Shown here: piece after piece, positions 1-64,000 of the stretch
Numbering within the stretch: position 1 is the first letter of the stretch
Layout: each line of letters starts with the position of its first letter
DNA from: Clostridiales bacterium
GTDB taxonomy: Bacteria > Bacillota > Clostridia > Oscillospirales > Oscillospiraceae
DNA: 64,000 bases
Reading direction: 5' to 3'
NCBI GenBank assembly: GCA_029268065.1
Contig: JAJUHC010000011.1
Coordinates: 1-64,000 of the forward strand
Position numbers and translations under genes: made by a program
The notes under the pieces: model-generated
Database searches by the model: none
Told to the model about the DNA's origin: nothing
The model's input: the letters and a program-made list of their open reading frames with translations, nothing else

Positions 1-71
1 TCCTTAGGCACAAGCGTGTCTATGTCTACCATTATGACGTCACGCCGGCTGTCTTTTTTCCACTCTTCCAT
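1..71 (-). CDS. Transposase N-terminus, IS1182-like (partial)
   Basis: The reading frame starts at an ATG at 71 on the minus strand, behind a good ribosome site (AAGGAGG), and leaves the window after about 23 codons. The visible peptide has a charged start (MEEWKKDSRRD) and then a VDIDTLVPK motif. From memory this resembles the start of IS1182-family DDE transposases, where a similar (I/L)xxLVPxDHLLRKI segment opens the protein. Only the first third of that motif is inside the window, so the family call is tentative. A hairpin terminator lies just upstream, and a tRNA gene on the same strand lies behind it, a common neighbourhood for insertion sequences. A cellular gene with a similar N-terminus cannot be excluded. 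Confidence 0.45.
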   Translation of the reverse strand, partial: MEEWKKDSRRDVIMVDIDTLVPK

Positions 72-102
72 TTCTCCGCCTCCTTGCTTCTCCATTATAC
101 CA

Positions 103-132
103 AAAAAACACGCCCTCGGCGTGCTTTTTTGA
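103..132. terminator. Bidirectional hairpin terminator
   Basis: A six-base-pair stem (CACGCC/GGCGTG) with a three-base loop is flanked by A-runs on one side and T-runs on the other, so it can work in both directions. It separates the tRNA transcript from the transposase-like gene. Confidence 0.7.
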
Positions 133-140
133 CAGGCTGG

Positions 141-176
141 CATTATGAGCCGTACCTTACGGCACGGCTCATAATG
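141..176. repeat. 13-bp perfect inverted repeat beside tRNA-Ser
   Basis: Arms 141-153 and 164-176 are perfect reverse complements (CATTATGAGCCGT) around a 10-base spacer. It lies directly 3' of the tRNA on the minus strand. No long T-run follows, so it may be a processing stem, a weak terminator or an insertion-sequence end. Confidence 0.6.
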
Positions 177-179
177 GAT

Positions 180-271
180 TGGCGGAGAAGGAGGGATTTG
201 AACCCTCGCGCGCTTTTGACACGCCTACGCCCTTAGCAGGGGCGCCTCTTCGGCCTCTTGAGTACTTCTCC
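180..271 (-). tRNA. tRNA-Ser (anticodon GCU)
   Basis: On the minus strand the sequence folds as a class II tRNA. The acceptor arms are GGAGAAG (265-271) and CTTCTCC (184-190), followed by discriminator G and an encoded CCA (180-182). The anticodon stem CCC/GGG frames a loop reading CTGCTAA, giving anticodon GCU for AGC/AGU serine codons. A long variable arm and the T-loop GGTTCAAATC are both visible, as expected for serine tRNA. The gene is about 92 nucleotides including CCA. Confidence 0.95.
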
Positions 272-386
272 AAGCCGACGGAAAGCATAGATGGTCAACG
301 TTTATACGCCTAGACGCTAAGACATGATAGCATAGCCGCCTTGCTTTGTCAATGTAAAGACAGATATTTTTTATCTTTTCCGTCTC

Positions 387-415
387 TTGACATCGTTCCC
401 GCAATAAAATAATAT
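387..415 (+). promoter_or_regulatory. Sigma-A promoter of gltX
   Basis: TTGACA (387-392), a 17-base spacer and TATA-like TAATAT (410-415) form a near-consensus vegetative promoter. The predicted start is about 15 bases before the gltX ribosome site, giving a very short leader with no room for a T-box or other leader control. Confidence 0.85.
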
Positions 416-438
416 AAAAGCGGAAATGAGGATGAATT

Positions 439-1923
439 ATGGTTTTGGATTATAAATGGTTTGAAGAAATGGAGGCGCGCATACCGCACGGCGAGGTTCG
501 CACGCGCTTCGCGCCGAGCCCGACGGGCTACATGCACGTCGGAAACCTCCGTACGGCACTTTACGCTTACCTCATAGCCCGTCGCTTCGGAGGCAGGTTC
601 CTTTTGCGTATAGAGGACACCGATCAGGGGCGTTATGTTGAGGGCGCCACCGAGGCGATATACAACACGCTGAAAAAATGCGGGATAAGCCACGACGAAG
701 GCCCGGATATCGGAGGCCCCGTAGGCCCCTATGTCCAGACGGAGCGGCGTGAGATTTACGGAAGGTTCGCGGCCCTGCTGATCGAAAAAGGAGGGGCTTA
801 CCGCTGCTTCTGCGGAAAGGACGAGCAGGAGGATGCCGAGCAGGGAGATAAGGGCATAAAGAAGTACGACGGCCGCTGCAGCCGTCTTTCCAAGGCTGAA
901 ATCGAGGAAAGGCTCAAGGCGGGCATGCCGTATGTCATACGCCAGAAGATTCCTGCGGGCTCAACATCCTTTACGGACATGGTTTTCGGCGACATCACGG
1001 TTGAAAACGACACCCTGGACGACAACGTGCTCATTAAGTCTGACGGACTCCCAACCTACAATTTTGCAAACGTGGTGGACGACCATCTCATGGGCATAAC
1101 CCACGTCGTGAGAGGCTCGGAATACCTCAGCAGCACACCAAAGTACAATCTGCTTTACAAAGCCTTCGGCTGGGACGTTCCGCACTATATCCACTGCCCG
1201 CCGGTCATGCGGGACGCACATAACAAGATGTCGAAGCGCCACGGCGACCCGTCGTATGAGGACCTGCTCGCTCTCGGCTACCTCTCGGAGGCTGTTGTGA
1301 ACTATGTGGCGCTGCTCGGCTGGAGCCCGGGGGGCGAGCGGGAGATTTTTACGCTTCCGGAGCTTGTCGGGGTGTTCGACATAAGCGGAATTTCAAAGTC
1401 GCCCGCGATTTTCGACATCACAAAGCTCAGCCACTTCAACAGCGAGTATATCAGGGCTATGAGCCTCGGGGATTTCCACGAGCTCGCGCTGCCATATATA
1501 CGATCCGCAGTGAAAAAAGCGGACGCGGATACGATGGCGATAGCCGAGATACTGCATCAGCGCTGCGAGAGGCTCACCGACATACCGGAGAAGCTGGACT
1601 TCTTTGACACTCTCCCGGAATACGACGCCGCGCTGTATGTGCATAAAAAGTCCAAGACCGACGAAGCGGTATCCCTTGACATGCTGAAGACCGTTTTGCC
1701 GGTGCTTGAGGGCGTTGCCGAATGGACTATGGAAAACGTCCAGAACGCGCTTTTCGCGCTTGTCGAGAATCTCGGGGTCAAGAATGCCACCCTGCTCTGG
1801 CCGCTCAGAATAGCCGTATCCGGCAAGGCGGTCACGCCCGGGGGAGCGGTTGAAATATGCTATATTTTGGGCAAAGAGGAGACCCTCGCGAGGATAAGGG
1901 CAGGTATCAAAAAATTGTCATAA
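439..1923 (+). CDS. gltX: Glutamyl-tRNA synthetase
   Basis: This cytoplasmic class I aminoacyl-tRNA synthetase charges tRNA-Glu with glutamate using ATP. The N-terminal catalytic motif is visible as RFAPSPTGYMHVGN (residues about 22-35, the HIGH-type signature) and the second ATP-binding loop as NKMSKRHG (about 264-271). The remaining C-terminal part is the helical anticodon-binding region. At 494 residues it has the usual bacterial length. The ATG start follows a GAGGATG ribosome site and sits just behind a strong sigma-A promoter. Whether it is discriminating or also charges tRNA-Gln cannot be told here; in Clostridia a non-discriminating enzyme with the GatCAB pathway is common. The gene ends in a hairpin terminator that overlaps the start of the next gene, ypeB. 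Confidence 0.97.
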   Translation: MVLDYKWFEEMEARIPHGEVRTRFAPSPTGYMHVGNLRTALYAYLIARRFGGRFLLRIEDTDQGRYVEGATEAIYNTLKKCGISHDEGPDIGGPVGPYVQTERREIYGRFAALLIEKGGAYRCFCGKDEQEDAEQGDKGIKKYDGRCSRLSKAEIEERLKAGMPYVIRQKIPAGSTSFTDMVFGDITVENDTLDDNVLIKSDGLPTYNFANVVDDHLMGITHVVRGSEYLSSTPKYNLLYKAFGWDVPHYIHCPPVMRDAHNKMSKRHGDPSYEDLLALGYLSEAVVNYVALLGWSPGGEREIFTLPELVGVFDISGISKSPAIFDITKLSHFNSEYIRAMSLGDFHELALPYIRSAVKKADADTMAIAEILHQRCERLTDIPEKLDFFDTLPEYDAALYVHKKSKTDEAVSLDMLKTVLPVLEGVAEWTMENVQNALFALVENLGVKNATLLWPLRIAVSGKAVTPGGAVEICYILGKEETLARIRAGIKKLS

Positions 1924-1935
1924 GTTTTTAGGAAT

Positions 1936-1980
1936 AAATCACCCATTTGCGGAAAATCTATCCGCAAGGGGTGATTTTTT
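1936..1980 (+). terminator. gltX terminator hairpin overlapping the ypeB start
   Basis: Left arm 1936-1953 pairs with 1961-1977 (seven inner and nine outer pairs, with a small asymmetric bulge), and a T-run covers 1975-1980. The right arm contains the AAGGGGTGA ribosome site of ypeB, and its TTG start (1979) is in the T-run, so termination and ypeB translation compete for the same bases. Confidence 0.8.
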
Positions 1981-3328
1981 GCGCAGAAAGAATAAGATCC
2001 TTCTGGTCAGCTACCTTTGCGCCGCTTTACTGGCTTTCGGCGGCATGGCCGTCAAGGATTACACGGATATTTTAAACTACGAGCGCTTTATAAACAACGC
2101 CTATCAGCGTTCTTTCAACGAGCTTGTGACCTCGGTAAACGATATCGACACCGCGCTTTCCAAGGTCAAATACGCGACGACCTCTCCGATGATCAATTCA
2201 CTCTGCACTCAGATATTCGGAAGATCGATGGCGGCTCAGATGTCCCTGGGCGAGCTGCCGTTTTCAAACTATGAGCTTACGGAAACGGCGGCCTTCATAA
2301 CAAGGGTGGGAAACTACGCCTATGCCCTCTCCGTGATAACCGCCGGGGGCGACATGCCGCTGGAAAACGACATGCAGAACCTTCAGAGCCTCTCGCTGAC
2401 CGCCGCAGCGCTCTCTTCAAGGCTTACCGAGCTTGAGGCGGAGGTGGGGCACGGCACAATGACCGTCGGAGAGCTGAAAAACGCTCAGAGGCAGACGGAC
2501 AAAGCCGGAGAGAAGGCCTCTCTGGGTGAAAACTTCAAGCTCATAGAAAGCGAGTTCCCCGAGGTTCCGACGCTGATCTACGACGGGCCGTTTTCGGCTC
2601 ATCTTGAAAATCAGAAGCCGAAGCTTATTGAGAACGCCGACGAAGTGGACAGCGAAACCGCGCGCCGGAAGGCGATAGAATTCATGGGCGTTTCGCCCGA
2701 TAAGGCCGCGGTCGTGGGACACAGGGGCGGAAGGATACCTGCGTATCTTATCGGAGTGTCGACGGAAAAGGGCGACTTGACGGTGGTGGTAACAAAGCAG
2801 GGCGGAGTCGTATTGAGCGTTTTCGACGGCGCGCCGGTTAACGAGTCTAAAATAACTCCCGAGGAGGCTGTCGGGATCGCCAAGCGCTTTTTGACGGAAC
2901 GCGGCTTCCCCAATATGAAAAGCAGCTATTGGATAGTCGAAAACAACGTCGCGCTTATAAACTTCGCCTATGTCCAGGACGGAGTCATATGCTACCCGGA
3001 CCTCATAAAGGTTTCGATCGCGCTCGACAAGGGCACCCTGGTCGGTTTTGAGGCAAACGGCTATGTGACAAACCATTGCGACCGCGACCTGCCGGAGGCG
3101 GTCATCGGAGCGGGAGAGGCGAAAAGATTCGTTTCGCCGTCGCTTTCCATCCTTTCGCACGAGCTTGCGGTTATTCCAACCGACGGCAGATTCGAGGTTT
3201 TATGCCACGAGTTCAAGTGCCTTTCGCCAGAGGGCAGGCATTACCTGATTTACGTTAACGCGAAAACAGGACAAGAGGAGCAGATGCTCATATTGATCGA
3301 GGACCCGGGGGGAACGCTGACCATATAA
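1979..3328 (+). CDS. ypeB: Spore germination protein YpeB
   Basis: YpeB is a membrane-anchored spore protein needed to assemble and regulate the cortex-lytic enzyme SleB. An N-terminal membrane segment (about residues 7-24) is followed by a helical domain with the family's NNAYQRSFNEL-type opening, and two PepSY-like segments fill the C-terminal half (about 220-285 and 290-360). The 449-residue length is normal. The start is TTG, supported by AAGGGGTGA five bases upstream and by keeping the membrane segment; the next ATG would remove it. The usual partner sleB, normally just upstream, is absent here and gltX stands in its place. The ribosome site is buried in the gltX terminator stem. A forespore promoter was looked for upstream, but nothing convincing was seen. 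Confidence 0.88.
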   Translation: MRRKNKILLVSYLCAALLAFGGMAVKDYTDILNYERFINNAYQRSFNELVTSVNDIDTALSKVKYATTSPMINSLCTQIFGRSMAAQMSLGELPFSNYELTETAAFITRVGNYAYALSVITAGGDMPLENDMQNLQSLSLTAAALSSRLTELEAEVGHGTMTVGELKNAQRQTDKAGEKASLGENFKLIESEFPEVPTLIYDGPFSAHLENQKPKLIENADEVDSETARRKAIEFMGVSPDKAAVVGHRGGRIPAYLIGVSTEKGDLTVVVTKQGGVVLSVFDGAPVNESKITPEEAVGIAKRFLTERGFPNMKSSYWIVENNVALINFAYVQDGVICYPDLIKVSIALDKGTLVGFEANGYVTNHCDRDLPEAVIGAGEAKRFVSPSLSILSHELAVIPTDGRFEVLCHEFKCLSPEGRHYLIYVNAKTGQEEQMLILIEDPGGTLTI

Positions 3329-3337
3329 CAACCAAAA

Positions 3338-3369
3338 GCAATCGGGATGCCGGGGCATCCCGATTGCTT
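3338..3369 (+). terminator. ypeB terminator (first copy of duplicated hairpin)
   Basis: A 14-base-pair perfect stem at 3338-3367 with a two-base centre follows the ypeB stop by nine bases. The same 30 bases occur again, unchanged, at 3564-3593, on the far side of the structured element. Confidence 0.75.
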
Positions 3370-3563
3370 CAGACTGTCAAAAAACCTGAGAGCAAAAAAT
3401 GTGCAAACAGTATTTAACCATTTTTCCGGCGGCGTGTACGCCGGAAAAATACGTTATCCCGCGCAATTGTGCGCGACCGGGGGTATCGAGCCGTAAGGCT
3501 CGTATCTAGGGGGTATTGGATACCCCCTGGAAGCGTGTCGAAACGCTTTTTCGACACGCTCAG
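3368..3563 (+). repeat. Structured multi-hairpin intergenic element, copy 1
   Basis: Non-coding element starting with an AGACTGTCAAAA box (3371-3382), then five stems. H1 is 3421-3449 (11 pairs). H2 is 3460-3475 (GCGCA/TGCGC), followed by an invariant GACCGGGGG. H3 is 3487-3502 (CGAGCC/GGCTCG, loop GTAA). H4 is 3506-3530 (11 pairs, loop TGG). H5 is 3533-3559 (11 pairs). The same order is found at 37749-37927 and 43919-44111, with compensating base changes. It sits between ypeB and a convergent minus-strand gene. I do not recognise the family. Confidence 0.8.
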
Positions 3564-3597
3564 GCAATCGGGATGCCGGGGCATCCCGATTGCTTTT
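3564..3597 (+). terminator. Second, identical copy of the ypeB terminator hairpin
   Basis: An exact 30-base repeat of 3338-3367, here followed by TTTT. It can end plus-strand transcripts that read through the element, or serve the convergent gene on the minus strand. Confidence 0.75.
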
Positions 3598-3640
3598 GTC
3601 AATGAATTTCACAGGGGGGCGGTTGGTCTTATTTCGGAAC

Positions 3641-4207
3641 TTATTTATCGGGAAAAGGGATGGGTTCTCCGCTCGCTTTGAAAAGGGGGAGTGGCGCGAT
3701 GTATTTTATATCGTTTCGCTTCATCGCGTCGCCCTCGGCCAGAACCGCCATTTTTGATACAATGACGCCGCCTGCGGAGCTTACAAGCTTTTCGAGCGCA
3801 CGGAGAGACTCTCCGGTGGATATAACGTCGTCGACTATGAGCACGCGCTTTCCCTTCATCGTGTCCGCGTCTTCCCTGTCAAGGTAGAGATGCTGCACGC
3901 CGTCGGTTGTGATGGACTTTACTATCACCTGCAGCGGGTCCACCATGTACAGCTTCGGCTGCTTTCTGGCAATGAAGTACTTTTTGCCGCTCTGGCGCGA
4001 CATTTCAAATGCGAGCGGTATGCTTTTCGCCTCCGCCGTAATGATATAGTCGAATTCCGGAGCCATCTCGAGGAGCTTTTTCGCGCTGGCGACGGTCAGC
4101 TCCACGTCTCCGAACATATTCAGCGCGCCTATGTAGAGATCCTCCGTGATTTCACAAAGAGGGAGATGGCGCTCAATGCCGCCGATGTCGATTTTATAGG
4201 CCTTCAA
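3641..4207 (-). CDS. Adenine/xanthine phosphoribosyltransferase-like protein
   Basis: A type I phosphoribosyltransferase, predicted to join a purine base (or use one as a regulatory ligand) to PRPP in the cytoplasm. The PRPP-binding motif VLIVDDVISTGES is clear, and an ITAEAKSIPLAFEMSR segment upstream fits the adenine-phosphoribosyltransferase group. An ATG-less frame extends to 4222, but the ribosome site GGAGGG lies inside that extension, so the TTG at 4207, seven bases after it, is preferred (188 residues). It has its own strong promoter at 4242-4269, divergent from the ABC importer. Which base it uses cannot be read from sequence; it is longer than a typical bacterial Apt and could equally be an xpt-type or regulatory member. 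Confidence 0.8.
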   Translation of the reverse strand: MKAYKIDIGGIERHLPLCEITEDLYIGALNMFGDVELTVASAKKLLEMAPEFDYIITAEAKSIPLAFEMSRQSGKKYFIARKQPKLYMVDPLQVIVKSITTDGVQHLYLDREDADTMKGKRVLIVDDVISTGESLRALEKLVSSAGGVIVSKMAVLAEGDAMKRNDIKYIAPLPLFKASGEPIPFPDK

Positions 4208-4241
4208 TCGGATACCCTCCAATTTAATAAAATTCGCCTAC

Positions 4242-4269
4242 ATTATACTATACGCACGGAAAATGTCAA
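4242..4269 (-). promoter_or_regulatory. Sigma-A promoter of the phosphoribosyltransferase
   Basis: On the minus strand TTGACA (4264-4269), a 16-base spacer and TATAAT (4242-4247) match the consensus fully. The leader is only about 30 bases, so no purine riboswitch precedes the gene. Confidence 0.85.
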
Positions 4270-4304
4270 TTTAGGAAACGCTTCTATGCGTTTACAAACA
4301 CTTG

Positions 4305-4333
4305 TTGACAATGATTATATATGATGCTAACAT
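4305..4333 (+). promoter_or_regulatory. Sigma-A promoter of the ABC importer operon
   Basis: TTGACA (4305-4310), a 17-base spacer and TAACAT (4328-4333). It is divergent from the promoter at 4242-4269, with 35 bases between the two -35 boxes. The leader runs about 90 bases to the lipoprotein gene. Confidence 0.75.
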
Positions 4334-4432
4334 TAAAAAACAGATGTCTGCGCTTAAAATAATAAACGGGTAAGCCAGACATTGGAATCGGGAAAAACCG
4401 TCGGCAACCACACAATTTTAGGAGGGTCTGTA

Positions 4433-6058
4433 ATGAAGAAGCATAAACGCGCCATTTCTGTTTTAATTGCCATTTGCATGATAGCCGCTGTCATGACCGG
4501 CTGCAGCGGATCCGGCACAAGTTCCAGCCCCGCCGGCACGGCAAAGCCGAGCCCGGCCGCAAAGACTCCAGTATACGGCGGCACGCTTATCGTATCTCAG
4601 TCCACCCAGCAATTTGAAGACAACCTGTATCCCCCCACTGCGGCGAACGCCGACGTCCTGCAAAACGCCCGTCCCTGCCTTGAACCCCTTTTCAAGATTG
4701 CCTCGGACGGCACCCTGATTCCTTTCCTTGTAAAAGAGTATAAGATGGAGAATAACGGTCAGAAGTATACGTTCATTCTGCAGCAGGGAGTTAAGTTCCA
4801 CGACGGAACCGATTTTAACGCTGAAGCCGTAAAGTGGAACATTGAGCAGACCCAGGCCGGAAAGATTCAGACCGTATTCAACACCGTAAAGAGCATAGAC
4901 ATCATCGACAACTACACGCTGGTTCTCAATATGGCGTCTCCGGACCTCTTCCTGCTTCAAACCGTTGCAACCTCCCTCCCCGTATTCATGGTTTCGCCCA
5001 CGGCGGTTAAGACCAACGGCGCCGAGTGGGCCAAGACGCATCCGGTCGGAACCGGTCCCTTCAAGCTCCAGTCCTGGGATTACGGCGTAAAAATGGTTTT
5101 CGTGAAGAACGAAAACTACTGGGGCAAGGACGAGAACGGCAACAAGCTTCCGTACCTTGACGGCATAACCTTTAAGTTTATCCCCGAGAACGTTACATGC
5201 ACAACGGCGTTTAAAAACGGGGAGATCGACGTTCTGCGCGCGCTTACATCAACTATGATCACCAACCTGAAAAGCAGCTCCAAGGTCACGATTTACGATT
5301 ATGCGTTCCTGCAGCTCAACATCTGGTATCCAACCCTGGTTTCGGGGTCGAAGTTCCAGAATCTGAAGGTTCGCCAGGCCATAAGCTACGCCATCGACAT
5401 GCCGACCGTCATCAAATCGCTTTTCGGGGCTGAATTTGACACGACAAACCAGGTTTCATATCAGGGAAGCCCAATGTACAGCAAGGATATAACGGGCTAT
5501 AAATACGATCCTCAGAAGGCGAAGCAGCTGCTTGCCGAGGCGGGATACCCGAACGGCTTTGACGCTACGATAGTCGCCGAGAACACCCCCGAGAATTCCC
5601 TGCTCTGCCAGACCATACAGTCCTACTTCAAGGCCGTAGGCATCAATCTGACGATAGACCTCGCCGACGCCGCGCGCTTTGCTCAGAGCGTTATGTTCAG
5701 CTCCTGGGGCGACCGTCTCGCGGTAATTCCCTTTACATATACTCCTGACGAGATAGGCGCGGCGCGCCGCGTGCTCAACCCCGCCACCACCCTCTTCAAG
5801 AGCACCGTGGATTTCCCCGAGAAGTACAAGGGACAGGTTAACAGCCTCTTCGCCGCGACAACCGTGGACTCCGCCAAGAAGGCGTACGCCGATATGAACA
5901 AGTTCCTCATCGACGAGGCCTGCCTGCTTACTCCGATATATGTTAAAAAGTATGCGGTCGCCCAGCAGTCCTGGGTCCACGGCTTCGGCAGCGGAGCGGA
6001 CGGCGAAAAGCAGATACGCTACTGGTCGCCGGAAACCGTATGGAAGGAAAAGCGCTAG
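4433..6058 (+). CDS. ABC importer substrate-binding lipoprotein, SBP family 5
   Basis: Extracytoplasmic solute receptor of a peptide/nickel-type (Dpp/Opp/Nik) ABC importer. A lipoprotein signal with lipobox VMTGC places the acylated cysteine at residue 24, followed by a Ser/Gly/Pro-rich linker. The mature part shows family-5 features: GGTLIVSQ near the start, then a KFHDGTDFNAEAVKWN segment (about 120-135) and VGTGPFKLQSWD (about 205). The ATG at 4433 is chosen because AGGAGG precedes it and it begins the signal peptide; the frame is open further upstream. It is the first gene of a four-gene operon. The ligand (di/oligopeptide, nickel or sugar oligomer) cannot be told. A stem-loop after the gene (6090-6135) probably raises its expression over the permeases. 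Confidence 0.93.
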   Translation: MKKHKRAISVLIAICMIAAVMTGCSGSGTSSSPAGTAKPSPAAKTPVYGGTLIVSQSTQQFEDNLYPPTAANADVLQNARPCLEPLFKIASDGTLIPFLVKEYKMENNGQKYTFILQQGVKFHDGTDFNAEAVKWNIEQTQAGKIQTVFNTVKSIDIIDNYTLVLNMASPDLFLLQTVATSLPVFMVSPTAVKTNGAEWAKTHPVGTGPFKLQSWDYGVKMVFVKNENYWGKDENGNKLPYLDGITFKFIPENVTCTTAFKNGEIDVLRALTSTMITNLKSSSKVTIYDYAFLQLNIWYPTLVSGSKFQNLKVRQAISYAIDMPTVIKSLFGAEFDTTNQVSYQGSPMYSKDITGYKYDPQKAKQLLAEAGYPNGFDATIVAENTPENSLLCQTIQSYFKAVGINLTIDLADAARFAQSVMFSSWGDRLAVIPFTYTPDEIGAARRVLNPATTLFKSTVDFPEKYKGQVNSLFAATTVDSAKKAYADMNKFLIDEACLLTPIYVKKYAVAQQSWVHGFGSGADGEKQIRYWSPETVWKEKR

Positions 6059-6089
6059 AGCTTAAAGACGGAATAACGTAACGAAGTGA

Positions 6090-6135
6090 AAAGGGACATG
6101 GTAACTGTTTACCGGCAGAATACCATGTTCCCTTT
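6090..6135 (+). terminator. Attenuating stem-loop between lipoprotein and permease genes
   Basis: Arms 6090-6103 and 6121-6135 pair over 14 positions with one bulged base. There is no long T-run, so it more likely protects the 3' end of the upstream message or partly terminates, as is common after binding-protein genes. Confidence 0.6.
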
Positions 6136-6171
6136 CGTAATGGAAGCAAGAGAAAACGAGGTTTGATAATC

Positions 6172-7128
6172 TTGACTCAATATATCGTAAAAAAGATCTT
6201 TCAGGCGCTGCTCGTTCTGTTAATCGTAACCTTCATTTCCTACCTCATTATGGAGCTGATACCCGGCGACGCCGTCGATTTTCTCCTTGGTCTTGAGGCT
6301 ACTCCCGAAAAGGCGGCGGCGCTGAGGGCAAGCCTGAACCTGGATAAGCCCTTTATCGTGCGCTATTTCATGTGGCTCGGAGGCCTTTTCAGAGGCGATA
6401 TGGGAACCTCGATTTTCTACAACGACAGCGTTACCAACATTCTTGTGAAAAAGCTGCTGGTGACCTTCCGGATGGGGTTCGCCGCGCTCATAATAAGCAC
6501 GGTCGTCGGGATAACCCTCGGCGTCGTATCCGCCGTAAACCGCGGCGGCTTTTGGGACAATCTTATCAGCTTCTTCGCCAATATCGGGATTTCAATACCC
6601 GCCTTCTGGCTCGGGATACTCTTCATTATACTGTTCGCGGTGAAAATGAAGGTCTTGCCCGTGCAGGGCTATACAGATCCCTCGGCGGATTTCTGGCTGC
6701 ACACAAAGCAGATGGTCATGCCGGTGATCGTAACAGCCGTCGGCGCGCTGTCGTCCATGGTGCGGCAGACGAGATCCGCGGTTCTGGAGACCATAAGCCA
6801 GGATTACGTCCGGACGGCAAGGGAAAAGGGGCTCAGGGAGCGGGCCATACTTATTAAGCATGTACTGCGAAACGCTTTGATTCCTATACTGACGCTTCTC
6901 GGAATGCAGATCCGCGTTTTGTTCGGCGGGGTTGTAATAGTCGAGAATATCTTCGCGATTCCCGGAATGGGGAGGCTGCTCGTAAACAGCGTCTTTAACA
7001 GGGACATCACGGTCGTTCAGGGCTGCATCCTCATTATGGGCATTGTGGTAATAATAGCGAACCTGCTCGTGGACGTATCCTACGGCTTCGTTGATCCGAG
7101 AATACGCGAAATAAAGGATGTGGCATGA
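6172..7128 (+). CDS. ABC importer permease, DppB type
   Basis: Inner-membrane permease of the same importer. It has the family layout: an N-terminal membrane helix after MTQYIVKKI, a conserved GDMGTSIFYNDSV segment, and five more helices. The cytoplasmic coupling motif (EAA loop) is visible as DYVRTAREKGLRERAILIKH (about residues 210-229). TTG at 6172 is preferred over TTG at 6163, because the GAGG ribosome site is only two bases from the latter but ten from the former, and family members begin at this point. This gives 318 residues. It overlaps the next permease gene by four bases (ATGA), so the two are translationally coupled. Confidence 0.92.
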   Translation: MTQYIVKKIFQALLVLLIVTFISYLIMELIPGDAVDFLLGLEATPEKAAALRASLNLDKPFIVRYFMWLGGLFRGDMGTSIFYNDSVTNILVKKLLVTFRMGFAALIISTVVGITLGVVSAVNRGGFWDNLISFFANIGISIPAFWLGILFIILFAVKMKVLPVQGYTDPSADFWLHTKQMVMPVIVTAVGALSSMVRQTRSAVLETISQDYVRTAREKGLRERAILIKHVLRNALIPILTLLGMQIRVLFGGVVIVENIFAIPGMGRLLVNSVFNRDITVVQGCILIMGIVVIIANLLVDVSYGFVDPRIREIKDVA

Positions 7129-7970
7129 TGAAAAAAGGCTCTTTTATACGCGTCCTTGTTTCTCGCTGGACCGTTCTGCTTTCCGTTATACTGATAGCTC
7201 TCTTTATAATCGCGGCGGTGTTTGCGCCTTTGCTGATGCCCTACGACCCCCTTGCCATGGACCTGCCGAACAGGCTCGCGGCGCCGTCTCTCAAGCATCT
7301 GCTCGGCTGCGACCTTATGGGGAGGGATATTATGAGCCGTATAATTTACGGCGCCCGCACATCCATGCTGATCGCCTTTGTATCGATCATTATCGGCGGC
7401 ATTGCGGGAACGCTGCTGGGTCTCGTTGCGGGATACTTCGGCGGCGTCGTGGATACGGTCATAATGCGCCTCACGGACGCGATGATGGCCATACCCCAAA
7501 TCGTTCTTGCTCTCGGAATAGGCGTCGCGCTGGGCAGGAGCACGCTCAATCTCATGATAGCCATAGGCGTGTCCTCCGTGCCGGCCTATATACGAATGAT
7601 GCGCGGACAGACCGTGAGCACCAAAAACCAGATGTATGTGCTGTCCGCGAACGTCATAGGCTGCAGCGACTCCCGCGTGATGTACAGGCATATCCTGCCG
7701 AACAGCATTTCTCCGCTTATCGTCACCGCGACGATCAATCTGGGGGGCGCGATAATGGCGGAGGCAAGCCTCAGCTACCTCGGCCTCGGCGTGCCGCCTG
7801 AGATTCCCGCCTGGGGCACGATGGTAAGCGACGGGTTCCAGTACATAGAAACCGCGCCGATGCTCTCCGTTATTCCCGGCCTGTGCATCATGCTGGTCGT
7901 TCTGGCGTTCAATATATTCGGAGACGGCCTTCGCGATATGCTCGATCCCCGCGTCCGCGGAAGTCTGTGA
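7125..7970 (+). CDS. ABC importer permease, DppC type
   Basis: Second membrane subunit of the importer, 281 residues. A long N-terminal helix (about residues 13-37) is followed by the DppC-family segment LLGCDLMGRDIMSRIIYGAR (about 65-84), where many members read GTDxxGRD. Five further helices follow, and the EAA coupling loop lies near residues 175-195. Its ATG overlaps the stop of the first permease (7125-7128), and a second ATG follows directly, so either could be used. It ends 12 bases before the ATPase gene, in the same operon. Confidence 0.92.
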   Translation: MMKKGSFIRVLVSRWTVLLSVILIALFIIAAVFAPLLMPYDPLAMDLPNRLAAPSLKHLLGCDLMGRDIMSRIIYGARTSMLIAFVSIIIGGIAGTLLGLVAGYFGGVVDTVIMRLTDAMMAIPQIVLALGIGVALGRSTLNLMIAIGVSSVPAYIRMMRGQTVSTKNQMYVLSANVIGCSDSRVMYRHILPNSISPLIVTATINLGGAIMAEASLSYLGLGVPPEIPAWGTMVSDGFQYIETAPMLSVIPGLCIMLVVLAFNIFGDGLRDMLDPRVRGSL

Positions 7971-7982
7971 GGAGGCGGAAGC

Positions 7983-10025
7983 ATGGATAAAACCGTATTG
8001 AATGTAAATAAGCTTCAGACCGAGTTCCGTATGCGCAGGTATACGGTATACGCCGTGAACGGTGTTTCATACGACATCCACCCCGGTGAAATCGTCGGAG
8101 TGGTGGGGGAGAGCGGCTGCGGAAAATCCGTTTCTCAAATGAGCACGCTGCGTCTGGTTCCCTCTCCTCCCGCACATATCGCGGGCAATGCCGTATACGA
8201 AGGAAAGGACCTCGTCGACCCGTCAAACGCCGAATATCTCCGTTCGGTCCGAGGCGGAAAAATCGCCATGATTTTTCAGGAGCCGATGACCTCGCTGAAC
8301 CCCGTTATGAAGGTCGGGGAGCAGATCTCGGAAGCTATCCGCCTGCACATGAAGCTCGGCGCAAACGAGGCGAGGGCGAGGACCATCGAGCTCATGAAAA
8401 AGGTTCGCATACCGGACGCGGAGGAGCGCTACGAAAGCTATCCGCACGAGTTTTCGGGCGGCATGTGCCAGAGGCTGATGATAGCCATGGCGATGAGCTG
8501 CGACCCGGACCTTTTGATAGCCGACGAATCGACGACTGCGCTGGACGTCACGATTCAGGCTCAGATACTGGAAATGCTGCGCGACGTCGTCAGGGAAACT
8601 CAGACGGCGCTGCTTATAGTCACACACAATCTCGGCATCGTCGCGCGCTACGCGGACAAGATTTACGTCATGTACGCGGGAAGCGTAGTCGAGTACGGCA
8701 GGGCCGCCGACATTTTTACGGCTCCGTCCCACGCCTATACCATAGGACTTTTAAACTCGGTGCCGAGGCTGGACGACGATAAGGACCGTATGCTGATGCC
8801 CATCGAGGGCTTTCCGCCAAACCTTCAGTCACGGCCGGAGGGCTGTGCGTTTAGCGCAAGGTGTACGCAAAAGCTGCCTGAGTGCGCCTCGTGTTCCGAA
8901 TTTCCGCTCAAAATGGTCGGCGACGGGCATTATTCTTTGTGCATCAACGACCATTTGGACCGCAGCCAAAGGCGGAGCGACACGCTTTTTGAAGCAAAAA
9001 GGATTCCCGACGAAACGCTTCTTGAAATCAGGGGCCTGCACAGGGAGTTTCCGGTTAAGAAGGGCATCCTGTTCAAAAAGACCGTCGGAAAGGTCCACGC
9101 GCTGAACGATGTGAACCTGCGTATCCGCCGCGGCGAGACCCTGGGGCTCGTCGGCGAGAGCGGCTGCGGAAAGACGACGCTTGCGCGGAGCATTCTCGGG
9201 CTTATTTCCCCGACCTCGGGAGAAATATTATATCAAGGGACGGACCTGACGAAGCTCGACAAGAGAAAGACGAGGGAAATGCGCAAGGACATACAGCTCA
9301 TTTTCCAGGACCCCTTCGCTTCCCTGGATCCGAGAATGAGCATAGGCAGCATTATAGGAGAGCCGCTTGTCGTGCATAAGCTCACGTCGGGCAAAGCCGA
9401 GTATCTGAAACGTGTTGAAGAGCTTTTTATCATGGTCGGCCTCGATCCGAGCCTCCGGGACAGATCCCCGCACGAGCTGTCAGGCGGACAGCGCCAGCGC
9501 GTCGGAATAGCGAGGGCGCTCGCGAGCGAGCCGCGTTTCCTCGTCTGTGACGAGCCGGTGTCGGCGCTCGACGTTTCGGTGCAGGCGCAGATTCTGAACC
9601 TGCTTGAGAGGCTTCAGCGCGAGCTCGGGCTTACATACCTGTTCATCGCGCACGATTTGTCGGTGGTGAGGCACATCAGCGACACCATCGCGGTCATGTA
9701 CCTCGGCAGAATAGTGGAGAAGGGCGACTGGAAGACGCTCTGCAAGAATCCGATGCACCCCTATACCCGCGCGCTCCTGTCCGCAGTGCCGATACCCGAC
9801 CCGGAGATCGAAAGGACAAGGAATATTGAGGCGATAAAGGGCGATGTTCCGAGCGTTTCGAGGCTGCCAGGGGGCTGCAGCTTCCATCCCCGCTGCCCCT
9901 ACGCCTCCGCGGACTGCGCCGCCGCCGTTCCCGAGCTGCGCGAAACTGAGCCGGGACATTTCGTGGCATGCCCCGTCGCAGACGCCATAAGGGGAGCAAA
10001 ATCGCAGGCGGGGAGCGCCGAATAA
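7983..10025 (+). CDS. Fused double ATPase of the peptide-type ABC importer (DppD-DppF)
   Basis: A single 680-residue protein carries both nucleotide-binding domains that are separate subunits in most Dpp/Opp systems. Half one has Walker A GESGCGKS (about 42), an ABC signature reading FSGGM (about 158) and Walker B LLIADES. Half two has Walker A GESGCGKT (about 391), a canonical LSGGQ (about 498) and Walker B FLVCDEP. Each half ends in the family's cysteine-containing C-terminal extension (about 285-315 and 645-665, with FSARC and FHPRC motifs), which in relatives can bind an iron-sulfur cluster. ATG follows GGAGG. It is the last gene of the importer operon. The first signature lacks the Q of LSGGQ, so the two ATP sites may not be equal. 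Confidence 0.94.
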
Positions 10026-10185
10026 TAGCTCAACGTTCTCTCACGTCGCACTCTAATGAGATTTCCTGCTTTGCTTTTATGCTTTTCTGGCTGTGCGTCA
10101 TAGCTGGGGCGGAGCGATGGCTAAAGATTCCGGCGGGAGGACTTTATTTGACAAGCAAGGCCTTCGGCGATAAGGTATGGCTCAG

Positions 10186-10212
10186 AGGCACGGCGTCCGG
10201 CCGTGCCTTTTT
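10186..10212 (+). terminator. Terminator after the ABC importer operon
   Basis: Stem AGGCACGG/CCGTGCCT followed by TTTTT. The rest of the 410-base space between 10026 and 10435 holds no gene I can support; it becomes AT-rich from about 10310, ahead of the next gene. Confidence 0.75.
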
Positions 10213-10435
10213 CCATATCGCGCCGGGGCGGTATGAGTGAGAAAGCGAATTGCCCGAGGAATAGCTTTTCTTTTTTCAGTATCTGTCCTTTCAGGATTCG
10301 TGTTCAAATGCCCGCTTGCTTATAATTAAAAATGCGGGGAGAAATAATGTTTGATCATTTGACATTTTTCTGTGGCATATCGAAAAAAATCGTTTATAAT
10401 AGATATTTAGAATAAAATGTACATATGAGGTAAAG

Positions 10436-11677
10436 ATGAGAAGAACCCTTTCCCGAGTCTTTGTTGCGGCGGCGGCCGCACTGGCGCTTTTTCCTTCCCT
10501 GCTGTCCGCCTGCACGGACGGCGGCGGCCCGTCCTCGGCAGCGCAGACACCGGCGGCTTCGCCTGCCCAAAGCGTAAACGAGACCTTGAAACCGGTGCAG
10601 TCCGCGGACTCGGGATCCGAGCCCGGCTCAAATCCTGAGCCCTCCGTTCAGCTCCCGGCGGCGAAGGCTCCGGGGAATAACGTCAAGGTAAAAGCGCTCT
10701 ACCTTACCGGATGGACCGTCGGAAGCGCCGAAAAGGTGCGGCACTACGTCGAGCTTGCCAATTCGACAGAAATCAATTCTTATGTAATCGATATAAAGGA
10801 CGAATCCGGGCTTGTCGCCTATGAGTCCTCCGTACCGCTCGCAAAGGAAATCAAGGGCTGGGACGCGAGATACGAGCCGGAAAAGGTCATCGGGGCCTTC
10901 CATGACAGCGGTATCCGCGTCATCGGCAGGATAGTCTGCTTCAAGGATCCGTACCTGTCAATAAAAAAGCCGGAGCTTGCGATAAAAACCACCGGCGGCG
11001 GACTCTTCAGGGACGGGAACATGAAAGCCTGGCTTAACCCGCGCAACCGCGACTCCTGGCCCTATCTTGTAGCCCTCGCAAGGGAAGCGGCCGAAAAGGG
11101 CTTTGACGAGATACAGTTTGATTACGTCAGATTCCCGAGCGACGGCGATACGAAAGCGATAGATTACGGGGACGAGAGCCGGCCAAAGTACGAGGTTATA
11201 GACGAATTTCTGGCTTACGCCCGCAGGGAGCTTCCGGGGGTTGTGCTCTCGGCGGATATATTCGGGATAGTATGCGTCAGCCCCGCCGACACCGAGGATA
11301 TAGGACAAAACCTTGAATATATCGGGAGAAGCGTCGATTATATTTCACCCATGGTTTACCCCTCGCACTACGCCCTCGGGCAGATTGTAAATGACGTAAA
11401 GTTTTTAAGACCGGATCTTGAGCCCTACGGCGTTGTTTTCAACACTCTGATGAAGGCAAAGGAAAGGATATCGAAGGTCGAAGGGTACGGCGCCGTGGTA
11501 AGGCCGTACCTGCAGGATTTTACGGCATCCTGGCTGGGAAAGGGAAATTATCAGAGCTACGGAGCCGAGCAGGTGCGCCTGCAGATCAAGGCTGTTTATG
11601 ACGCTGGGTATGATGAATGGATATTCTGGAACGCGGGCAACGATTATTCCGAGTCTGCATTTGCAAAGAAAAAGTAG
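10436..11677 (+). CDS. Lipoprotein with DUF4015 / putative glycoside hydrolase (GHL) fold
   Basis: Secreted lipoprotein: the signal peptide ends in lipobox LLSAC (Cys26), then comes a long Pro/Ser/Ala-rich linker (to about residue 78), then one catalytic-like domain. That domain begins VKALYLTGWTVGS and continues with INSYVIDIKDESG, IRVIGRIVCFKDP, DEIQFDYVRFPSDG and VDYISPMVYPSHY. This is the pattern of the COG1306/DUF4015 group, a TIM-barrel related to alpha-amylase-like hydrolases. The acidic residues in the DIKDE, FDYVRFPSD and SADIFG strands are the likely active-site candidates. The substrate is unknown; cell-wall or exopolysaccharide processing is a guess. ATG follows GAGGT. The gene stands alone between terminators. 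Confidence 0.85.
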   Translation: MRRTLSRVFVAAAAALALFPSLLSACTDGGGPSSAAQTPAASPAQSVNETLKPVQSADSGSEPGSNPEPSVQLPAAKAPGNNVKVKALYLTGWTVGSAEKVRHYVELANSTEINSYVIDIKDESGLVAYESSVPLAKEIKGWDARYEPEKVIGAFHDSGIRVIGRIVCFKDPYLSIKKPELAIKTTGGGLFRDGNMKAWLNPRNRDSWPYLVALAREAAEKGFDEIQFDYVRFPSDGDTKAIDYGDESRPKYEVIDEFLAYARRELPGVVLSADIFGIVCVSPADTEDIGQNLEYIGRSVDYISPMVYPSHYALGQIVNDVKFLRPDLEPYGVVFNTLMKAKERISKVEGYGAVVRPYLQDFTASWLGKGNYQSYGAEQVRLQIKAVYDAGYDEWIFWNAGNDYSESAFAKKK

Positions 11678-11680
11678 AAA

Positions 11681-11715
11681 AGGATGGCTGCGGCGCAACC
11701 TGCCGCAGCCATCCT
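11681..11715. terminator. Hairpin after the DUF4015 gene
   Basis: A perfect 14-base-pair stem with a seven-base loop, three bases after the stop codon. The following T-run is weak, so efficient termination is likely but not certain. Confidence 0.65.
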
Positions 11716-11801
11716 GTAATTATTGCCAAATCATTCAAATTCCGGATAAGGCCCAAAGCGTTTTTTTTAAAGAATTCCCAATATACTTTCCGACGCTTTC
11801 G

Positions 11802-11810
11802 TGGTATAAT
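11802..11810 (+). promoter_or_regulatory. Extended -10 promoter of the nfeD-SPFH operon
   Basis: TGG followed by TATAAT (11805-11810) makes an extended -10 element; the -35 region is poor. It lies about 100 bases before the nfeD start. Confidence 0.5.
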
Positions 11811-11910
11811 TATAAAAAAATGTAGTTTTATGTAATCTGCCCGATGATAAGCTAGCGGCGCCGAGGCGCTGCAGCTCGGATTTCTTGAACTGCGGAAAGG
11901 AAGGTGCGGT

Positions 11911-12366
11911 ATGGTGACGTTCTGGCTGATAGCGCTCGTGGTATTCCTTGTCGTTGAAGGCGCGACGGTGAACCTTGTTTCGATTTGGTTTGCGATAGGA
12001 GCGCTTGCGGCCCTTATAAGCGCGATTTGTCAGGCTCCGCTTTGGATGCAGGTATTTTGGTTTGTTGTGATATCGGCGGTTTCGGTTGCAGTCACGCGTC
12101 CGCTTGCAAAGAAATATCTCACTCCCAGGCACAGGCCTACAAATGCCGACCGTTTTATCGGTATGGCGGGCTTCGTGACGGAACGTATAGACAATCTCGG
12201 CGAGACGGGCTCGGCGCAGGTCGGAGGGAGGATTTGGAGTGCGCGTTCAGAAAGCGGCGCTGTTATCGAAGCTGGGGAGAAGGTGCGCTCTGTCCGTATA
12301 GAAGGCGTGAAGCTTATTGTCGCTCCCATGGATTCAATGGAGTCGGCAATGGCTGAAAAAGAATAA
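11911..12366 (+). CDS. NfeD-family membrane protein (short form)
   Basis: A 151-residue membrane protein with two N-terminal hydrophobic helices (about residues 3-50 and 48-68) and a C-terminal OB-fold-like domain (about 85-145, opening with IGMAGFVTERIDNLGETG). This is the short NfeD form without a serine-protease domain, which is almost always encoded next to an SPFH/stomatin protein. The SPFH gene follows 12 bases later here, supporting the call. The pair is thought to build membrane microdomains. ATG follows a GGAAGG ribosome site. Confidence 0.9.
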   Translation: MVTFWLIALVVFLVVEGATVNLVSIWFAIGALAALISAICQAPLWMQVFWFVVISAVSVAVTRPLAKKYLTPRHRPTNADRFIGMAGFVTERIDNLGETGSAQVGGRIWSARSESGAVIEAGEKVRSVRIEGVKLIVAPMDSMESAMAEKE

Positions 12367-12378
12367 AGGAGGTAATTT

Positions 12379-13314
12379 ATGAACACGGTTGCAAACGCAG
12401 GCAGCATCATCGGCTCCTTCGCGGGCGGAATAATAGTGATAATAGTTCTGCTCGTCATTGTCAGGAATATATGCATAGTGCAGCAGGCCAAGGCCTATGT
12501 CATAGAGCGTCTGGGAGCCTATTCAGCCACATGGAGCGTGGGGCTTCATTTCAAGATTCCGCTCATTGAGCGGGTAGCCAAGGTCGTGTCGCTTAAGGAG
12601 CAGGTCGTTGACTTCAAGCCGCAGCCTGTAATCACCAAGGATAACGTCACGATGCAGATAGACACGGTGATCTACTTTGAAATTACGGATCCCAAGCTTT
12701 ACGCGTACGGAGTCGAGAACCCGATGCCGGCGCTTGAAAATCTAACCGCTACGACCCTCAGAAACATAATAGGAGAGCTGGAGCTCGATCAGACGCTGAC
12801 CTCCAGGGATACCATAAACAGCAAAATGCGCATAATACTCGACGAGGCCACCGACCCCTGGGGCATACGCGTCAACCGCGTCGAGCTGAAGAACATAATT
12901 CCGCCAAGAGAGATACAGGACGCGATGGAGAAGCAGATGAAGGCGGAACGCGAGCGCCGCGAGTCGATACTCCGCGCCGAGGGCGAGAAGCGCTCCGCAA
13001 TTCTGGTCGCCGAGGGCGAAAGGGAGTCCGCCATATTAAAGGCAGAAGCGAAGAAGGAAGCCAGGATACTCGAAGCCACCGGCGAGGCCGAGGCGATACT
13101 TACCGTCCAGAAGGCGGTTGCCGAAGGCATCAAGCTGGTCAACGAGGCGAACCCCTCGGATGCTTTTATAAAGATCCGCGCGCTGGAGGCTTTCTCCGCC
13201 GCTGCCGACGGAAAGGCGACGAAAATCATTATTCCCTCAGAAATCCAGAGCCTTGCGGGGCTTGCCGCAGGGCTTAAAGAGGCTGCCGGAGCCGTTAATC
13301 CGGAAGGAAAATAA
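12379..13314 (+). CDS. SPFH/Band 7 membrane protein (paraslipin/QmcA-like)
   Basis: Stomatin-family scaffold protein of 311 residues. One N-terminal membrane helix (about residues 12-34) is followed by the Band 7 domain (about 35-200), with GLHFKIPLIERVAKVVSLKE and TMQIDTVIYFEITDP. A charged, Ala/Glu/Arg-rich coiled coil follows (about 195-250, with ERERRESILRAEGEKRSAIL), which drives oligomer formation. A Gly/Ala-rich tail ends the protein. The ATG follows GGAGG and lies 12 bases after nfeD, so the two are one operon. The likely role is organising membrane protein complexes; a specific client is not visible. Confidence 0.93.
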   Translation: MNTVANAGSIIGSFAGGIIVIIVLLVIVRNICIVQQAKAYVIERLGAYSATWSVGLHFKIPLIERVAKVVSLKEQVVDFKPQPVITKDNVTMQIDTVIYFEITDPKLYAYGVENPMPALENLTATTLRNIIGELELDQTLTSRDTINSKMRIILDEATDPWGIRVNRVELKNIIPPREIQDAMEKQMKAERERRESILRAEGEKRSAILVAEGERESAILKAEAKKEARILEATGEAEAILTVQKAVAEGIKLVNEANPSDAFIKIRALEAFSAAADGKATKIIIPSEIQSLAGLAAGLKEAAGAVNPEGK

Positions 13315-13418
13315 GAATCCGGCAGGCTGAGCAAAACAAGATCAATCATAGACGGGGATTAGGCGTGTTTCGCCTGCCCGCGAACAGTACGGGCGCTTGA
13401 GCCCTTTCCATAATTCTG

Positions 13419-13456
13419 AAGTCCCGGGAACTTGACTATCCAAGTTCCCGGGACTT
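13419..13456. terminator. Bidirectional terminator between converging genes
   Basis: A 16-base-pair perfect stem around a six-base loop lies between the ends of the SPFH gene (plus) and the giant SLH gene (minus) and can serve both. Confidence 0.8.
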
Positions 13457-13488
13457 TGCCTGTTATGATATGCGACTGTCTGTATTTT

Positions 13489-16400
13489 TTAGATCAGCCC
13501 TGATTTTTTGAGGAGGCGCTGTACCATGGCGGCGACCTCGGCGCGGGTGACGCTGTCCTTGGGCGAGAGGGTGCCGTCGGTCCTGCCGTTTACGACGGAG
13601 GTCTTCAGGCAGGAGGCGATGCCGTCCCTGGCGTAATCCGAGACGCTCGCTCCGTCCTTATAGGCGAGAAGCAGAGCCGATATTTCGCTTTCGGAAAGCC
13701 CCGGCTTGAGCTTTTTCGCGATCTTCATCGCCCTTGCGAGCATCGTCATCGCCTGTTCGCGGGTTATCTGCTCGTTCGGACGGAAGCTGTTATCCTCAAA
13801 GCCCTTTATTATGCCGTATACGTGCGCTGTTTTAACGTAGCCCGAGAACCAATCCGTAAGCTTTACGTCCTTAAAGCCGCTCGTTTCGGTCTCCGGCTTG
13901 AGTCCAAGAGCTCTCACGACGATTGCGGCGAATTCCGCGCGGGTGATGAACTTGTCGGGATTGTAATTGCCGTTTTCGTCGCCCTTCACGACCATTCTCG
14001 AGCCCATATCGTTGATCGAGTCCTTGGCCCAGTGATTCGAGGCGTCGGGGAACTCGAGGGGATTCCACACCACCGTGTAGGTGCTGTTCGTGAGGCTGTT
14101 TATCTTCGCGTAGTATTTCCCGTCGATGACGACTATCTGGGTCGGCACATGGCTGAAGCTTCCGTCGCTGTTCAGCACGACGCCGGTTGTGATTTTTGAG
14201 GGGTCCACGCCGTCCGGAATCGCTATCGTGCGCTCAACGTAGGCGTTGAATTGGCTTACCTCAACGGTTTTGCCGCCGTGCGTGCAGCTTATCGTAAATT
14301 CAACGGGCTTGACAACGAGGGTATAGTTGCCCTTCGATGCCGCGTCCTCAACGATCTTAACGGTGTTTTCCGGCGGCGCCGCTATCTGTACCGTAACCTT
14401 TATGTCGCTCAGCGAGACGTTTGTGCCTATCTGCTGCGACACCGCGTCGATATTGATCTCGGCGGCGGGCAGGGTATAGCTTGCCGTCTCGGTTTTTACG
14501 ACGAGCGTCGCCTCCTTTGACTCCATGCTCTTGACCATCTGACCTGTCAGGACGCCCTCGACGACGTCGGTTTTTGTCGCTACGGGTATCGTTACCGTCG
14601 CGCCCTTGTCGGAGCTTGCGAGAATGCTCTCGAGCTTCGCGGTGTCGACGCTCACCGTCGTCACGGTTTTGCCCTCCGAATTCGTCGAGGTGCTGGTGGT
14701 GCCTGCGGTCTTTGTTTCGCCGTTTACGATAACGTCTGTGCCGGTTCCGGTGTTTGTACTGGTATTTCCGCCGCCGCCACCGCCGCTGCTGCTAGAAGTG
14801 TAGGTGAAGGCTCCGGCGGGAACGACGCCGCTCGTGCCGCCCGCGGCGGCGACCGTTATGTCTACCGTGCCGGTGCCGGCGGGAGCCGTCGCGGTTATCT
14901 GTGTCGGGGAATCGACCGTATACGAGGCGGAACTCAGCCCGAAGTAGACTGCCGAAACATTAACGAAGTAGGTGCCTGTTATCGTCACGCTCGTGCCGCC
15001 AGAGGCGGGTCCGCTGTTCGGAGCGACGGCGGCGATTGTGGGCACGGGATGTATGTAGCTGAAGCGGTCGGCGGCGCTTGCAGAGCTAGTGCCGCCCGCG
15101 GCGGCGACGGTTACGTCCACCGTGCCGGTGCCGGCGGGAGCCGTCGCGGTTATCTGTGTCGGGGAATCGACTGTATACGAGGCGGAACTCAGCCCGAAGT
15201 AGACCGCCGAAACATTAACGAAGTAGGTGCCCGTTATCGTCACGCTCGTGCCGCCCGCTGCGGGTCCGCTTGCAGGGGATACTGAGGCGACCTCGGGGGC
15301 GTTCACCGTATAGGTAAAGCTTCTCGCATTGCTGTCGCCGTATATCGTCCTCACCTTGACGTTTACCGTGCCCGGACTGCCTCCGGGGGAGGTCGCTATG
15401 ATCTGGGTCGCGGAGCTTACGGTGTAGGTCGCGGCGCTGGAACCGAAGAAGACCTCGGATACACCGACGAAATTCGCGCCGCTTATCGTTACGCTCGTGC
15501 CGCCGAGATACGAGCCGGCGGACGCAGACAGCGAGCTTATGACGGGGGTTCCGCTTGCAGTCGTGAAGGGCTTTATAAGGCCGTAACTCGTGCCCTCGGT
15601 GTTTGTCGCGTAGGCGCGGACATAGTAGGTGGTGCTCGGCGATACGCTGTATGTGGAGCTGAAGCTGCCCGTGCCCGTGCCGATTTGCAGCTTTGTGACT
15701 CCGCTCTCGCCTATCGTCGGCGTACTGTCCGAAGCCGAGATCACGACGCCTCTGTCTGTTACCGCCGCGCCGCCGTCAGCCGTGACCTCGCCGCCCACGG
15801 TGACGCTGGTGGCATTACCGCTGTCCGTTACGGGGTCCGCTGAGGTCACGGAAGGGGCGATGAAATCGATGGTCAGGACATAGCTTCCGCTGCTTGACCA
15901 GTTGCCCGCCTCGTCGCGCTCCTGCACAAAGAGCGTGTGGCTGCCTTCGCTGAGCGGCGACGGCGGGGTATACGAAGTCTCGGTGGTTTCGTTTGCGCCG
16001 GAGCTGAGGTTGCTGTTGTCGAGCTTGTATCTGAAGGTGCCGATTCCGCCGCCGCCTGAGGTCCAGGTCCAGGTCGGAGTCGAGTCGGTCGCCGCCGAGG
16101 CGCTTGTCACCGAGGGCGCCGCCGGCGGGGTGCTGTCGTAGGTCATCGAGAACTGAACCGCCGCGGTGTTGCCATTGGATGCAGAGTCAAGGGCGACGCC
16201 GGATGCAATGTCAACGGTTACTGTCCCATCGCCCGAGGGCGTGATGTTTATCGTGTATGAGCTTCCGCTGCCGGAAAGCGCTCCCTTTGTTCCTCCGCTT
16301 ACGGTAATGTCGTCAGCCGTGAAGCCCGTAACGCTCTTGCTGAAAGTGATCGTAAGGGGTATCGGCGAGACGTTCGTCGGGTTCGGAGCCGTGGAGGTAA

Positions 16401-19400
16401 TGCTGACAGAGGGCGGCGCGTTGTCAATCGTGTAAATCTCGCCGCTCGTATAGCCTCCGGCAATCGCGTTTCCGGCGCCGTCCGCTATGCCGGCGCCGCT
16501 GGAATTGAGGTCGAGCCTTATTGTGCCGTCGCCCGATACCGAGCTTACGGTCACGTCGTATACTGAGCCGCTTACCGGCGACACGGAGGCTATCGAGCCG
16601 TACGCCGAGCCGGTTTTAGTCAGGGTGAAGTCCGATGCGTCAACTCCCGTGACGATTTCGCTGAAGGTCACGCGGAAGATGACGCTGGATGCGTTCGTCG
16701 ACGCATCCGACGGGCTCTGCCTCACAATGCCGACGACCGAGGGCGAGGCGGCGTCCACAAGCACGGATGCGGTGGAACCCATGCCGTTCAGAGTCAGCGT
16801 CGCGTCATTTCCTGCGGCGTCCTTTATTGTCCCGCCGTTTAAGTCGAGCGACGTGCCTGCGGCGATTCCGTCAGCGTCGGCGTCTCCCGAGGCGACGGTA
16901 TATCTGAATAAAAGCGCCGAGGTGCCGCCGCCGGACTGGTAAGCCGCGTAGCGTGTCGTTCCGCCGATATCCAGAGCTATTCTGGGCGTTCCCGTGACCG
17001 CGACGGGTTTGGAAAAGAACACGGTGAAGTCGAGGCTGGCGCCCGACCCGTTGACGCCGCTCGAGAGTATGGCAACAAAGTACACCGTCGGGGCGACTGC
17101 GTCGATATGCACCAGCGAGGTGTCTCCGACGCTGCTCAGGTCAAGCTGGGCACTGTTTCCGGTGGCATCCGTTATAGTACCTCCGTTCAAATCCAGAGGC
17201 GTTACCAGGGCGATTCCGTCAGCGTCGGCGTCCCCCGAGGCGACGGTGTATCTGAATGAAAGCGCCGAGGTGCCGCCGCCGGACTGGTAAGCCGCGTAGC
17301 GTGTCGTTCCGCCGATGTTAAGGGCTATCCTGGGCGTTCCCGTGACCGCGACGTTTTCTGAGAAGTTCACGGTGAAGTCAAGGCTGTCGCCCGACTTGTA
17401 GACGCCGCCCGAGGGCACGGCGACCGACAGCAATCCGGGAGACACTCTGTCTATCGTATAGGACTCGCCGGCCGTGTATCCGGCGGCGATCGCGTTTCCG
17501 GCGCTGTCCTCTATGCCGGTGCCGCTGGAATTAAGGTCGAGCCTTATTGTGCCTTCGCCCAATATTGAGTTTACAGCCACGTCATAGACTGAGCCGCTGA
17601 CCGGCGACACGGAGGCTATCGAGCCGTCCGCCGAGCCGGTTTTAGTAAGGGTGAAGTCCGATGTGTCAGCTCCCGTGACGCTTTCGTTGAAGGTCACGCG
17701 GAAGATGACGCTTGCAGCGTTCGTCGACGCAGCAGACGGGCTCAGCCTTACAATGCTGCTGACCGTCGGCGCTGATTTGTCTATCGTATAGGTCTGACCG
17801 CTCGTATAGCCTCCGGCAATCGCGTTTCCGACGCCGTCCGCTATGCCGGTGCCGCTGGAATTAAGGTCGAGCCTTATTGTGCCGTCGCCCGATACCGAGC
17901 TTACAGTCACGTCATAGGCCGAGCCGCTGACCGGCGACACGGAGGCTATCGAGCCGTCCGCCGAGCCGGTTTTAGTCAGGGTGAAGTCCGATGTGTCAAC
18001 TCCCGTGACGCTTTCGCTGAAGGTCACGCGGAAGATGACGCTTGATGCGTTCGTCGACGCAGCAGACGGGCTCTGCCTTACAATGACGCCGACCGAAGGC
18101 GAGATGGTGTCCACGAGCACGGCGGCGGTGGAGCCCGCGCCGCTCAGCACAAGCGTCGCGTCGTTTCCCGCGGCGTCCTTTATCGTCCCGCCGTTTAAGT
18201 CAAGCGACGCGCCTGCGGAGATTCCGTCGGCGTCGGCGTCTCCCGAGGCGACGGTATATCTGAATAAAAGCGCCGAGGTGCCGCCGCCGGACTGGTAAGC
18301 CGCGTAGCGTGTCGTTCCGCCGATGTCAAGAGCTATCCTGGGCGTTCCCGTGACGGTGACGTTTTCTGAGAAGTTCACGGTGAAGTCAAGGCTGTCGCCC
18401 GACTTGTAGGCGCCGCTTGAGGGTACGGCGACAGACGATACCGTCGGCGCGCTGGTGTCCACAAGCACGGCGGCGGTGGAACCCGCGCCGCTCAGCGTAA
18501 GCGTCGCGTCATTTCCCGCGGCGTCCTTTATCGTCCCGCCGTTTAAGTCGAGCGACGCGCCTGCGGAGATTCCGTCGGCGTCGGCGTCTCCCGAGGCGAC
18601 GGTATATCTGAATAAAAGCGCCGAGGTGCCGCCGCCGGACTGGTAAGCCGCATAGCATGTCGTTCCGCCGATGTCAAGAGCTATCCTGGGCGTTCCCGTG
18701 ACGGTGACGTTTTCTGAGAAGTTCACGGTGAAGTCAAGGCTGTCGCCCGACTTGTAGGCGCCGTTCGAGGGCACGGCCACCGAGGATACCGTCGGCGCTG
18801 TCAGGTCGGTCGAGAAGGTCATGTCGTCACCGCAGACGGTCCCCCCCGCGTTCACGGCCTTCACCCTGTAATGGTAGGTCGTGTTCGGTGTGAGACCGCT
18901 GAGCGAGGCGCTGACGGAGGTTTCGGCCGAGCCTGTTAAGGGGCTTTCCGCCGCCGTCGCCGTCGAGCCGTAGCTTGTGCTGGTGCCGTACTCGAAGGTG
19001 ACGGTTGTGCTGCTGCCCTTGGCGTTCACGGTGCCGTTAAGCGTCGCTCCCGTGGAGGAGCGGCCGCTCGCCGCGCCCGTCGCCGCCGTCGGCGGGGTGA
19101 CCGCGGGGACGACATCGCTGAAAATAATCGAATCAAACATGAGCACGACGTCCATTTGTCCGCCCACTCTTGTAAAGACCACGGTATCTATGTCGTTCCA
19201 ATTGCTGCCGAAGGTGAGAACCCCTCCGTTTCCGTACGAGGAATCGGTAATTTTTTTGCTGTAAGCAATAGCGTCGTCGCCAGAACCGTAAGAACCGTCA
19301 GCGGCGAAATTGAAGCCGTTAACATAAGCTACGCGCGTTCCGCCTGTTCCGCCCCGGAAGCCCTCGATGTTATAAACCATCGCATATTGTTCCGGCGGGC

Positions 19401-21240
19401 CGCTGAAGGGAACCACGGCCGCCATTGACGAAAGCTTGAACCTGCCCGACGCCCCGAACGTGGTAAAGCTGAAATAGGTCGCAGGATCCGCCGCTCCTGT
19501 GTTCATATAGTAGTCGTTAACCAGTCCCTGACCGGAGAATTCGGTGAAAGGGTCTGGTAGGCTCACAAAGTTATATGGGGTTTCAACGCCTATTGACTGT
19601 ACTCCATTCGTTCCTCCGCTGCCATTCGTTTTAAAGGTAATCCCGTTGTATGTATAACTCTGCGTATTAAGACTATGTCTCCCGCCGGAAATATCGTCAA
19701 AGTACGCGTCCGACACCGCGGAGGTCCCGGCAGATTTTGTGGCGTAGCAGGTCTTGTTGCCCGCCTCGTCCTTAACAATTACGTTGAAGTAATAGGTGGT
19801 GCCGACCGTCAGTCCGGTGACCTCCTTTGACGCGATGTCCGCGGCGTAGCTGCCGACGGGGGTTCCGTTAGCCTCGATAGCCGTTACGGTGTCCAGGTTG
19901 TCGCTGAAGGAACGGTAGACAAGGTACTGGAGGGCGGACTGGGCGCTGACGTCGTCGCTCGCCTTGTTCCAGGTCAGCGTTAAGCCCGTCTGCGTAACGG
20001 AGGACGCGGTTATGGTCTTGTCCGCCACCGTCGGCGCCGTCAGGTCGGGAGCCGAAGTGGTGAACGGGATTTCAGACACAGAGGACGGATTGCCGTTATT
20101 ATCCCTTACGACGACATACGCTTTGTAGGAGCTCGAGCCGGAAAGGCCGACTATGCCGGCGGAGTTGGAGGATGCCGCCGCCGTGCCCGTACCCTTCGCA
20201 AGCGCGGTGCCCTGCGCCATCACCGTCGCGGCGTTCGGAGCCGAGTCCGCCGCGTCGTAAACGAGATAATAATATGTTCCGGCCCTGTCAGAAGTGAAGT
20301 TCAGCGTCGCTCCGGTGGAGGTAACGGGGCTCGCGCTCGTTGAGCTCAGCGTCGGAGGAGCTATCATCAGGGCAAGCTTGTTCGCGCGAAAGTTCGAAAT
20401 AAGCGTTGGCGGAGAGGCTTCTTGGCAGATATTGCAGTTGCCATCCGAGTAATACAGGGTGCCGGAGGAAGAATCGAACGCCACGCCTTCGGGAGCGTAG
20501 GCGGACGGGTGGACGACCGAGACCGTGCCGCCTAAGGAGGAACAGCGGAATACGCCGTAAGTGGTGTATGAGTTATCAGATCCGGTGAAATAAAGAGTTT
20601 TGCTCACGGTATCGATCGCGAGACTGTTTACGAAATAGCCGGAAAGGATAGAGCTGGAAGAACCCGTGGAAATATTGTACTTATATATGTAACCGTCAGA
20701 TGAATCACTATCCGCATAATACAGGATACCGGACAGCGGGTCGAGCGCCAAGCCTTCGGGAATGCCTACACCGCTTAAGTCAGTATAGATCGGCGTGACC
20801 GAGCCGCCCGACAAAGAAACGCGATATACGCCCATAGAGCTGCTGCCATGTACCGCTCCCGAAAAGTATAACATCCCGTTTCCGGCGTCCAGCGCTATGT
20901 CGGTAATATCGTAGCCGCTGAGAAACACAGTCTGATCCGTGCCGGCAAGATTGTTTTTGTAAAGATTGCCGTTAAAGTCGGAGTAGTACACATAACCCGC
21001 GGACTGGTCGACGGCGACGCCTTCCGGAGTGGGTGAGAGCGTTTTATAATACTCCGTATAGCTCGAGGGGGACGGCAGGTTTGCGCTCTTTACGTAACAA
21101 AAGTCGCCGTCGACGGCTCCGCTGTAAAAAATCAGGTTGTTTGGGGCCGCCTTTGCCGGCGGCGTCAGCGCCGGCATGAAGCTTATCGCCAGAGCGAGCG
21201 CAAAGACCATGGAAATGAGCTTTCGTATAAACTTTTTCAT
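13489..21240 (-). CDS. Giant SLH-anchored repeat surface protein
   Basis: A 2583-residue secreted protein. A signal peptide ending AKA (1-31) leads into YWTD/NHL-like propeller repeats (about 35-290) with recurring GxLYYSD strands. Fibronectin-III-like domains occupy about 295-510 and 720-815, with a jelly-roll-like region between. Four SWM/Ig-like repeats of 116 residues (GTPRIALDIGG core) and three 110-residue repeats (SPSAASTNA core) alternate from about 815 to 1600. Next come other Ig-like and FN3-like domains and three IPT/TIG domains, the last two almost identical. The protein ends in a proline/glycine-poor linker domain and three SLH motifs (about 2415-2583) that bind pyruvylated wall polymer. 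ATG follows GGGGG. A PadR regulator gene lies 38 bases upstream on the same strand. It is probably an adhesin or S-layer-associated protein; no enzyme domain is visible. Confidence 0.9.
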   Translation of the reverse strand: MKKFIRKLISMVFALALAISFMPALTPPAKAAPNNLIFYSGAVDGDFCYVKSANLPSPSSYTEYYKTLSPTPEGVAVDQSAGYVYYSDFNGNLYKNNLAGTDQTVFLSGYDITDIALDAGNGMLYFSGAVHGSSSMGVYRVSLSGGSVTPIYTDLSGVGIPEGLALDPLSGILYYADSDSSDGYIYKYNISTGSSSSILSGYFVNSLAIDTVSKTLYFTGSDNSYTTYGVFRCSSLGGTVSVVHPSAYAPEGVAFDSSSGTLYYSDGNCNICQEASPPTLISNFRANKLALMIAPPTLSSTSASPVTSTGATLNFTSDRAGTYYYLVYDAADSAPNAATVMAQGTALAKGTGTAAASSNSAGIVGLSGSSSYKAYVVVRDNNGNPSSVSEIPFTTSAPDLTAPTVADKTITASSVTQTGLTLTWNKASDDVSAQSALQYLVYRSFSDNLDTVTAIEANGTPVGSYAADIASKEVTGLTVGTTYYFNVIVKDEAGNKTCYATKSAGTSAVSDAYFDDISGGRHSLNTQSYTYNGITFKTNGSGGTNGVQSIGVETPYNFVSLPDPFTEFSGQGLVNDYYMNTGAADPATYFSFTTFGASGRFKLSSMAAVVPFSGPPEQYAMVYNIEGFRGGTGGTRVAYVNGFNFAADGSYGSGDDAIAYSKKITDSSYGNGGVLTFGSNWNDIDTVVFTRVGGQMDVVLMFDSIIFSDVVPAVTPPTAATGAASGRSSTGATLNGTVNAKGSSTTVTFEYGTSTSYGSTATAAESPLTGSAETSVSASLSGLTPNTTYHYRVKAVNAGGTVCGDDMTFSTDLTAPTVSSVAVPSNGAYKSGDSLDFTVNFSENVTVTGTPRIALDIGGTTCYAAYQSGGGTSALLFRYTVASGDADADGISAGASLDLNGGTIKDAAGNDATLTLSGAGSTAAVLVDTSAPTVSSVAVPSSGAYKSGDSLDFTVNFSENVTVTGTPRIALDIGGTTRYAAYQSGGGTSALLFRYTVASGDADADGISAGASLDLNGGTIKDAAGNDATLVLSGAGSTAAVLVDTISPSVGVIVRQSPSAASTNASSVIFRVTFSESVTGVDTSDFTLTKTGSADGSIASVSPVSGSAYDVTVSSVSGDGTIRLDLNSSGTGIADGVGNAIAGGYTSGQTYTIDKSAPTVSSIVRLSPSAASTNAASVIFRVTFNESVTGADTSDFTLTKTGSADGSIASVSPVSGSVYDVAVNSILGEGTIRLDLNSSGTGIEDSAGNAIAAGYTAGESYTIDRVSPGLLSVAVPSGGVYKSGDSLDFTVNFSENVAVTGTPRIALNIGGTTRYAAYQSGGGTSALSFRYTVASGDADADGIALVTPLDLNGGTITDATGNSAQLDLSSVGDTSLVHIDAVAPTVYFVAILSSGVNGSGASLDFTVFFSKPVAVTGTPRIALDIGGTTRYAAYQSGGGTSALLFRYTVASGDADADGIAAGTSLDLNGGTIKDAAGNDATLTLNGMGSTASVLVDAASPSVVGIVRQSPSDASTNASSVIFRVTFSEIVTGVDASDFTLTKTGSAYGSIASVSPVSGSVYDVTVSSVSGDGTIRLDLNSSGAGIADGAGNAIAGGYTSGEIYTIDNAPPSVSITSTAPNPTNVSPIPLTITFSKSVTGFTADDITVSGGTKGALSGSGSSYTINITPSGDGTVTVDIASGVALDSASNGNTAAVQFSMTYDSTPPAAPSVTSASAATDSTPTWTWTSGGGGIGTFRYKLDNSNLSSGANETTETSYTPPSPLSEGSHTLFVQERDEAGNWSSSGSYVLTIDFIAPSVTSADPVTDSGNATSVTVGGEVTADGGAAVTDRGVVISASDSTPTIGESGVTKLQIGTGTGSFSSTYSVSPSTTYYVRAYATNTEGTSYGLIKPFTTASGTPVISSLSASAGSYLGGTSVTISGANFVGVSEVFFGSSAATYTVSSATQIIATSPGGSPGTVNVKVRTIYGDSNARSFTYTVNAPEVASVSPASGPAAGGTSVTITGTYFVNVSAVYFGLSSASYTVDSPTQITATAPAGTGTVDVTVAAAGGTSSASAADRFSYIHPVPTIAAVAPNSGPASGGTSVTITGTYFVNVSAVYFGLSSASYTVDSPTQITATAPAGTGTVDITVAAAGGTSGVVPAGAFTYTSSSSGGGGGGNTSTNTGTGTDVIVNGETKTAGTTSTSTNSEGKTVTTVSVDTAKLESILASSDKGATVTIPVATKTDVVEGVLTGQMVKSMESKEATLVVKTETASYTLPAAEINIDAVSQQIGTNVSLSDIKVTVQIAAPPENTVKIVEDAASKGNYTLVVKPVEFTISCTHGGKTVEVSQFNAYVERTIAIPDGVDPSKITTGVVLNSDGSFSHVPTQIVVIDGKYYAKINSLTNSTYTVVWNPLEFPDASNHWAKDSINDMGSRMVVKGDENGNYNPDKFITRAEFAAIVVRALGLKPETETSGFKDVKLTDWFSGYVKTAHVYGIIKGFEDNSFRPNEQITREQAMTMLARAMKIAKKLKPGLSESEISALLLAYKDGASVSDYARDGIASCLKTSVVNGRTDGTLSPKDSVTRAEVAAMVQRLLKKSGLI
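14815..15290 (-). repeat. Near-identical IPT/TIG tandem repeat, 255-bp unit
   Basis: Two IPT-encoding units repeat at a 255-base spacing (for example the matching GGGAGCCGTCGCGG at 14881 and 15136). They are almost identical in DNA, implying recent duplication or gene conversion inside the giant surface gene. Confidence 0.85.
16490..18800 (-). repeat. Composite tandem repeat block (348-bp and 330-bp units)
   Basis: Units of 348 bases (116 residues) occur four times, with the marker GGTAAGCCGC at about 16938, 17286, 18294 and 18642. Units of 330 bases (110 residues) occur three times, with the marker GCCTTATTGTGCC at about 16515, 17541 and 17871. In protein order this reads A-A-B-B-A-A-B. Confidence 0.85.
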
Positions 21241-21278
21241 ATTTTACCCCCGTATTTCATCTATTGTGGGTTTCGTCA

Positions 21279-21842
21279 CTATTTAACGCGCTGGTCGATC
21301 TCCGCTTTTATTTCTTCAAGAAGCCTTGCGTATTCGCGGCACTTTATCAGCCCCCAGCGGTGCGTAAAAAGCGCCGACTGAAGGCGGGGGTCGCTTTCGT
21401 CGATTCCTGTGGTGTTTAAGAATTTAGCGTAGTTTTTGTTGTAGTTTTCAAGGAGCCTCCGCTCAAGACTCCTCACGTTTTCAAGCTGCCTGTCTATGAA
21501 CAGCGACTGCTCATGGGCTGGCAGCGCGCCCGAATAGAAAAGCTGAAGCAGGAATAGATCGTGCGAAATGAAGTCGGCGACACAGTTTTTCGAGGCTGTT
21601 TCAAGGAAGGCTTCCCGCCCCCTGTCCGTGATGGCGTAGACCTTTCTGTCTACCGTTCTGCCTTTGGCGCACTCCGAAAGCTCGACAAGGCCCTCGCCGA
21701 CAAGCTCTTTCAGCGTCCTGTATATCTGCGCCTGATTTGCCGGCCAGAAGTATGAGGCTGACATGTCAAACAGCTTTTTGATGTCGTAGCCCGACATAGG
21801 TTTCATTGAGAGAAAGCCCAAAATACCCTGCTCGAGAGACAT
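21279..21842 (-). CDS. PadR-family transcriptional regulator
   Basis: A 187-residue DNA-binding protein. An N-terminal winged helix (about residues 1-85, with ILGFLSMKPMSGYDIKKLF and a QIYRTLKELVGEGLVE recognition region) matches PadR, and the C-terminal helices form the dimer/effector part of the Vir/AphA-like subgroup. The frame is open to 21866, but the ATG at 21842 is chosen because GAAGG precedes it by a normal distance and family members begin MSLEQGILG. It is transcribed toward the giant SLH gene, 38 bases downstream, so it probably controls that gene or shares its regulation. PadR proteins usually repress and respond to small ligands or stress; the signal here is unknown. Confidence 0.9.
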   Translation of the reverse strand: MSLEQGILGFLSMKPMSGYDIKKLFDMSASYFWPANQAQIYRTLKELVGEGLVELSECAKGRTVDRKVYAITDRGREAFLETASKNCVADFISHDLFLLQLFYSGALPAHEQSLFIDRQLENVRSLERRLLENYNKNYAKFLNTTGIDESDPRLQSALFTHRWGLIKCREYARLLEEIKAEIDQRVK

Positions 21843-22048
21843 AAATAACCTTCGTTCATCAAACAATATCGTACTTGTATCATTATAGTTTATAATGTGA
21901 GATTAATAAACATCTTTTTCGAAAAATCTTACATTTGTTTTTATTTTTAGCAAGACACCAAATAATTGGCTAAATCCATGATATTTTGCATAAATTTGTC
22001 GAATACGATCACGATTCGTCAATTTGCGTAAAATAATAATTTTTTCTA

Positions 22049-22077
22049 TTTCCAATTTGCAAAAAATTTGTTATATT
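22049..22077 (+). promoter_or_regulatory. Possible promoter of the GGDEF receptor gene
   Basis: TTTCCA (22049-22054), a 17-base spacer and TATATT (22072-22077) in a very AT-rich stretch. A short stem GCCCT/AGGGC followed by T-runs lies between it and the gene, at about 22151-22172. Confidence 0.4.
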
Positions 22078-22188
22078 GGTAGTGCGAAAAATCATTGTTT
22101 TTACCAAATGCCCTATTTCCCCGGCTGCAACTTGCGGCAGCTGAAGCGGCGCCCTCACAGGGCGGCATTTTTGACGGGAGGCTTCGTA

Positions 22189-25100
22189 ATGCTACAGCTT
22201 GACGGATACAAAATATATGAAGAGCTCTCAAAAAACAGGAACTCGACCATTTACAGGGGTGTCCGCGAGTCCGACAGCGCTCCGGTCATCGTAAAACTGC
22301 TGAACAGGGAATACCCGTCGTCCGAGGAGCTGGCTGATTTTACCCGCGAGTACGAGCTTATGGAAAGACTCGCCTGCGACGGTATAGTGAAGGCGTATGC
22401 GATGGTAAAAACCCAGAACAGCCTTGCCATAATCATGGAGGACATCGGCGGAGAAGCGGTTTCAAGGATACTGAAGACGGTAAAGCTCACTTACGCTGAA
22501 AAGCTTTCGCTTGCAATACTCATGACCCGTGCGCTCATACAGCTTCACAAGATGAACATAATCCATAAGGATATCAATCCGACCAACTTCATTTGGAACA
22601 TGGAAACGAACCGGCTCGTTATAATAGATCTGGGAATCTCCGCAGAGATCCCCAGGGAGTCCCTGCAGAGCGCAAACCCGGATGTTCTGGAGGGGACGCT
22701 TGATTATATATCTCCCGAACAGACGGGAAGAACGAACAGACCCGTGGATTACAGGACCGATCTTTATTCCCTTGGTATCACCTTTTACGAAGTATTCACG
22801 GGGCGCCTGCCGTTCACGGGAGACGACGATTTGGATATCGTTTACTCGCATATAGCGAAGCCGCCGGTTCCCCCCGTCGAAATCGACGGGCATATGCCGG
22901 AGATAATCTCCCGCATAATACTGAAGCTTATTTCGAAGGCCCCCGAGGAGAGGTACCAGTCGGCGGTCGGGCTTTTGAGGGACCTTGAATACTGCCGGCA
23001 GAATCTGAACTCCGGGATGGGGGCCGACCTTTTCTTCAGCCCGGGGCGGGGAGACGTCCTCGGCAGATTTGAGATACCCAAAAAGCTATACGGGCGTGAG
23101 GCCGAAATTGGAATCCTGCTTGACGGCTTTGAGCGTGTCGCCGAAGGCGGAACCGAGCTCCTGCTGGTAAGCGGGTATTCGGGTATCGGGAAATCCACGC
23201 TCATAAACGAGATACGCAAGCCGATAACCGGGAGAAAGGGATATTTTGTTTCGGGGAAGTTCAACCAGTACGAACGCCACGTTCCGTATTACGGCTTTGC
23301 GAGGGCGCTGAAAAGCCTTGTAAGGCAGCTGCTTTCAGAGCCTCAGCAGAGCCTCGACGAATGGAGGCGTCGGATACTGGAGGCGCTTGGAATCTCAGGG
23401 CAGATAATACTTGACTTAATACCCGAGCTCGAGCAAATCACGGGCCCGCAGCAGCAGCTGACGGAAACCGGTCCTCTTGAGGCGCAAAACCGTTTTCAGA
23501 TGACTTTTCTCAGCTTCCTGAACGTTTTCGCGAGGGCGGAGCATCCTCTGGTCATATTCCTGGACGACCTCCAGTGGAGCGACACCCCCACGCTTGAGCT
23601 TATCAAATACATTCTGACCAAGGGAGATATGAAGTATCTTCTGATTATCGGCGCGTACAGGGACAACGAGGTGCTGGAGGGGCACCCCCTGCTTCAGCTT
23701 ATTGAAGACCTTGGGAAGGAGCGGAGGGGAGCGTATCCTCTATTTCGGGAAATATTCCTGGAGCCGCTGGACTTTCCCGCCGCAAACGAGCTGGTCGCCG
23801 AAGCTCTGCATATGCCGCAGGAGTCCGCCGAGCCCCTGACGAGAATCGTCTATCAGAAAACAAAGGGGAATCCGTTCTTCTTAAGCAGGCTTCTGAACTC
23901 TCTTTATCAGCAGGGGAGCTTCACCTTCGTTCCCGAAAGGGGCCAGTGGGTCTATGACCTTAACAAGGTCGAGGAAGCGGAAATCAGCGATAATGTGATT
24001 GATTTGCTTGTTAAGGGCCTGGAATCGCTGCCTGCCGGAACTATGGACATTCTCAAGCTGGCCGCTTGCATAGGCAATCGCTTCGATCTGTCCGCCGTTT
24101 CGCTCATAAGCGGAAAATCCATGGACTCGGTCGGAAGGGACATATGGGCCGCCATGGAAAAGGAGCTGATAATTCCTCTTGACAATAACTTCCGCTTCCT
24201 GAGCACGCCGGGCTTGGACACGGTCCGAAGCGAGCTGGAAATGCATTTTTGCTTTGCTCACGACCGTATTCGGCAGGCCGTGTACTCGCTTATACCGGAA
24301 AGTGAAAGAAAAACGCTGCAGCTTCGCATAGGCAATGAATATCTCAGGCTCTTCCGCGAATCCAAACGTGAGGACGGTCTTTTCGATACCGTCAACCACC
24401 TGAATAACGCGGGGGAGCTTATTTCGGCAAGGGCTGATCGGCTTGAAATGATGGAGCTTAATTTCCTTGCGGGCAAAAAAGCAAAAAAGTCCACCGCTTT
24501 TTCGGTAGCGTTCAGTTATTTTAAAACGGCGGAAGCATGGCTAAGCCCCGAGGAGTGGGAGGGACTTCCCGATAAGCACTTTTCGCTGCTGATGGAGCAG
24601 GCGTACTCGTCTCTGCTCTCCGGAGAGCTCGACAAAGCCGAGGAGCTTTGCGTGCGTTTGTCGGACAAAGCAGAGAACAAGCTCGACCGGGGCGCCCTGT
24701 CAAACCTGAAGATATTGTTGTATATCTTTCAGGGCAAGCTGCAGGAGACGATAGAAGAGGCGAGGAGGGCCCTGCTGCTTTTTGACGTTATTCTGCCCAA
24801 AAGCGGTGAGGAGATTCGACATAAAACCGAGGAAGGGATTTCCAAGATGAAGCGATTCCTTACGGGGGTGACGGTCGAAAAGCTCGTCGGGCTCCCCCGA
24901 ATGCGGGATCCGGAAAAGCTTATGGCTATGCAGCTTCTGGCCGCGGTGATTCCGCCCGCGATTCAGGTTGAGCCGGAGATTTTCACGCTCGCGTCGCTCA
25001 TGATGCTCGAGCTGACGCTGACCTGCGGAACCTCGCCCCTGTCATGCAAAAACTTCGGAGACTGCGGCGTTATTTTCGGCTCGGTGCTTTCGGATTACGA

Positions 25101-27372
25101 AACCGGATATAATCTCGGAAGGGCGGCTTATAAACTGGCGCTGAAGCTAAAGGCCGATTCCCAGCTCTCTCCGGTATTCTTCATTTCAACCTACCTTTCC
25201 CACTGGCGCAAGCACTATTCCGAAGGCCTGCGCTTCTACGACCTCTCCTATCAGGCGGGGCTGGAAACCGGGGATATTATGCATGCGACCTATGCGGTGG
25301 CGCATAAGGCCCATGTGTCCGTTTGGGTAGGCAAAAACCTGAACGACTGCGTGAGGGAAACGGAAAAAAGCATCGCGTTCCTCAAGAAGGCAAAGGCTGC
25401 GGCCCCGCTGCTCCTGGCCGAAATAGTCCGCTACTCGATCAGGAAGTTTCAGACGCCGCCCGGACAGGAAGCCGACGCTGAGCTTGAAGCAAAGGGCAAG
25501 GAGCTGCTGAAAGCCATTGAGGAATCTCATAATATGGTTTTTCTGGGCAGATTTTTACAGCACAACACCTATGTGAATATAATCCTCGGCAATATGAAGG
25601 AGGCGGAAAGCTGGAGCGGGAAGGCGGACGAGATCATAGCCGTGTTGATTTCCGACTTTCAGACGCCGGACCATTACCTGTTCAAGGCAATGCTGCTTGT
25701 CGGAAAATACAGGGATTCCGACGGAGAGGAAAGGGATAAACTCCGGGAAACTCTGTACGTCATACAGGAAAAACTGAAGTATTGGGCGGAAAACTGCCCG
25801 GAGAACTATGCGCACAAATACTATCTGCTGTCCGCCGAAATCGCGGTGGCGGAGAACGGAACGCTTGACAAGATATCGGAGCTTTTCGGCAAGGCCTTCG
25901 ATTCGATAGGAAAAGACGACTTCGTGCAGTTCAGGGCGCTTTGCAGCGAGCGCTGCGCGATCTTCTGGTTCAACAGGGGAAACGAAACGATAGGGAAGGC
26001 TTATATCAAGGAAGCCCACTATTATTACCAGCAGTGGGGAGCGTACCGCAAGGTCCTGCTGCTGGAAAGCCTGTACTCGCATTGCTTTATGTCCGACGAT
26101 GCAAATGTCAGCGGCACCAGGATACCGTCTCTCGCCCAGACGCACACATCCATAGACATGCTCTCGGTTTTGAAGTTCACTCAGGCGATTTCAAGGGAGA
26201 TAAAAATCGAAAGGCTCCTCACTATACTGATAAAAACCATGATAGCAAACGCGGGCGCGCAGCGCGGCTGCCTGATGCTCAGGAACGACGACGACGGTCA
26301 GTTCTATATCGAGGCGGCGCAGGACTCTGACAGCGAACTGCCCAGGGTAATGCATTCGCTTCCGCTGCCGGAAGGCAGGGAGCTGTGCCAGGAAATCGCG
26401 CAGTATGTCATGCGGACGGGAGAAACCGTAGTCATTGGAGACGCGGAGACGGATATTAACTGGAACAATAACCCTTATGTCAAGAATAACAGGATAAAAT
26501 CAGTACTGTGCATGCCGGTATTCTACCAGAATCGCATAAAAGGCGCGGTATACCTGGAAAACAATCTATCCGACAACGTGTTTACGTCCGAAAGGCTGGA
26601 AACTCTGAAAATACTGTCGTCTCAGGCAGCCATATCGATCGAGAACGCAAGGCTTTACGAAAATATGGAGGCGAAGGTGAGGGAAAGAACGCTCCAGCTT
26701 AACGAGGCGAACGAAAAGCTGCGGGAGCTTTCTCTGCACGACCCGCTGACCGGTCTTTACAACAGAAGATATGTGTATGACTTCGCGTGTGAAAAAGCGG
26801 CGCAGATTATTAAAACCCGCCCGTCCGAGAGGCAGGGCACAGCAAACGCTACGGTAATCGGGGTTTTTATGGCAGATATTGACCATTTTAAGGAGGTCAA
26901 CGATACCTACGGGCACTCGGCGGGCGACAGCGTGCTTATTACCCTGTCGCAAATCCTGAAGGATATGGTGAGCGCGGGCGACCTTCTTGTGCGCTGGGGG
27001 GGAGAGGAATTTCTCATAATCCTGTTCGACAGGAAGCGGGGCTGTCTGAGGGAGTTCTCCGAGCGGCTTTTAAAAAAGATCAGGAAAACCACGATAAAGG
27101 TTTCCGAGGGAAACGCCATATCCGTCACCTGCTCCATGGGCTGCGCCGAGATGCCGATGGATGAGGACGATCCCTGTATGCTTAACCTTGAAGACATGAT
27201 AAACATCAGCGATTACGCGCTTTACAGAGCCAAGGAAAACGGGAGGGACTGCGCGGCGCATTTTAAACTTGAAAAAAGCATCGGAACCGATGAAGAGTTA
27301 AGGAAAAGCCTGAAAACCATTTCAAAGGCGACCGAACTGAACGGGGATTACTTCGGTATTGAGTTCTGTTGA
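22189..27372 (+). CDS. Kinase-AAA-GAF receptor with diguanylate cyclase output
   Basis: A 1727-residue cytoplasmic sensor. A Ser/Thr-kinase-like domain (about 5-265) has HKDINPTN in the catalytic loop and DLG for DFG. An AAA/STAND-type ATPase follows, with Walker A GYSGIGKST (about 328-336) and Walker B VIFLDD (about 455). A long helical TPR-like region runs to about 1300, then a GAF domain (about 1321-1480) and a short coiled coil. The C-terminal GGDEF domain (from HDPLTGLYNRR, about 1516) has an intact GGEEF active site (about 1602), predicting c-di-GMP synthesis from GTP. The residue where the inhibitory RxxD arginine would sit reads S (SAGD), so product inhibition may be weak. ATG 22189 is chosen for its GGGAGG site; the open frame upstream is probably untranslated. 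It heads the signalling island. Confidence 0.9.
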   Translation: MLQLDGYKIYEELSKNRNSTIYRGVRESDSAPVIVKLLNREYPSSEELADFTREYELMERLACDGIVKAYAMVKTQNSLAIIMEDIGGEAVSRILKTVKLTYAEKLSLAILMTRALIQLHKMNIIHKDINPTNFIWNMETNRLVIIDLGISAEIPRESLQSANPDVLEGTLDYISPEQTGRTNRPVDYRTDLYSLGITFYEVFTGRLPFTGDDDLDIVYSHIAKPPVPPVEIDGHMPEIISRIILKLISKAPEERYQSAVGLLRDLEYCRQNLNSGMGADLFFSPGRGDVLGRFEIPKKLYGREAEIGILLDGFERVAEGGTELLLVSGYSGIGKSTLINEIRKPITGRKGYFVSGKFNQYERHVPYYGFARALKSLVRQLLSEPQQSLDEWRRRILEALGISGQIILDLIPELEQITGPQQQLTETGPLEAQNRFQMTFLSFLNVFARAEHPLVIFLDDLQWSDTPTLELIKYILTKGDMKYLLIIGAYRDNEVLEGHPLLQLIEDLGKERRGAYPLFREIFLEPLDFPAANELVAEALHMPQESAEPLTRIVYQKTKGNPFFLSRLLNSLYQQGSFTFVPERGQWVYDLNKVEEAEISDNVIDLLVKGLESLPAGTMDILKLAACIGNRFDLSAVSLISGKSMDSVGRDIWAAMEKELIIPLDNNFRFLSTPGLDTVRSELEMHFCFAHDRIRQAVYSLIPESERKTLQLRIGNEYLRLFRESKREDGLFDTVNHLNNAGELISARADRLEMMELNFLAGKKAKKSTAFSVAFSYFKTAEAWLSPEEWEGLPDKHFSLLMEQAYSSLLSGELDKAEELCVRLSDKAENKLDRGALSNLKILLYIFQGKLQETIEEARRALLLFDVILPKSGEEIRHKTEEGISKMKRFLTGVTVEKLVGLPRMRDPEKLMAMQLLAAVIPPAIQVEPEIFTLASLMMLELTLTCGTSPLSCKNFGDCGVIFGSVLSDYETGYNLGRAAYKLALKLKADSQLSPVFFISTYLSHWRKHYSEGLRFYDLSYQAGLETGDIMHATYAVAHKAHVSVWVGKNLNDCVRETEKSIAFLKKAKAAAPLLLAEIVRYSIRKFQTPPGQEADAELEAKGKELLKAIEESHNMVFLGRFLQHNTYVNIILGNMKEAESWSGKADEIIAVLISDFQTPDHYLFKAMLLVGKYRDSDGEERDKLRETLYVIQEKLKYWAENCPENYAHKYYLLSAEIAVAENGTLDKISELFGKAFDSIGKDDFVQFRALCSERCAIFWFNRGNETIGKAYIKEAHYYYQQWGAYRKVLLLESLYSHCFMSDDANVSGTRIPSLAQTHTSIDMLSVLKFTQAISREIKIERLLTILIKTMIANAGAQRGCLMLRNDDDGQFYIEAAQDSDSELPRVMHSLPLPEGRELCQEIAQYVMRTGETVVIGDAETDINWNNNPYVKNNRIKSVLCMPVFYQNRIKGAVYLENNLSDNVFTSERLETLKILSSQAAISIENARLYENMEAKVRERTLQLNEANEKLRELSLHDPLTGLYNRRYVYDFACEKAAQIIKTRPSERQGTANATVIGVFMADIDHFKEVNDTYGHSAGDSVLITLSQILKDMVSAGDLLVRWGGEEFLIILFDRKRGCLREFSERLLKKIRKTTIKVSEGNAISVTCSMGCAEMPMDEDDPCMLNLEDMINISDYALYRAKENGRDCAAHFKLEKSIGTDEELRKSLKTISKATELNGDYFGIEFC

Positions 27373-27389
27373 CCGAGGGCGGTTCCGAA

Positions 27390-27449
27390 CGCTTTTCAGG
27401 GAGATGAAAAGCGGTTGGGGCTGTGGTCGCAATCGCTTTTTGATTGCGA
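27390..27449 (+). other. Two stem-loops in the spacer before the hybrid kinase gene
   Basis: Stems at 27390-27413 (eight pairs, GCTTTTC-type arms) and 27427-27449 (TCGCAATC/GATTGCGA) open the 234-base spacer. They could be a weak terminator or a leader structure; the rest of the spacer to 27600 shows no gene and no riboswitch I can name. Confidence 0.4.
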
Positions 27450-27606
27450 AAACGGAGTCGGGGCCTTTGATCCGCACAAAAATATGCGATGATAATAAGC
27501 TGGGCGTAAATGGGAATGATTTTGCAAAGCAAGGGGCGGCCCGGCTTGCAGAAATTAGCAAAACAGCCGTACTGCGGATAAAGAGGCTTGATTTTGGGAG
27601 GGAGCC

Positions 27607-30489
27607 ATGAAAATACGAAAGGCGATCGCATGGTTTTTTGTCTTAACGGCGTTATTTTCGATAGTCCCCCTAAAAGCCAGGGCGGCGGACAACAGCATAA
27701 CCTGGACAGTTGAGGAGCTTGAGTTTATAAGGCGGCATCCCGTAATACGGCTCGGCGTTGACCCGCAGTTTGTGCCGTTTGAGTTTCTGGACAAGGACGG
27801 CCTGTACAAGGGCATCACGGCCGATTATCTTGATATTATCAGCCGTAAAACGGGCATCAGGTTCGAGGCGGCAAAAGGCCTTACCTGGCCGGAGGCCTAT
27901 GAGTCTGCGCTGGAAGGAAAGGTCGACGTGCTGCCGGCCGTTTCAAAGACCGAGGAGAGGGAAAAGAGCTTCCTCTTTTCCGAGCCGTATTACTATTTCA
28001 GAAGAGTTTTAGTGACGCGCGACAGCGACACGGGAATATCGGGAATTGAGGACCTGAAGGGCCTGACCGTCGCGGTGCAGCGAAACAGCTCGCACCACAG
28101 CTATCTCATCTCAAATCCGAAAATCAACCTGAGCCTTTACGATTCCGCCGAAGCGGCGCTCGAGGCGGTCGCGAACGGCGCGGAGCGAGCCTTTGTCGGG
28201 AACCTCGCAACCACGAACTATCTCATACGCTCAAACGGGCTTACAAACCTGAGGTTTATCGCCTTTGAGGCGGAAAAGCAGCAGACCCTGCATATCGCGG
28301 TCCGAAAGGACTGGCCCGAGCTTGTAGGCATTCTGAACAAGGCTCTCGCTAGCATAACCGAAGAAGAGAAGATCTCGATAAACAACAAATGGATCAACCT
28401 GAAAAGCGACGCTGACTACGGTCCGATCGTGCGCGCGCTCGTTATCGCCGGAGTGCTGCTTGCCGTGGTTCTGGCCGTTTCGCTTTACTGGATTATGCGT
28501 CTGAGAAACGAAGTGGAGAAGAGGAAACGCATTCAGGAAGCTCTCGAAAGGGCAAAGCTGGAGGCGGAGGAGGCGAACAGCTTCAAGTCAAACTTCATGG
28601 CAAGGATGTCTCACGAGATCAGGACGCCGCTGAACGCAATAATCGGCCTGTCTTACCTGCTTAAAAAGACTGATATCACCCTCACCCAGAAAATGTACGC
28701 GGACAGGATAACGCAGGCCTCTACCAATATGCTTACGATCATTAACGACATATTGGACTTCTCAAAGATCGAGGCCGGAAAGGCAGAGCTTGAAAACATA
28801 TCCTTCAGCCTGGACCAGTGCATACAGGAGGTAGTAAACATCATCTCCTACAAAATCGAGGAGCAGGAGATAGGCTTCAGGCTGACCAAGGACCCGCTTA
28901 TACCGAACTGGTTTATAGGCGATTCAAAGAGAATCGCGCAGGTGCTGCTCAATATCCTGAACAACGCGGCAAAATTCACAAGCTCCGGCGAGGTGTCCCT
29001 GGACGTCAGGCTGACGGGGAAGGAAAGCGACAGATATCACATCATGTTCACCGTTAAGGATACGGGCATCGGCATGTCCGAGGAGCAGGTTGGACGGCTG
29101 TTCTCGCCCTTCAGCCAGGGTGACGTAAGCATAAACAGGCGCTTCGGTGGAACGGGACTCGGGCTTTCCATCGTAAAGAACCTTGTCGATATGATGGGCG
29201 GTCAGATAAGAGTTTTCAGCACCGAGGGGGAAGGCTCGACATTTATCGTTCAGTTGTCCCTGCGTGCTGACAGGGAGAAGGAAGAGCAGTACAGAAGGGA
29301 CCTTTCCGCAGGGCATTTCAAAAGCATAAAGACGCTCGTGCTCGAAAAAACGGGATCGAACATGAGCATGATAGAGAGCTATCTGGGGGCGTTCGGCATG
29401 CGATGCGAGCTTACGACGTCCCCGGCAAGCGCGACGGGCATGCTTGAAGCAGCGAACGGCAATCCTTCCAAGCCCTTCGACCTTTTTATCATAGATTACG
29501 AAACGCCTTCGGAAGGCGCCTTCGAATACATCAGGTCGCTCAGGGCCGACCGGAGCATTGTGAGAATGCCCAGGATAATAATGCTTCTGCCCATGATGAG
29601 AGAGGACCTTTTCGGCAGGCTCGACGAATATGGAGTCGACATCGGGATAGGAAAGCCAATAATCCCGTCGATCCTGTTCAACGCCATACTTGACATTTTC
29701 AAGCTGAAGGCCGTATCGGCGGCACAGCCGTCCTTGAAAACGGAGCAGGCGGTCAGCGCTCCCGGAAAGCCGTGTCTGGTGCTGGTGGCCGAGGACAATA
29801 AGACGAATCAGCTGATAGCAAAAACCCTCCTGCAGCAGGCCGGCATGGAGGTCCTGCTTGCCTCCGACGGAAGGGAGGCTCTGGAGCTTTTCGCCGGGAG
29901 CGGGAGCAAGGTGGATTTGGTGCTGATGGATCTGCATATGCCGGTAATGAACGGCTACGAAGCCGCGATTGAAATCAGAAAGACATCCCGTGACGTGCCG
30001 ATAGTCGCAATGACAGCCGACGTTATATTGGGGGTCAGGGAAAAATGCGAGCAAAGCGGAATATTCCATTACATCAGCAAGCCGTTCGACCCTGAGCGCT
30101 TTATTCGGACCGTGAGGGATATAATCGAGGAAAGCAGGACCGCGGAAAAGCCCGAAGCCGGAGCCCTCGACAGGGAGGCGGGGCTGAGGAATCTGGGCGG
30201 AAACCTGGAAGCCTATCGGCAGGTGCTGAGCGAATACCTGGCCGAAAACGGTGACACAGCCCAAAGGCTTGCGCTTGCAATAACGGAACGCAGATACGAG
30301 GACGCGGAGCGTATGGTTCACAAGATCAAAAGCAGCTCGGGCAGCATAGGCGCGAAAACCTTTTTTGACTTATGCGTCGTGATGCAGAGAGCGCTGAATG
30401 ATAAAAACGATATTGAAATAGCCGGCCTTCAAGACAAGTTTTTGGGGGAGCTTCAAAGGCTCCTTGCGGAAATAAAAGAAAACGAGTAA
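27607..30489 (+). CDS. BvgS-like hybrid sensor histidine kinase
   Basis: A 960-residue membrane phosphorelay protein. A signal peptide (about 1-27) is followed by an extracytoplasmic family-3 solute-binding domain (about 35-255) that should sense a small ligand. Then come a membrane helix (about 272-296) and HisKA with MSHEIRTPLN (phospho-His near 335). HATPase shows DTGIGMS (about 485) and GGTGLGLSIV (about 516). A first receiver-like domain (about 570-700, with an IIDYETP acidic site) and a canonical receiver (Asp near 774 in LMDLHMP) follow. A C-terminal HPt domain ends the protein, with the HKIKSSSGS histidine near 904. All relay residues are present. ATG follows GGGAGG. The REC-EAL gene starts 47 bases later and is the obvious phosphate acceptor. 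Confidence 0.93.
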   Translation: MKIRKAIAWFFVLTALFSIVPLKARAADNSITWTVEELEFIRRHPVIRLGVDPQFVPFEFLDKDGLYKGITADYLDIISRKTGIRFEAAKGLTWPEAYESALEGKVDVLPAVSKTEEREKSFLFSEPYYYFRRVLVTRDSDTGISGIEDLKGLTVAVQRNSSHHSYLISNPKINLSLYDSAEAALEAVANGAERAFVGNLATTNYLIRSNGLTNLRFIAFEAEKQQTLHIAVRKDWPELVGILNKALASITEEEKISINNKWINLKSDADYGPIVRALVIAGVLLAVVLAVSLYWIMRLRNEVEKRKRIQEALERAKLEAEEANSFKSNFMARMSHEIRTPLNAIIGLSYLLKKTDITLTQKMYADRITQASTNMLTIINDILDFSKIEAGKAELENISFSLDQCIQEVVNIISYKIEEQEIGFRLTKDPLIPNWFIGDSKRIAQVLLNILNNAAKFTSSGEVSLDVRLTGKESDRYHIMFTVKDTGIGMSEEQVGRLFSPFSQGDVSINRRFGGTGLGLSIVKNLVDMMGGQIRVFSTEGEGSTFIVQLSLRADREKEEQYRRDLSAGHFKSIKTLVLEKTGSNMSMIESYLGAFGMRCELTTSPASATGMLEAANGNPSKPFDLFIIDYETPSEGAFEYIRSLRADRSIVRMPRIIMLLPMMREDLFGRLDEYGVDIGIGKPIIPSILFNAILDIFKLKAVSAAQPSLKTEQAVSAPGKPCLVLVAEDNKTNQLIAKTLLQQAGMEVLLASDGREALELFAGSGSKVDLVLMDLHMPVMNGYEAAIEIRKTSRDVPIVAMTADVILGVREKCEQSGIFHYISKPFDPERFIRTVRDIIEESRTAEKPEAGALDREAGLRNLGGNLEAYRQVLSEYLAENGDTAQRLALAITERRYEDAERMVHKIKSSSGSIGAKTFFDLCVVMQRALNDKNDIEIAGLQDKFLGELQRLLAEIKENE

Positions 30490-30536
30490 TAAGAAAAAGC
30501 GCTCCGAGCTGTTTGAAGCGTTGAGGGAGGTAAACT

Positions 30537-33023
30537 ATGCCCGAGAAAATCCTGATTGTGGACGATTCGGCGACCGACCGCCTTATTGTCAAGACCATGC
30601 TCAGCGACTACGAGATAGCAACCGCCTGCGACGGGCTGGACGCCATGCGTCAAATTGAGACTGACGCGGACATAAGCATAGTGATTCTCGACCTTCACAT
30701 GCCGAATATGGACGGCTTTATGGTCCTGGAGGCGCTGGGAGCCACAAACCGGCACAAGAGCCTCAGAACCATCATACTCACGAATTACGACGAAGCGGAA
30801 AATGAGATCAGGGGCCTGAAGCTCGGAGCCGTGGACTACATCAGAAAGCCTATAAATATGGAATCCCTCAGGGTCAGGATAGAGATCCATCTCAAACTCA
30901 TGCGCATGCAGCACCTGCTCGAAGAAAAGCTGTTTGAAAACAGCTTGACTTTTGACGCCATATTTCAGCAGGCGCCTGTCGGGATAGCGATTTCGCACGA
31001 CGAAGAGCCGAGAGGCGGTTCACGGGATAAGCTCCTTAGCATAAACCCGTATTTTGAGCGCATAACGGGCAGAAAGATGGAGGAGATCGTAAGGCTCGGC
31101 TGGGAGCGGATAACTCACCGCGAGGATCTGGATAAGGACAGGGAGTATTTTGAAAGGTTCATGGCGGGTGAAATCAGCGGCTATTCAATGGAAAAGCGGT
31201 ATATAAGGCCCGACGGCTCCGAAGTCTGGGTGGATATGATTGTGGCGCCGCTAAGGCTGAAGAATGATAGCAAGCGCAGTCATATATGCCTGGTTCAGGA
31301 CATCACGGAGCGCAAGGCGATGGAAAAAGCGCTTCGTGACAGCGAACGGACCAGGGCGCTGCTGCTCGACAACCTGCCGGGAATGACTTACCGCTGCAAA
31401 TTTGACAGGGACTGGACCATGCTGTACGTTTCAAACGGCTGCCATGAGCTGCTCGGCTACACCCCTGAAAACCTTTTGTTCAACAGGGACATAGCGTTTA
31501 ACGACCTCATAGTTCCCGAGTACAGGGAGGAGCTTTTTGAAAGGTGGAGGGAGGCGGTTAATTCCCACAGGAAGCTGCAGATCGAATATGAGGTTGTGAC
31601 GGCTTCGGGCGCGAAAAAATGGGTTTGGGAGCAGGGACAGGCGGTTTATGGCGAGGACGGGACGGACGTTGTGCTGGAAGGGCTGATTCTGGATATAACG
31701 GACCGAAAAAACTACGAGCTGAAGCTCAAGTACTTAAGCGAGCATGACCCGATGACGGGACTCAGAAACCTCAGGTCCCTTGAGGAAGCGTATCGCGCGC
31801 ACAAGAACAGCGGCGCTCAGGCAGGCAGCGCGGTGATAATGATAAATATCCGCAGGTTCAGCGTGATAAACAAGCTGTTCGGCTATCGCTTCGGCGACGA
31901 GCTGATTTGCGACGTTGCCCGCTGCCTTCTTCAGGTCGTACCTGACGCAAGCCTTCTCTTCCACGTTTCGATTGACCGCTTTGCCATTTATGTTCCGTCA
32001 TACGGGGACAAAAGCGACCTTGTCGGGATATGCGAAAGGATCATAAGCGGGCTTGAAGCGGAAATCCATCAAAAAACGGTAAGCTTCAGAATTGGAGTGC
32101 TTGAAATAGACAAGTTTACCGCCTGCGATACGGAGAGCCTGCTGAAAAGAGTATCCGCCGCGGCGGACCACTCAAACGATCTCGAACGCATCGGCTTCTG
32201 CTTTTTCAGCAGGGAGATGGAGGAAAAGCAGAAGCGTGAGACGGCCGTGAGGCAGGCGCTAAACGAGGCCCTGTATAAGGACGGCGACGGCTCCCTGTAT
32301 ATGCTCTATCAGCCGATAATCAGCATGGAAACCGGAAAAATCGTGAGCTTTGAGGCGCTCGCAAGGTATGAAAGCGAGGAGCTCGGACAAATATCGCCTT
32401 CAGAGTTTATTCCGGTAGCTGAATCCTCGCTTCTCATCATTCCGCTGGGCAGGAAGATCATGCGCCTGGCGCTCAAGTTTGCTTCACGGCTTGCGCGGGA
32501 GGGCTACGAATCGGTGTCGGTGTCGATCAACGTTTCCCCGATACAGCTGCTTGGGGAGACGTTCCTGCCGGATTTGGAGAAGCTGCTCGAGGAAACCGGC
32601 GTCGCTCCAAGAAATTTGGATATTGAAATCACAGAATCCGTTTTTTCGGAAAGCCTTAAGGAGGTAAACGAGAAGCTGGAAAAAATCAATTCGATGGGAA
32701 TAAAAATAGCGATAGACGATTTCGGAACGGGGTATTCTTCTCTTGCAAGGGAACGGGATTTGAAGGTAAACTGCCTCAAAATCGACAAATCCTTTATCGC
32801 TAAGCTGTCGGACATAAGCAGCGAAAAGGCGATAACCGGGGACGTAATATCAATGGCGCACAAGCTCGGTCACAGTGTGGTCGCAGAGGGGGTCGAGCAG
32901 GAAACTCAGAGGAGGTATCTTGTCGAGCACGGCTGCGATATGATGCAGGGATATCTTTTCAGCGGACCCATTGATGAGGAAACGGCCATAGAGCTGCTCA
33001 AAACCATTAATAAAGGCGAATAA
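30537..33023 (+). CDS. Response regulator with PAS-PAS, degenerate GGDEF and EAL domains
   Basis: An 828-residue protein. A receiver domain (1-120; phospho-Asp in ILDLHMP near 53) is followed by two PAS domains (about 140-260 and 275-395). The GGDEF domain (about 400-560) has its signature replaced by SIDRF, so it should not make c-di-GMP. The EAL domain (about 575-820) keeps the catalytic set EALAR, INVSP, ITES, IDDFGTGYSS, KIDKSF and AEGVE. This predicts an active c-di-GMP phosphodiesterase controlled by phosphorylation and by the PAS and pseudo-GGDEF domains. ATG follows GGGAGG. Its position 47 bases after the hybrid kinase gene makes the pair a likely two-component c-di-GMP system, opposing the cyclase encoded upstream. 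Confidence 0.93.
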   Translation: MPEKILIVDDSATDRLIVKTMLSDYEIATACDGLDAMRQIETDADISIVILDLHMPNMDGFMVLEALGATNRHKSLRTIILTNYDEAENEIRGLKLGAVDYIRKPINMESLRVRIEIHLKLMRMQHLLEEKLFENSLTFDAIFQQAPVGIAISHDEEPRGGSRDKLLSINPYFERITGRKMEEIVRLGWERITHREDLDKDREYFERFMAGEISGYSMEKRYIRPDGSEVWVDMIVAPLRLKNDSKRSHICLVQDITERKAMEKALRDSERTRALLLDNLPGMTYRCKFDRDWTMLYVSNGCHELLGYTPENLLFNRDIAFNDLIVPEYREELFERWREAVNSHRKLQIEYEVVTASGAKKWVWEQGQAVYGEDGTDVVLEGLILDITDRKNYELKLKYLSEHDPMTGLRNLRSLEEAYRAHKNSGAQAGSAVIMINIRRFSVINKLFGYRFGDELICDVARCLLQVVPDASLLFHVSIDRFAIYVPSYGDKSDLVGICERIISGLEAEIHQKTVSFRIGVLEIDKFTACDTESLLKRVSAAADHSNDLERIGFCFFSREMEEKQKRETAVRQALNEALYKDGDGSLYMLYQPIISMETGKIVSFEALARYESEELGQISPSEFIPVAESSLLIIPLGRKIMRLALKFASRLAREGYESVSVSINVSPIQLLGETFLPDLEKLLEETGVAPRNLDIEITESVFSESLKEVNEKLEKINSMGIKIAIDDFGTGYSSLARERDLKVNCLKIDKSFIAKLSDISSEKAITGDVISMAHKLGHSVVAEGVEQETQRRYLVEHGCDMMQGYLFSGPIDEETAIELLKTINKGE

Positions 33024-33066
33024 CAGCTCGGTTCTTTCCGAACAATAAAAGAATACGGTGAATAAG

Positions 33067-33119
33067 AATATCAGGTGCAAAACCCCTTGAACGGCGGATT
33101 TTTGCACCTGATATTTTTA
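33067..33119 (+). terminator. Terminator of the kinase/EAL operon
   Basis: A 16-base-pair stem (AATATCAGGTGCAAAA paired with 33100-33115) with a short T-run closes the operon 44 bases after the EAL gene stop. Confidence 0.8.
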
Positions 33120-33215
33120 ACTGACACGGAGGATTCCCATGCAATTAGTATAATATTGAAATTTTATAAATTATTTCTAAATTTATAAAATTATTACTTT
33201 TTATCTGTTTGCAGC

Positions 33216-33242
33216 TAAATTATCTGTTATGCAATTCGATAG
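33216..33242 (+). promoter_or_regulatory. Sigma-D (flagellar sigma-28) promoter of the chemoreceptor
   Basis: TAAATTAT (33216-33223), exactly 11 bases, then TTCGATAG (33235-33242) fits the TAAAGTTT-N11-GCCGATAA motility promoter, including the key TAAA and CGATA cores. The resulting leader before the gene is about 190 bases long. Confidence 0.65.
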
Positions 33243-33437
33243 TCTATTATGTATGCGCCGGCGTTAAGGGAAGTGTTGTATAGGGAATTTTGGGTAAAAA
33301 ACAAATGCGAGGCATGAAAGGCGTTTTCCGAAGCCTGATGCTTAAAAGTCTGTTTCCTGCTCACGAAGCAAGTGCCCGGGGCTTGGAGAAGTCAGCGTCA
33401 GATCAGAAAAGGCCTAATAATTGTGAGAGGTTTTTGT

Positions 33438-35255
33438 ATGAAAAAGTTGATTTTGAATCTAAAAATTTCGGTTAAATTACTTTTCGGTTTCATGCTTATC
33501 ACTGTCCTTTGCGTTTCAAACGGTCTGGTAGGAATGCTAAATTTAAATGCCGTAACAAAAAACGAGCAGCTGCTGTACGACAAAAATACTGCCGGCGCTA
33601 TCGAGCTGAGCGACGCGCAGAGGGAGTTTTTGGAGGTAAGGATACAAATCAGAAACGTCGTTTTATACGAAGGTTCGGACAAGACCCAGTATTACGGGAA
33701 TATCGAAAGCGGTTTCAAAGTCATCAATGAAAAGCTGAACAGCTATAATAAGAGAGTGAGCGACGGCAAGGAAAAGTCGATCTTCAATGAGCTGAAGGTC
33801 TCGTACGCCGAAAGCGAAAAGGAGATAAATTCGATAGTTCAGGCGTCCAAGTCCGGAAGCTCTGAGGCGGACCTGCTGCGGATGCTGGGGAACGCGGGCC
33901 AAGCAGCCTCAAAGACGGACGATTTGTTCAAAACGCTGTCGGATTATAACGCCGCTCTTTCCCTGGAAAAGGTCAAAAGCGACAATGCCTCGGCGAATAA
34001 CGCAACATACGTTTTGCTGGGGCTTATGGGCTCCTCGCTGCTGATAGGAATAATACTGAGCGTGGTAAATTCAAAGATAATAAGCGCTCCAATAAAGAAG
34101 TTTGCTGCGCTCGCCCAGCTGCTTGCGGTCGGCGACACGAACGCCGAAAAGATAATGAGTGAAAATGACCGCAGGCTCAGGAAAAGAAAGGACGAAATCG
34201 GGATTCTGGCGGAAGCCTTCTTCAATTTGATTTCAAGCACGAACGAGCAGGCCGAAATAATACGCAGGATTTCGGAGGGAGACCTCGGCGCGGAGGCGAC
34301 GGTAAGGTCCGAGGAGGATGTGGTCGGAAAAAGCCTTTCGAAGCTGATCGACACGCTCAATACCCTGATCACCGATATAAAACTGACCGCAGAGCAGGTG
34401 GCGGCGGGCTCCGACGTAGTATCAAACTCGAGCATGGCGCTGTCGCAGGGGGCGACTGAACAGGCAAGCTCGGTGGAGGAACTGACGGTGTCGCTCGAAG
34501 AAATATCCTCGCAGACCGGCGTCAACGCGCAGAACGCGCAGTCTTCAAACGAGCTTTCAAGAAAGGTGAAGATGAACGCCGAGGGCGGCAGCAATCAGAT
34601 GAGCGAGATGCTCAAGGCCATGAACGACATCAATCAGTCCTCGGCCAGCATCAAAAAGATAATAAAAAACATAGACGATATAGCGTTCCAGACCAATATT
34701 CTGGCGCTTAACGCTGCGGTGGAGGCGGCCCGGGCGGGCCAGCACGGCAAGGGCTTCGCCGTGGTCGCGGAAGAAGTGAGGAACCTCGCGTCGAGAGCTG
34801 CACAGGCGGCCAGCGAAACCACGGACCTCATCGAAGGCTCGATTATAAAAATCGAGACGGGGACAAAGATGGCAAACGAAACCGCAGCGGTTCTTGGAAC
34901 AATGGTGGAAGAGGTAGCGAAAGTGGCCGAACAAATTGAGTCCATAGCTGTGGCCTCGCGCGAACAGGCTTCCGCCATCGAGCAGATTAATCAGGGGGTA
35001 AGTCAGGTTTCACAGGTGGTCAGCAACAACGCGGCCATCTCGGAAGAAACCGCCGCCGCCAGCGAGCAGCTGTCAAGCCACGCGGTCCAGCTGAAAGAAA
35101 AGCTCAAGGTATTCAGAATAAAAACGGACGGCGGGACGGAGGAACACAATCCTCCGAAGACAGCGAGTCACGTTTCCCATAATAGCGGAACAGAAATGAA
35201 AAATGTGTCGAAACAAAAAAACGCAAAGATGGAGCTGAACTTCGGCAAGTATTGA
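33438..35255 (+). CDS. Methyl-accepting chemotaxis protein
   Basis: A transmembrane chemoreceptor of 605 residues. Helix one (about residues 12-34) and helix two (about 188-212) enclose a four-helix-type sensing domain of about 150 residues. HAMP follows (about 213-270), then the signalling hairpin, whose tip reads [20 protein letters not shown], followed by [13 protein letters not shown]. The tail is short and lacks a CheR-tethering pentapeptide. The ATG at 33438 is chosen for its GAGAGG site and because it opens with [15 protein letters not shown] before helix one; the frame extends further upstream. A sigma-D type promoter (33216-33242) fits a motility-coupled gene. The ligand cannot be told. 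It would signal through CheA/CheW encoded elsewhere. Confidence 0.95.
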
Positions 35256-35298
35256 GCCGAATATTCATCCCCCGGTTGTTTTATTTTTAAGGAAATAT

Positions 35299-35339
35299 AA
35301 AGGGGAGCGTCTCAGAACAGACTGAGGCACTCCCTTTTG
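35299..35339. terminator. Terminator between the chemoreceptor and the convergent gene
   Basis: GGGAG and CTCAG arms pair with CTGAG and CTCCC around a six-base loop, with a small internal loop; TTTT follows on the plus strand and A-rich sequence precedes. Confidence 0.7.
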
Positions 35340-35373
35340 TATTTGTATATATTGCTTTTGCCTGAAAGGGCGA

Positions 35374-36003
35374 TTACTCCCGACCGGAAGCGTCCTGCTC
35401 CTTTTCGGGCTTTGCTATCGTTTTCGGCAGCCCGCTGTCGAACATGAACATTACAAGCGAGCTTCTGGGTTCTCCCGTCTTGGGATCGTCAAACAGGCCG
35501 TCGTGGAGAAAAAGCTCGCTGTTTTCCTTCCATGCGCCGAAGGCCTTGGCGTTTATTGCCCCCAGCCAGGCACTGTAACATTTCCGCATGCCGGAGTTCT
35601 TTTCACCGCAGACGGAAGAGCTGTAGCTTATCGGAAGCGACCTGTCAAGGACGGCCGAATATCTCAAATCAAAAATCGGCTTCTCCTTCCTGAGCTTTTC
35701 AACGGCTTCCGATACTATCCTGTCGTAGAGCTCGACGCTCTGAGCGTCGGAGGCGTCAAACTCGTTGAACTGGGTGGTAACCATGACCCGAAGGCCCCGT
35801 CCCGGCTCTTCGCTGGGGTTAATCTCGCGCAGTATTTTTATATCCGGTTTCGGAAAAAGCTTGCTTTCAAGAAGCAGAAGATAAGGCTCAAGGCTCTTTA
35901 AAATCAGAATAACGGCGATGCTTCCTACAAGCGTGACGGCTACGCTTTTGCTGATATAATAGACCAAGAAGATCATGACGAGCGTCAATATAGATCTAAG
36001 CAT
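35374..36003 (-). CDS. Membrane-anchored protein of unknown function
   Basis: I do not recognise this 209-residue protein. Two hydrophobic stretches at the N-terminus (about residues 2-20 and 22-42) should anchor it in the membrane as a hairpin. The remaining about 165 residues are soluble and probably cytoplasmic, with a few cysteines (SSVCGEKNSGMRKC) and no catalytic motif I can name. ATG follows GGGGAGA. It is alone on its strand, convergent with the chemoreceptor and divergent from the coiled-coil/bactofilin pair. The good ribosome site and codon use like the neighbours argue that it is a real gene. Confidence 0.75.
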   Translation of the reverse strand: MLRSILTLVMIFLVYYISKSVAVTLVGSIAVILILKSLEPYLLLLESKLFPKPDIKILREINPSEEPGRGLRVMVTTQFNEFDASDAQSVELYDRIVSEAVEKLRKEKPIFDLRYSAVLDRSLPISYSSSVCGEKNSGMRKCYSAWLGAINAKAFGAWKENSELFLHDGLFDDPKTGEPRSSLVMFMFDSGLPKTIAKPEKEQDASGRE

Positions 36004-36315
36004 TTATATTCTCCCCGTAACCCGTATACCATATACATTATCATTATACACGGCAAATTTCAATATCAAATCTTTTTCGGGGGAATTTTGCAGATAATAA
36101 GGATGTCGGCTGCGTCTGCGCCTCTGCCCGCCCGGCCGTTTACGACGGGTTTTCAGGCAATTCAAAACTGCTCGACAAATTATAAATTTTATCTTTATTT
36201 TTTGCGATATATATAGTATGATGTAGTGAAAGCATAAAATGCGTGCATTGCAGGTTTGTCAAAACGGAGAAAAAGCGTGATTCCCTTAGCAGCTTTCATG
36301 TTTGAGGTGAAGTGA

Positions 36316-36762
36316 ATGTATTTTGGGAGCGTTAAATTTTTCAAGCATCTTATTGTGACGGTTTTGTTGATAATGCTGATCCTGCCGCCGTTTTTCGCGG
36401 CAATATTCGCTGTAAGGTACGCAAAAATCAGCGAAGAGCTTGAAAAGTTAGACGGCAAGTTAAACAATCAGATGATAGAGCTCCAGGCCAGGGTCGACAA
36501 TACCATCGACGAGAAGATTACCAGCCTCGACAGTTCGATAAACTTGCAGCTTAAAAAGTATAATACGGAGCTTGATTCCTCGATAGAAAGCAGGAACGCC
36601 GATCTTCAGAAGCGGATAAACGCTTATGTGGGTTATCAGTTGGAGGAGCTGAGGGACGAGCTGAACTACTCGATCAGAAGCGAGTATGCCGCGCTTTTCA
36701 ACCAACTGAAGGATTATGCCGGCGCTCAAAAGGCGGGCGCGCAGGCTGTCTCAAAGCCATAA
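36316..36762 (+). CDS. Single-pass membrane protein with long coiled coil
   Basis: A 148-residue protein of unknown family. A membrane helix (about residues 11-33, LIVTVLLIMLILPPFFAAIF) is followed by an almost unbroken charged helix (about 36-135) with heptad-like spacing and repeating segments such as NTIDEKITSLDSSIN and DSSIESRNADLQKRIN. It should stand as a rod from the membrane. ATG follows GAGGTGA. The bactofilin gene starts 80 bases later on the same strand, so a role as membrane tether or spacer for the bactofilin filament is a reasonable inference but nothing more. An AT-rich stretch upstream (36183-36209) has TAAA and CGATA boxes one base off sigma-D spacing. Confidence 0.75.
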   Translation: MYFGSVKFFKHLIVTVLLIMLILPPFFAAIFAVRYAKISEELEKLDGKLNNQMIELQARVDNTIDEKITSLDSSINLQLKKYNTELDSSIESRNADLQKRINAYVGYQLEELRDELNYSIRSEYAALFNQLKDYAGAQKAGAQAVSKP

Positions 36763-36842
36763 CGAAGAAAACATTCAAGCAATATTTATACTTTCTCATA
36801 CGTTTTGCGTACGGTCAGTATTTATAGAACAGGAGAATTCAC

Positions 36843-37718
36843 ATGGGGCTTAAGGATAATTTTTATCAGGCAATCAGGGAGCTGCTAGGCGGAGGAAAGC
36901 CGTCGGGTTCCGATTCGGATGAGCCCAGCTATCGCTCCGACTTCGACGGACGTTCTGAAAGGGACAAATCGGAGTTTGCGGGCAAGGATTCGGGGACTTT
37001 TACGGACGAATATGATGAGGAAAGTAATTCCGACGAAAGTCCCGAAATCAAAAAGTATGATGACTACGCCTACGGGAAAGCTAAGCCAGAGTCCGGAGGG
37101 CTCTTCGGGCGCCCCAATCCTTTCGGAAAGCCCGTTCCCCCTGAAAGACCGGCGACCGCCGGACAGCCGAGCGGCGGCAACTGGTCCGATTATTTCAAGG
37201 AATCCGATCCGACCGGCCGCAGGCCCGAGGAGGAAACTACCGTAATTTCAAAGAGCACCGTCGTGGTAGGCAGCATAAGGTCGCTCGCCAATGTTACAAT
37301 TGAAGGCAAGGTCAGCGGCAATGTCGACGTGCTTAAGGACGCGACGCTGAAGGGCGTGCTTGTGGGCGACCTCATGTGCAATAATTCCAGCATGCGCGGT
37401 TCGACTATGCAGGGCGACGTGCTCTCAAAGGGAAAGGTCTATATAGATAACGATTCCATGCTGCTGGGGGACCTCAGGGCTCAGTATACCAGCGTCGACG
37501 GAAAGATAAAGGGGAACATGGACATAGGCGGAAAAATACAGCTGCATCAGAATGCCATTGTAGCGGGAAATATCAATGCCGCCAGCATCACGGTCGAGGA
37601 CGGAGCAAACCTCAGGGGTTTTGTGAACACCACCTTCCTGAGCGAGCACGGAGATACCGCCTTTCCCAGCCAGGTTGAAATCGAAAGCGACGGGGACACC
37701 GGCGCTGAGGACTTTTAA
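36843..37718 (+). CDS. Bactofilin (polymer-forming cytoskeletal protein)
   Basis: A 291-residue protein with an acidic, disordered N-terminal region (about residues 15-125, rich in Ser, Asp, Glu, Gly and Pro). The bactofilin (DUF583) beta-helix core (about 130-270) is recognisable by its regular short strands such as VVGSIRSLANVTIEGKVSGN, KGVLVGDL, GKIKGNMDIGG and IVAGNINAASITVEDGA. Bactofilins form nucleotide-free filaments that scaffold cell-wall enzymes or polar structures. The N-terminal extension is longer than in most bactofilins. ATG follows AGGAGA. It is paired with the coiled-coil membrane protein and followed by a terminator and copy 2 of the structured element, then a convergent wall-modifying deacetylase gene. 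Confidence 0.9.
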   Translation: MGLKDNFYQAIRELLGGGKPSGSDSDEPSYRSDFDGRSERDKSEFAGKDSGTFTDEYDEESNSDESPEIKKYDDYAYGKAKPESGGLFGRPNPFGKPVPPERPATAGQPSGGNWSDYFKESDPTGRRPEEETTVISKSTVVVGSIRSLANVTIEGKVSGNVDVLKDATLKGVLVGDLMCNNSSMRGSTMQGDVLSKGKVYIDNDSMLLGDLRAQYTSVDGKIKGNMDIGGKIQLHQNAIVAGNINAASITVEDGANLRGFVNTTFLSEHGDTAFPSQVEIESDGDTGAEDF

Positions 37719-37724
37719 AGGACT

Positions 37725-37748
37725 GATGCCCGCCTTCAGGCGGGCATC
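37725..37748 (+). terminator. Bactofilin terminator hairpin
   Basis: Stem GATGCCCGCC/GGCGGGCATC with loop TTCA, six bases after the stop. The AGACTGTCAAAA box of the structured element follows directly. Confidence 0.75.
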
Positions 37749-37927
37749 AGACTGTCAAAAAACTCCCTCGCAGGGATATTTAAATCTATTTTTCCGGGAA
37801 TTCACTTCTCGGGAAAATACCTCAGCCCGCGCAAATCGTGCGCGACCGGGGGTTTCGCGGCGCAAGCCGCGTATCCAGGGGGCATTGGATGCCCCCTGGA
37901 AGCTTGTCGAAGGACTTTCCAATATAC
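37749..37927 (+). repeat. Structured multi-hairpin intergenic element, copy 2
   Basis: Same layout as copy 1: AGACTGTCAAAA box, H1 37787-37819 (14 pairs, two of them G-U), H2 37828-37844, invariant GACCGGGGG, H3 37856-37871 (CGCGGC/GCCGCG, loop GCAA), H4 37875-37899. The 5' half of H5 (GTCGAA) remains, but its 3' half is missing. H1 differs in sequence from the other copies while keeping pairing. It lies between bactofilin and a convergent deacetylase gene. Confidence 0.8.
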
Positions 37928-37961
37928 TCGATGCCGCGGCGGACGCCGCGGCATCGATATT
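37928..37961. terminator. Hairpin closing element copy 2
   Basis: A 13-base-pair stem (TCGATGCCGCGGC/GCCGCGGCATCGA) with loop GGAC and a T-run after it. Unlike in copies 1 and 3 it is not a repeat of the hairpin on the other side. Confidence 0.75.
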
Positions 37962-37995
37962 TTGGGTATTACGGGATACTCCGGTTACGAGGCCT

Positions 37996-38895
37996 CTATG
38001 AAAGAAGGCCTTTGAAGGAAGAAAGGGACATGCCGCCGGAAATTCTGAGCCTCGTAAGCTTATACTGGTTATCTCCGTGACGGACGTAGCCGGAAGCGGT
38101 GGTAAAAGCCGCCTTGTAGCCGAGCTTTGAAAGCAGGTTTATGGTCGTTTGGTTATATTTTCCGGCGGGGTAGCAGAACGTGCTGACGCTTATCCCGAGA
38201 CGGCTTTCAAGGGTTTTCTTAGAATCCAGAAGCTCGCTTTCCTGGCTCGATTCCTTGAGGGTCGCCATGTCCAGGTGATGCACGGAATGGCTTCCTATCG
38301 AATTTCCGCTTTTCAGAAGGTCGCTCAGCTGTTCCCAGTCGATGCTGTTCGGGCCTACCGAATTTGTGATGATAAAGAAGGTGCCGACGAAACCGTATTT
38401 TTTCATAATAGGCCATGCCGCCTGATAATTATCCTTGTATCCGTCGTCAAAGGTAAGTAAAACAGGCTTTTCAGGCAGCTGTGCGCCGCTTAAGAGAGCG
38501 TCGCAGAACTGGTCCGCCGTTATTGTATGATAATTCTGACTGTGCAGCCAGGCAAGCTCCTCCTCAAACTGCTTTTCCGACACGCAGAGGGAATTGCCCG
38601 GGTTTGTGCTTATGGAATGGTACATAAGAACGGGTACGCCGCCTTCGGGGAATTTGACGGACTTGTTTTGCGTCTCGGAAACCGCGGCGGCATGGGTGAC
38701 GTGCTCGCTTTGCGAGGGCTTTTGCTCCGCGGTAGCTATTTGTCCGGAGAGCGGGCTTTGCTCCGAGGGCAGGGTTATCTCCGCCTGATCGCTCGTTTCG
38801 CGCTGCCATGAGGATAAATTGCCGCACGGGATCATAAGCATAATAACTGAGGCCAGGAGCAATAAAGTAATTTTTGAAGGGTTCAAGCGTATCAT
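37996..38895 (-). CDS. Polysaccharide deacetylase (NodB domain), secreted
   Basis: A CE4-family enzyme predicted to remove acetyl groups from peptidoglycan or another surface glycan outside the membrane. An N-terminal hydrophobic segment (about residues 9-25) exports or anchors it, and a variable linker runs to about 85. The catalytic NodB domain shows LLTFDDGYKDNY (about 146; metal-binding Asp and base), GSHSVHH (about 200; metal-binding histidines) and TFCYPAGKY (about 243). At 299 residues the length is usual. The start is an ATG with only a weak ribosome site, so it is less certain. A promoter is visible at 38981-39010. It converges on the bactofilin gene with element copy 2 between them. 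Confidence 0.92.
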   Translation of the reverse strand: MIRLNPSKITLLLLASVIMLMIPCGNLSSWQRETSDQAEITLPSEQSPLSGQIATAEQKPSQSEHVTHAAAVSETQNKSVKFPEGGVPVLMYHSISTNPGNSLCVSEKQFEEELAWLHSQNYHTITADQFCDALLSGAQLPEKPVLLTFDDGYKDNYQAAWPIMKKYGFVGTFFIITNSVGPNSIDWEQLSDLLKSGNSIGSHSVHHLDMATLKESSQESELLDSKKTLESRLGISVSTFCYPAGKYNQTTINLLSKLGYKAAFTTASGYVRHGDNQYKLTRLRISGGMSLSSFKGLLS

Positions 38896-38980
38896 CCCAA
38901 CATTAATATTTTGGCAGTCCGGACAAAGTGAAGGCCTTCGGGAGCTTTCTTCGTAGTCGCTTTTTGTGTATTTTTGTAAT

Positions 38981-39010
38981 ATTATATACTTTTCCGGAGA
39001 GCCGCGTCAA
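38981..39010 (-). promoter_or_regulatory. Promoter of the polysaccharide deacetylase
   Basis: On the minus strand TTGACG (39005-39010), an 18-base spacer and TATAAT (38981-38986). A GAAGGCCTTC palindrome lies in the leader. Confidence 0.7.
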
Positions 39011-39305
39011 TGAATTTTTAAGCGATTCCCCGAAAGCAGCAATATCGTCAAGGCAGCCGGAAAATGCCGTTAACAGCGTTCAGTCTGGGTTTTGAATGGG
39101 AGGCCGCCATGCAAGCAAATTTGTAGAGTATGTACATTTTTATCAATAAAAATAGTTGATAATGATGTATGGAAAAAATGGTGGGGATAGTATAAAATAA
39201 AATCTGTACTGCTGGTCTAATTATGCATACTTTTATACCGCGAGACGGATTCGTCTGCCTTTCCAGTATTAATTGTCCCGGAGAGGGATTGTTAATAAAT
39301 TAAAT
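39011..39305. other. AT-rich spacer without a supported gene
   Basis: This space between the divergent deacetylase and transporter genes contains no frame of useful length. It has a tiny five-codon frame behind a good GGGAGG at about 39100 and several TATA-like runs near 39190, but no promoter I can assign with confidence and no riboswitch I can name. Confidence 0.5.
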
Positions 39306-39321
39306 TAGAGGAGAATAGTTT

Positions 39322-40737
39322 ATGTCGGAAAATCAAGGAGTTTCTAGCGCCAACGCTCCGAAGCCGCTAAGCCGCGCCCTGAAAACGTTTTTCGGAGTCG
39401 GCGACATGACCTTCACGTTCATGACGAATCTGGAAACGTATTACTTCATGTTCTTCCTTACGGACATCGCGAAGTTTGGACCGGCGCTGATCGCCTCCAT
39501 CACCTCGATAGCGTCCATGGTTGACATGGCTCTTTCCTGGGTTTACGGAGGAGTTCTCAGCGGCGTGAAAGCTGGAAAGTGGGGCCGTTACCGCTCCTGG
39601 CTCATAATGGTGCCGTGGATCGTCCCCTTCCTTTATGCGCTCCAGTATTTGAAAATAGGAAGCAATGATGTTGTATCTGCGGTTATAATCACCGCGGGCG
39701 CCATTACCAGCCACATTCTTTGGAATACGGCTTATGTTGCGAACGTTACGCTTATCAGCGTGGTCGGCAAAACTCCCGAAGGCAAGGCATCGATGGCCTC
39801 CAGCCGCGGTGCGTTTCAGGGAGCGGCGGGCGTCTTGTTTTCTTATATAGGACTCCCTCTCACAACCTTCCTCGGCGGGATTGTAGGGCAGGCGAACAGA
39901 TTTGCCGCGGGCGCCTTCTGCCTGGCCGCCGTATTCGCTCTCGGATACTTTGCACACTTTAAGATGACCGAGGGATATGAGGACATAGAGAGCTCAGAGT
40001 CCGCCGCCGCCAATGCTTCTAGAAACAAGGTTTCGGTCGCTGACATGTTCAGGGCGCTGTTCCAGAACTCTCAGCTTCTGATACTGATCGTCGCGTATAT
40101 TATTTGGTGCATCTATCAGTTCGTATTTGCCGGCACTGCAGTCTACTACTGGAGAATAGTCGCGGGAAATATCGGACTTAACAACACGTTTATCCTTTTG
40201 ACCAGTATAGCTTCCGTGCTCGGGGCGATATCCGCGAGACAGGTGGCCAAGAAGTCGTCGGCTCGCACAACAATGCTGATCGGCTGCTTCCTCTCGGGCA
40301 TTTTCCTTTCCTCGATTGCTTTCCTGTACAAAATGCCGATGGTCGTAATGACGATGGCTGTTATCGGCAGATTCTTTACGGGATTCTCCAACGCCACCAT
40401 CGCGGTTCTTTTCTCCGATACAATCGTATACGCCACCTGGAAAACAGGAAAGAACGCCGCAGGCTGGATAATGGGCCTCATGAACCTGCCTGTTAAGATC
40501 GGCGTGTTCCTGAGAGGTATCATCATTACCGCAGCCCTTGCGGCTATCGGATATTCCGCGAAGCTGACTCCCGCTCAGTTCACTCCGGCGCTGAAGCAGG
40601 GCATCGCCATGACCTTTGGTCTAATTCCCGGCATTTCCCTGCTTGTAAGCGGTCTGATCATTCTGTTTGCCTTTAAGCTTACCAAGGAGAGGGTCGCACA
40701 GTATCAGGCTGAAATCGACGCCAGGGGCATTAAATAA
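39322..40737 (+). CDS. MFS transporter, GPH (MelB-like) type
   Basis: A 471-residue inner-membrane secondary transporter with about twelve hydrophobic helices. The opening FFGVGDMTFTFMTNLETYYFMFFLTDIAKF pattern and the YRSWLIMVPW loop after helix three resemble the glycoside-pentoside-hexuronide:cation symporters. That suggests cation-coupled import of a small organic solute, though this branch is often found beside flavin reductases rather than sugar enzymes. ATG follows GAGGAGA. It is the first gene of a three-gene cluster with a URO-D-like protein (28 bases downstream) and an old-yellow-enzyme reductase, whose shared substrate it may import. Confidence 0.88.
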   Translation: MSENQGVSSANAPKPLSRALKTFFGVGDMTFTFMTNLETYYFMFFLTDIAKFGPALIASITSIASMVDMALSWVYGGVLSGVKAGKWGRYRSWLIMVPWIVPFLYALQYLKIGSNDVVSAVIITAGAITSHILWNTAYVANVTLISVVGKTPEGKASMASSRGAFQGAAGVLFSYIGLPLTTFLGGIVGQANRFAAGAFCLAAVFALGYFAHFKMTEGYEDIESSESAAANASRNKVSVADMFRALFQNSQLLILIVAYIIWCIYQFVFAGTAVYYWRIVAGNIGLNNTFILLTSIASVLGAISARQVAKKSSARTTMLIGCFLSGIFLSSIAFLYKMPMVVMTMAVIGRFFTGFSNATIAVLFSDTIVYATWKTGKNAAGWIMGLMNLPVKIGVFLRGIIITAALAAIGYSAKLTPAQFTPALKQGIAMTFGLIPGISLLVSGLIILFAFKLTKERVAQYQAEIDARGIK

Positions 40738-40765
40738 TAGAAGAATTTTGAAGGAGACATTGAAT

Positions 40766-41833
40766 ATGGCGGTTCCGAAGTTTGACCCGAAGGAAATAAA
40801 AAGCGCGGCGCCCGGAGAAATGCCGGTCTTTGATTATCCGGTTACGCCGAAGGAAGGCTTTTTGGCAGCCTATGCAAAGAAGCCCCTGTGGTTCAATACG
40901 TATTCGTGGGAGGTCGCGAGATTCTGCCCGAAGGTTAATCCCGACAACGTGGCACGCGCCTTTGTGTTCGACGGTACCGGAATGCCCAAGGAAGAGGGCG
41001 GCGGGAAGGATATGTTCGGCATCGAGTGGGAGTATGTGCCTGCGGTCGGCGGCTCCATGGTAAGGCCGGGCAAACCCTTTATGAGCGACGCCAACGAGTG
41101 GTATGACAAGCTCGTCTGGCCGGACGTTGAAAAATGGGACTGGGAAGAGAGCGGAAAAATAAACGCGAACTTCTTTTCGGACACGAAGGTAAACCAGGTC
41201 ATGCTCATGAACGGATGGTATGAGAGGCTCATCTCATTTATGGACTTTGAGGGAGCCATTCTGGCCATGGTGGACGACGAGCAGAAGGACGCAGTCAAGG
41301 AGCTGTTTGAAAAGCTCTCCGATCTTTACATAAGCATACTGGATAAGTATGTGAAATATTACCCGCAGATCGAAGTGTACTGCATACACGACGACTGGGG
41401 TTCACAGAAGGAGACCTTCTTCTCTCCTGATATTGTGTCCGAGCTTATCGTTCCCCCCATGCGGAGGGTCACGGATTTCCTGCATTCCAAGGGCAAGCTC
41501 TGCGATTTGCACAGCTGCGGCCAGATACTTAAGCAGGTGCCTAATATGATCGAGGCAGGCTGGGATTCCTGGAACCCGCAGCCCATGAATGATTTCGATA
41601 AGATTTATGAGCTTTACGGCGACAAGATCCTCATAGGAGCCATGCCGGAAGACGCGGCTTCCCTTAAAGATCTTCCCGAAGGGGAGCAAAGGGCTAAGGC
41701 CAGGGAATTCGTGAGAAAGTATACAAAGCCCGGCAAACCCGCCTATTTGAATTACGGTGCGACGGCGCTGGTGACTCCGGCGTTCATGGAGGAGCTCTAC
41801 AAGGAATCCAGGATCGTCTGCGGCGGCAGATAA
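40766..41833 (+). CDS. Uroporphyrinogen decarboxylase-like (MtaA/CmuA-type) protein
   Basis: A 355-residue TIM-barrel protein of the URO-D superfamily. It lacks the context of haem synthesis and looks like the cobamide:thiol methyltransferase-like branch. The family's zinc-site region is partly visible as LCDLHSCGQ (about residue 248), and HDDWGSQKETFFSPDI (about 208) and NPQPMND (about 270) match clostridial members. An open frame reaches 40667 inside the transporter gene, but the ATG at 40766 has AAGGAGA at the right distance and is preferred. It is cotranscribed with the transporter and probably with the flavoenzyme 85 bases downstream. No corrinoid protein or partner methyltransferase is encoded nearby, so the reaction is unknown. 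Confidence 0.85.
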   Translation: MAVPKFDPKEIKSAAPGEMPVFDYPVTPKEGFLAAYAKKPLWFNTYSWEVARFCPKVNPDNVARAFVFDGTGMPKEEGGGKDMFGIEWEYVPAVGGSMVRPGKPFMSDANEWYDKLVWPDVEKWDWEESGKINANFFSDTKVNQVMLMNGWYERLISFMDFEGAILAMVDDEQKDAVKELFEKLSDLYISILDKYVKYYPQIEVYCIHDDWGSQKETFFSPDIVSELIVPPMRRVTDFLHSKGKLCDLHSCGQILKQVPNMIEAGWDSWNPQPMNDFDKIYELYGDKILIGAMPEDAASLKDLPEGEQRAKAREFVRKYTKPGKPAYLNYGATALVTPAFMEELYKESRIVCGGR

Positions 41834-41918
41834 TTAATTTACATGCATTTCAGGAGATATCCTCGCGGATATCTCCTGAGCGCATAAAGAAGTTTTTTAA
41901 AACAGAAAGGCGAGTCTT

Positions 41919-43871
41919 ATGAACAAGTATCCTCATCTTTTCAGCCCTATCACCATAAGGGGCGTAAGGTTCAAAAACAGGATAATTGCGGCGCCCGTGC
42001 TTATGGTTCCCGGCACGTCCGACCACAGAGCCCCGGATGAAAAAAAGATTTTGTTTATGGAAGCCAAGGCGAAGGGCGGGGCGGCGGTCGTCACCACCAA
42101 CGAGACGCCTATCGACAACCCGTATTCGGACCGGAAAGGTACGGGCGATATGGCGCTCCCGAAGTACAGAAGCGATTTCACCAAGTGTGCCGCGGCGATA
42201 GCGCGTCACGACTGCATACCAAGCGTCCAGCTTTATCACGCCGGAGACAGAACATGGCCGCGAGTCATCGGAGGCAGGAATCCTCTGGGTCCGAACAGCT
42301 ACGTCAGGGAGGACGGGGTTCAGATAGACGCCTTTACGGAAGAGACTATGGCGGAAACCTGCAGGGATTTCGCGAAATCCGCCCTTATGATGAGGGACTG
42401 CGGTTTCAAGATGACGCAGATACACGGCGGGCACGGCTGGCTTTTCTCCCAGTTCCTTTCTCCAGCGACAAACTGGAGGACTGACGAGTACGGAGGCTCC
42501 ATCGAAAACAGGGCGAGATTCCCGCTGCGTATACTGAAGGCCATACGCGAGGCCGTGGGCGACAGCATGCTCATAGAGTTCCGCATGAGCGGAGATGAGC
42601 ATATGAAAAACGGCATCACCCTGGAGGACGTGTGCAAATTCGCCGTAATGGCGGAGCAGTACATAGACATAATCCATTTGTCGGCGGGCTCGTACTTTTC
42701 CACCAACCAGTTCATGTTCCCGGGAATCATGGTGCCGGGGGGACCCGAGGGATGCAACCTTTACCTTGCAAAAGAGGTAAAGAAGCACGTTAAGATTCCG
42801 GTAACGACCGTAGGAGGATACGGGTCTGATCCGGCCGAGCTTGACAGGATAATACGCGACGGGGAGGCAGACTTTATCGCCATCGGGCGTCAGATGCTTG
42901 CCGATCCGGAAACGGTAAACAAGTGGCGCCAGGGCAGGGAAAACGAAATCACGCCCTGCGTGCGCTGCATGAACTGCCTCGGGCTTTTCGACAAAAATCA
43001 GTTCAACTGCGATGTAAACCCTGCAATCGGGCAGGAGATTTACGATCTGCTTCAGATGAAGCCGCCAAAGCATTCGCGGAAAGTTGCGGTTATCGGCGGC
43101 GGGCCCGGCGGAATGGAGGCAGCGATAATCGCGGCGGAGCGCGGGCATGAGGTCATACTATTTGAAAAGGAGGAGAAGCTCGGCGGAACTCTGAACTATA
43201 TAAGCCACGACTGCCACAAGTATCAGCTAAGGAGCTTTAAGCAGCACCTCATAGATCGCGTCGGGCGCTCGAAAATAGACGTTCGCCTCGGAGTCGAGGC
43301 AACGCCTGAGATGATCGAGGAGCTCGCTCCATTTGCGCTTATTCTGGCCGCGGGCTCGACGATAGCGGTTCCCAATATTCCCGGGCTGATTGAAAACGGG
43401 GCGCTCAGCGCAAAGGATGTCGAGGAGCACCCGGAGAGAATCGGAAATAGAATAGTCATTATAGGCGGAGGATTGACAGGCTGCGAAACAGGGCTCCATT
43501 TCGCCGAAACCGGCAAAAATGTGGTGATACTCGAAATGGGGAGCGATATAGCGGTTCAGGCAAACCACATGACAAAACCGGCGATAATGGAAACCTTCGC
43601 CCGCCTCTCAGACAGGATAAGCTATATGGTTGATACCGTATGCACCGAAGTGACAGGCGAGGGCGTGTATGTGCAGGGACCCGCGGGGAAGCAGCTTATT
43701 AAAGCGGATACGGTTATATACAGTGTCGGGCTTAAGGCGAGAAACGACATGGTCGAAAAATTTGAAAAGTGCGACGTGCCTTTTTTCCGCCCCATAGGAG
43801 ACTGTGCGGGAGTCGCAAACGTAAGAAAGGCCGTTTACACGGGATACCACGCGGCGCTTGATATTGACTGA
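41919..43871 (+). CDS. NADH:flavin oxidoreductase (BaiCD / 2,4-dienoyl-CoA reductase type)
   Basis: A 650-residue iron-sulfur flavoenzyme. The N-terminal old-yellow-enzyme barrel binds FMN (about residues 1-340; LYHAGDRTWP near 107, QIHGGHGWLFSQFLSP near 167, EYGGSIENRARFPL near 190). A 4Fe-4S motif CVRCMNCLGLFDKNQFNC spans about 347-364. An FAD site VAVIGGGPGGMEAA (about 388) and an NAD(P)H site RIVIIGGGLTGCE (about 510) follow. Relatives reduce carbon-carbon double bonds of enoyl-CoA esters, bile acids or other unsaturated carbonyls. The substrate is not predictable. ATG follows AAAGGCGAG. It ends the transporter cluster and is followed by its terminator and element copy 3. Confidence 0.92.
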   Translation: MNKYPHLFSPITIRGVRFKNRIIAAPVLMVPGTSDHRAPDEKKILFMEAKAKGGAAVVTTNETPIDNPYSDRKGTGDMALPKYRSDFTKCAAAIARHDCIPSVQLYHAGDRTWPRVIGGRNPLGPNSYVREDGVQIDAFTEETMAETCRDFAKSALMMRDCGFKMTQIHGGHGWLFSQFLSPATNWRTDEYGGSIENRARFPLRILKAIREAVGDSMLIEFRMSGDEHMKNGITLEDVCKFAVMAEQYIDIIHLSAGSYFSTNQFMFPGIMVPGGPEGCNLYLAKEVKKHVKIPVTTVGGYGSDPAELDRIIRDGEADFIAIGRQMLADPETVNKWRQGRENEITPCVRCMNCLGLFDKNQFNCDVNPAIGQEIYDLLQMKPPKHSRKVAVIGGGPGGMEAAIIAAERGHEVILFEKEEKLGGTLNYISHDCHKYQLRSFKQHLIDRVGRSKIDVRLGVEATPEMIEELAPFALILAAGSTIAVPNIPGLIENGALSAKDVEEHPERIGNRIVIIGGGLTGCETGLHFAETGKNVVILEMGSDIAVQANHMTKPAIMETFARLSDRISYMVDTVCTEVTGEGVYVQGPAGKQLIKADTVIYSVGLKARNDMVEKFEKCDVPFFRPIGDCAGVANVRKAVYTGYHAALDID

Positions 43872-43888
43872 AATAATCGTTATATAAA

Positions 43889-43918
43889 CCCATACGGCGG
43901 CCTGCGCCGCCGTATGGG
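43889..43918 (+). terminator. Flavoenzyme terminator (first copy of duplicated hairpin)
   Basis: Thirteen perfect pairs (CCCATACGGCGGC with 43906-43918) around loop CTGC. The hairpin plus the following TAAGACTGT is repeated at 44112-44150 with a single base difference. Confidence 0.75.
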
Positions 43919-44111
43919 TAAGACTGTAGACAAAAACGAATTTAAAAATGATATAACATCAAAAAAATATTTTTCCGGCGGCGTGTACGCCGGAAAAATA
44001 CATCATCCCGCGCAATTGTGCGCGACCGGGGGAATCGCGGCTTTAGCCGCGTATCAAGGGGGTATTGGATACCCCCTTGAAGCGTGTCGAAAGACTTTTT
44101 CGACACGCCCA
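43919..44111 (+). repeat. Structured multi-hairpin intergenic element, copy 3
   Basis: AGACTGT box, then H1 43968-44000 (13 pairs), H2 44010-44025, invariant GACCGGGGG, H3 44036-44051 (CGCGGC/GCCGCG, loop TTTA), H4 44055-44079 (11 pairs) and H5 44082-44108 (11 pairs). It matches copy 1 closely, with differences concentrated as paired changes in H3 and H4. It lies between the flavoenzyme gene and a convergent esterase gene. Confidence 0.82.
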
Positions 44112-44141
44112 CCCATACGGCGGCCTGCGCCGCCGTGTGGG
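44112..44141 (+). terminator. Second copy of the flavoenzyme terminator hairpin
   Basis: Repeat of 43889-43918 with one change, at 44137, that turns a U-A pair into U-G on the plus strand and so keeps the stem. TAAGACTGTCAA follows. Confidence 0.75.
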
Positions 44142-44195
44142 TAAGACTGTCAAGGCATAAGAATAAAAATGTAACAACAGTATAAAAGGTTGTCT

Positions 44196-44240
44196 AAAGT
44201 CTTATCCCCGCCGGGCATTGCCCGGCGGGGATAAGACTTT
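44196..44240. terminator. Very long perfect hairpin after the esterase gene
   Basis: A 21-base-pair perfect stem with a three-base loop (ATT), whose ends are AAA and TTT. It probably ends the minus-strand esterase transcript and could block traffic in both directions. Confidence 0.8.
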
Positions 44241-44309
44241 GAATCAAAAAAACAGCAATAAGGTTGCCGGAGCGCAAAAAAGCAGCCGTTTAGACGTCCG
44301 GCGATACAA

Positions 44310-45455
44310 TCAGGACTCCTTAAATATGAGAGTCATGAAGTTGCGGATGCTCTTGCGCCAGACAGTCCATTCATGGTAACCGGGACACTCAAAATATGCG
44401 CAGGAAACGCCGTTTTTACGCAAAAAATCCATATTTTCGGCGACCTGTGGGTATAGCCTTGCCTCGTCTGTGCCCACCGACATATAGAAAAGCCTGGTTT
44501 CCTTTTTGAATACCTCGGAGCCGGAAAACACGTCGCGGCAGTTGACCCAGCGGTACCAGCGGTCGTCGAAGGAGCCTGAAAGCATGGCGGTGTAGCCGAA
44601 GAGCCCAGGATGGTTGCACGAGGTCTGCGCGCTGTGGTAGGAACCCATCGAAAGGCCCGCTATCGCGCGGGAGGCTGTTTCGGGTATCGTACGGTAGAGC
44701 CTGTCGATAAGAGGCATGCAGTCCTTCGTGAGCAAGCTGTCAAAGTCGCCCGCCATGAAATCGCCGGGGTTGTCGTAATTTATGTCGTAGAGGCAGTTCA
44801 TTACGATGATCATTTCCTCGCAGGCGCCCTCCGCGATAAGGTTGTCTGCTATGTAGTTTATCTTGCCCAGCCATATCCAGTCCGCCTCGGTCTCACCGCC
44901 TCCGTGATGCAGATACATAACCGGATAACGCCGGTTTGGATCCTTGTTATAGGAAGGGGGCGTGTATACCCAGCAGTTTGTTACGTTGCTTGTTTTTGAC
45001 GACTTGTAGAGCTCCATGTGCAGCGTACCGTGCGGTACGTCACGCCAAATATAGGTGTCGTCGTTTCTGTCGGGCACCTCGACGAAGTTCAGTGACTCAT
45101 GCGCGCCATAGGCGAAGGGCGCCTGCGGGTTTCCGACAGAATTGCCGTCTACGAAAAAACGGAGAAAATGGAAGCCTGGTTTGACGTTGTGCATGGTAAG
45201 CGTCCAGTAGCCGTCCTCGCCCCTGACGAGCGGGTGCCGGGTTTCGCCCAGTTCGCCGCCAATTCCGGATACCGCTACACTCTGCGCTTCAGGCGCGTAA
45301 AACGTGAAGGTGACGTTTCCGTCAAGGTCTGCGCTTACGCCCTTGGGAGAGGGATAATGCTTGGGACCGAGGCTTCCGTTAAGGCGCATCTGCATGTAGG
45401 CCGGAGAAAAAAACAGAGGGTGAGATTCATAAGCGATATTGATGGGCTTATCCAT
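44310..45455 (-). CDS. Esterase of the enterochelin/feruloyl-esterase type (CE1-like)
   Basis: A 381-residue serine hydrolase. An N-terminal immunoglobulin-like/CBM48-type domain (about residues 30-135; GNVTFTFYAPEAQSVAVSG) precedes an alpha/beta-hydrolase domain. The nucleophile is in GLSMG (about 247), with YLHHGGGETEADWI (about 178) forming the oxyanion side and a likely catalytic histidine in PGYHEW (about 361). No signal peptide is seen, so it is probably cytoplasmic. Relatives cleave esters on plant-wall or siderophore-type substrates, and feruloyl or acetyl-xylo-oligosaccharide hydrolysis is the best guess. ATG follows GGAGG, and a consensus sigma-A promoter lies just upstream. It converges on the flavoenzyme cluster. 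Confidence 0.9.
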   Translation of the reverse strand: MDKPINIAYESHPLFFSPAYMQMRLNGSLGPKHYPSPKGVSADLDGNVTFTFYAPEAQSVAVSGIGGELGETRHPLVRGEDGYWTLTMHNVKPGFHFLRFFVDGNSVGNPQAPFAYGAHESLNFVEVPDRNDDTYIWRDVPHGTLHMELYKSSKTSNVTNCWVYTPPSYNKDPNRRYPVMYLHHGGGETEADWIWLGKINYIADNLIAEGACEEMIIVMNCLYDINYDNPGDFMAGDFDSLLTKDCMPLIDRLYRTIPETASRAIAGLSMGSYHSAQTSCNHPGLFGYTAMLSGSFDDRWYRWVNCRDVFSGSEVFKKETRLFYMSVGTDEARLYPQVAENMDFLRKNGVSCAYFECPGYHEWTVWRKSIRNFMTLIFKES

Positions 45456-45489
45456 AGTAAAACCTCCGATATTGTTAATGTACTAATTA

Positions 45490-45517
45490 ATTATATATCT
45501 CTTATTTTCAATGTCAA
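45490..45517 (-). promoter_or_regulatory. Sigma-A promoter of the esterase gene
   Basis: TTGACA (45512-45517), a 16-base spacer and TATAAT (45490-45495) on the minus strand, a full consensus match. Confidence 0.85.
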
Positions 45518-45745
45518 GTTTTGGCTTAAATAGAGCCTGAAACTCTGAGAACAGCTCGCTGCCTCGATGAGCCGGAAAAGTGATGTCCCCTCGAGGTAAG
45601 TGAAGGGATGACACTTGACAACATGTTTATCAAAATCACATTAAAAATAATAGAAAAAATGCCACAAAATTAAACAAGTAATGCAAAATTGCTTTACATA
45701 ATAATCTGCTGATGCGGAGCGTTTGGGACGGTGCGGACAGCCCCG
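45518..45745. other. Spacer between esterase promoter and gapA terminator
   Basis: No gene or named RNA found. An imperfect stem is possible at about 45580-45617 (AGTG...CACT ends); the rest is AT-rich. Confidence 0.4.
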
Positions 45746-45803
45746 AAAAAATAACGCCGACGTTATCGTGACAGAGGGGTCAGAACTGTCCGATAACGTC
45801 GGC
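45746..45803 (-). terminator. Terminator of gapA
   Basis: A 13-base-pair stem (GCCGACGTTATCG with its complement, 45756-45768 and 45791-45803) around a 22-base loop, followed on the minus strand by a T-run. Confidence 0.8.
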
Positions 45804-45850
45804 ATTTGACATTTGATTAATTAGCTTCCGCTCTGACACGCAAGGGAAGA

Positions 45851-46894
<1,044 letters not shown>

Positions 46895-46954
46895 TCAACC
46901 TCTTTCAATACAACACATATAGCAAAAAACAGCTTTTATTTTAAAACCCATTTT

Positions 46955-46983
46955 ATTGTATCAACAACTTTTTCCGTTGTCAA
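46955..46983 (-). promoter_or_regulatory. Sigma-A promoter of gapA
   Basis: On the minus strand TTGACA (46978-46983), a 17-base spacer and TACAAT (46955-46960). A GTTGT/ACAAC inverted repeat spans the -10 side of the spacer. Confidence 0.85.
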
Positions 46984-47003
46984 TAATTGTTTCAACAATT
47001 ATT
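46982..47003. promoter_or_regulatory. 22-bp palindrome, probable operator of gapA
   Basis: AATAATTGTT, TC, AACAATTATT is a perfect palindrome whose edge overlaps the gapA -35 box by two bases. It is placed where an activator or repressor would act. The neighbouring DeoR protein is a candidate ligand-responsive binder. Confidence 0.6.
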
Positions 47004-47014
47004 TCATGTTTTTA

Positions 47015-47056
47015 CAAAAAAAATAGGGCACAGCTTTTCAAACAAAAGTGTACCCC
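47015..47056 (-). terminator. Terminator of the deoR-type gene
   Basis: GGGUACA/UGUGCCC and CUUUU/AAAAG stems on the minus strand, followed by eight or more T. It insulates gapA from the upstream regulator gene. Confidence 0.75.
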
Positions 47057-47082
47057 AAAAAAACAGTTTTTATTTAAACAAT

Positions 47083-47835
47083 TTAAAGAACGTTTATTCC
47101 ATATGTTTTGAACAGCTTTGCGGTTTCGGGAGACAAATGGTCGTCCGTGATTACGGCGTCGATATCCTCGGGGGAGGCGAAGGAAAAGGTATTTACTATA
47201 CCGACCTTGTGCGAATCCATAAGTACGATGGTTTTTTCCGCCTTGCGTATGACGGCGCGCTTCAGCTCGTTTTCAGCCTCGACGGCACAGGTGAAGCCGG
47301 TGTCGAAGCTGAAGCCGGAGGTTCCCAGAAACGCGATGTTGAAATTAAGGCGTTCGATTTCGTTTATGCTCCTGATGCCGTTTACGCTGAGGTTATAGCG
47401 ATTGACCTCGCCGCCAATGAGATGCGCCCTAACCTTGGAGAGCTTGGTGAGCTCCAGCGCGCAGTTTATGCCGCTTGTAAAAATCATGTAGGAATCGTCC
47501 GGAAAATGGCTTGCCATTTCGATTGCGGTGGAGCCGGAATCAAGATACACGGATAAGCCGGGGGACAGGAGCTTTAGGGCCTTCTGAGCTATAAGGCGTT
47601 TTTCGGCCGTGTTCCTTGCCGCGCGGATATTGTAATCCACATCGGTTCCGACTATCATTCCTATGGAACGCGCGCCGCCGTGCACGCGGACTATACGATT
47701 TTCCAGATCCAATGCCTTGAGGTCGCTCCTGAGCGTCATTTCGGAGACGTTGGGAAACTCGCTCTTGAGTCTTGCGAAGCTTACGGTGCCTTCCTTGTTG
47801 ATAAGCTCCACTATGGTGTTGCGCCGCTGATTCAT
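47083..47835 (-). CDS. DeoR/GlpR-family transcriptional regulator
   Basis: A 250-residue sugar-responsive regulator. An N-terminal winged helix-turn-helix (residues 1-56; RRNTIVELINKEGTVSFARL and SEMTLRSDLKALD) is followed by the DeoR C-terminal effector domain (about 75-235), with the phosphosugar-binding segment YLDSGSTAIEMA. Members usually repress carbohydrate genes and are released by a phosphorylated sugar. ATG follows CGGAGG. It is immediately upstream of gapA on the same strand but separated by its own terminator and the gapA promoter, so it is a neighbour rather than an operon partner. The 22-base palindrome at the gapA promoter is a plausible target. Confidence 0.92.
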   Translation of the reverse strand: MNQRRNTIVELINKEGTVSFARLKSEFPNVSEMTLRSDLKALDLENRIVRVHGGARSIGMIVGTDVDYNIRAARNTAEKRLIAQKALKLLSPGLSVYLDSGSTAIEMASHFPDDSYMIFTSGINCALELTKLSKVRAHLIGGEVNRYNLSVNGIRSINEIERLNFNIAFLGTSGFSFDTGFTCAVEAENELKRAVIRKAEKTIVLMDSHKVGIVNTFSFASPEDIDAVITDDHLSPETAKLFKTYGINVL

Positions 47836-47982
47836 TTAAAAATCCTCCGTTTATCTTCTGGAGCATATTGTAATCCCAGCGAATCATTTTGTCAAATATC
47901 CATTTTCTTTCAAAACAATAATTTCAAAGGCGACGCCGCGCTTGGATTTGTCCGCGCTGCTCAAGCCTGCAAAGCAACGGGA

Positions 47983-48020
47983 GGCGGCCGTTTCGGAATG
48001 GGATACCCGAAACGGCCGCC
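47983..48020 (-). terminator. Terminator of the second SLH gene
   Basis: A 14-15-base-pair GC-rich stem with a ten-base loop, 45 bases after the SLH gene stop. On the plus strand the hairpin is followed by GCTGTCAAA, a short resemblance to the box of the structured elements, but the stems of the element are absent. Confidence 0.7.
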
Positions 48021-48064
48021 CCTGCGAAGCTGTCAAACTGGCCGATTAAAGGGACTTTTCGTTT

Positions 48065-51000
48065 TTATTTCGAAAGCAGGTTGTAAATTATCTGCGCCAT
48101 TTCCGCGCGGGTCGATTTGCCGAAGGGATCGATAAGACCGCCGCTTCCCGAAATCTTTCCGCTTTCAACAAGCGCCCTTACGGCGGTTAGGGCGTAATCC
48201 GAGATTTGCCCGGCGTCGCGGAAATCCGAAAGCGTCCTTGCCGAGGCGGATTCCGGAAGCATACCCAGCTTGCCGAGCGTGCGGTAAATGAGGGTAAACA
48301 TATCCTGCCTGCTTATTTCAAGCTCGGGACCGAATCTGTTGTCGCCGATGCCGCTTGCGATGCCGAGGCGCTTCGCCGCGGAGAGGTAATTCGTGTAATA
48401 ATCCTTTCCGGCGTCTGCAAAGTTGTTGGATGGGGTCTCGTCTGGAGATATGCCGCAGGCGCGCATCAGCATCACTATAAACTGCGCCCTGCTAAGCGTC
48501 TGCTCGGGACTGAATACTCCCGCGGAAGTGCCGGTCGTTATGCCTCGCGCCGAAATAAAGGTAACGGCCTTGCAGTACCAGGCGCCGTCGGCGACATCTG
48601 TGAAGCTGAGCTTGTTGTAGCCCACCGCGTATTTGGAGAAGTGCGAAGCGGTGAATTCGACCTTGCCGGTCGCGGCGTTGTATGCGCCCTGGACATATTT
48701 GAGGCTGCCGGCGCCGTCAATGTAGTAGACCACGATGGCGTTCGGGTCCTCACCTTCCAAAGGGGTATAGGGAATCCCGACCGTCACGCTGCCGCCGCCG
48801 AAGGATGATACCGTGCTGCCGCCCGCAGTCACGGAAAAATCGTAAACCGGCCTGTCACCGACAAGCGACTTTGCCTCCTGAGACAGTGCCGACCCGTCAA
48901 CCGCGGTGATGCTTATTTTTACGTCACCGGACGCGGCCGCGCCGCTTATGCTGTCAACCGCCTTGGAGTCGAAGCTGAGGGTTGCTATGCCCGTCGTAAT
49001 CGAAAGGCTCGCGTCGGTTGCGCTGGCTGCGCTGTTGAAGGAGGCCGCGGGTATCTGAATCGCCGCGGATTTTGATGTCGAGGTATCGACGTTTATTTCG
49101 ATAACGGCCTTTTTGCCATTCCTCTCGGCGTCCAACGCGTTCTGCGCAAGGCTGCTCATTATGCCGCTGTCAATGCTTGCGGTCGATATGCCGGTCAGAA
49201 GGCTAGGTACGCCTTTGACATCCGCCGATACTGTGGTGCTGTTGCCGGCTGTGCTGGTCGATACGGAAGCGGTCGACCCGCCACCGCCGCCGGCAGGTCC
49301 GCTGCTGGAAGAACCTGAAGTTGTCGCCTTCAGCATGGTATAGGCAGCATAGTTATTTGCGGAGTCTGAGACGATGAGGTTGAAATAGTAATCTGTCGAA
49401 GGAGATAGTCCGGAAACGGCATAAGACGTGATATTATCCGTGCCGCCTGCGTTGAGCAGTGTGGCTGAAGAATTGCTGACATAGGTCTGGCAGTTTTGTA
49501 CCGTGTCTATATTGGCTGACGGGGACTGTACGACATAGTATTTAATCGAGGAAGAAGCCGTGTAGTTGTCTGCGGCCGCGGTCCAGTTCAGCGTCAGAGA
49601 GCTGGACGATACATTCGCGGCGGTAATAGCGCCGCTTGCTCCCGGAACGGGAGCTGTCCCGTCTATCACCTGGGTGAAGTTAACCGTCCTGCTCGCCGTG
49701 TAATCGGAGAATATGGTTACGCTTCCCGTGTATGTACCTTCCGAAAGCCCAAGCCTGGGCTTGACCGTAAATGAGGAGCTTTCGTCCAGGGCTATCGTAC
49801 TCGAGGGCTGGGTAACTATGAAATCGCCGCCCGAATAGCTTACCGATACTCCCGTCATGCAGGTTCTGCCGGTGTTTGTAATCGTATACGGCTTGGCGGA
49901 TATTTGATGAGTCATATAACCGGGTTTCTGGTCAGGGAATGTGTAATCCGCCGACGGCGTGAGCGTGTACCGGTGCAGGGGTATTGCCGTCCTCGAGCTT
50001 TCGTTCTTTGAGGGGTCCTGTCTGGTCACATAAATGGTGTCGACAGAGCTGCTAACGGCGTAGTTTGAGAAGGTTGCCGTATTGTCCGGCAAAACGGGCG
50101 CCGAGCCCAGTGCGGAGCCGCCTGTCGCCGCGGTATATAATCTTACTGTGCTGTTTGCGACATATACTCCCGTGTAGTAGACGTTTATAAGGCTTGCGCT
50201 CACGCGGGTCACATATACGCTCGAGGCGTTGGGCGCTGCGGTAGCGTCAAGAAGCTTTACGTTATAATCGCTGAAGTGTCCGACGGAGAAGGTTACCGTG
50301 CTTGTGGAGCTGTCAAAGGACAGGTCACCGTTGAAAGCCTCGCCGACGACCTGGAAATCCGATTCGGACTTGCCCGCGAAAAGTGAGGGTGAGGTCAGAG
50401 AAAGCGTCGCGCCGAGACTGGCCAGGAATGACAGCGTAGTATCGTCTATACCGAGATTGAACTCGGCGGCGCCGCCGACCTGCGCTATATTGAGGCCGGT
50501 ATCAAGGGCGGCAAGCTGCTGGAGATTGGTGGAGTTTTCAAAATTCAGATTCGTGAAGGAAATACTGCCGGAGTTTCCGCCTCCAAGGTCCTTGGTGAAC
50601 CTTATACTGAGAGACGGAGAATAGAAGTTTGTTATTGCGGAGAAGGCCGGCGTCGAGGTTACTCCCGCGGGAAGCACGTTGTCAAAGCCGACAAGAGCCG
50701 GTTTGCCTGAAGCAAGCAGCGGCAAAAAATCGTTAACGCCGCCCGTCATGATGTTTGTAAAGCCGTTAGGGCCGGGGCCGTCGGTATCTGCATACACCTT
50801 GACTCCGACCGCGCCTGTGCCGAGCCCGTTTTTGACCGTGCCGGATATGGCGCTTGAAGCGCCGCCTGAGGACATCGTCGTGTCAAGATAATACCCGTAG
50901 CCTGCACTGTAAGTAAGACCTGAGCTGAAAAGCTCCGTGTCGGTGAAACTGTTGCCTGCTCCGAGCAGACCGAAAGCCACCCTTATCGGGGTTGACGCGG

Positions 51001-51187
51001 GGATGGAATCCAGGCCCGTCAGGCTGAAGGAGATGGTGTTGCCGGCAAAGTAGACATGGTCGAGGTCGCCGTCTGTGAATACGGCGGTGCTGGAGGGAAG
51101 GGCGGACGCCGTCAGAGCGGGAAAGAGGCTGAATATCAGGCAAATGGATATAAGCGTCGCGAGTGACCTTTTTAACCGCTTTTTCAA
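48065..51187 (-). CDS. SLH-anchored surface protein with Ig/FN3-type domains
   Basis: A 1040-residue secreted protein. A signal peptide (about residues 1-29, ending ASA) is followed by a beta-rich region (about 30-310), a Gly/Ser-spaced set of Ig-like domains and a fibronectin-III-like domain (about 505-610). A Gly/Ser linker follows (about 615-640). A further beta domain (about 640-850) resembles the corresponding pre-SLH domain of the giant SLH protein at 13489-21240. Three C-terminal SLH motifs (about 860-1040; FTDVADGAWYCKAVTF opens the first) attach it to the wall. No enzyme motif is visible. The start is TTG with a strong GGGAGG site. It lies 12 bases after a LuxR-type regulator gene, so the two are cotranscribed. 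Confidence 0.9.
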   Translation of the reverse strand: MKKRLKRSLATLISICLIFSLFPALTASALPSSTAVFTDGDLDHVYFAGNTISFSLTGLDSIPASTPIRVAFGLLGAGNSFTDTELFSSGLTYSAGYGYYLDTTMSSGGASSAISGTVKNGLGTGAVGVKVYADTDGPGPNGFTNIMTGGVNDFLPLLASGKPALVGFDNVLPAGVTSTPAFSAITNFYSPSLSIRFTKDLGGGNSGSISFTNLNFENSTNLQQLAALDTGLNIAQVGGAAEFNLGIDDTTLSFLASLGATLSLTSPSLFAGKSESDFQVVGEAFNGDLSFDSSTSTVTFSVGHFSDYNVKLLDATAAPNASSVYVTRVSASLINVYYTGVYVANSTVRLYTAATGGSALGSAPVLPDNTATFSNYAVSSSVDTIYVTRQDPSKNESSRTAIPLHRYTLTPSADYTFPDQKPGYMTHQISAKPYTITNTGRTCMTGVSVSYSGGDFIVTQPSSTIALDESSSFTVKPRLGLSEGTYTGSVTIFSDYTASRTVNFTQVIDGTAPVPGASGAITAANVSSSSLTLNWTAAADNYTASSSIKYYVVQSPSANIDTVQNCQTYVSNSSATLLNAGGTDNITSYAVSGLSPSTDYYFNLIVSDSANNYAAYTMLKATTSGSSSSGPAGGGGGSTASVSTSTAGNSTTVSADVKGVPSLLTGISTASIDSGIMSSLAQNALDAERNGKKAVIEINVDTSTSKSAAIQIPAASFNSAASATDASLSITTGIATLSFDSKAVDSISGAAASGDVKISITAVDGSALSQEAKSLVGDRPVYDFSVTAGGSTVSSFGGGSVTVGIPYTPLEGEDPNAIVVYYIDGAGSLKYVQGAYNAATGKVEFTASHFSKYAVGYNKLSFTDVADGAWYCKAVTFISARGITTGTSAGVFSPEQTLSRAQFIVMLMRACGISPDETPSNNFADAGKDYYTNYLSAAKRLGIASGIGDNRFGPELEISRQDMFTLIYRTLGKLGMLPESASARTLSDFRDAGQISDYALTAVRALVESGKISGSGGLIDPFGKSTRAEMAQIIYNLLSK

Positions 51188-51199
51188 ATTAATACCTCC

Positions 51200-52267
51200 C
51201 TAGTCGTTTTTCATCATAAGTACATACGCAAGCTCCGTTCTGCTGTTGGTTCCGGTTTTCTTATAGATGTTTTTAATATGGGTTTTGACTGTGTTCTCGG
51301 AAATATTCAAAGCGTGGGCGATGCTCTGGTTGTTTTTTCCCTGTATAAGCTCGTCGATCACCTCTGCCTCTCTCGCGGAGAATTTATACTTATAGTCCTG
51401 AGTGTTCTTGCCGTCAAACACGAACTCCATAATCACTATAAATCTGACGCCGTTATTATGAACACCGGGATCTCTGGAAAGTACATCAAGGCGAATGTCG
51501 CTGCCGGGAACATCAACCGTCGAGGAGGCAAACCTTGCGCCGGACTTGCTGCAGCCCTGCTGAGATGAAGATATGCTTCGGCAAAACTCCTTTGCGTGGT
51601 AGAGAACGCTCGAGCCGAATTTTGTCGTTATCCGGAGCATATCCATTCCGACCGCATTGCCGCCCGTAAGTGTCAGCTCATCGTCGAAAAGGCAGATGCC
51701 CTTCTGACCGTTCGCCTGTCCGCCGGACTCGACGGACTTGACCGAGTTGATGGTGTGAATAATGTTGAAAACCGTAGAAACATGAGGCTGCAAAAGACTG
51801 AGCGTGAACATATCCTCATCGCTGAAATCGGGCTTCTGCCTGCTCCTGTGGAGATAAATTTCGCCCATAAACTGGCCTTTATAAACTATCCTCACGCAGG
51901 CTATGTGGAAATCATCCTGCCCGCTGATAAAGCTTCTCCGCGGCTCAAAGGGAACGGTTATCATACCTTTCTTGTAGTCGGAGGCTTTGTAGACATACGC
52001 TTCTTTGCCGATCAGGGCGGAATCGGGCCAGGAGGAAGGCCCTGGGTTTTCAAAAGAGCTTTTTTCGTAATAGTCCTTTATGTTGCCGCTCGTATAGGGT
52101 TTAAAAAAGCTGCAGTCACGGCTTATGCTGCAGTAAAACATTCCGCTGTCATACTGCAAAAGGCTGTGCAGCTTTAAAATTGAGTGCTTCAGAAAATCGG
52201 CGAAGGACAGGGAGTCGTAGCATTCGTTGACAAACTGATTTATTGCAAGTACCTTTGAGTTATCCAC
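51200..52267 (-). CDS. LuxR-type (GerE HTH) transcriptional regulator
   Basis: A 355-residue regulator. The C-terminal GerE/LuxR helix-turn-helix (about residues 292-352) shows FSAREAEVIDELIQGKNNQSIA and NISENTVKTHIKNIYKKTG. The N-terminal about 280 residues look like a GAF/autoinducer-type sensory domain of unknown ligand; no receiver domain is present. The start is GTG with AGGAGG eight bases before it. It is the first gene of a two-gene unit with the SLH surface protein. A 20-base palindrome lies 34 bases upstream (52301-52320), where self-regulation could act. Confidence 0.9.
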   Translation of the reverse strand: MDNSKVLAINQFVNECYDSLSFADFLKHSILKLHSLLQYDSGMFYCSISRDCSFFKPYTSGNIKDYYEKSSFENPGPSSWPDSALIGKEAYVYKASDYKKGMITVPFEPRRSFISGQDDFHIACVRIVYKGQFMGEIYLHRSRQKPDFSDEDMFTLSLLQPHVSTVFNIIHTINSVKSVESGGQANGQKGICLFDDELTLTGGNAVGMDMLRITTKFGSSVLYHAKEFCRSISSSQQGCSKSGARFASSTVDVPGSDIRLDVLSRDPGVHNNGVRFIVIMEFVFDGKNTQDYKYKFSAREAEVIDELIQGKNNQSIAHALNISENTVKTHIKNIYKKTGTNSRTELAYVLMMKND

Positions 52268-52300
52268 GGAAACCGCCTCCTAATCAAGCGTAGAAATTGA

Positions 52301-52320
52301 GCGATTATAATGATAATCGC
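52301..52320. promoter_or_regulatory. Palindrome over the luxR-type gene promoter region
   Basis: GCGATTAT, AATG, ATAATCGC is a perfect 8-base inverted repeat containing a TATAAT on the minus strand. It is a likely operator or -10 region; a clear -35 box was not found. Confidence 0.55.
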
Positions 52321-52355
52321 AATTTCAATATAGATTATAATACATAAAATAACAA

Positions 52356-52414
52356 CAAAAAATCACCCGAAAGGGTGAAATACCGACTAAAATGTCGATT
52401 CTGATACAAATCAG
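52356..52414 (-). terminator. Terminator and two small stems upstream of the luxR-type gene
   Basis: On the minus strand, stems at 52401-52414 and 52384-52397 are followed by TCACCC/GGGTGA (52363-52378) and a T-run. This is an intrinsic terminator for an RNA made leftwards from the riboswitch region, although no gene is seen there. The sequence from 52415 to 52675 is AT-rich with no supported gene. Confidence 0.55.
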
Positions 52415-52675
52415 GAAGCGAATTTCAAATGTTTACACAAAGAGAACGAGGAGCGCAATTAGCGTTGAAAGGACTGAAACGGCGCAGGATGAACGTGAAG
52501 AAAAATGTAAAAAAACAAAAAATATGGATAAATAATGAATTTAATTAATGACACATAATGGAAAAAATGCAATTATTTTATTTGCAAATTGCTTAACTTA
52601 AATTTAAAAAATAGGCAGTATTATACAATTGCGTAAAAAAACGTCGTAAAATAGAAAAAAATATTGAAAAAGCTA

Positions 52676-52703
52676 TTGACAATAGAAAAAGTTGTATTAT
52701 TAT
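52676..52703 (+). promoter_or_regulatory. Promoter of riboswitch 1
   Basis: TTGACA (52676-52681), a 16-base spacer and TATTAT (52698-52703), about 65 bases before the first c-di-GMP-I aptamer. Confidence 0.7.
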
Positions 52704-52769
52704 TTAAATACAAATATATGGTGCCTAATCCGCGGCGGACCCAGCGCCTGGTTTTATGTACAAACAATG

Positions 52770-52860
52770 ATATATGTCGGTAAACCTGCCGAAAGGCAGG
52801 GGCACAAAGCTAAAGGGCCTAAAGGTGAAAACCAATGGCAGCCAGTTGCCTGAGATACGA
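52770..52860 (+). ncRNA. Cyclic di-GMP-I (GEMM-I) riboswitch 1
   Basis: The aptamer is recognised by GGTAAACC, a CTGCC-GAAA-GGCAG hairpin with the docking GAAA tetraloop, the core GCACAAAGCTAAAGGGCC, and a second stem with GGCAGCCAGTTGCC. A terminator follows at 52898-52923, so it should act by transcription control. No gene lies between it and riboswitch 2. Confidence 0.88.
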
Positions 52861-52897
52861 GAATGGAGTCTTTCCATTCGTTGTATTCTGTTCGGAC

Positions 52898-52923
52898 AAC
52901 TGCTGCATTGTCGGCAGTTTTTT
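52898..52923 (+). terminator. Expression-platform terminator of riboswitch 1
   Basis: AACTGC/GCAGTT with a ten-base loop and a run of six T. A separate small stem (GAATGGA/TCCATTC) sits between aptamer and terminator. Confidence 0.7.
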
Positions 52924-53404
52924 GTTTTGTATTTTGTGAAAAATGAACAATCGCGTTTTTGCCGGGAGGTTGGGTCAAAAAAATGATGTCGAGAGCTGAC
53001 GAATTATAGGATGTTTTGCGGAGGTCAGGAGACCATAAAAAGCGTGCGTTAACCTGTGAAATGAGCGCCGGAAGGATACAAAAAAGCGGATTTTGAATTG
53101 TGGTCCTCGAGCAAGTAAAACACACTATATTGTGTCCTAATACAAATGGATAATATATATATTGAATACTCCCTGTTTAAGAATGAAGTCCTGCAAGCCT
53201 TGCGGAAGAGACTATACATATTGCGGTCTGCCGCTTATAATGAGCGATTTTAACGCGCGAGGACTGATATAACGCTTCTCGCTCCAAAAAGCAAGCGGCG
53301 TGATTTTGGCCAGTAATCCGGAGCGTTTTTTTAACGAGCCGGTTTCGGCGGTTCCTGTCCGGTAAGGTGCGGATGCATCATAATCGGCTGCTTTAAGACG
53401 GCGG
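52924..53404 (+). other. Gene-free spacer between the two riboswitches
   Basis: No coding frame with a ribosome site and a protein-like product is visible on either strand. The region may be a decayed gene or simply the leader of one long transcript through both riboswitches. Confidence 0.5.
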
Positions 53405-53432
53405 TTGTTTTTATCCGGCGGGATCGTATATG
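53405..53432 (+). promoter_or_regulatory. Possible promoter of riboswitch 2
   Basis: TTGTTT (53405-53410), a 16-base spacer and TATATG (53427-53432). It is a weaker match than the riboswitch 1 promoter. Confidence 0.4.
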
Positions 53433-53449
53433 ACATATCCCACAAAATT

Positions 53450-53545
53450 GCATAATTGGTAAACCTGCCGAAAGGCAGGGGCACAAAGCTAAAGGGCCTA
53501 AAGGTGAAAGCCTAAGGCAGCCAGTTGCCCGTAATGCGGACTTCG
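53450..53545 (+). ncRNA. Cyclic di-GMP-I (GEMM-I) riboswitch 2, leader of the flagellar operon
   Basis: The aptamer core is almost identical to riboswitch 1 over some fifty bases (GAAA tetraloop hairpin, GCACAAAGC, GGCAGCCAGTTGCC), then diverges in the platform. Its terminator at 53575-53597 precedes flgB by about 80 bases, so ligand binding should decide transcription of the flagellar genes. Confidence 0.9.
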
Positions 53546-53574
53546 AAAGCGGATGACGTATTAAGGCTCAACAG

Positions 53575-53597
53575 CTGCTGCAATAGAGCAGTTTTTT
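53575..53597 (+). terminator. Expression-platform terminator of riboswitch 2
   Basis: CTGCT/AGCAG stem followed by seven T. It is the last control element before flgB. Confidence 0.75.
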
Positions 53598-53678
53598 TGC
53601 CGCTAAAATTAGGGCAAATAAAAATATAGTACAATAAATAAAAATATTTTACAAAACCATACGGGAATGCAGGTGTGA

Positions 53679-54029
53679 ATGATGTTTGAACTTCAAGGAT
53701 CCGCGTTAATGGAGAAATCATTGGATGCGCTGTGGATGCGACAGAAAACGATAGCAAACAACCTGGCGAATATCGATACCCCAGGCTACAAAAGCCGGGA
53801 AGTAAGTTTCGAGAAGTATTTGAAGGAGAACGGCGACATGAACAATATCCCAGACCCGGAGGTAGTCATAAATGATTCGACCTCGCTGAGGGAGGACGGC
53901 AACAACGTTGACGTCGACAAGGAAGGCGTTGAGCTTTACAGGGTGCAGATCCAGTACGATTACATGGTCAGAAAGATTTCAGACGAGTTTAAAAACATCA
54001 AGATCGTGTTGACGGAAGGCAGGGGATAA
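53679..54029 (+). CDS. flgB: Flagellar basal-body rod protein FlgB
   Basis: Proximal rod subunit exported by the flagellar type III system. The N-terminal rod motif LWMRQKTIANNLANIDTPGYK (about residues 18-38) is typical, and the C-terminal helix carries the paired rod sequence. At 116 residues it has the normal length. It starts with ATG (a second ATG follows directly) behind AGGTG. It is the first gene of the flagellar operon, downstream of riboswitch 2, and ends three bases before flgC. Confidence 0.96.
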   Translation: MMFELQGSALMEKSLDALWMRQKTIANNLANIDTPGYKSREVSFEKYLKENGDMNNIPDPEVVINDSTSLREDGNNVDVDKEGVELYRVQIQYDYMVRKISDEFKNIKIVLTEGRG

Positions 54030-54031
54030 GG

Positions 54032-54463
54032 ATGGCGTTTTTATCAAGTCTTAACATAGGCGGCTCGGCCCTTACGGCGCAGAGGCTCCGCATGGACGTT
54101 ATTTCTCAGAATATTTCGAATACGGAAACGACAAGGACTCAAAGCGGAGCGCCGTACTACAAAAAATCCGTAGTGATGCGGGAACGCCCCGGCAGCTTTT
54201 CGGGGGTACTGAACGGGGAGTCCGAAAAGGTCGGAAGCGGTGTCGAGATCTCGAGCATCGTCCAGGACGAGGGAGCGGTTAAGCTTGTTTACAATCCCTC
54301 GCATCCCGACGCCGACGAAAACGGGTACGTAAGGTATCCCGACATCGATTCGGTGAAGGAAATGATGGACATGATGTCCGCCACAAGATCATTTGACGCA
54401 AATATCACGTCGATCAACGCGGTGAAGAGCATGGCGTCAAGCGCCCTTCAAATCGGCAAATAG
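54032..54463 (+). CDS. flgC: Flagellar basal-body rod protein FlgC
   Basis: Proximal rod protein partnered with FlgB. The N-terminal rod motif (LRMDVISQNISNTETTRT) and the C-terminal DMMSATRSFDANITSINAVKSM helix are both clear. At 143 residues it has the normal length. ATG follows AAGGCAGGGGA. It is tightly coupled to flgB and is followed by fliE in the usual order. Confidence 0.96.
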   Translation: MAFLSSLNIGGSALTAQRLRMDVISQNISNTETTRTQSGAPYYKKSVVMRERPGSFSGVLNGESEKVGSGVEISSIVQDEGAVKLVYNPSHPDADENGYVRYPDIDSVKEMMDMMSATRSFDANITSINAVKSMASSALQIGK

Positions 54464-54499
54464 CTGCGAGAAAAGAATCATGATTAACGGAGGAGAGTT

Positions 54500-54802
54500 A
54501 TGAATATCAGTCCCGTAAGTTCTGTGGGCGCGGTAAGCGATATCACCAGAACTTCTAATACGAACAAGACCACAAACGGAGGCAGCGATTTCAGCCAGAT
54601 TTTCAAGGATCTCATAAACAACGTAAACGAGGCGGACCGCACATCCAAGGAGGATATTTACAAGATAGCCTCGGGAAATGCCGATGACCTTCACAGCATA
54701 ACGATTAACTCAGAAAAAGCGGAGCTTGCGACGCTGATGCTCGTACAGGTAAGGAACAAGGTGCTGGACGCGTACAACGAGATAATGAGAGTGACTTTAT
54801 AA
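54500..54802 (+). CDS. fliE: Flagellar hook-basal body protein FliE
   Basis: Small adaptor joining the MS ring (FliF) to the rod. The 100-residue protein has the FliE pattern of a polar N-terminus, FSQIFKDLINNVNEA in the middle and the C-terminal VQVRNKVLDAYNEIMRVTL helix. ATG follows GGAGGAGAG. It lies between flgC and fliF, as in other Firmicutes. Confidence 0.95.
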   Translation: MNISPVSSVGAVSDITRTSNTNKTTNGGSDFSQIFKDLINNVNEADRTSKEDIYKIASGNADDLHSITINSEKAELATLMLVQVRNKVLDAYNEIMRVTL

Positions 54803-54829
54803 AATTATTATTGAAACCGGTGGGTTCCT

Positions 54830-56383
54830 ATGATGAATAAGGTAAAGCTTTATTTCAGCAAGATAACGAATTATATAAAGAAACTCGACGGCAAAAAAAG
54901 AAACCTGTATCTGATCATTTTCGGAGTCGCCGTAACGGCCTCGGTACTGTCGGCGGTGTTGCTGAATCATAAGGATTATGTGGTCCTTTACAGAAACCTT
55001 GACACGAAAGAGTGCGCGGACATAGTCAAAAGACTGGACGAGATGAAAATATCATCAAAGGTGGAAAACGGAAGCACTATATACGTCGAAAAGAAAGACG
55101 AACCGAAGGTAAAGCTGCAGCTTGCATCCGAGGGATACCCCAAGTCCTCCTTGAACTACGATATTTTCACGCAGAATATCAATCTTATGACTACGGACTA
55201 CGAAAAGACGAAGTACAATCTCTTTCTTTTGCAGGAAAGGCTTCAGGGCTCGATTAAAACGCTCGAAAACGTGAAGGACGCTATCGTTACGATAAGCATC
55301 CCCGACAACAGCACCGCGGTGCTGGACAAGGACAAGATCCCGCCGAGCGCGTCGGTGGTTCTGAACCTGATGAACGGCGTGACGCTGACCGAGAAGCAGA
55401 TAAAGGGAATAGAGCTGCTGGTTTCAAAGAGCGTGCCGGGACTTACCACAAAGAATGTGTCTCTTATCGATCAGTCCGGAAAGGTGCTTAACGATTCTTC
55501 CTCGGACGGCCTGCTCGCATCCACCTCGGAGCGGGTGAAAGCTGAAAACGATATATCGACGATGCTGGTAAACAGGATCACGTCGGTCCTGGAGCCGATA
55601 TACGGGAAGAGCAATATAAGCGTCGGCGTGAGCGTAGCCCTCGATTACAGCAAGAAGCTGACCGAAAAGACCGAGTACGCGCCAACAAACGGAAATACGG
55701 GCATCATTAACAACTACCGCCAATCCTACGAAGGCTCGGCAAGCGGCGCGGCCGCCGCTTCCGGAATACCGGGAACGAGCAGCAACTCTACGATTCCGGG
55801 CTACCAGGTGCCTTCGGATAGCGATAATAACCAGAACGTAAAAAACGACGTTAACGTGCAGTTCTTTGTCAATCAGGTGAAGGAGCAGGTCCAAAAGGAC
55901 GGCGCGGATATAAAGGACATAACCGTTTCCGTGCTCATAAACAAAAAGGATATGCCCGCGGACGAGGCTGAGAGAATCACGAAGATCATCGCGAACACCT
56001 CGGGCATAGCAAAGGAAAAGGTTGAGCTCCTCGGCACCGAATTTACCAAAGCGAACAATAAAGTGGTTGTGGAAGCGGCCCCGAAGAACAATCTGTTGAG
56101 CCTGCTCACACCCAAATATCTGATCATCATCGGCGCTGGCGTTCTTCTGCTTCTGGTATTGCTCTTTGTGTTCCTCAAGCTCAGGCGCAAGAAGCGCAGG
56201 GCGCTGGAGAGCATCGTTGCGACCGAAGAAATTGCGCCCGAGAAGGACATTATGGCGGAGTTCGCAAAGATTACGGAGACCAAGGAGCAGCAGCTTACAA
56301 GAGAGATAAGGGAATTCTCGATAAAGACCCCGCAGATAACCGCACAGCTTATAAGAACTCTTCTGAAGGGAGAAATGGATTAG
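54830..56383 (+). CDS. fliF: Flagellar MS-ring protein FliF
   Basis: Membrane ring protein on which the flagellum is built; 517 residues. It has two membrane helices (about residues 25-45 and 425-447) flanking the periplasmic ring-building domains. The first domain shows DYVVLYRNLDTKECADIVKRL, and further on SVPGLTTKNVSLIDQSG matches the family. The C-terminal cytoplasmic tail (about 450-517) binds FliG. The start is one of two tandem ATGs behind GGTGGG. It ends one base before fliG. Confidence 0.96.
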   Translation: MMNKVKLYFSKITNYIKKLDGKKRNLYLIIFGVAVTASVLSAVLLNHKDYVVLYRNLDTKECADIVKRLDEMKISSKVENGSTIYVEKKDEPKVKLQLASEGYPKSSLNYDIFTQNINLMTTDYEKTKYNLFLLQERLQGSIKTLENVKDAIVTISIPDNSTAVLDKDKIPPSASVVLNLMNGVTLTEKQIKGIELLVSKSVPGLTTKNVSLIDQSGKVLNDSSSDGLLASTSERVKAENDISTMLVNRITSVLEPIYGKSNISVGVSVALDYSKKLTEKTEYAPTNGNTGIINNYRQSYEGSASGAAAASGIPGTSSNSTIPGYQVPSDSDNNQNVKNDVNVQFFVNQVKEQVQKDGADIKDITVSVLINKKDMPADEAERITKIIANTSGIAKEKVELLGTEFTKANNKVVVEAAPKNNLLSLLTPKYLIIIGAGVLLLLVLLFVFLKLRRKKRRALESIVATEEIAPEKDIMAEFAKITETKEQQLTREIREFSIKTPQITAQLIRTLLKGEMD

Positions 56384-56384
56384 C

Positions 56385-57398
56385 ATGGCGATTGCAAAAA
56401 TCAAAGGTCTTAACGGCAGGGCAAAAGCCGCGATTATCGCAATTTCGCTCGGAACCGAGTCTGCGGCTGCGGTATTTAAGCACCTGAAGGAAGAAGAGAT
56501 CGAGCAGCTGATAGTGGAAATTTCGAGGATAGGCACCGTGGAGCCCGGCATAACCGAACAGGTCATGGAAGAATTCTACGAAATGTGCCTCGCCCAGAAA
56601 TACATCACCGAAGGCGGAATGGATTTTGCCAAGGAGGTACTGGAAAAGGCGTTCGGCGCTCAGGGAGCGTCGAGTATAATCGAAAAAATCACAAGCACAC
56701 TGAAGGTGAGAGCCTTTGATTTCATAAGAAAAATTGAGCCGCAGTACCTGCTCGGATTTTTGCAGAACGAGCATCCGCAGACGGTAGCGCTTGTGCTTTC
56801 GTACGCGAGGGTAGATCAGGCTTCCCAGATAGTCTCGATGCTCCCCAAGGACAAGCAGCTCGAGGTAATAGAAAGGATGGCCACGCTGGACAGAACCTCG
56901 CCCGAAACCATCAGGGACGTCGAGGCCTCTCTTGAAAAGAAGCTTTCGAGCGTGTTCTCGGACCAGTATATGGAGGCGGGCGGAGTGAAGAACGTCGCCG
57001 AGATACTGAACCATGTGGACAGAAGCACGGAAAAGTACATATCGGAGGAGCTTTTCAAGAGGAACCAGCCCCTGGCTGAGGAGATACGCAAGCGCATGTT
57101 CGTATTCGAGGATATAGTCACCCTTGACGACACTGCGATACAGCGCGTGCTCAGAGAGGTCAATTCAAAGGATCTGATGATAGCCCTCAAGGGCTCCAAC
57201 AGCGACACGCAGGAAATCATCTACGCGAACATGTCGACGAGACTGAGAGACACGATCAAGGAAGAGATACAGTATCTGAGAGGAATAAGAGTCAGAGACG
57301 TCGACGAGGCGCAGCAGAGAATCGTGGATGTGGTCAGAACACTTGAAGAAGCCGGAGAAATAACTATTAGAAGGGGTTTTGACGATGTACTCATCTGA
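56385..57398 (+). CDS. fliG: Flagellar motor switch protein FliG
   Basis: Rotor protein that converts stator torque and switch state; 337 residues. It has three armadillo-like domains, with the N-terminal FliF-binding part, the central EHPQTVALVLSY segment (about 126) and a C-terminal torque helix with charged residues (VTLDDTAIQRVLREV and DLMIALKGS). ATG lies one base after fliF. It overlaps the fliH start by 14 bases. Confidence 0.97.
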   Translation: MAIAKIKGLNGRAKAAIIAISLGTESAAAVFKHLKEEEIEQLIVEISRIGTVEPGITEQVMEEFYEMCLAQKYITEGGMDFAKEVLEKAFGAQGASSIIEKITSTLKVRAFDFIRKIEPQYLLGFLQNEHPQTVALVLSYARVDQASQIVSMLPKDKQLEVIERMATLDRTSPETIRDVEASLEKKLSSVFSDQYMEAGGVKNVAEILNHVDRSTEKYISEELFKRNQPLAEEIRKRMFVFEDIVTLDDTAIQRVLREVNSKDLMIALKGSNSDTQEIIYANMSTRLRDTIKEEIQYLRGIRVRDVDEAQQRIVDVVRTLEEAGEITIRRGFDDVLI

Positions 57399-58155
57399 TA
57401 TTCTGAAAAGGGGCAGGCTCAGCATTACGGAATACTACAATATGCCCGAATTCAGCATGACGGAAACGCACATCACGGAAACGCAAGCCGAGGAAACGGG
57501 GAAGAGCTCTCTGGAAAGCGTGACGCTGAACCCCAAAGCGTCGGAGGAAATGATCAAAAAGGCTCATCTGGATGCCCGCAGGATAATCACTGAGGCTCAG
57601 CAGAGAGCGGAACTCATATGCGAAAAGGCAAAAAAGGACGCGGAAACCCAGCGTCAGGAAGCATTGAAAGAGGCCTTTGAAGAAGGCTACAAGGAAGGGC
57701 TCTCCCAAGGGAAAGCGGAGGCGGAGGCGAGCGAAAAGAATATAATCGACGAGCTTCTCGAGCTGTCTTACTGCCTGACGAACGAAAAACGCGAGATAGC
57801 GGAGAAAAGCCAGAACCTCATACTGGAGCTGGCCGCGGAAATTGCGCGGAAGGTAGTCGGAGACTGTTTTGTCAGGCAGGAAGAAGTGTTTTCGTCAATG
57901 TTCCATAAGGCTGTAAAGGATATGCCGAGCGCACAGAAGCTGACCGTAACGGTCGCGGATAAGGACTACCAGATTATGAGCTATGAGCCGCAGAAGGTTC
58001 TCGAGCAGTGCGAGGAGTTTAAATGCATAGAGCTCTGCCGCGACAAAAACGCGACGGAAGGAACGCTGAAGCTCGAAACGGCCGTAATGCTTCTGGACGC
58101 GGGCATCAACACCCAGATAGGAATGCTGAAGAAGGAAATAGCAAAAACACTCTGA
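57385..58155 (+). CDS. fliH: Flagellar export regulator FliH
   Basis: Dimeric stalk protein that holds and restrains the export ATPase FliI. The N-terminal half is a charged coiled coil with a glycine-spaced EEGYKEGLSQGKAEAEA segment, and the C-terminal domain (about residues 155-257) shows ILELAAEIARKVVG, typical of FliH/YscL. ATG at 57385 is preferred over TTG 57379 because AAGGGG sits eight bases before it. The frame overlaps the fliG end, suggesting coupled translation. Confidence 0.92.
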   Translation: MYSSDILKRGRLSITEYYNMPEFSMTETHITETQAEETGKSSLESVTLNPKASEEMIKKAHLDARRIITEAQQRAELICEKAKKDAETQRQEALKEAFEEGYKEGLSQGKAEAEASEKNIIDELLELSYCLTNEKREIAEKSQNLILELAAEIARKVVGDCFVRQEEVFSSMFHKAVKDMPSAQKLTVTVADKDYQIMSYEPQKVLEQCEEFKCIELCRDKNATEGTLKLETAVMLLDAGINTQIGMLKKEIAKTL

Positions 58156-58177
58156 AAACGAAGGGCGTTGGCAGGCG

Positions 58178-59482
58178 ATGGACATAAGGGTGCTCGAAAG
58201 AATAATAAGCGACTGCGACACCGTGGTCTGCATGGGCAAGGTCGAAAAGGTCATCGGAATGACGGTCGAGGCAACCGGGCTTAACGCCGGTATCGGGGAG
58301 CTGTGCAGAATACGCACCCCTGACGGCAGAACCATTCTGTCGGAGGTTACGGGCTTTCGCGACGAGCGGGTGATAATAATACCCTACGAGGATATCGGGG
58401 GAATATCGCCCGGCAGCTATGTGGAGGCGAGCGGCGAAACGCTGAGCATCTGCGTCGGCGAGGACCTGCGGGGGCGCATACTGGACGGGCTCGGGCGCCC
58501 GATAGACGGCAAGGGGGACTTCGGCGAATCCCTGAAAAAGTACAGCATACAGGCGAAACCGTCGAACCCGCTGACAAGGCCGCGAATAAACGAGCGCATC
58601 AATATGGGAATCAAGGCGATAGATTCCCTCCTGACCTGCGGAGCGGGGCAAAGGATGGGAATATTTTCGGGAAGCGGAGTCGGAAAGAGCACGCTGCTCG
58701 GAATGATAGCGCAAAACGTCGAAGCCGACATAAACGTGATCGCGCTCATTGGCGAACGCGGAAGAGAGGTAAGGGAGTTCATAGAAAGAGACCTTGGTGA
58801 AGAGGGCATGAAGCGCTCGGTCGTCCTTGTGGCAACATCGGATCAGCCCGCAATGATACGCTTAAAATGCGCCTTCGTCGCGACGGCCGTCGCCGAGTAT
58901 TACAGGGACCAGGGGAAAAACGTTATGCTGATGATGGACTCGCTCACCAGGTTCGCTATGGCTCAAAGAGAGGTCGGGCTTGCGACAGGCGAGCCGCCGG
59001 TCGCAAGAGGCTATACCCCGTCGGTCTACGCGCTGCTGCCGAAGCTGCTCGAACGCTCAGGCAAGTTTGATACGGGCTCGATAACGGGGCTTTACACGGT
59101 ACTCGTGGAAGGAGACGACGTGAACGAGCCGATATCGGACACCGTAAGGGGAATACTGGACGGACATCTGGTGCTTTCGAGAAACATCGCGATGAGAAAC
59201 CAGTACCCGGCCATCGACATACTGGGCAGCATAAGCAGGGTCATGAATGATATTGTGAGCGAGGAGCACCTGGAGCTTGCAAACAGTATGCGGAAGATAA
59301 TGTCGCTTTACTATCAGCACTACGATCTTATAAGCATAGGAGCCTATAAGAACGGCTCAAACCCCGAGCTTGACGAGGCGATCGCCAAGATATCCGGGAT
59401 AAATGAGTTTCTGATGCAGAGGAAGGGCACTTCGTTCGATTACGAACAGACCATGGAGCTTATGGGAAAGGCGTTAAGCTGA
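58178..59482 (+). CDS. fliI: Flagellar export ATPase FliI
   Basis: F1-like ATPase that energises flagellar protein export. The Walker A motif FSGSGVGKSTLL (about residue 162) and Walker B with VMLMMDSLTRFAMAQRE (about 248) are intact, and the ATPase signature PSVYALLPKLLERSG (about 280) follows. At 434 residues it has the usual length. ATG has only a modest ribosome site; coupling to fliH, 22 bases upstream, is likely. Confidence 0.97.
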   Translation: MDIRVLERIISDCDTVVCMGKVEKVIGMTVEATGLNAGIGELCRIRTPDGRTILSEVTGFRDERVIIIPYEDIGGISPGSYVEASGETLSICVGEDLRGRILDGLGRPIDGKGDFGESLKKYSIQAKPSNPLTRPRINERINMGIKAIDSLLTCGAGQRMGIFSGSGVGKSTLLGMIAQNVEADINVIALIGERGREVREFIERDLGEEGMKRSVVLVATSDQPAMIRLKCAFVATAVAEYYRDQGKNVMLMMDSLTRFAMAQREVGLATGEPPVARGYTPSVYALLPKLLERSGKFDTGSITGLYTVLVEGDDVNEPISDTVRGILDGHLVLSRNIAMRNQYPAIDILGSISRVMNDIVSEEHLELANSMRKIMSLYYQHYDLISIGAYKNGSNPELDEAIAKISGINEFLMQRKGTSFDYEQTMELMGKALS

Positions 59483-59483
59483 T

Positions 59484-59921
59484 ATGAAAACTTTTAAATT
59501 TCCGGTACAAAGCGTTTTGGACCTCAAAGTAAAGCTGGAGGAAAATGAAAAGGTGCAGCTATTGAAGCTGAAAGCGGCTCTCAACGCGCTGCAGGAGGAG
59601 CTTAAGGTCCTGAAAAACCGCTATGAGCACAGTCTCCTGGAGCGAAGGGTCATGATAGCGGCCGGGATAGCCCCAATAAGACTTGCGGAGATGACGTTGT
59701 ATATCAGAGAAATGGACAGGCAGATCAGCACTAAAAACCGCGAGATAGAAGAGATGCTCGAAGCGATAGAGAAGCAGGCCGAAGTCGTCAAAGAAGCAAA
59801 CAAGGAGACAAAGATGCTCGACAGGCTCAAGGAAAAGCATCTGACGCTTTACAACAAGGCGGTGCAGAAGGAAGACGAGCTTGTGATAGATGATTTTCTG
59901 GCCGGCGTGACCAAACAATAA
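59484..59921 (+). CDS. fliJ: Flagellar export chaperone FliJ
   Basis: A 145-residue, almost wholly helical, charged protein that enters the FliI ring as the gamma-subunit-like rotor. It opens FKFPVQSVLDLKVKLEENEK, which matches the FliJ start, and continues as a coiled coil. Its ATG is one base after the fliI stop, the standard gene order. Confidence 0.93.
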   Translation: MKTFKFPVQSVLDLKVKLEENEKVQLLKLKAALNALQEELKVLKNRYEHSLLERRVMIAAGIAPIRLAEMTLYIREMDRQISTKNREIEEMLEAIEKQAEVVKEANKETKMLDRLKEKHLTLYNKAVQKEDELVIDDFLAGVTKQ

Positions 59922-59946
59922 TGCTGGAAGGCGGGCTTGGTATATT

Positions 59947-61710
59947 ATGATGACTACTGCGGTTCAAATCTACGCAGAACAGAAGACGGAAATAAAGTGC
60001 ACTAATGCGGCGGGAAGAAGCGAAGCCGGCGAGCCCTTCAGCGACTGCCTGAAATCGGTGACGTCTAAGCTGAAATCCGCCGGAGGGAGCAAGGGCGGCA
60101 AAACGCCGGCAGTAAACAAAGCGGAAGAGAACGAAGAGGAAAAAGACGTTTCCGAGGTTTCTCCCGATGCGGTAGCGATGGAAGTCGGAGCGGCGGGCAT
60201 AAGCGCCGTGAAGCTTGGCAATTATGCGGCAGGCGACGGGCAGGACAGCGATCCCGAAGCCGCGGCCGCTGCGGATCCGATGATACCGGAGCCGCGGAAG
60301 GAAATCGGGGAGAGTCAGCTCCGAAGCGAGGCGCAAATGGGCGCTGAGATCCGGGGCGGCGGAAATGGAGGAGCCGCGGGGGCCTTTGCCGGGCTTGTCC
60401 AAGGTACAAAAGCCGCCGCCGAAAAAACGAAGCCTGAAACAGCCTCTGGCGCCGAGGCGGCGAAAGCAGCCGAATATAAGGCGGACCAGTCCGGAAATGC
60501 CGCAAATAAGGCGCAGACGGGAGCGACGGGCAAAACGACGGATATTAACACCGGCGAAAAATCGGGGGACGCTTTAAGCGCCGATACATACGAGAGCGTC
60601 ACATATACAAGGCTCCAGTGGACCGTGAACAGGCTCAGGGAAGAGCAGACCCAAAAGGGAAGCGAAAGCCCGGACAAAGCGGCGGAGGTCAAGGACGCAA
60701 GCCTTTCGGAAGCGATACAGCCTGAAAAAACTTACGCGCAGAGAAACGGCGAATCCGCCTCGGCCGGTAAAGTGTCATCACAGGCGAACGCGTCGGTGCA
60801 GGCCGTAGAAAGCGATACGAAAACGCAGGGCATCGAATCGCTGGCCGCAGGCGAGGAAATCGGAATAAAGGTAACGGAAAATACCGCAGCCGGGACAAAT
60901 GTCGCCGCAGCCGAGGAAAAAAGCGAAGCGCATTCCAAAGGCGAGGCCGCAGCCGAAGCCGCGAGTTCCAAAATGAGCGCTGCAAAACCGGACGCGTACA
61001 TCACAGGCGCCCGGGATACGAATGACACGAATACGACGCCGGCCGTCGGAAAAACGGAACTTAAGGAAGCTTCCTTAAGCGAAAAACAGGACAAGTCCGT
61101 TTTCAAAATCCAGGAGGGCGCAAAAAGCTCCGAGGAAAAGGCAACGTCCGCCGGCTCAAAGAATGAAGACGCGGGAAATAAGGCTTCGGACGGCGAAAAA
61201 ACGCTTGCTTCGGCCGTACCCTTTGCGGAGGTCTACTCCGGCAAGGAAAACGGCATTACCTCCGCGGTAAGCGGCGAGAAAGTGGTGCCGCAGATAGCGC
61301 GGGCGGTAAAAGGAATGACGAGCAAGGACGGCGGAAAGTTCACGATGGAGCTTTCACCCCGTGAGCTTGGAAAAATAACGGTGGAAATGAAGTATTCCCA
61401 GGGGAAGCTGAACGTGGTCATAAACGCCGCGAGCGACGAAACGGCAAAAGCCCTTAAGGCGCAGCTTGGCGAGCTGAAAACAGCCTTAACTGCAAACAAG
61501 GTCGAGATAATGAGCGTTGATGTGAGCGGCAGGCAGAGCTCGGACCTTTCGTTCTCGGATATGAAGGGCTCGGGAGAGAGATACGGCGGCTCCGGCAGGG
61601 GCGGCAGCCAGGGCGGCGACAGTTACTACCGGAGCTACGGCGAAGATCGGGACAGTAAAAGCCCCGAAGCGGTATACGGCTGGAACCAGCTCCTCAACTA
61701 TCTGGTGTAG
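59947..61710 (+). CDS. fliK: Flagellar hook-length control protein FliK
   Basis: Exported ruler protein that ends hook growth; 587 residues. The first about 430 residues are low-complexity, rich in Ala, Glu, Lys, Ser, Gly and Thr, as is normal for the ruler part. The C-terminal Flg_hook domain (about 450-545) shows GGKFTMELSPRELGKITVEM and VVINAASDETAKALKAQL. A Gly/Ser/Tyr-rich tail follows. Start is the first of two ATGs; its ribosome site is distant, so the exact start is less sure. It lies between fliJ and flgD as expected. Confidence 0.93.
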   Translation: MMTTAVQIYAEQKTEIKCTNAAGRSEAGEPFSDCLKSVTSKLKSAGGSKGGKTPAVNKAEENEEEKDVSEVSPDAVAMEVGAAGISAVKLGNYAAGDGQDSDPEAAAAADPMIPEPRKEIGESQLRSEAQMGAEIRGGGNGGAAGAFAGLVQGTKAAAEKTKPETASGAEAAKAAEYKADQSGNAANKAQTGATGKTTDINTGEKSGDALSADTYESVTYTRLQWTVNRLREEQTQKGSESPDKAAEVKDASLSEAIQPEKTYAQRNGESASAGKVSSQANASVQAVESDTKTQGIESLAAGEEIGIKVTENTAAGTNVAAAEEKSEAHSKGEAAAEAASSKMSAAKPDAYITGARDTNDTNTTPAVGKTELKEASLSEKQDKSVFKIQEGAKSSEEKATSAGSKNEDAGNKASDGEKTLASAVPFAEVYSGKENGITSAVSGEKVVPQIARAVKGMTSKDGGKFTMELSPRELGKITVEMKYSQGKLNVVINAASDETAKALKAQLGELKTALTANKVEIMSVDVSGRQSSDLSFSDMKGSGERYGGSGRGGSQGGDSYYRSYGEDRDSKSPEAVYGWNQLLNYLV

Positions 61711-61722
61711 GAGGTAAATAAA

Positions 61723-62253
61723 ATGAGTGTAACAGCATCCTCGGCGGTAACTTCGTCTACCGCAAAAGGAGTATCAACCAAGAGCAGCAGTAAGACGAAC
61801 AAAAACGAACTGTCTATAAACGACTTCTTCACCCTGCTCGCTGCCCAGCTGAAAAATCAAAACATGATGAACCCGGTCAGCAATACTGAATATATCGCTC
61901 AGATGGCGCAGTTTTCCACGCTGTCGGCGACTCAGGAGCTGGGAAAGGCCTTCACAAACTTCATGTCCGTCTCGTACATAGGCAAAAATATCACGGCTTC
62001 ACAAACGGATAAAAACGGGAAAACGACAAAGATAGAGGGCGTGGCCGAAAAGGTCGAGTTTCTGAACGGCAAAACCTACATCACGGTGAACGACACGCGA
62101 ATTACCCCGGACCAGATCACAAAAATCACTAATGTGACGGCCTCAAGCACCTCAAGCACCTCTAGCACCTCGAGCACCTCGGGAACCTCTAGCACTTCGG
62201 GTGACTCGGGAGCATCGGGAACCTCTAGCACCTCGGGCACCTCAGGCACCTGA
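61723..62253 (+). CDS. flgD: Flagellar hook cap protein FlgD with Ser/Thr-repeat tail
   Basis: Scaffold that caps the growing hook. The 176-residue protein has the conserved N-terminal FlgD domain (about residues 25-85; FFTLLAAQLKNQNMMNPVSNTEYIAQMAQFS spans the key region) and a short middle segment with YIGKNITA. The usual C-terminal Ig/Tudor-like domains are missing. The last about 37 residues consist only of Ser, Thr, Gly, Asp and Ala in STSS-type triplets, encoded by a nine-base microsatellite-like repeat (62136-62250). ATG follows AGGAGG. Confidence 0.93.
   Translation: MSVTASSAVTSSTAKGVSTKSSSKTNKNELSINDFFTLLAAQLKNQNMMNPVSNTEYIAQMAQFSTLSATQELGKAFTNFMSVSYIGKNITASQTDKNGKTTKIEGVAEKVEFLNGKTYITVNDTRITPDQITKITNVTASSTSSTSSTSSTSGTSSTSGDSGASGTSSTSGTSGT
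62136..62250 (+). repeat. Nine-base tandem repeat at the flgD 3' end
   Basis: Variants of (T/C)C(A/T/G)AGCACC and TCGGGAACC follow one another in frame, encoding Ser-Thr-Ser and Gly-Thr-Ser triplets. Nine-base slippage would lengthen or shorten the tail without breaking the frame. Confidence 0.85.
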
Positions 62254-62311
62254 GTCCCGGAAACAAAATCACCTACATTAATTATATATTATAATTTGGA
62301 GGAATTTAAAA

Positions 62312-63133
62312 ATGTTGAGATCACTTTATTCGGGAGTCAGCGGACTCAGGAGCCATCAGACAAAGATGGACGTCATAGGCAACAATATAGCGAACGTTAA
62401 CACAACGGCTTTCAAGTCCAGCAGAGTCACATTCAAGGATGTCTACTATCAGACGATGTCGAACGCGGCCGCAAATACCGACATCAAGGGCGGTTCCAAC
62501 CCCAAGCGGATAGGATACGGCTCTACTGTATCCTCGATAGACGTAGTCAACACCAGAGGCGGATACCAGACGACCGACAGAACCCTCGACCTGTATCTTG
62601 ACGGCGAAGGATACTTTGTAGTGCAGGACGAGGCGGGCAACGTAAGCTATACGCGCTGCGGCAACTTCAGCTTCGACGTTCAGGGCGCGCTTGTCGACCC
62701 GAACGGAAACTATGTGGGAGGCGGGACGCCGGAATATTCCGAGGGTTCGGATACTGAGCCGATAATAATAGACAACATCGACGAGTATACCGATATCGCC
62801 ATCGACAGGGACGGTAAAATAACCGGCGTCCTTGACGGCAATGTTGAAACGCTTGGACAGATTGCCGTCGCGAAGTTTAAAAACCCCGAAGGCCTGTCTC
62901 AGCAGGGCGGCATATACTTTAAGGAGACGAAGAACTCGGGCGAGCCCACCCTGACATATCCGGGAGGCTCCGCGACGGGCACCGTGGTTTCCGGAGGACT
63001 CGAAATGTCCAACGTCGACCTTTCCAAGGAACTTACGGATATGATAACGACCGAGAGAGGCTTCCAGGCCAATTCCAGGGTGATAACGGTATCCGACGAA
63101 ATGCTTCAGGAGCTTGTCAATATTAAGAGATAG
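62312..63133 (+). CDS. flgE: Flagellar hook protein FlgE-like (short FlgE/FlgG family)
   Basis: Axial rod/hook protein. The N-terminus carries the family motif MLRSLYSGVSGLRSHQTKMDVIGNNIANVNTTAFK, and the C-terminus ends in DMITTERGFQANSRVITVSDEMLQELVNIKR. At 273 residues it is about the size of FlgG and shorter than most hook proteins, lacking their outer domains. The position after flgD and before flbD and motA is that of flgE in clostridial operons, so hook protein is the preferred call. ATG follows GGAGGAA. Confidence 0.85.
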   Translation: MLRSLYSGVSGLRSHQTKMDVIGNNIANVNTTAFKSSRVTFKDVYYQTMSNAAANTDIKGGSNPKRIGYGSTVSSIDVVNTRGGYQTTDRTLDLYLDGEGYFVVQDEAGNVSYTRCGNFSFDVQGALVDPNGNYVGGGTPEYSEGSDTEPIIIDNIDEYTDIAIDRDGKITGVLDGNVETLGQIAVAKFKNPEGLSQQGGIYFKETKNSGEPTLTYPGGSATGTVVSGGLEMSNVDLSKELTDMITTERGFQANSRVITVSDEMLQELVNIKR

Positions 63134-63216
63134 CCCCGGCGTTTCTATAAACTATCAATAAAAAAATCCGAAATATATTCAGGATAGTGTTTTCTGATGA
63201 GTAAACGAGGTGCAAA

Positions 63217-63426
63217 GTGATAAAGCTGACCAAGCTCAATCATGAAATTATTTATCTGAATCCGCTGATGATTGAAAGCGTTGAAATTACACCGGATACT
63301 GTCATTGTGCTTACGAACGGCAAAACCATGGTCGTCAGCGACACAATAGACTATATCATCAGCGAGGTTATAAGCTTTTACAGTCAGTTCAAGATATTTC
63401 CGATGGGGTTTTACTCGGATAAATAA
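63217..63426 (+). CDS. flbD: Flagellar FlbD family protein
   Basis: A 69-residue conserved protein of the Firmicutes/spirochaete flagellar operons (FlbD, not the Caulobacter regulator of the same name). IKLTKLNHEIIYLNPLMIESVEITPDTVIVLTNGK matches the family almost throughout. Start is GTG behind GAGGTG. Its exact role is not established; its place between flgE and motA is the standard one. Confidence 0.9.
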   Translation: MIKLTKLNHEIIYLNPLMIESVEITPDTVIVLTNGKTMVVSDTIDYIISEVISFYSQFKIFPMGFYSDK

Positions 63427-63444
63427 TAATTCGGTTGGTGTAGC

Positions 63445-64000
63445 ATGGATATTTTAAGTATAGTCGGATTTGTCGGCGGTATAGGCGTGTTGATATACGG
63501 GATTATATCTGGCGGCGACATCCGCTCCTACTTTGACAAAGGATCGGTGTTCATTACGCTGGGGGGCACGTTAACGGCCCTCATGCTGAACTTCCCTCTG
63601 AAGAGCCTGAAGGCTGTTTTGCCGGCCATGAAGAATGTTTTCTTCACAAAGAAGCAGGATCCGCTGAAGATTATCGACACGCTTGTTGAGCTTGCCGAGC
63701 AGGCGAGGAAGGGCGGCCTGCTTTCTCTCGAGGAGAAGGCGAAGGGCTTCAACGACGAGTTTATGAAACGGGCCGTGATGACGGTCATAGACTCTCATGA
63801 CCCTCAGAGCGTGCGCGAGATGCTCGAAACCGAGCTGACCTACATAGAGGAACGGCACGGAGCCACTCACGCCGTACTTGAGAAGGGCGCGGCCTACGGC
63901 CCGGCCTTCGGTATGATAGGAACGCTCATAGGGCTTATCAACATGCTCAAAACGCTCGACAAACCCGACACTCTAGGACCGAATATGTCCATAGCGATTA
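63445..64000 (+). CDS. motA: Flagellar motor stator protein MotA (partial)
   Basis: Proton- or sodium-channel stator subunit, cut by the window edge after 185 codons. It opens with MDILSIVGFVGGIGVLIYGI (first helix) and GSVFITLGGTLTALMLNFPL (second helix). The long cytoplasmic loop follows, with conserved charged residues (about 90-145). The third helix then begins (AAYGPAFGMIGTLIGLINML). ATG at 63445 lies 18 bases after flbD. motB should follow outside the window. Confidence 0.95.
   Translation, partial: MDILSIVGFVGGIGVLIYGIISGGDIRSYFDKGSVFITLGGTLTALMLNFPLKSLKAVLPAMKNVFFTKKQDPLKIIDTLVELAEQARKGGLLSLEEKAKGFNDEFMKRAVMTVIDSHDPQSVREMLETELTYIEERHGATHAVLEKGAAYGPAFGMIGTLIGLINMLKTLDKPDTLGPNMSIAI

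Follow-up and report, generated by a model that had tools for sequence, protein, structure and literature searches.

Two riboswitch aptamers of the c-di-GMP-I class stand ahead of the flagellar operon of the uncultured Clostridiales bacterium considered here (genome G000, an assembly of 2.44 Mb split over 50 contigs, with a completeness of 89%), which raises the question whether both gate motility, one after the other, or whether the first, RS1, is a leftover and the second, RS2, alone controls the operon. The window, i.e. the whole analysed stretch of 64,000 nucleotides, belongs to contig C11. An Rfam cmscan of it returned two RF01051 matches, both full length and on the + strand, which are the only matches in the window at or above the gathering score (35 bits) and exceed it by 36-38 bits (Table 1); they confirm the two tandem c-di-GMP-I riboswitches of the original prediction. 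The aptamers are identical at 74 of 81 bases (91%), including an uninterrupted run of 52 identical bases where near-identity over about fifty had been claimed, and their starts lie 679 nt apart. At the specificity position, which we take to correspond to G20 of the Vc2 structure, all eight c-di-GMP-I aptamers of the genome, RS1 and RS2 included, carry a G. Because G rather than A at this position separates c-di-GMP from cGAMP (c-AMP-GMP) aptamers, as described in part of PMC9481103, cGAMP appears disfavoured as a ligand of RS1 and RS2. The two elements have the layout of tandem riboswitches: they share a strand and one predicted untranslated region, no recognised gene separates them and a terminator belongs to each; the criterion given in an excerpt of PMC12452182 is a distance of 20 nt or more from one aptamer to the next.

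Table 1. Features of the RS1-RS2 leader and the start of the flagellar operon (positions in the window)
Feature	Position	Strand	Basis
Candidate sigma-A promoter P1, long leader	52676..52703	+	TTGACA-16-TATTAT, 11/12 consensus
RS1 c-di-GMP-I aptamer	52769..52853	+	RF01051, 71.5 bits
Possible RS1 antiterminator hairpin	52838..52907	+	z -6.2, 0/200 shuffles
RS1 intrinsic terminator	52898..52925	+	Hairpin 52898-52919, 8-bp stem, then TTTTTT
RS1-RS2 spacer	52925..53447		523 nt, without recognised gene
NrdR-box-like palindrome ACACACTATATTGTGT (box 1)	53120..53135		15/16 to the assumed box; similar to G184 nrdD upstream region
Weaker NrdR-box-like site (box 2)	53150..53165		4 mismatches, 14-bp spacer from box 1
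Weak candidate internal promoter P2	53213..53241	+	TATACA-17-TATAAT, 10/12
RS2 c-di-GMP-I aptamer	53448..53532	+	RF01051, 73.2 bits
RS2 predicted antiterminator hairpin	53517..53581	+	z -2.2, 6/200 shuffles; weaker than that of RS1
RS2 intrinsic terminator	53573..53600	+	Hairpin 53573-53593, 7-bp stem, then TTTTTTT
flgB, first gene of the flagellar operon	53679..54029	+	TIGR01396, 94.3 bits; PF00460

Aptamers, terminators, possible antiterminators and the order of the genes can be read from the sequence. A hairpin with a T run lies 3' of each aptamer, in agreement with the separate terminators that had been postulated. The 5' arm of the RS1 terminator, CAACUGCUGC, is complementary to the 3' arm of the RS1 aptamer, GCAGCCAGUUG, apart from a single bulge; RS2 has the same layout, its aptamer 3' arm being able to pair with the terminator 5' arm. 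In ViennaRNA predictions, which include neither ligand nor pseudoknots, the RS1 antiterminator folds at -33 kcal/mol and is part of the predicted minimum of the full-length RS1 leader (-56.8 versus -52.3 kcal/mol with the terminator), the terminator fold of ligand-free RS2 is ahead by 6-7 kcal/mol (-51.8 versus -46.0 or -44.9), and imposing the Rfam aptamer fold makes the terminator form in both. Since the aptamer 3' arm and the terminator 5' arm can pair as an antiterminator in both units, RS1 and RS2 are both predicted to be OFF switches, in which bound ligand should permit termination. The RS2 antiterminator is not the predicted minimum, so RS2 may lean towards OFF and terminate much of the time even without ligand; the difference in strength between the antiterminators makes for a testable prediction as to which of the gates determines the threshold. 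Between 52000 and 54200, the two strands together contain 9 terminator-like sites (2.1 expected). One terminator-like hairpin with a T run, at 52363-52378 on the - strand, is located upstream of the gene for a LuxR-type regulator (51200-52267, - strand); it could either attenuate this gene or terminate a - strand transcript that comes out of the gap.

As had been claimed, the switches precede a flagellar operon: flgB, recognised by its TIGR01396 match, is followed by a flgC-like gene, fliE, fliF, fliG, the gene of a fliI-like ATPase and one of the flgE/F/G family. In the operon (region 53679-63133), FliF is 22-32% identical to matches in 43 other family genomes (200 searched), and the best FliG matches among named genomes, from clostridia, reach 57-58% identity, figures that come from different genomes and give only a hint of a foreign origin. 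Upstream of RS1, the quality of the candidate promoter P1 is reached by 18 of 1000 shuffles of the preceding 289 nt, and P1 is the better promoter match compared with P2. The second promoter region that had been placed before RS2 is represented by P2, but this candidate is weak, as 83 of 1000 shuffled gaps do equally well. We rejected a sigma-28 promoter in the vicinity of RS1 and RS2; the pattern, presumably representative of this class, matches the window twice, at 23204 and 40169.

We consider it fairly probable that RS1 and RS2 work as independent c-di-GMP-I OFF switches, one after the other, in the flgB operon leader. Promoter, co-transcription, ligand, direction and series action are what we infer in the following scheme: Transcription would start from P1 near 52710. 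At low c-di-GMP, each aptamer would lose its 3' arm to the 5' arm of the terminator behind it, and the polymerase would read on into flgB. At high c-di-GMP, the aptamers would retain their own 3' arms and the terminators would fold; transcription would then stop at ~52925, and transcripts escaping RS1 would end at ~53600, behind RS2. For two equal gates that work independently, theory predicts an expression equal to the square of that of a single gate, hence a tighter shut-off: the half-maximum would fall at 0.41 Kd, and a 40-fold rather than an 81-fold change in ligand would take expression from 90 to 10%. Action in series, one of two options originally put forward, fits best: both switches are intact and have the same predicted OFF layout, and the aptamers of the genome form four tandem pairs. 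The low z-score of the RS1 antiterminator (-6.2) also counts for it, as does the different layout of the ON-type switches of the same genome, which moreover contains 14 GGDEF and 4 EAL matches. Further support comes from the other flgB loci with c-di-GMP-I elements upstream and from two precedents, Cd1 and a triple c-di-GMP-I switch (see below). On the other side, RS2 may terminate much of the time even without ligand, co-transcription would have to extend across 679 nt, an internal promoter would bypass RS1, a search of 399 other family genomes gave no relative sharing the leader, and most surveyed flgB loci are without any c-di-GMP-I element (62 of 69 in one survey and 77 of 80 in another).

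The eight RF01051 matches of G000 constitute tandem pairs on contigs C11 (679 nt start to start), C22 (184 nt), C4 (180 nt) and C2 (131 nt), two of which are OFF-type by predicted layout (C11 and C22) and two ON-type (C4 and C2). On C22, aptamer arm and terminator are complementary, as on C11. On C4 and C2, the terminator starts 5-9 nt ahead of the aptamer end; aptamer and terminator overlap and hence exclude each other, which points to an ON layout. The C4 pair precedes a signal peptidase gene (TIGR02228 above and the SipW model below the cut-off, hence termed SipW-like), the C2 pair a 280-aa protein of unknown function and the C22 pair a long repeat-bearing protein, secreted by appearance. 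A tandem pair is also found ahead of a SipW-like gene in G003 (88% identity), and in G004 a pair is followed by a weaker SipW-like match, with 40% identity across 78 residues; the 1.5-kb flanks of the pairs on G001:C54 and G002:C9 contain no SipW-like gene.

Larger arrays occur as well. Upstream of the C2 pair there is a weak third c-di-GMP-I-like match (L140:6372-6433, - strand; 20.5 bits, E 0.008), which may be a decayed third copy, and in G003 a complete third copy stands ahead of the pair (L142:4716-4800, 64 bits). In G073, five c-di-GMP-I aptamers of 58-66 bits each follow one another head to tail on C12 (L263:2015-2438) at a pitch of 76-91 nt, with no space for terminators between them, and precede an ATG at L263:2480; a second array, on C1 of the same genome (L264:2682-3210), has four. 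For this class, the consulted portion of a survey of tandem riboswitches names doublets and triplets (PMC9481103).

The resemblance of the two aptamers had been taken to suggest a recent duplication or conversion. The cores of RS1 and RS2 are indeed 94% identical, and those within the C22, C4 and C2 pairs 97%, 99% and 93%, respectively; but the C22 copies are nearly as similar to the C11 copies (88-90%), and the downstream platforms of RS1 and RS2, rightly described as different, share 51%, which is in the range of unrelated loci (C22, 85%; C4, 61%; C2, 69%). Because the C22 aptamers are nearly as alike and the RS1 and RS2 platforms have diverged to background, aptamer identity alone is no proof of a recent duplication. 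A recent event thus appears weakly supported, and constraint or conversion among the copies would explain the aptamer identity equally well.

The second of the options put forward, that RS1 is an orphan left after gene loss, is possible, albeit rather unlikely. RS2 would then be the working switch, fed by a promoter in the gap, and RS1 a leftover that formerly served a gene, e.g. an nrd gene, since lost from the gap; RS1 would still terminate P1 transcripts, but its regulation would be of little matter to the flagella. The pitch speaks for such a history: among the 150 RF01051 matches listed in a scan of 200 family genomes, on which this comparison is built, there are 28 same-strand neighbours within 1500 nt, of which 27 lie at 76-270 nt and the C11 pair is the widest; in the genus, other pairs reach at most 339 nt (one neighbour pair, in G003). 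The gap also contains P2, a 10/12 match although a weak one by its shuffles, and its NrdR-box-like pair is similar to the sequence ahead of nrdD in G184. The loss of a second nrdD is conceivable: the G184 gene, whose protein is truncated at the edge of the locus, fits PRK07111 best (below the cut-off), while the single nrdD match of G000, on contig C1, fits PRK08270. On the other hand, tblastn of the leader revealed no remnant of nrdD or nrdG (best E 0.07), no further Rfam match falls under E 3, the remaining pairs of the genome are likewise tandem, and in an assembly that is 89% complete a second nrdD may simply have been missed. A decaying leftover is not supported, because a good promoter match, the aptamer, the antiterminator (z -6.2) and the terminator are all in place in RS1; what stands of the orphan proposal is that gene loss from the gap is conceivable in view of the NrdR-like site. 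The series reading is favoured over it.

The spacer itself (Table 1) is slightly longer than the ~480 gene-free bases originally given and contains no convincing gene. Several candidates for its content were rejected: (i) a repeat or mobile element, as there is no second copy in G000, where the other matches are short and have E-values of 0.3 or worse; (ii) a degenerate third aptamer, which a covariance search of the gap with filters off did not detect; (iii) a known RNA family, the one further Rfam match being at chance level (E 3.1); (iv) unusual RNA structure, none of 12 overlapping windows being notable (z from -1.4 to +1.1), while a 53-nt window on a T-tailed hairpin in the gap gave z -0.3; and (v) a gene, a 36-aa frame being without a Pfam match and the longer frames on the - strand crossing an aptamer in antisense. 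The 36-aa frame, at 53162-53272 on the + strand, starts from TTG, encodes a Cys-rich stretch, CKPCGRDYTYCG, and is probably due to chance. Among 399 other family genomes, one matched the spacer elsewhere, over 38 nt: this match, in G184, sits ~60 nt before nrdD (NrdD by PF13597), and a relative sharing the whole leader did not turn up in this set. Within the genus, three of the four other genomes have FlgB (35-45% identity), on contigs without aptamers.

NrdR is a repressor that senses dATP/ATP. Scored against a consensus that we take to represent the NrdR box, box 1 is the sole site in the window with at most two mismatches (0.01 expected), and in 1.8 Mb of scanned, partly overlapping loci one-mismatch sites are limited to box 1 and the site upstream of nrdD in G184. 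The quality of box 2 is matched in 19 of 5000 mononucleotide-shuffled flanks. The spacer site may either be left over from a gene since lost or be a genuine site of repression. In the latter case, the gap would be a regulatory module, in which NrdR binds 53120-53165 and controls a promoter there, either on the + strand towards RS2 and flgB or on the - strand against RS1, and flagellar synthesis would answer both c-di-GMP and nucleotide pools. We regard this as improbable. The 14-bp spacing of the boxes lies inside the 14-17 bp between the paired sites that NrdR binds, according to part of PMC12051234, and the nrdD of G000 on C1 has a weak-strong box pair of its own, which the strong-weak order in the spacer mirrors when read on the - strand. 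A - strand promoter match (TAAACA-18-TATTAT, 9/12) has its -10 element within box 2, as nrdD promoters do; in E. coli, deletion of nrdR is reported to reduce motility and chemotaxis genes (PMC4898720 in part, citing others). However, the + strand has no strong promoter that overlaps them, and their order, strong before weak, suits the - strand promoter, which leads to no recognisable gene; the pair is not ahead of a ribonucleotide reductase operon either, the next + strand gene being flgB. Box 2 is weak, the motif was noticed post hoc and its consensus is an assumed one. A genome-wide search at up to two mismatches, with one position widened post hoc, found 4 places against 3 and 2 for a reversed control pattern; there is no enrichment of such sites in G000. 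In Pseudomonas, moreover, nrdR deletion lowered no other genes significantly, as far as an excerpt of PMC4898720 goes.

The more far-reaching view, that the flagellar leader integrates two signals, with c-di-GMP-dependent termination gates enclosing an NrdR-controlled promoter and both the gates to be passed and the supply of transcript depending on the nucleotide pool, seems to us quite improbable. The literature searched, which included parts of PMC12051234 and PMC4898720, contained no report of flagellar genes whose leader has a direct operator for NrdR. An nrd neighbourhood of another kind is seen in G001 and G002 (L279, G001:C64; L280, G002:C76), where nrdDG lies ~1.3 kb ahead of an operon of a fliE-like gene and fliF, with fliE and nrdG named by eye; in G000, unlike in these genomes, nrdDG is elsewhere than the flagellar operon. 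FliF of G001 and G002 is just 28-31% identical to that of G000, and between nrdG and fliE no NrdR-like site is found within 3 mismatches.

That the spacer can invert, as does the DNA segment between Cd1 and flgB in the flagellar switch of C. difficile, with imperfect inverted repeats at 52931-52945 and 53434-53448 on its flanks, is extremely improbable: its placement relative to the first switch is the same (PMC5386303, in part) and the repeat arms match at 12 of 15 positions, equalled in the end stretches of 12 of 1000 shuffled gaps, but the arms are short, the pair was chosen post hoc among 26 inverted-repeat pairs listed for the region and an inverted copy is not known.

How unusual, then, are serial OFF switches in front of flgB? 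A survey of the class covered 69 flgB loci from 145 other genomes with a match (29 returned by the search and 40 hand-picked), at least two of which (L196 and L198) hold just ~200 nt upstream of flgB; seven had at least one c-di-GMP-I element upstream, among them one tandem pair (L241, G425). Among 80 named loci derived from FliG matches, 73 of which include more than 500 nt upstream of flgB, three had a single such element and none had two. Tandem pairs in front of flgB are therefore rare, although the C11 pair is not the only one. In G425, too, flgB (TIGR01396) is closely preceded by two c-di-GMP-I aptamers, of 70.1 and 68.7 bits; in contrast to the C11 pair, the pitch of this pair is 193 nt, its units look alike and short U-rich tails follow right after each aptamer. 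In a literature search of titles and abstracts, none was found on a tandem c-di-GMP pair before flgB; the 347 doublets of a published survey may include some.

In that survey, the c-di-GMP-I class is the commonest in tandem, with 347 doublets and 12 triplets, and known pairs have two homologous aptamers per leader with their own terminators and a predicted sharper, pseudo-cooperative response (PMC9481103, in part). The C11 pair shares these traits and differs in its 679-nt pitch, the operator-like palindrome in the spacer and its diverged platforms. Cd1 of Clostridioides difficile, which terminates the flgB leader upon ligand binding, is alike in aptamer class, position at the operon start, termination on ligand (predicted here) and the long leader between first switch and flgB (PMC5386303, in part). 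C. difficile, however, has one switch where G000 has two, and its leader contains a proven invertible segment, G000 just a doubtful repeat pair. The triple switch Bc3-5, also complete c-di-GMP-I units in series, is described as more stringent and digital than its single units in a portion of PMC4759541; it consists of ON switches before surface-protein genes, whereas the C11 units are predicted to be OFF switches before flagellar genes. To judge by sequence, the C11 pair is a well-formed and most likely functional OFF switch with two gates in series, and it belongs to a known kind; unusual about it are the 679-nt pitch and a spacer with an NrdR-box-like palindrome.

The C11 pair adds a clear case of serial c-di-GMP OFF switches that are predicted to gate motility. 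If the operator in the spacer works, RNA-based sensing of c-di-GMP and protein-based sensing of nucleotide pools would be joined on one leader. With serial OFF switches predicted on motility and serial ON switches on the SipW-like operon of the same genome, the choice between motile and sessile life would be made in RNA on both sides.
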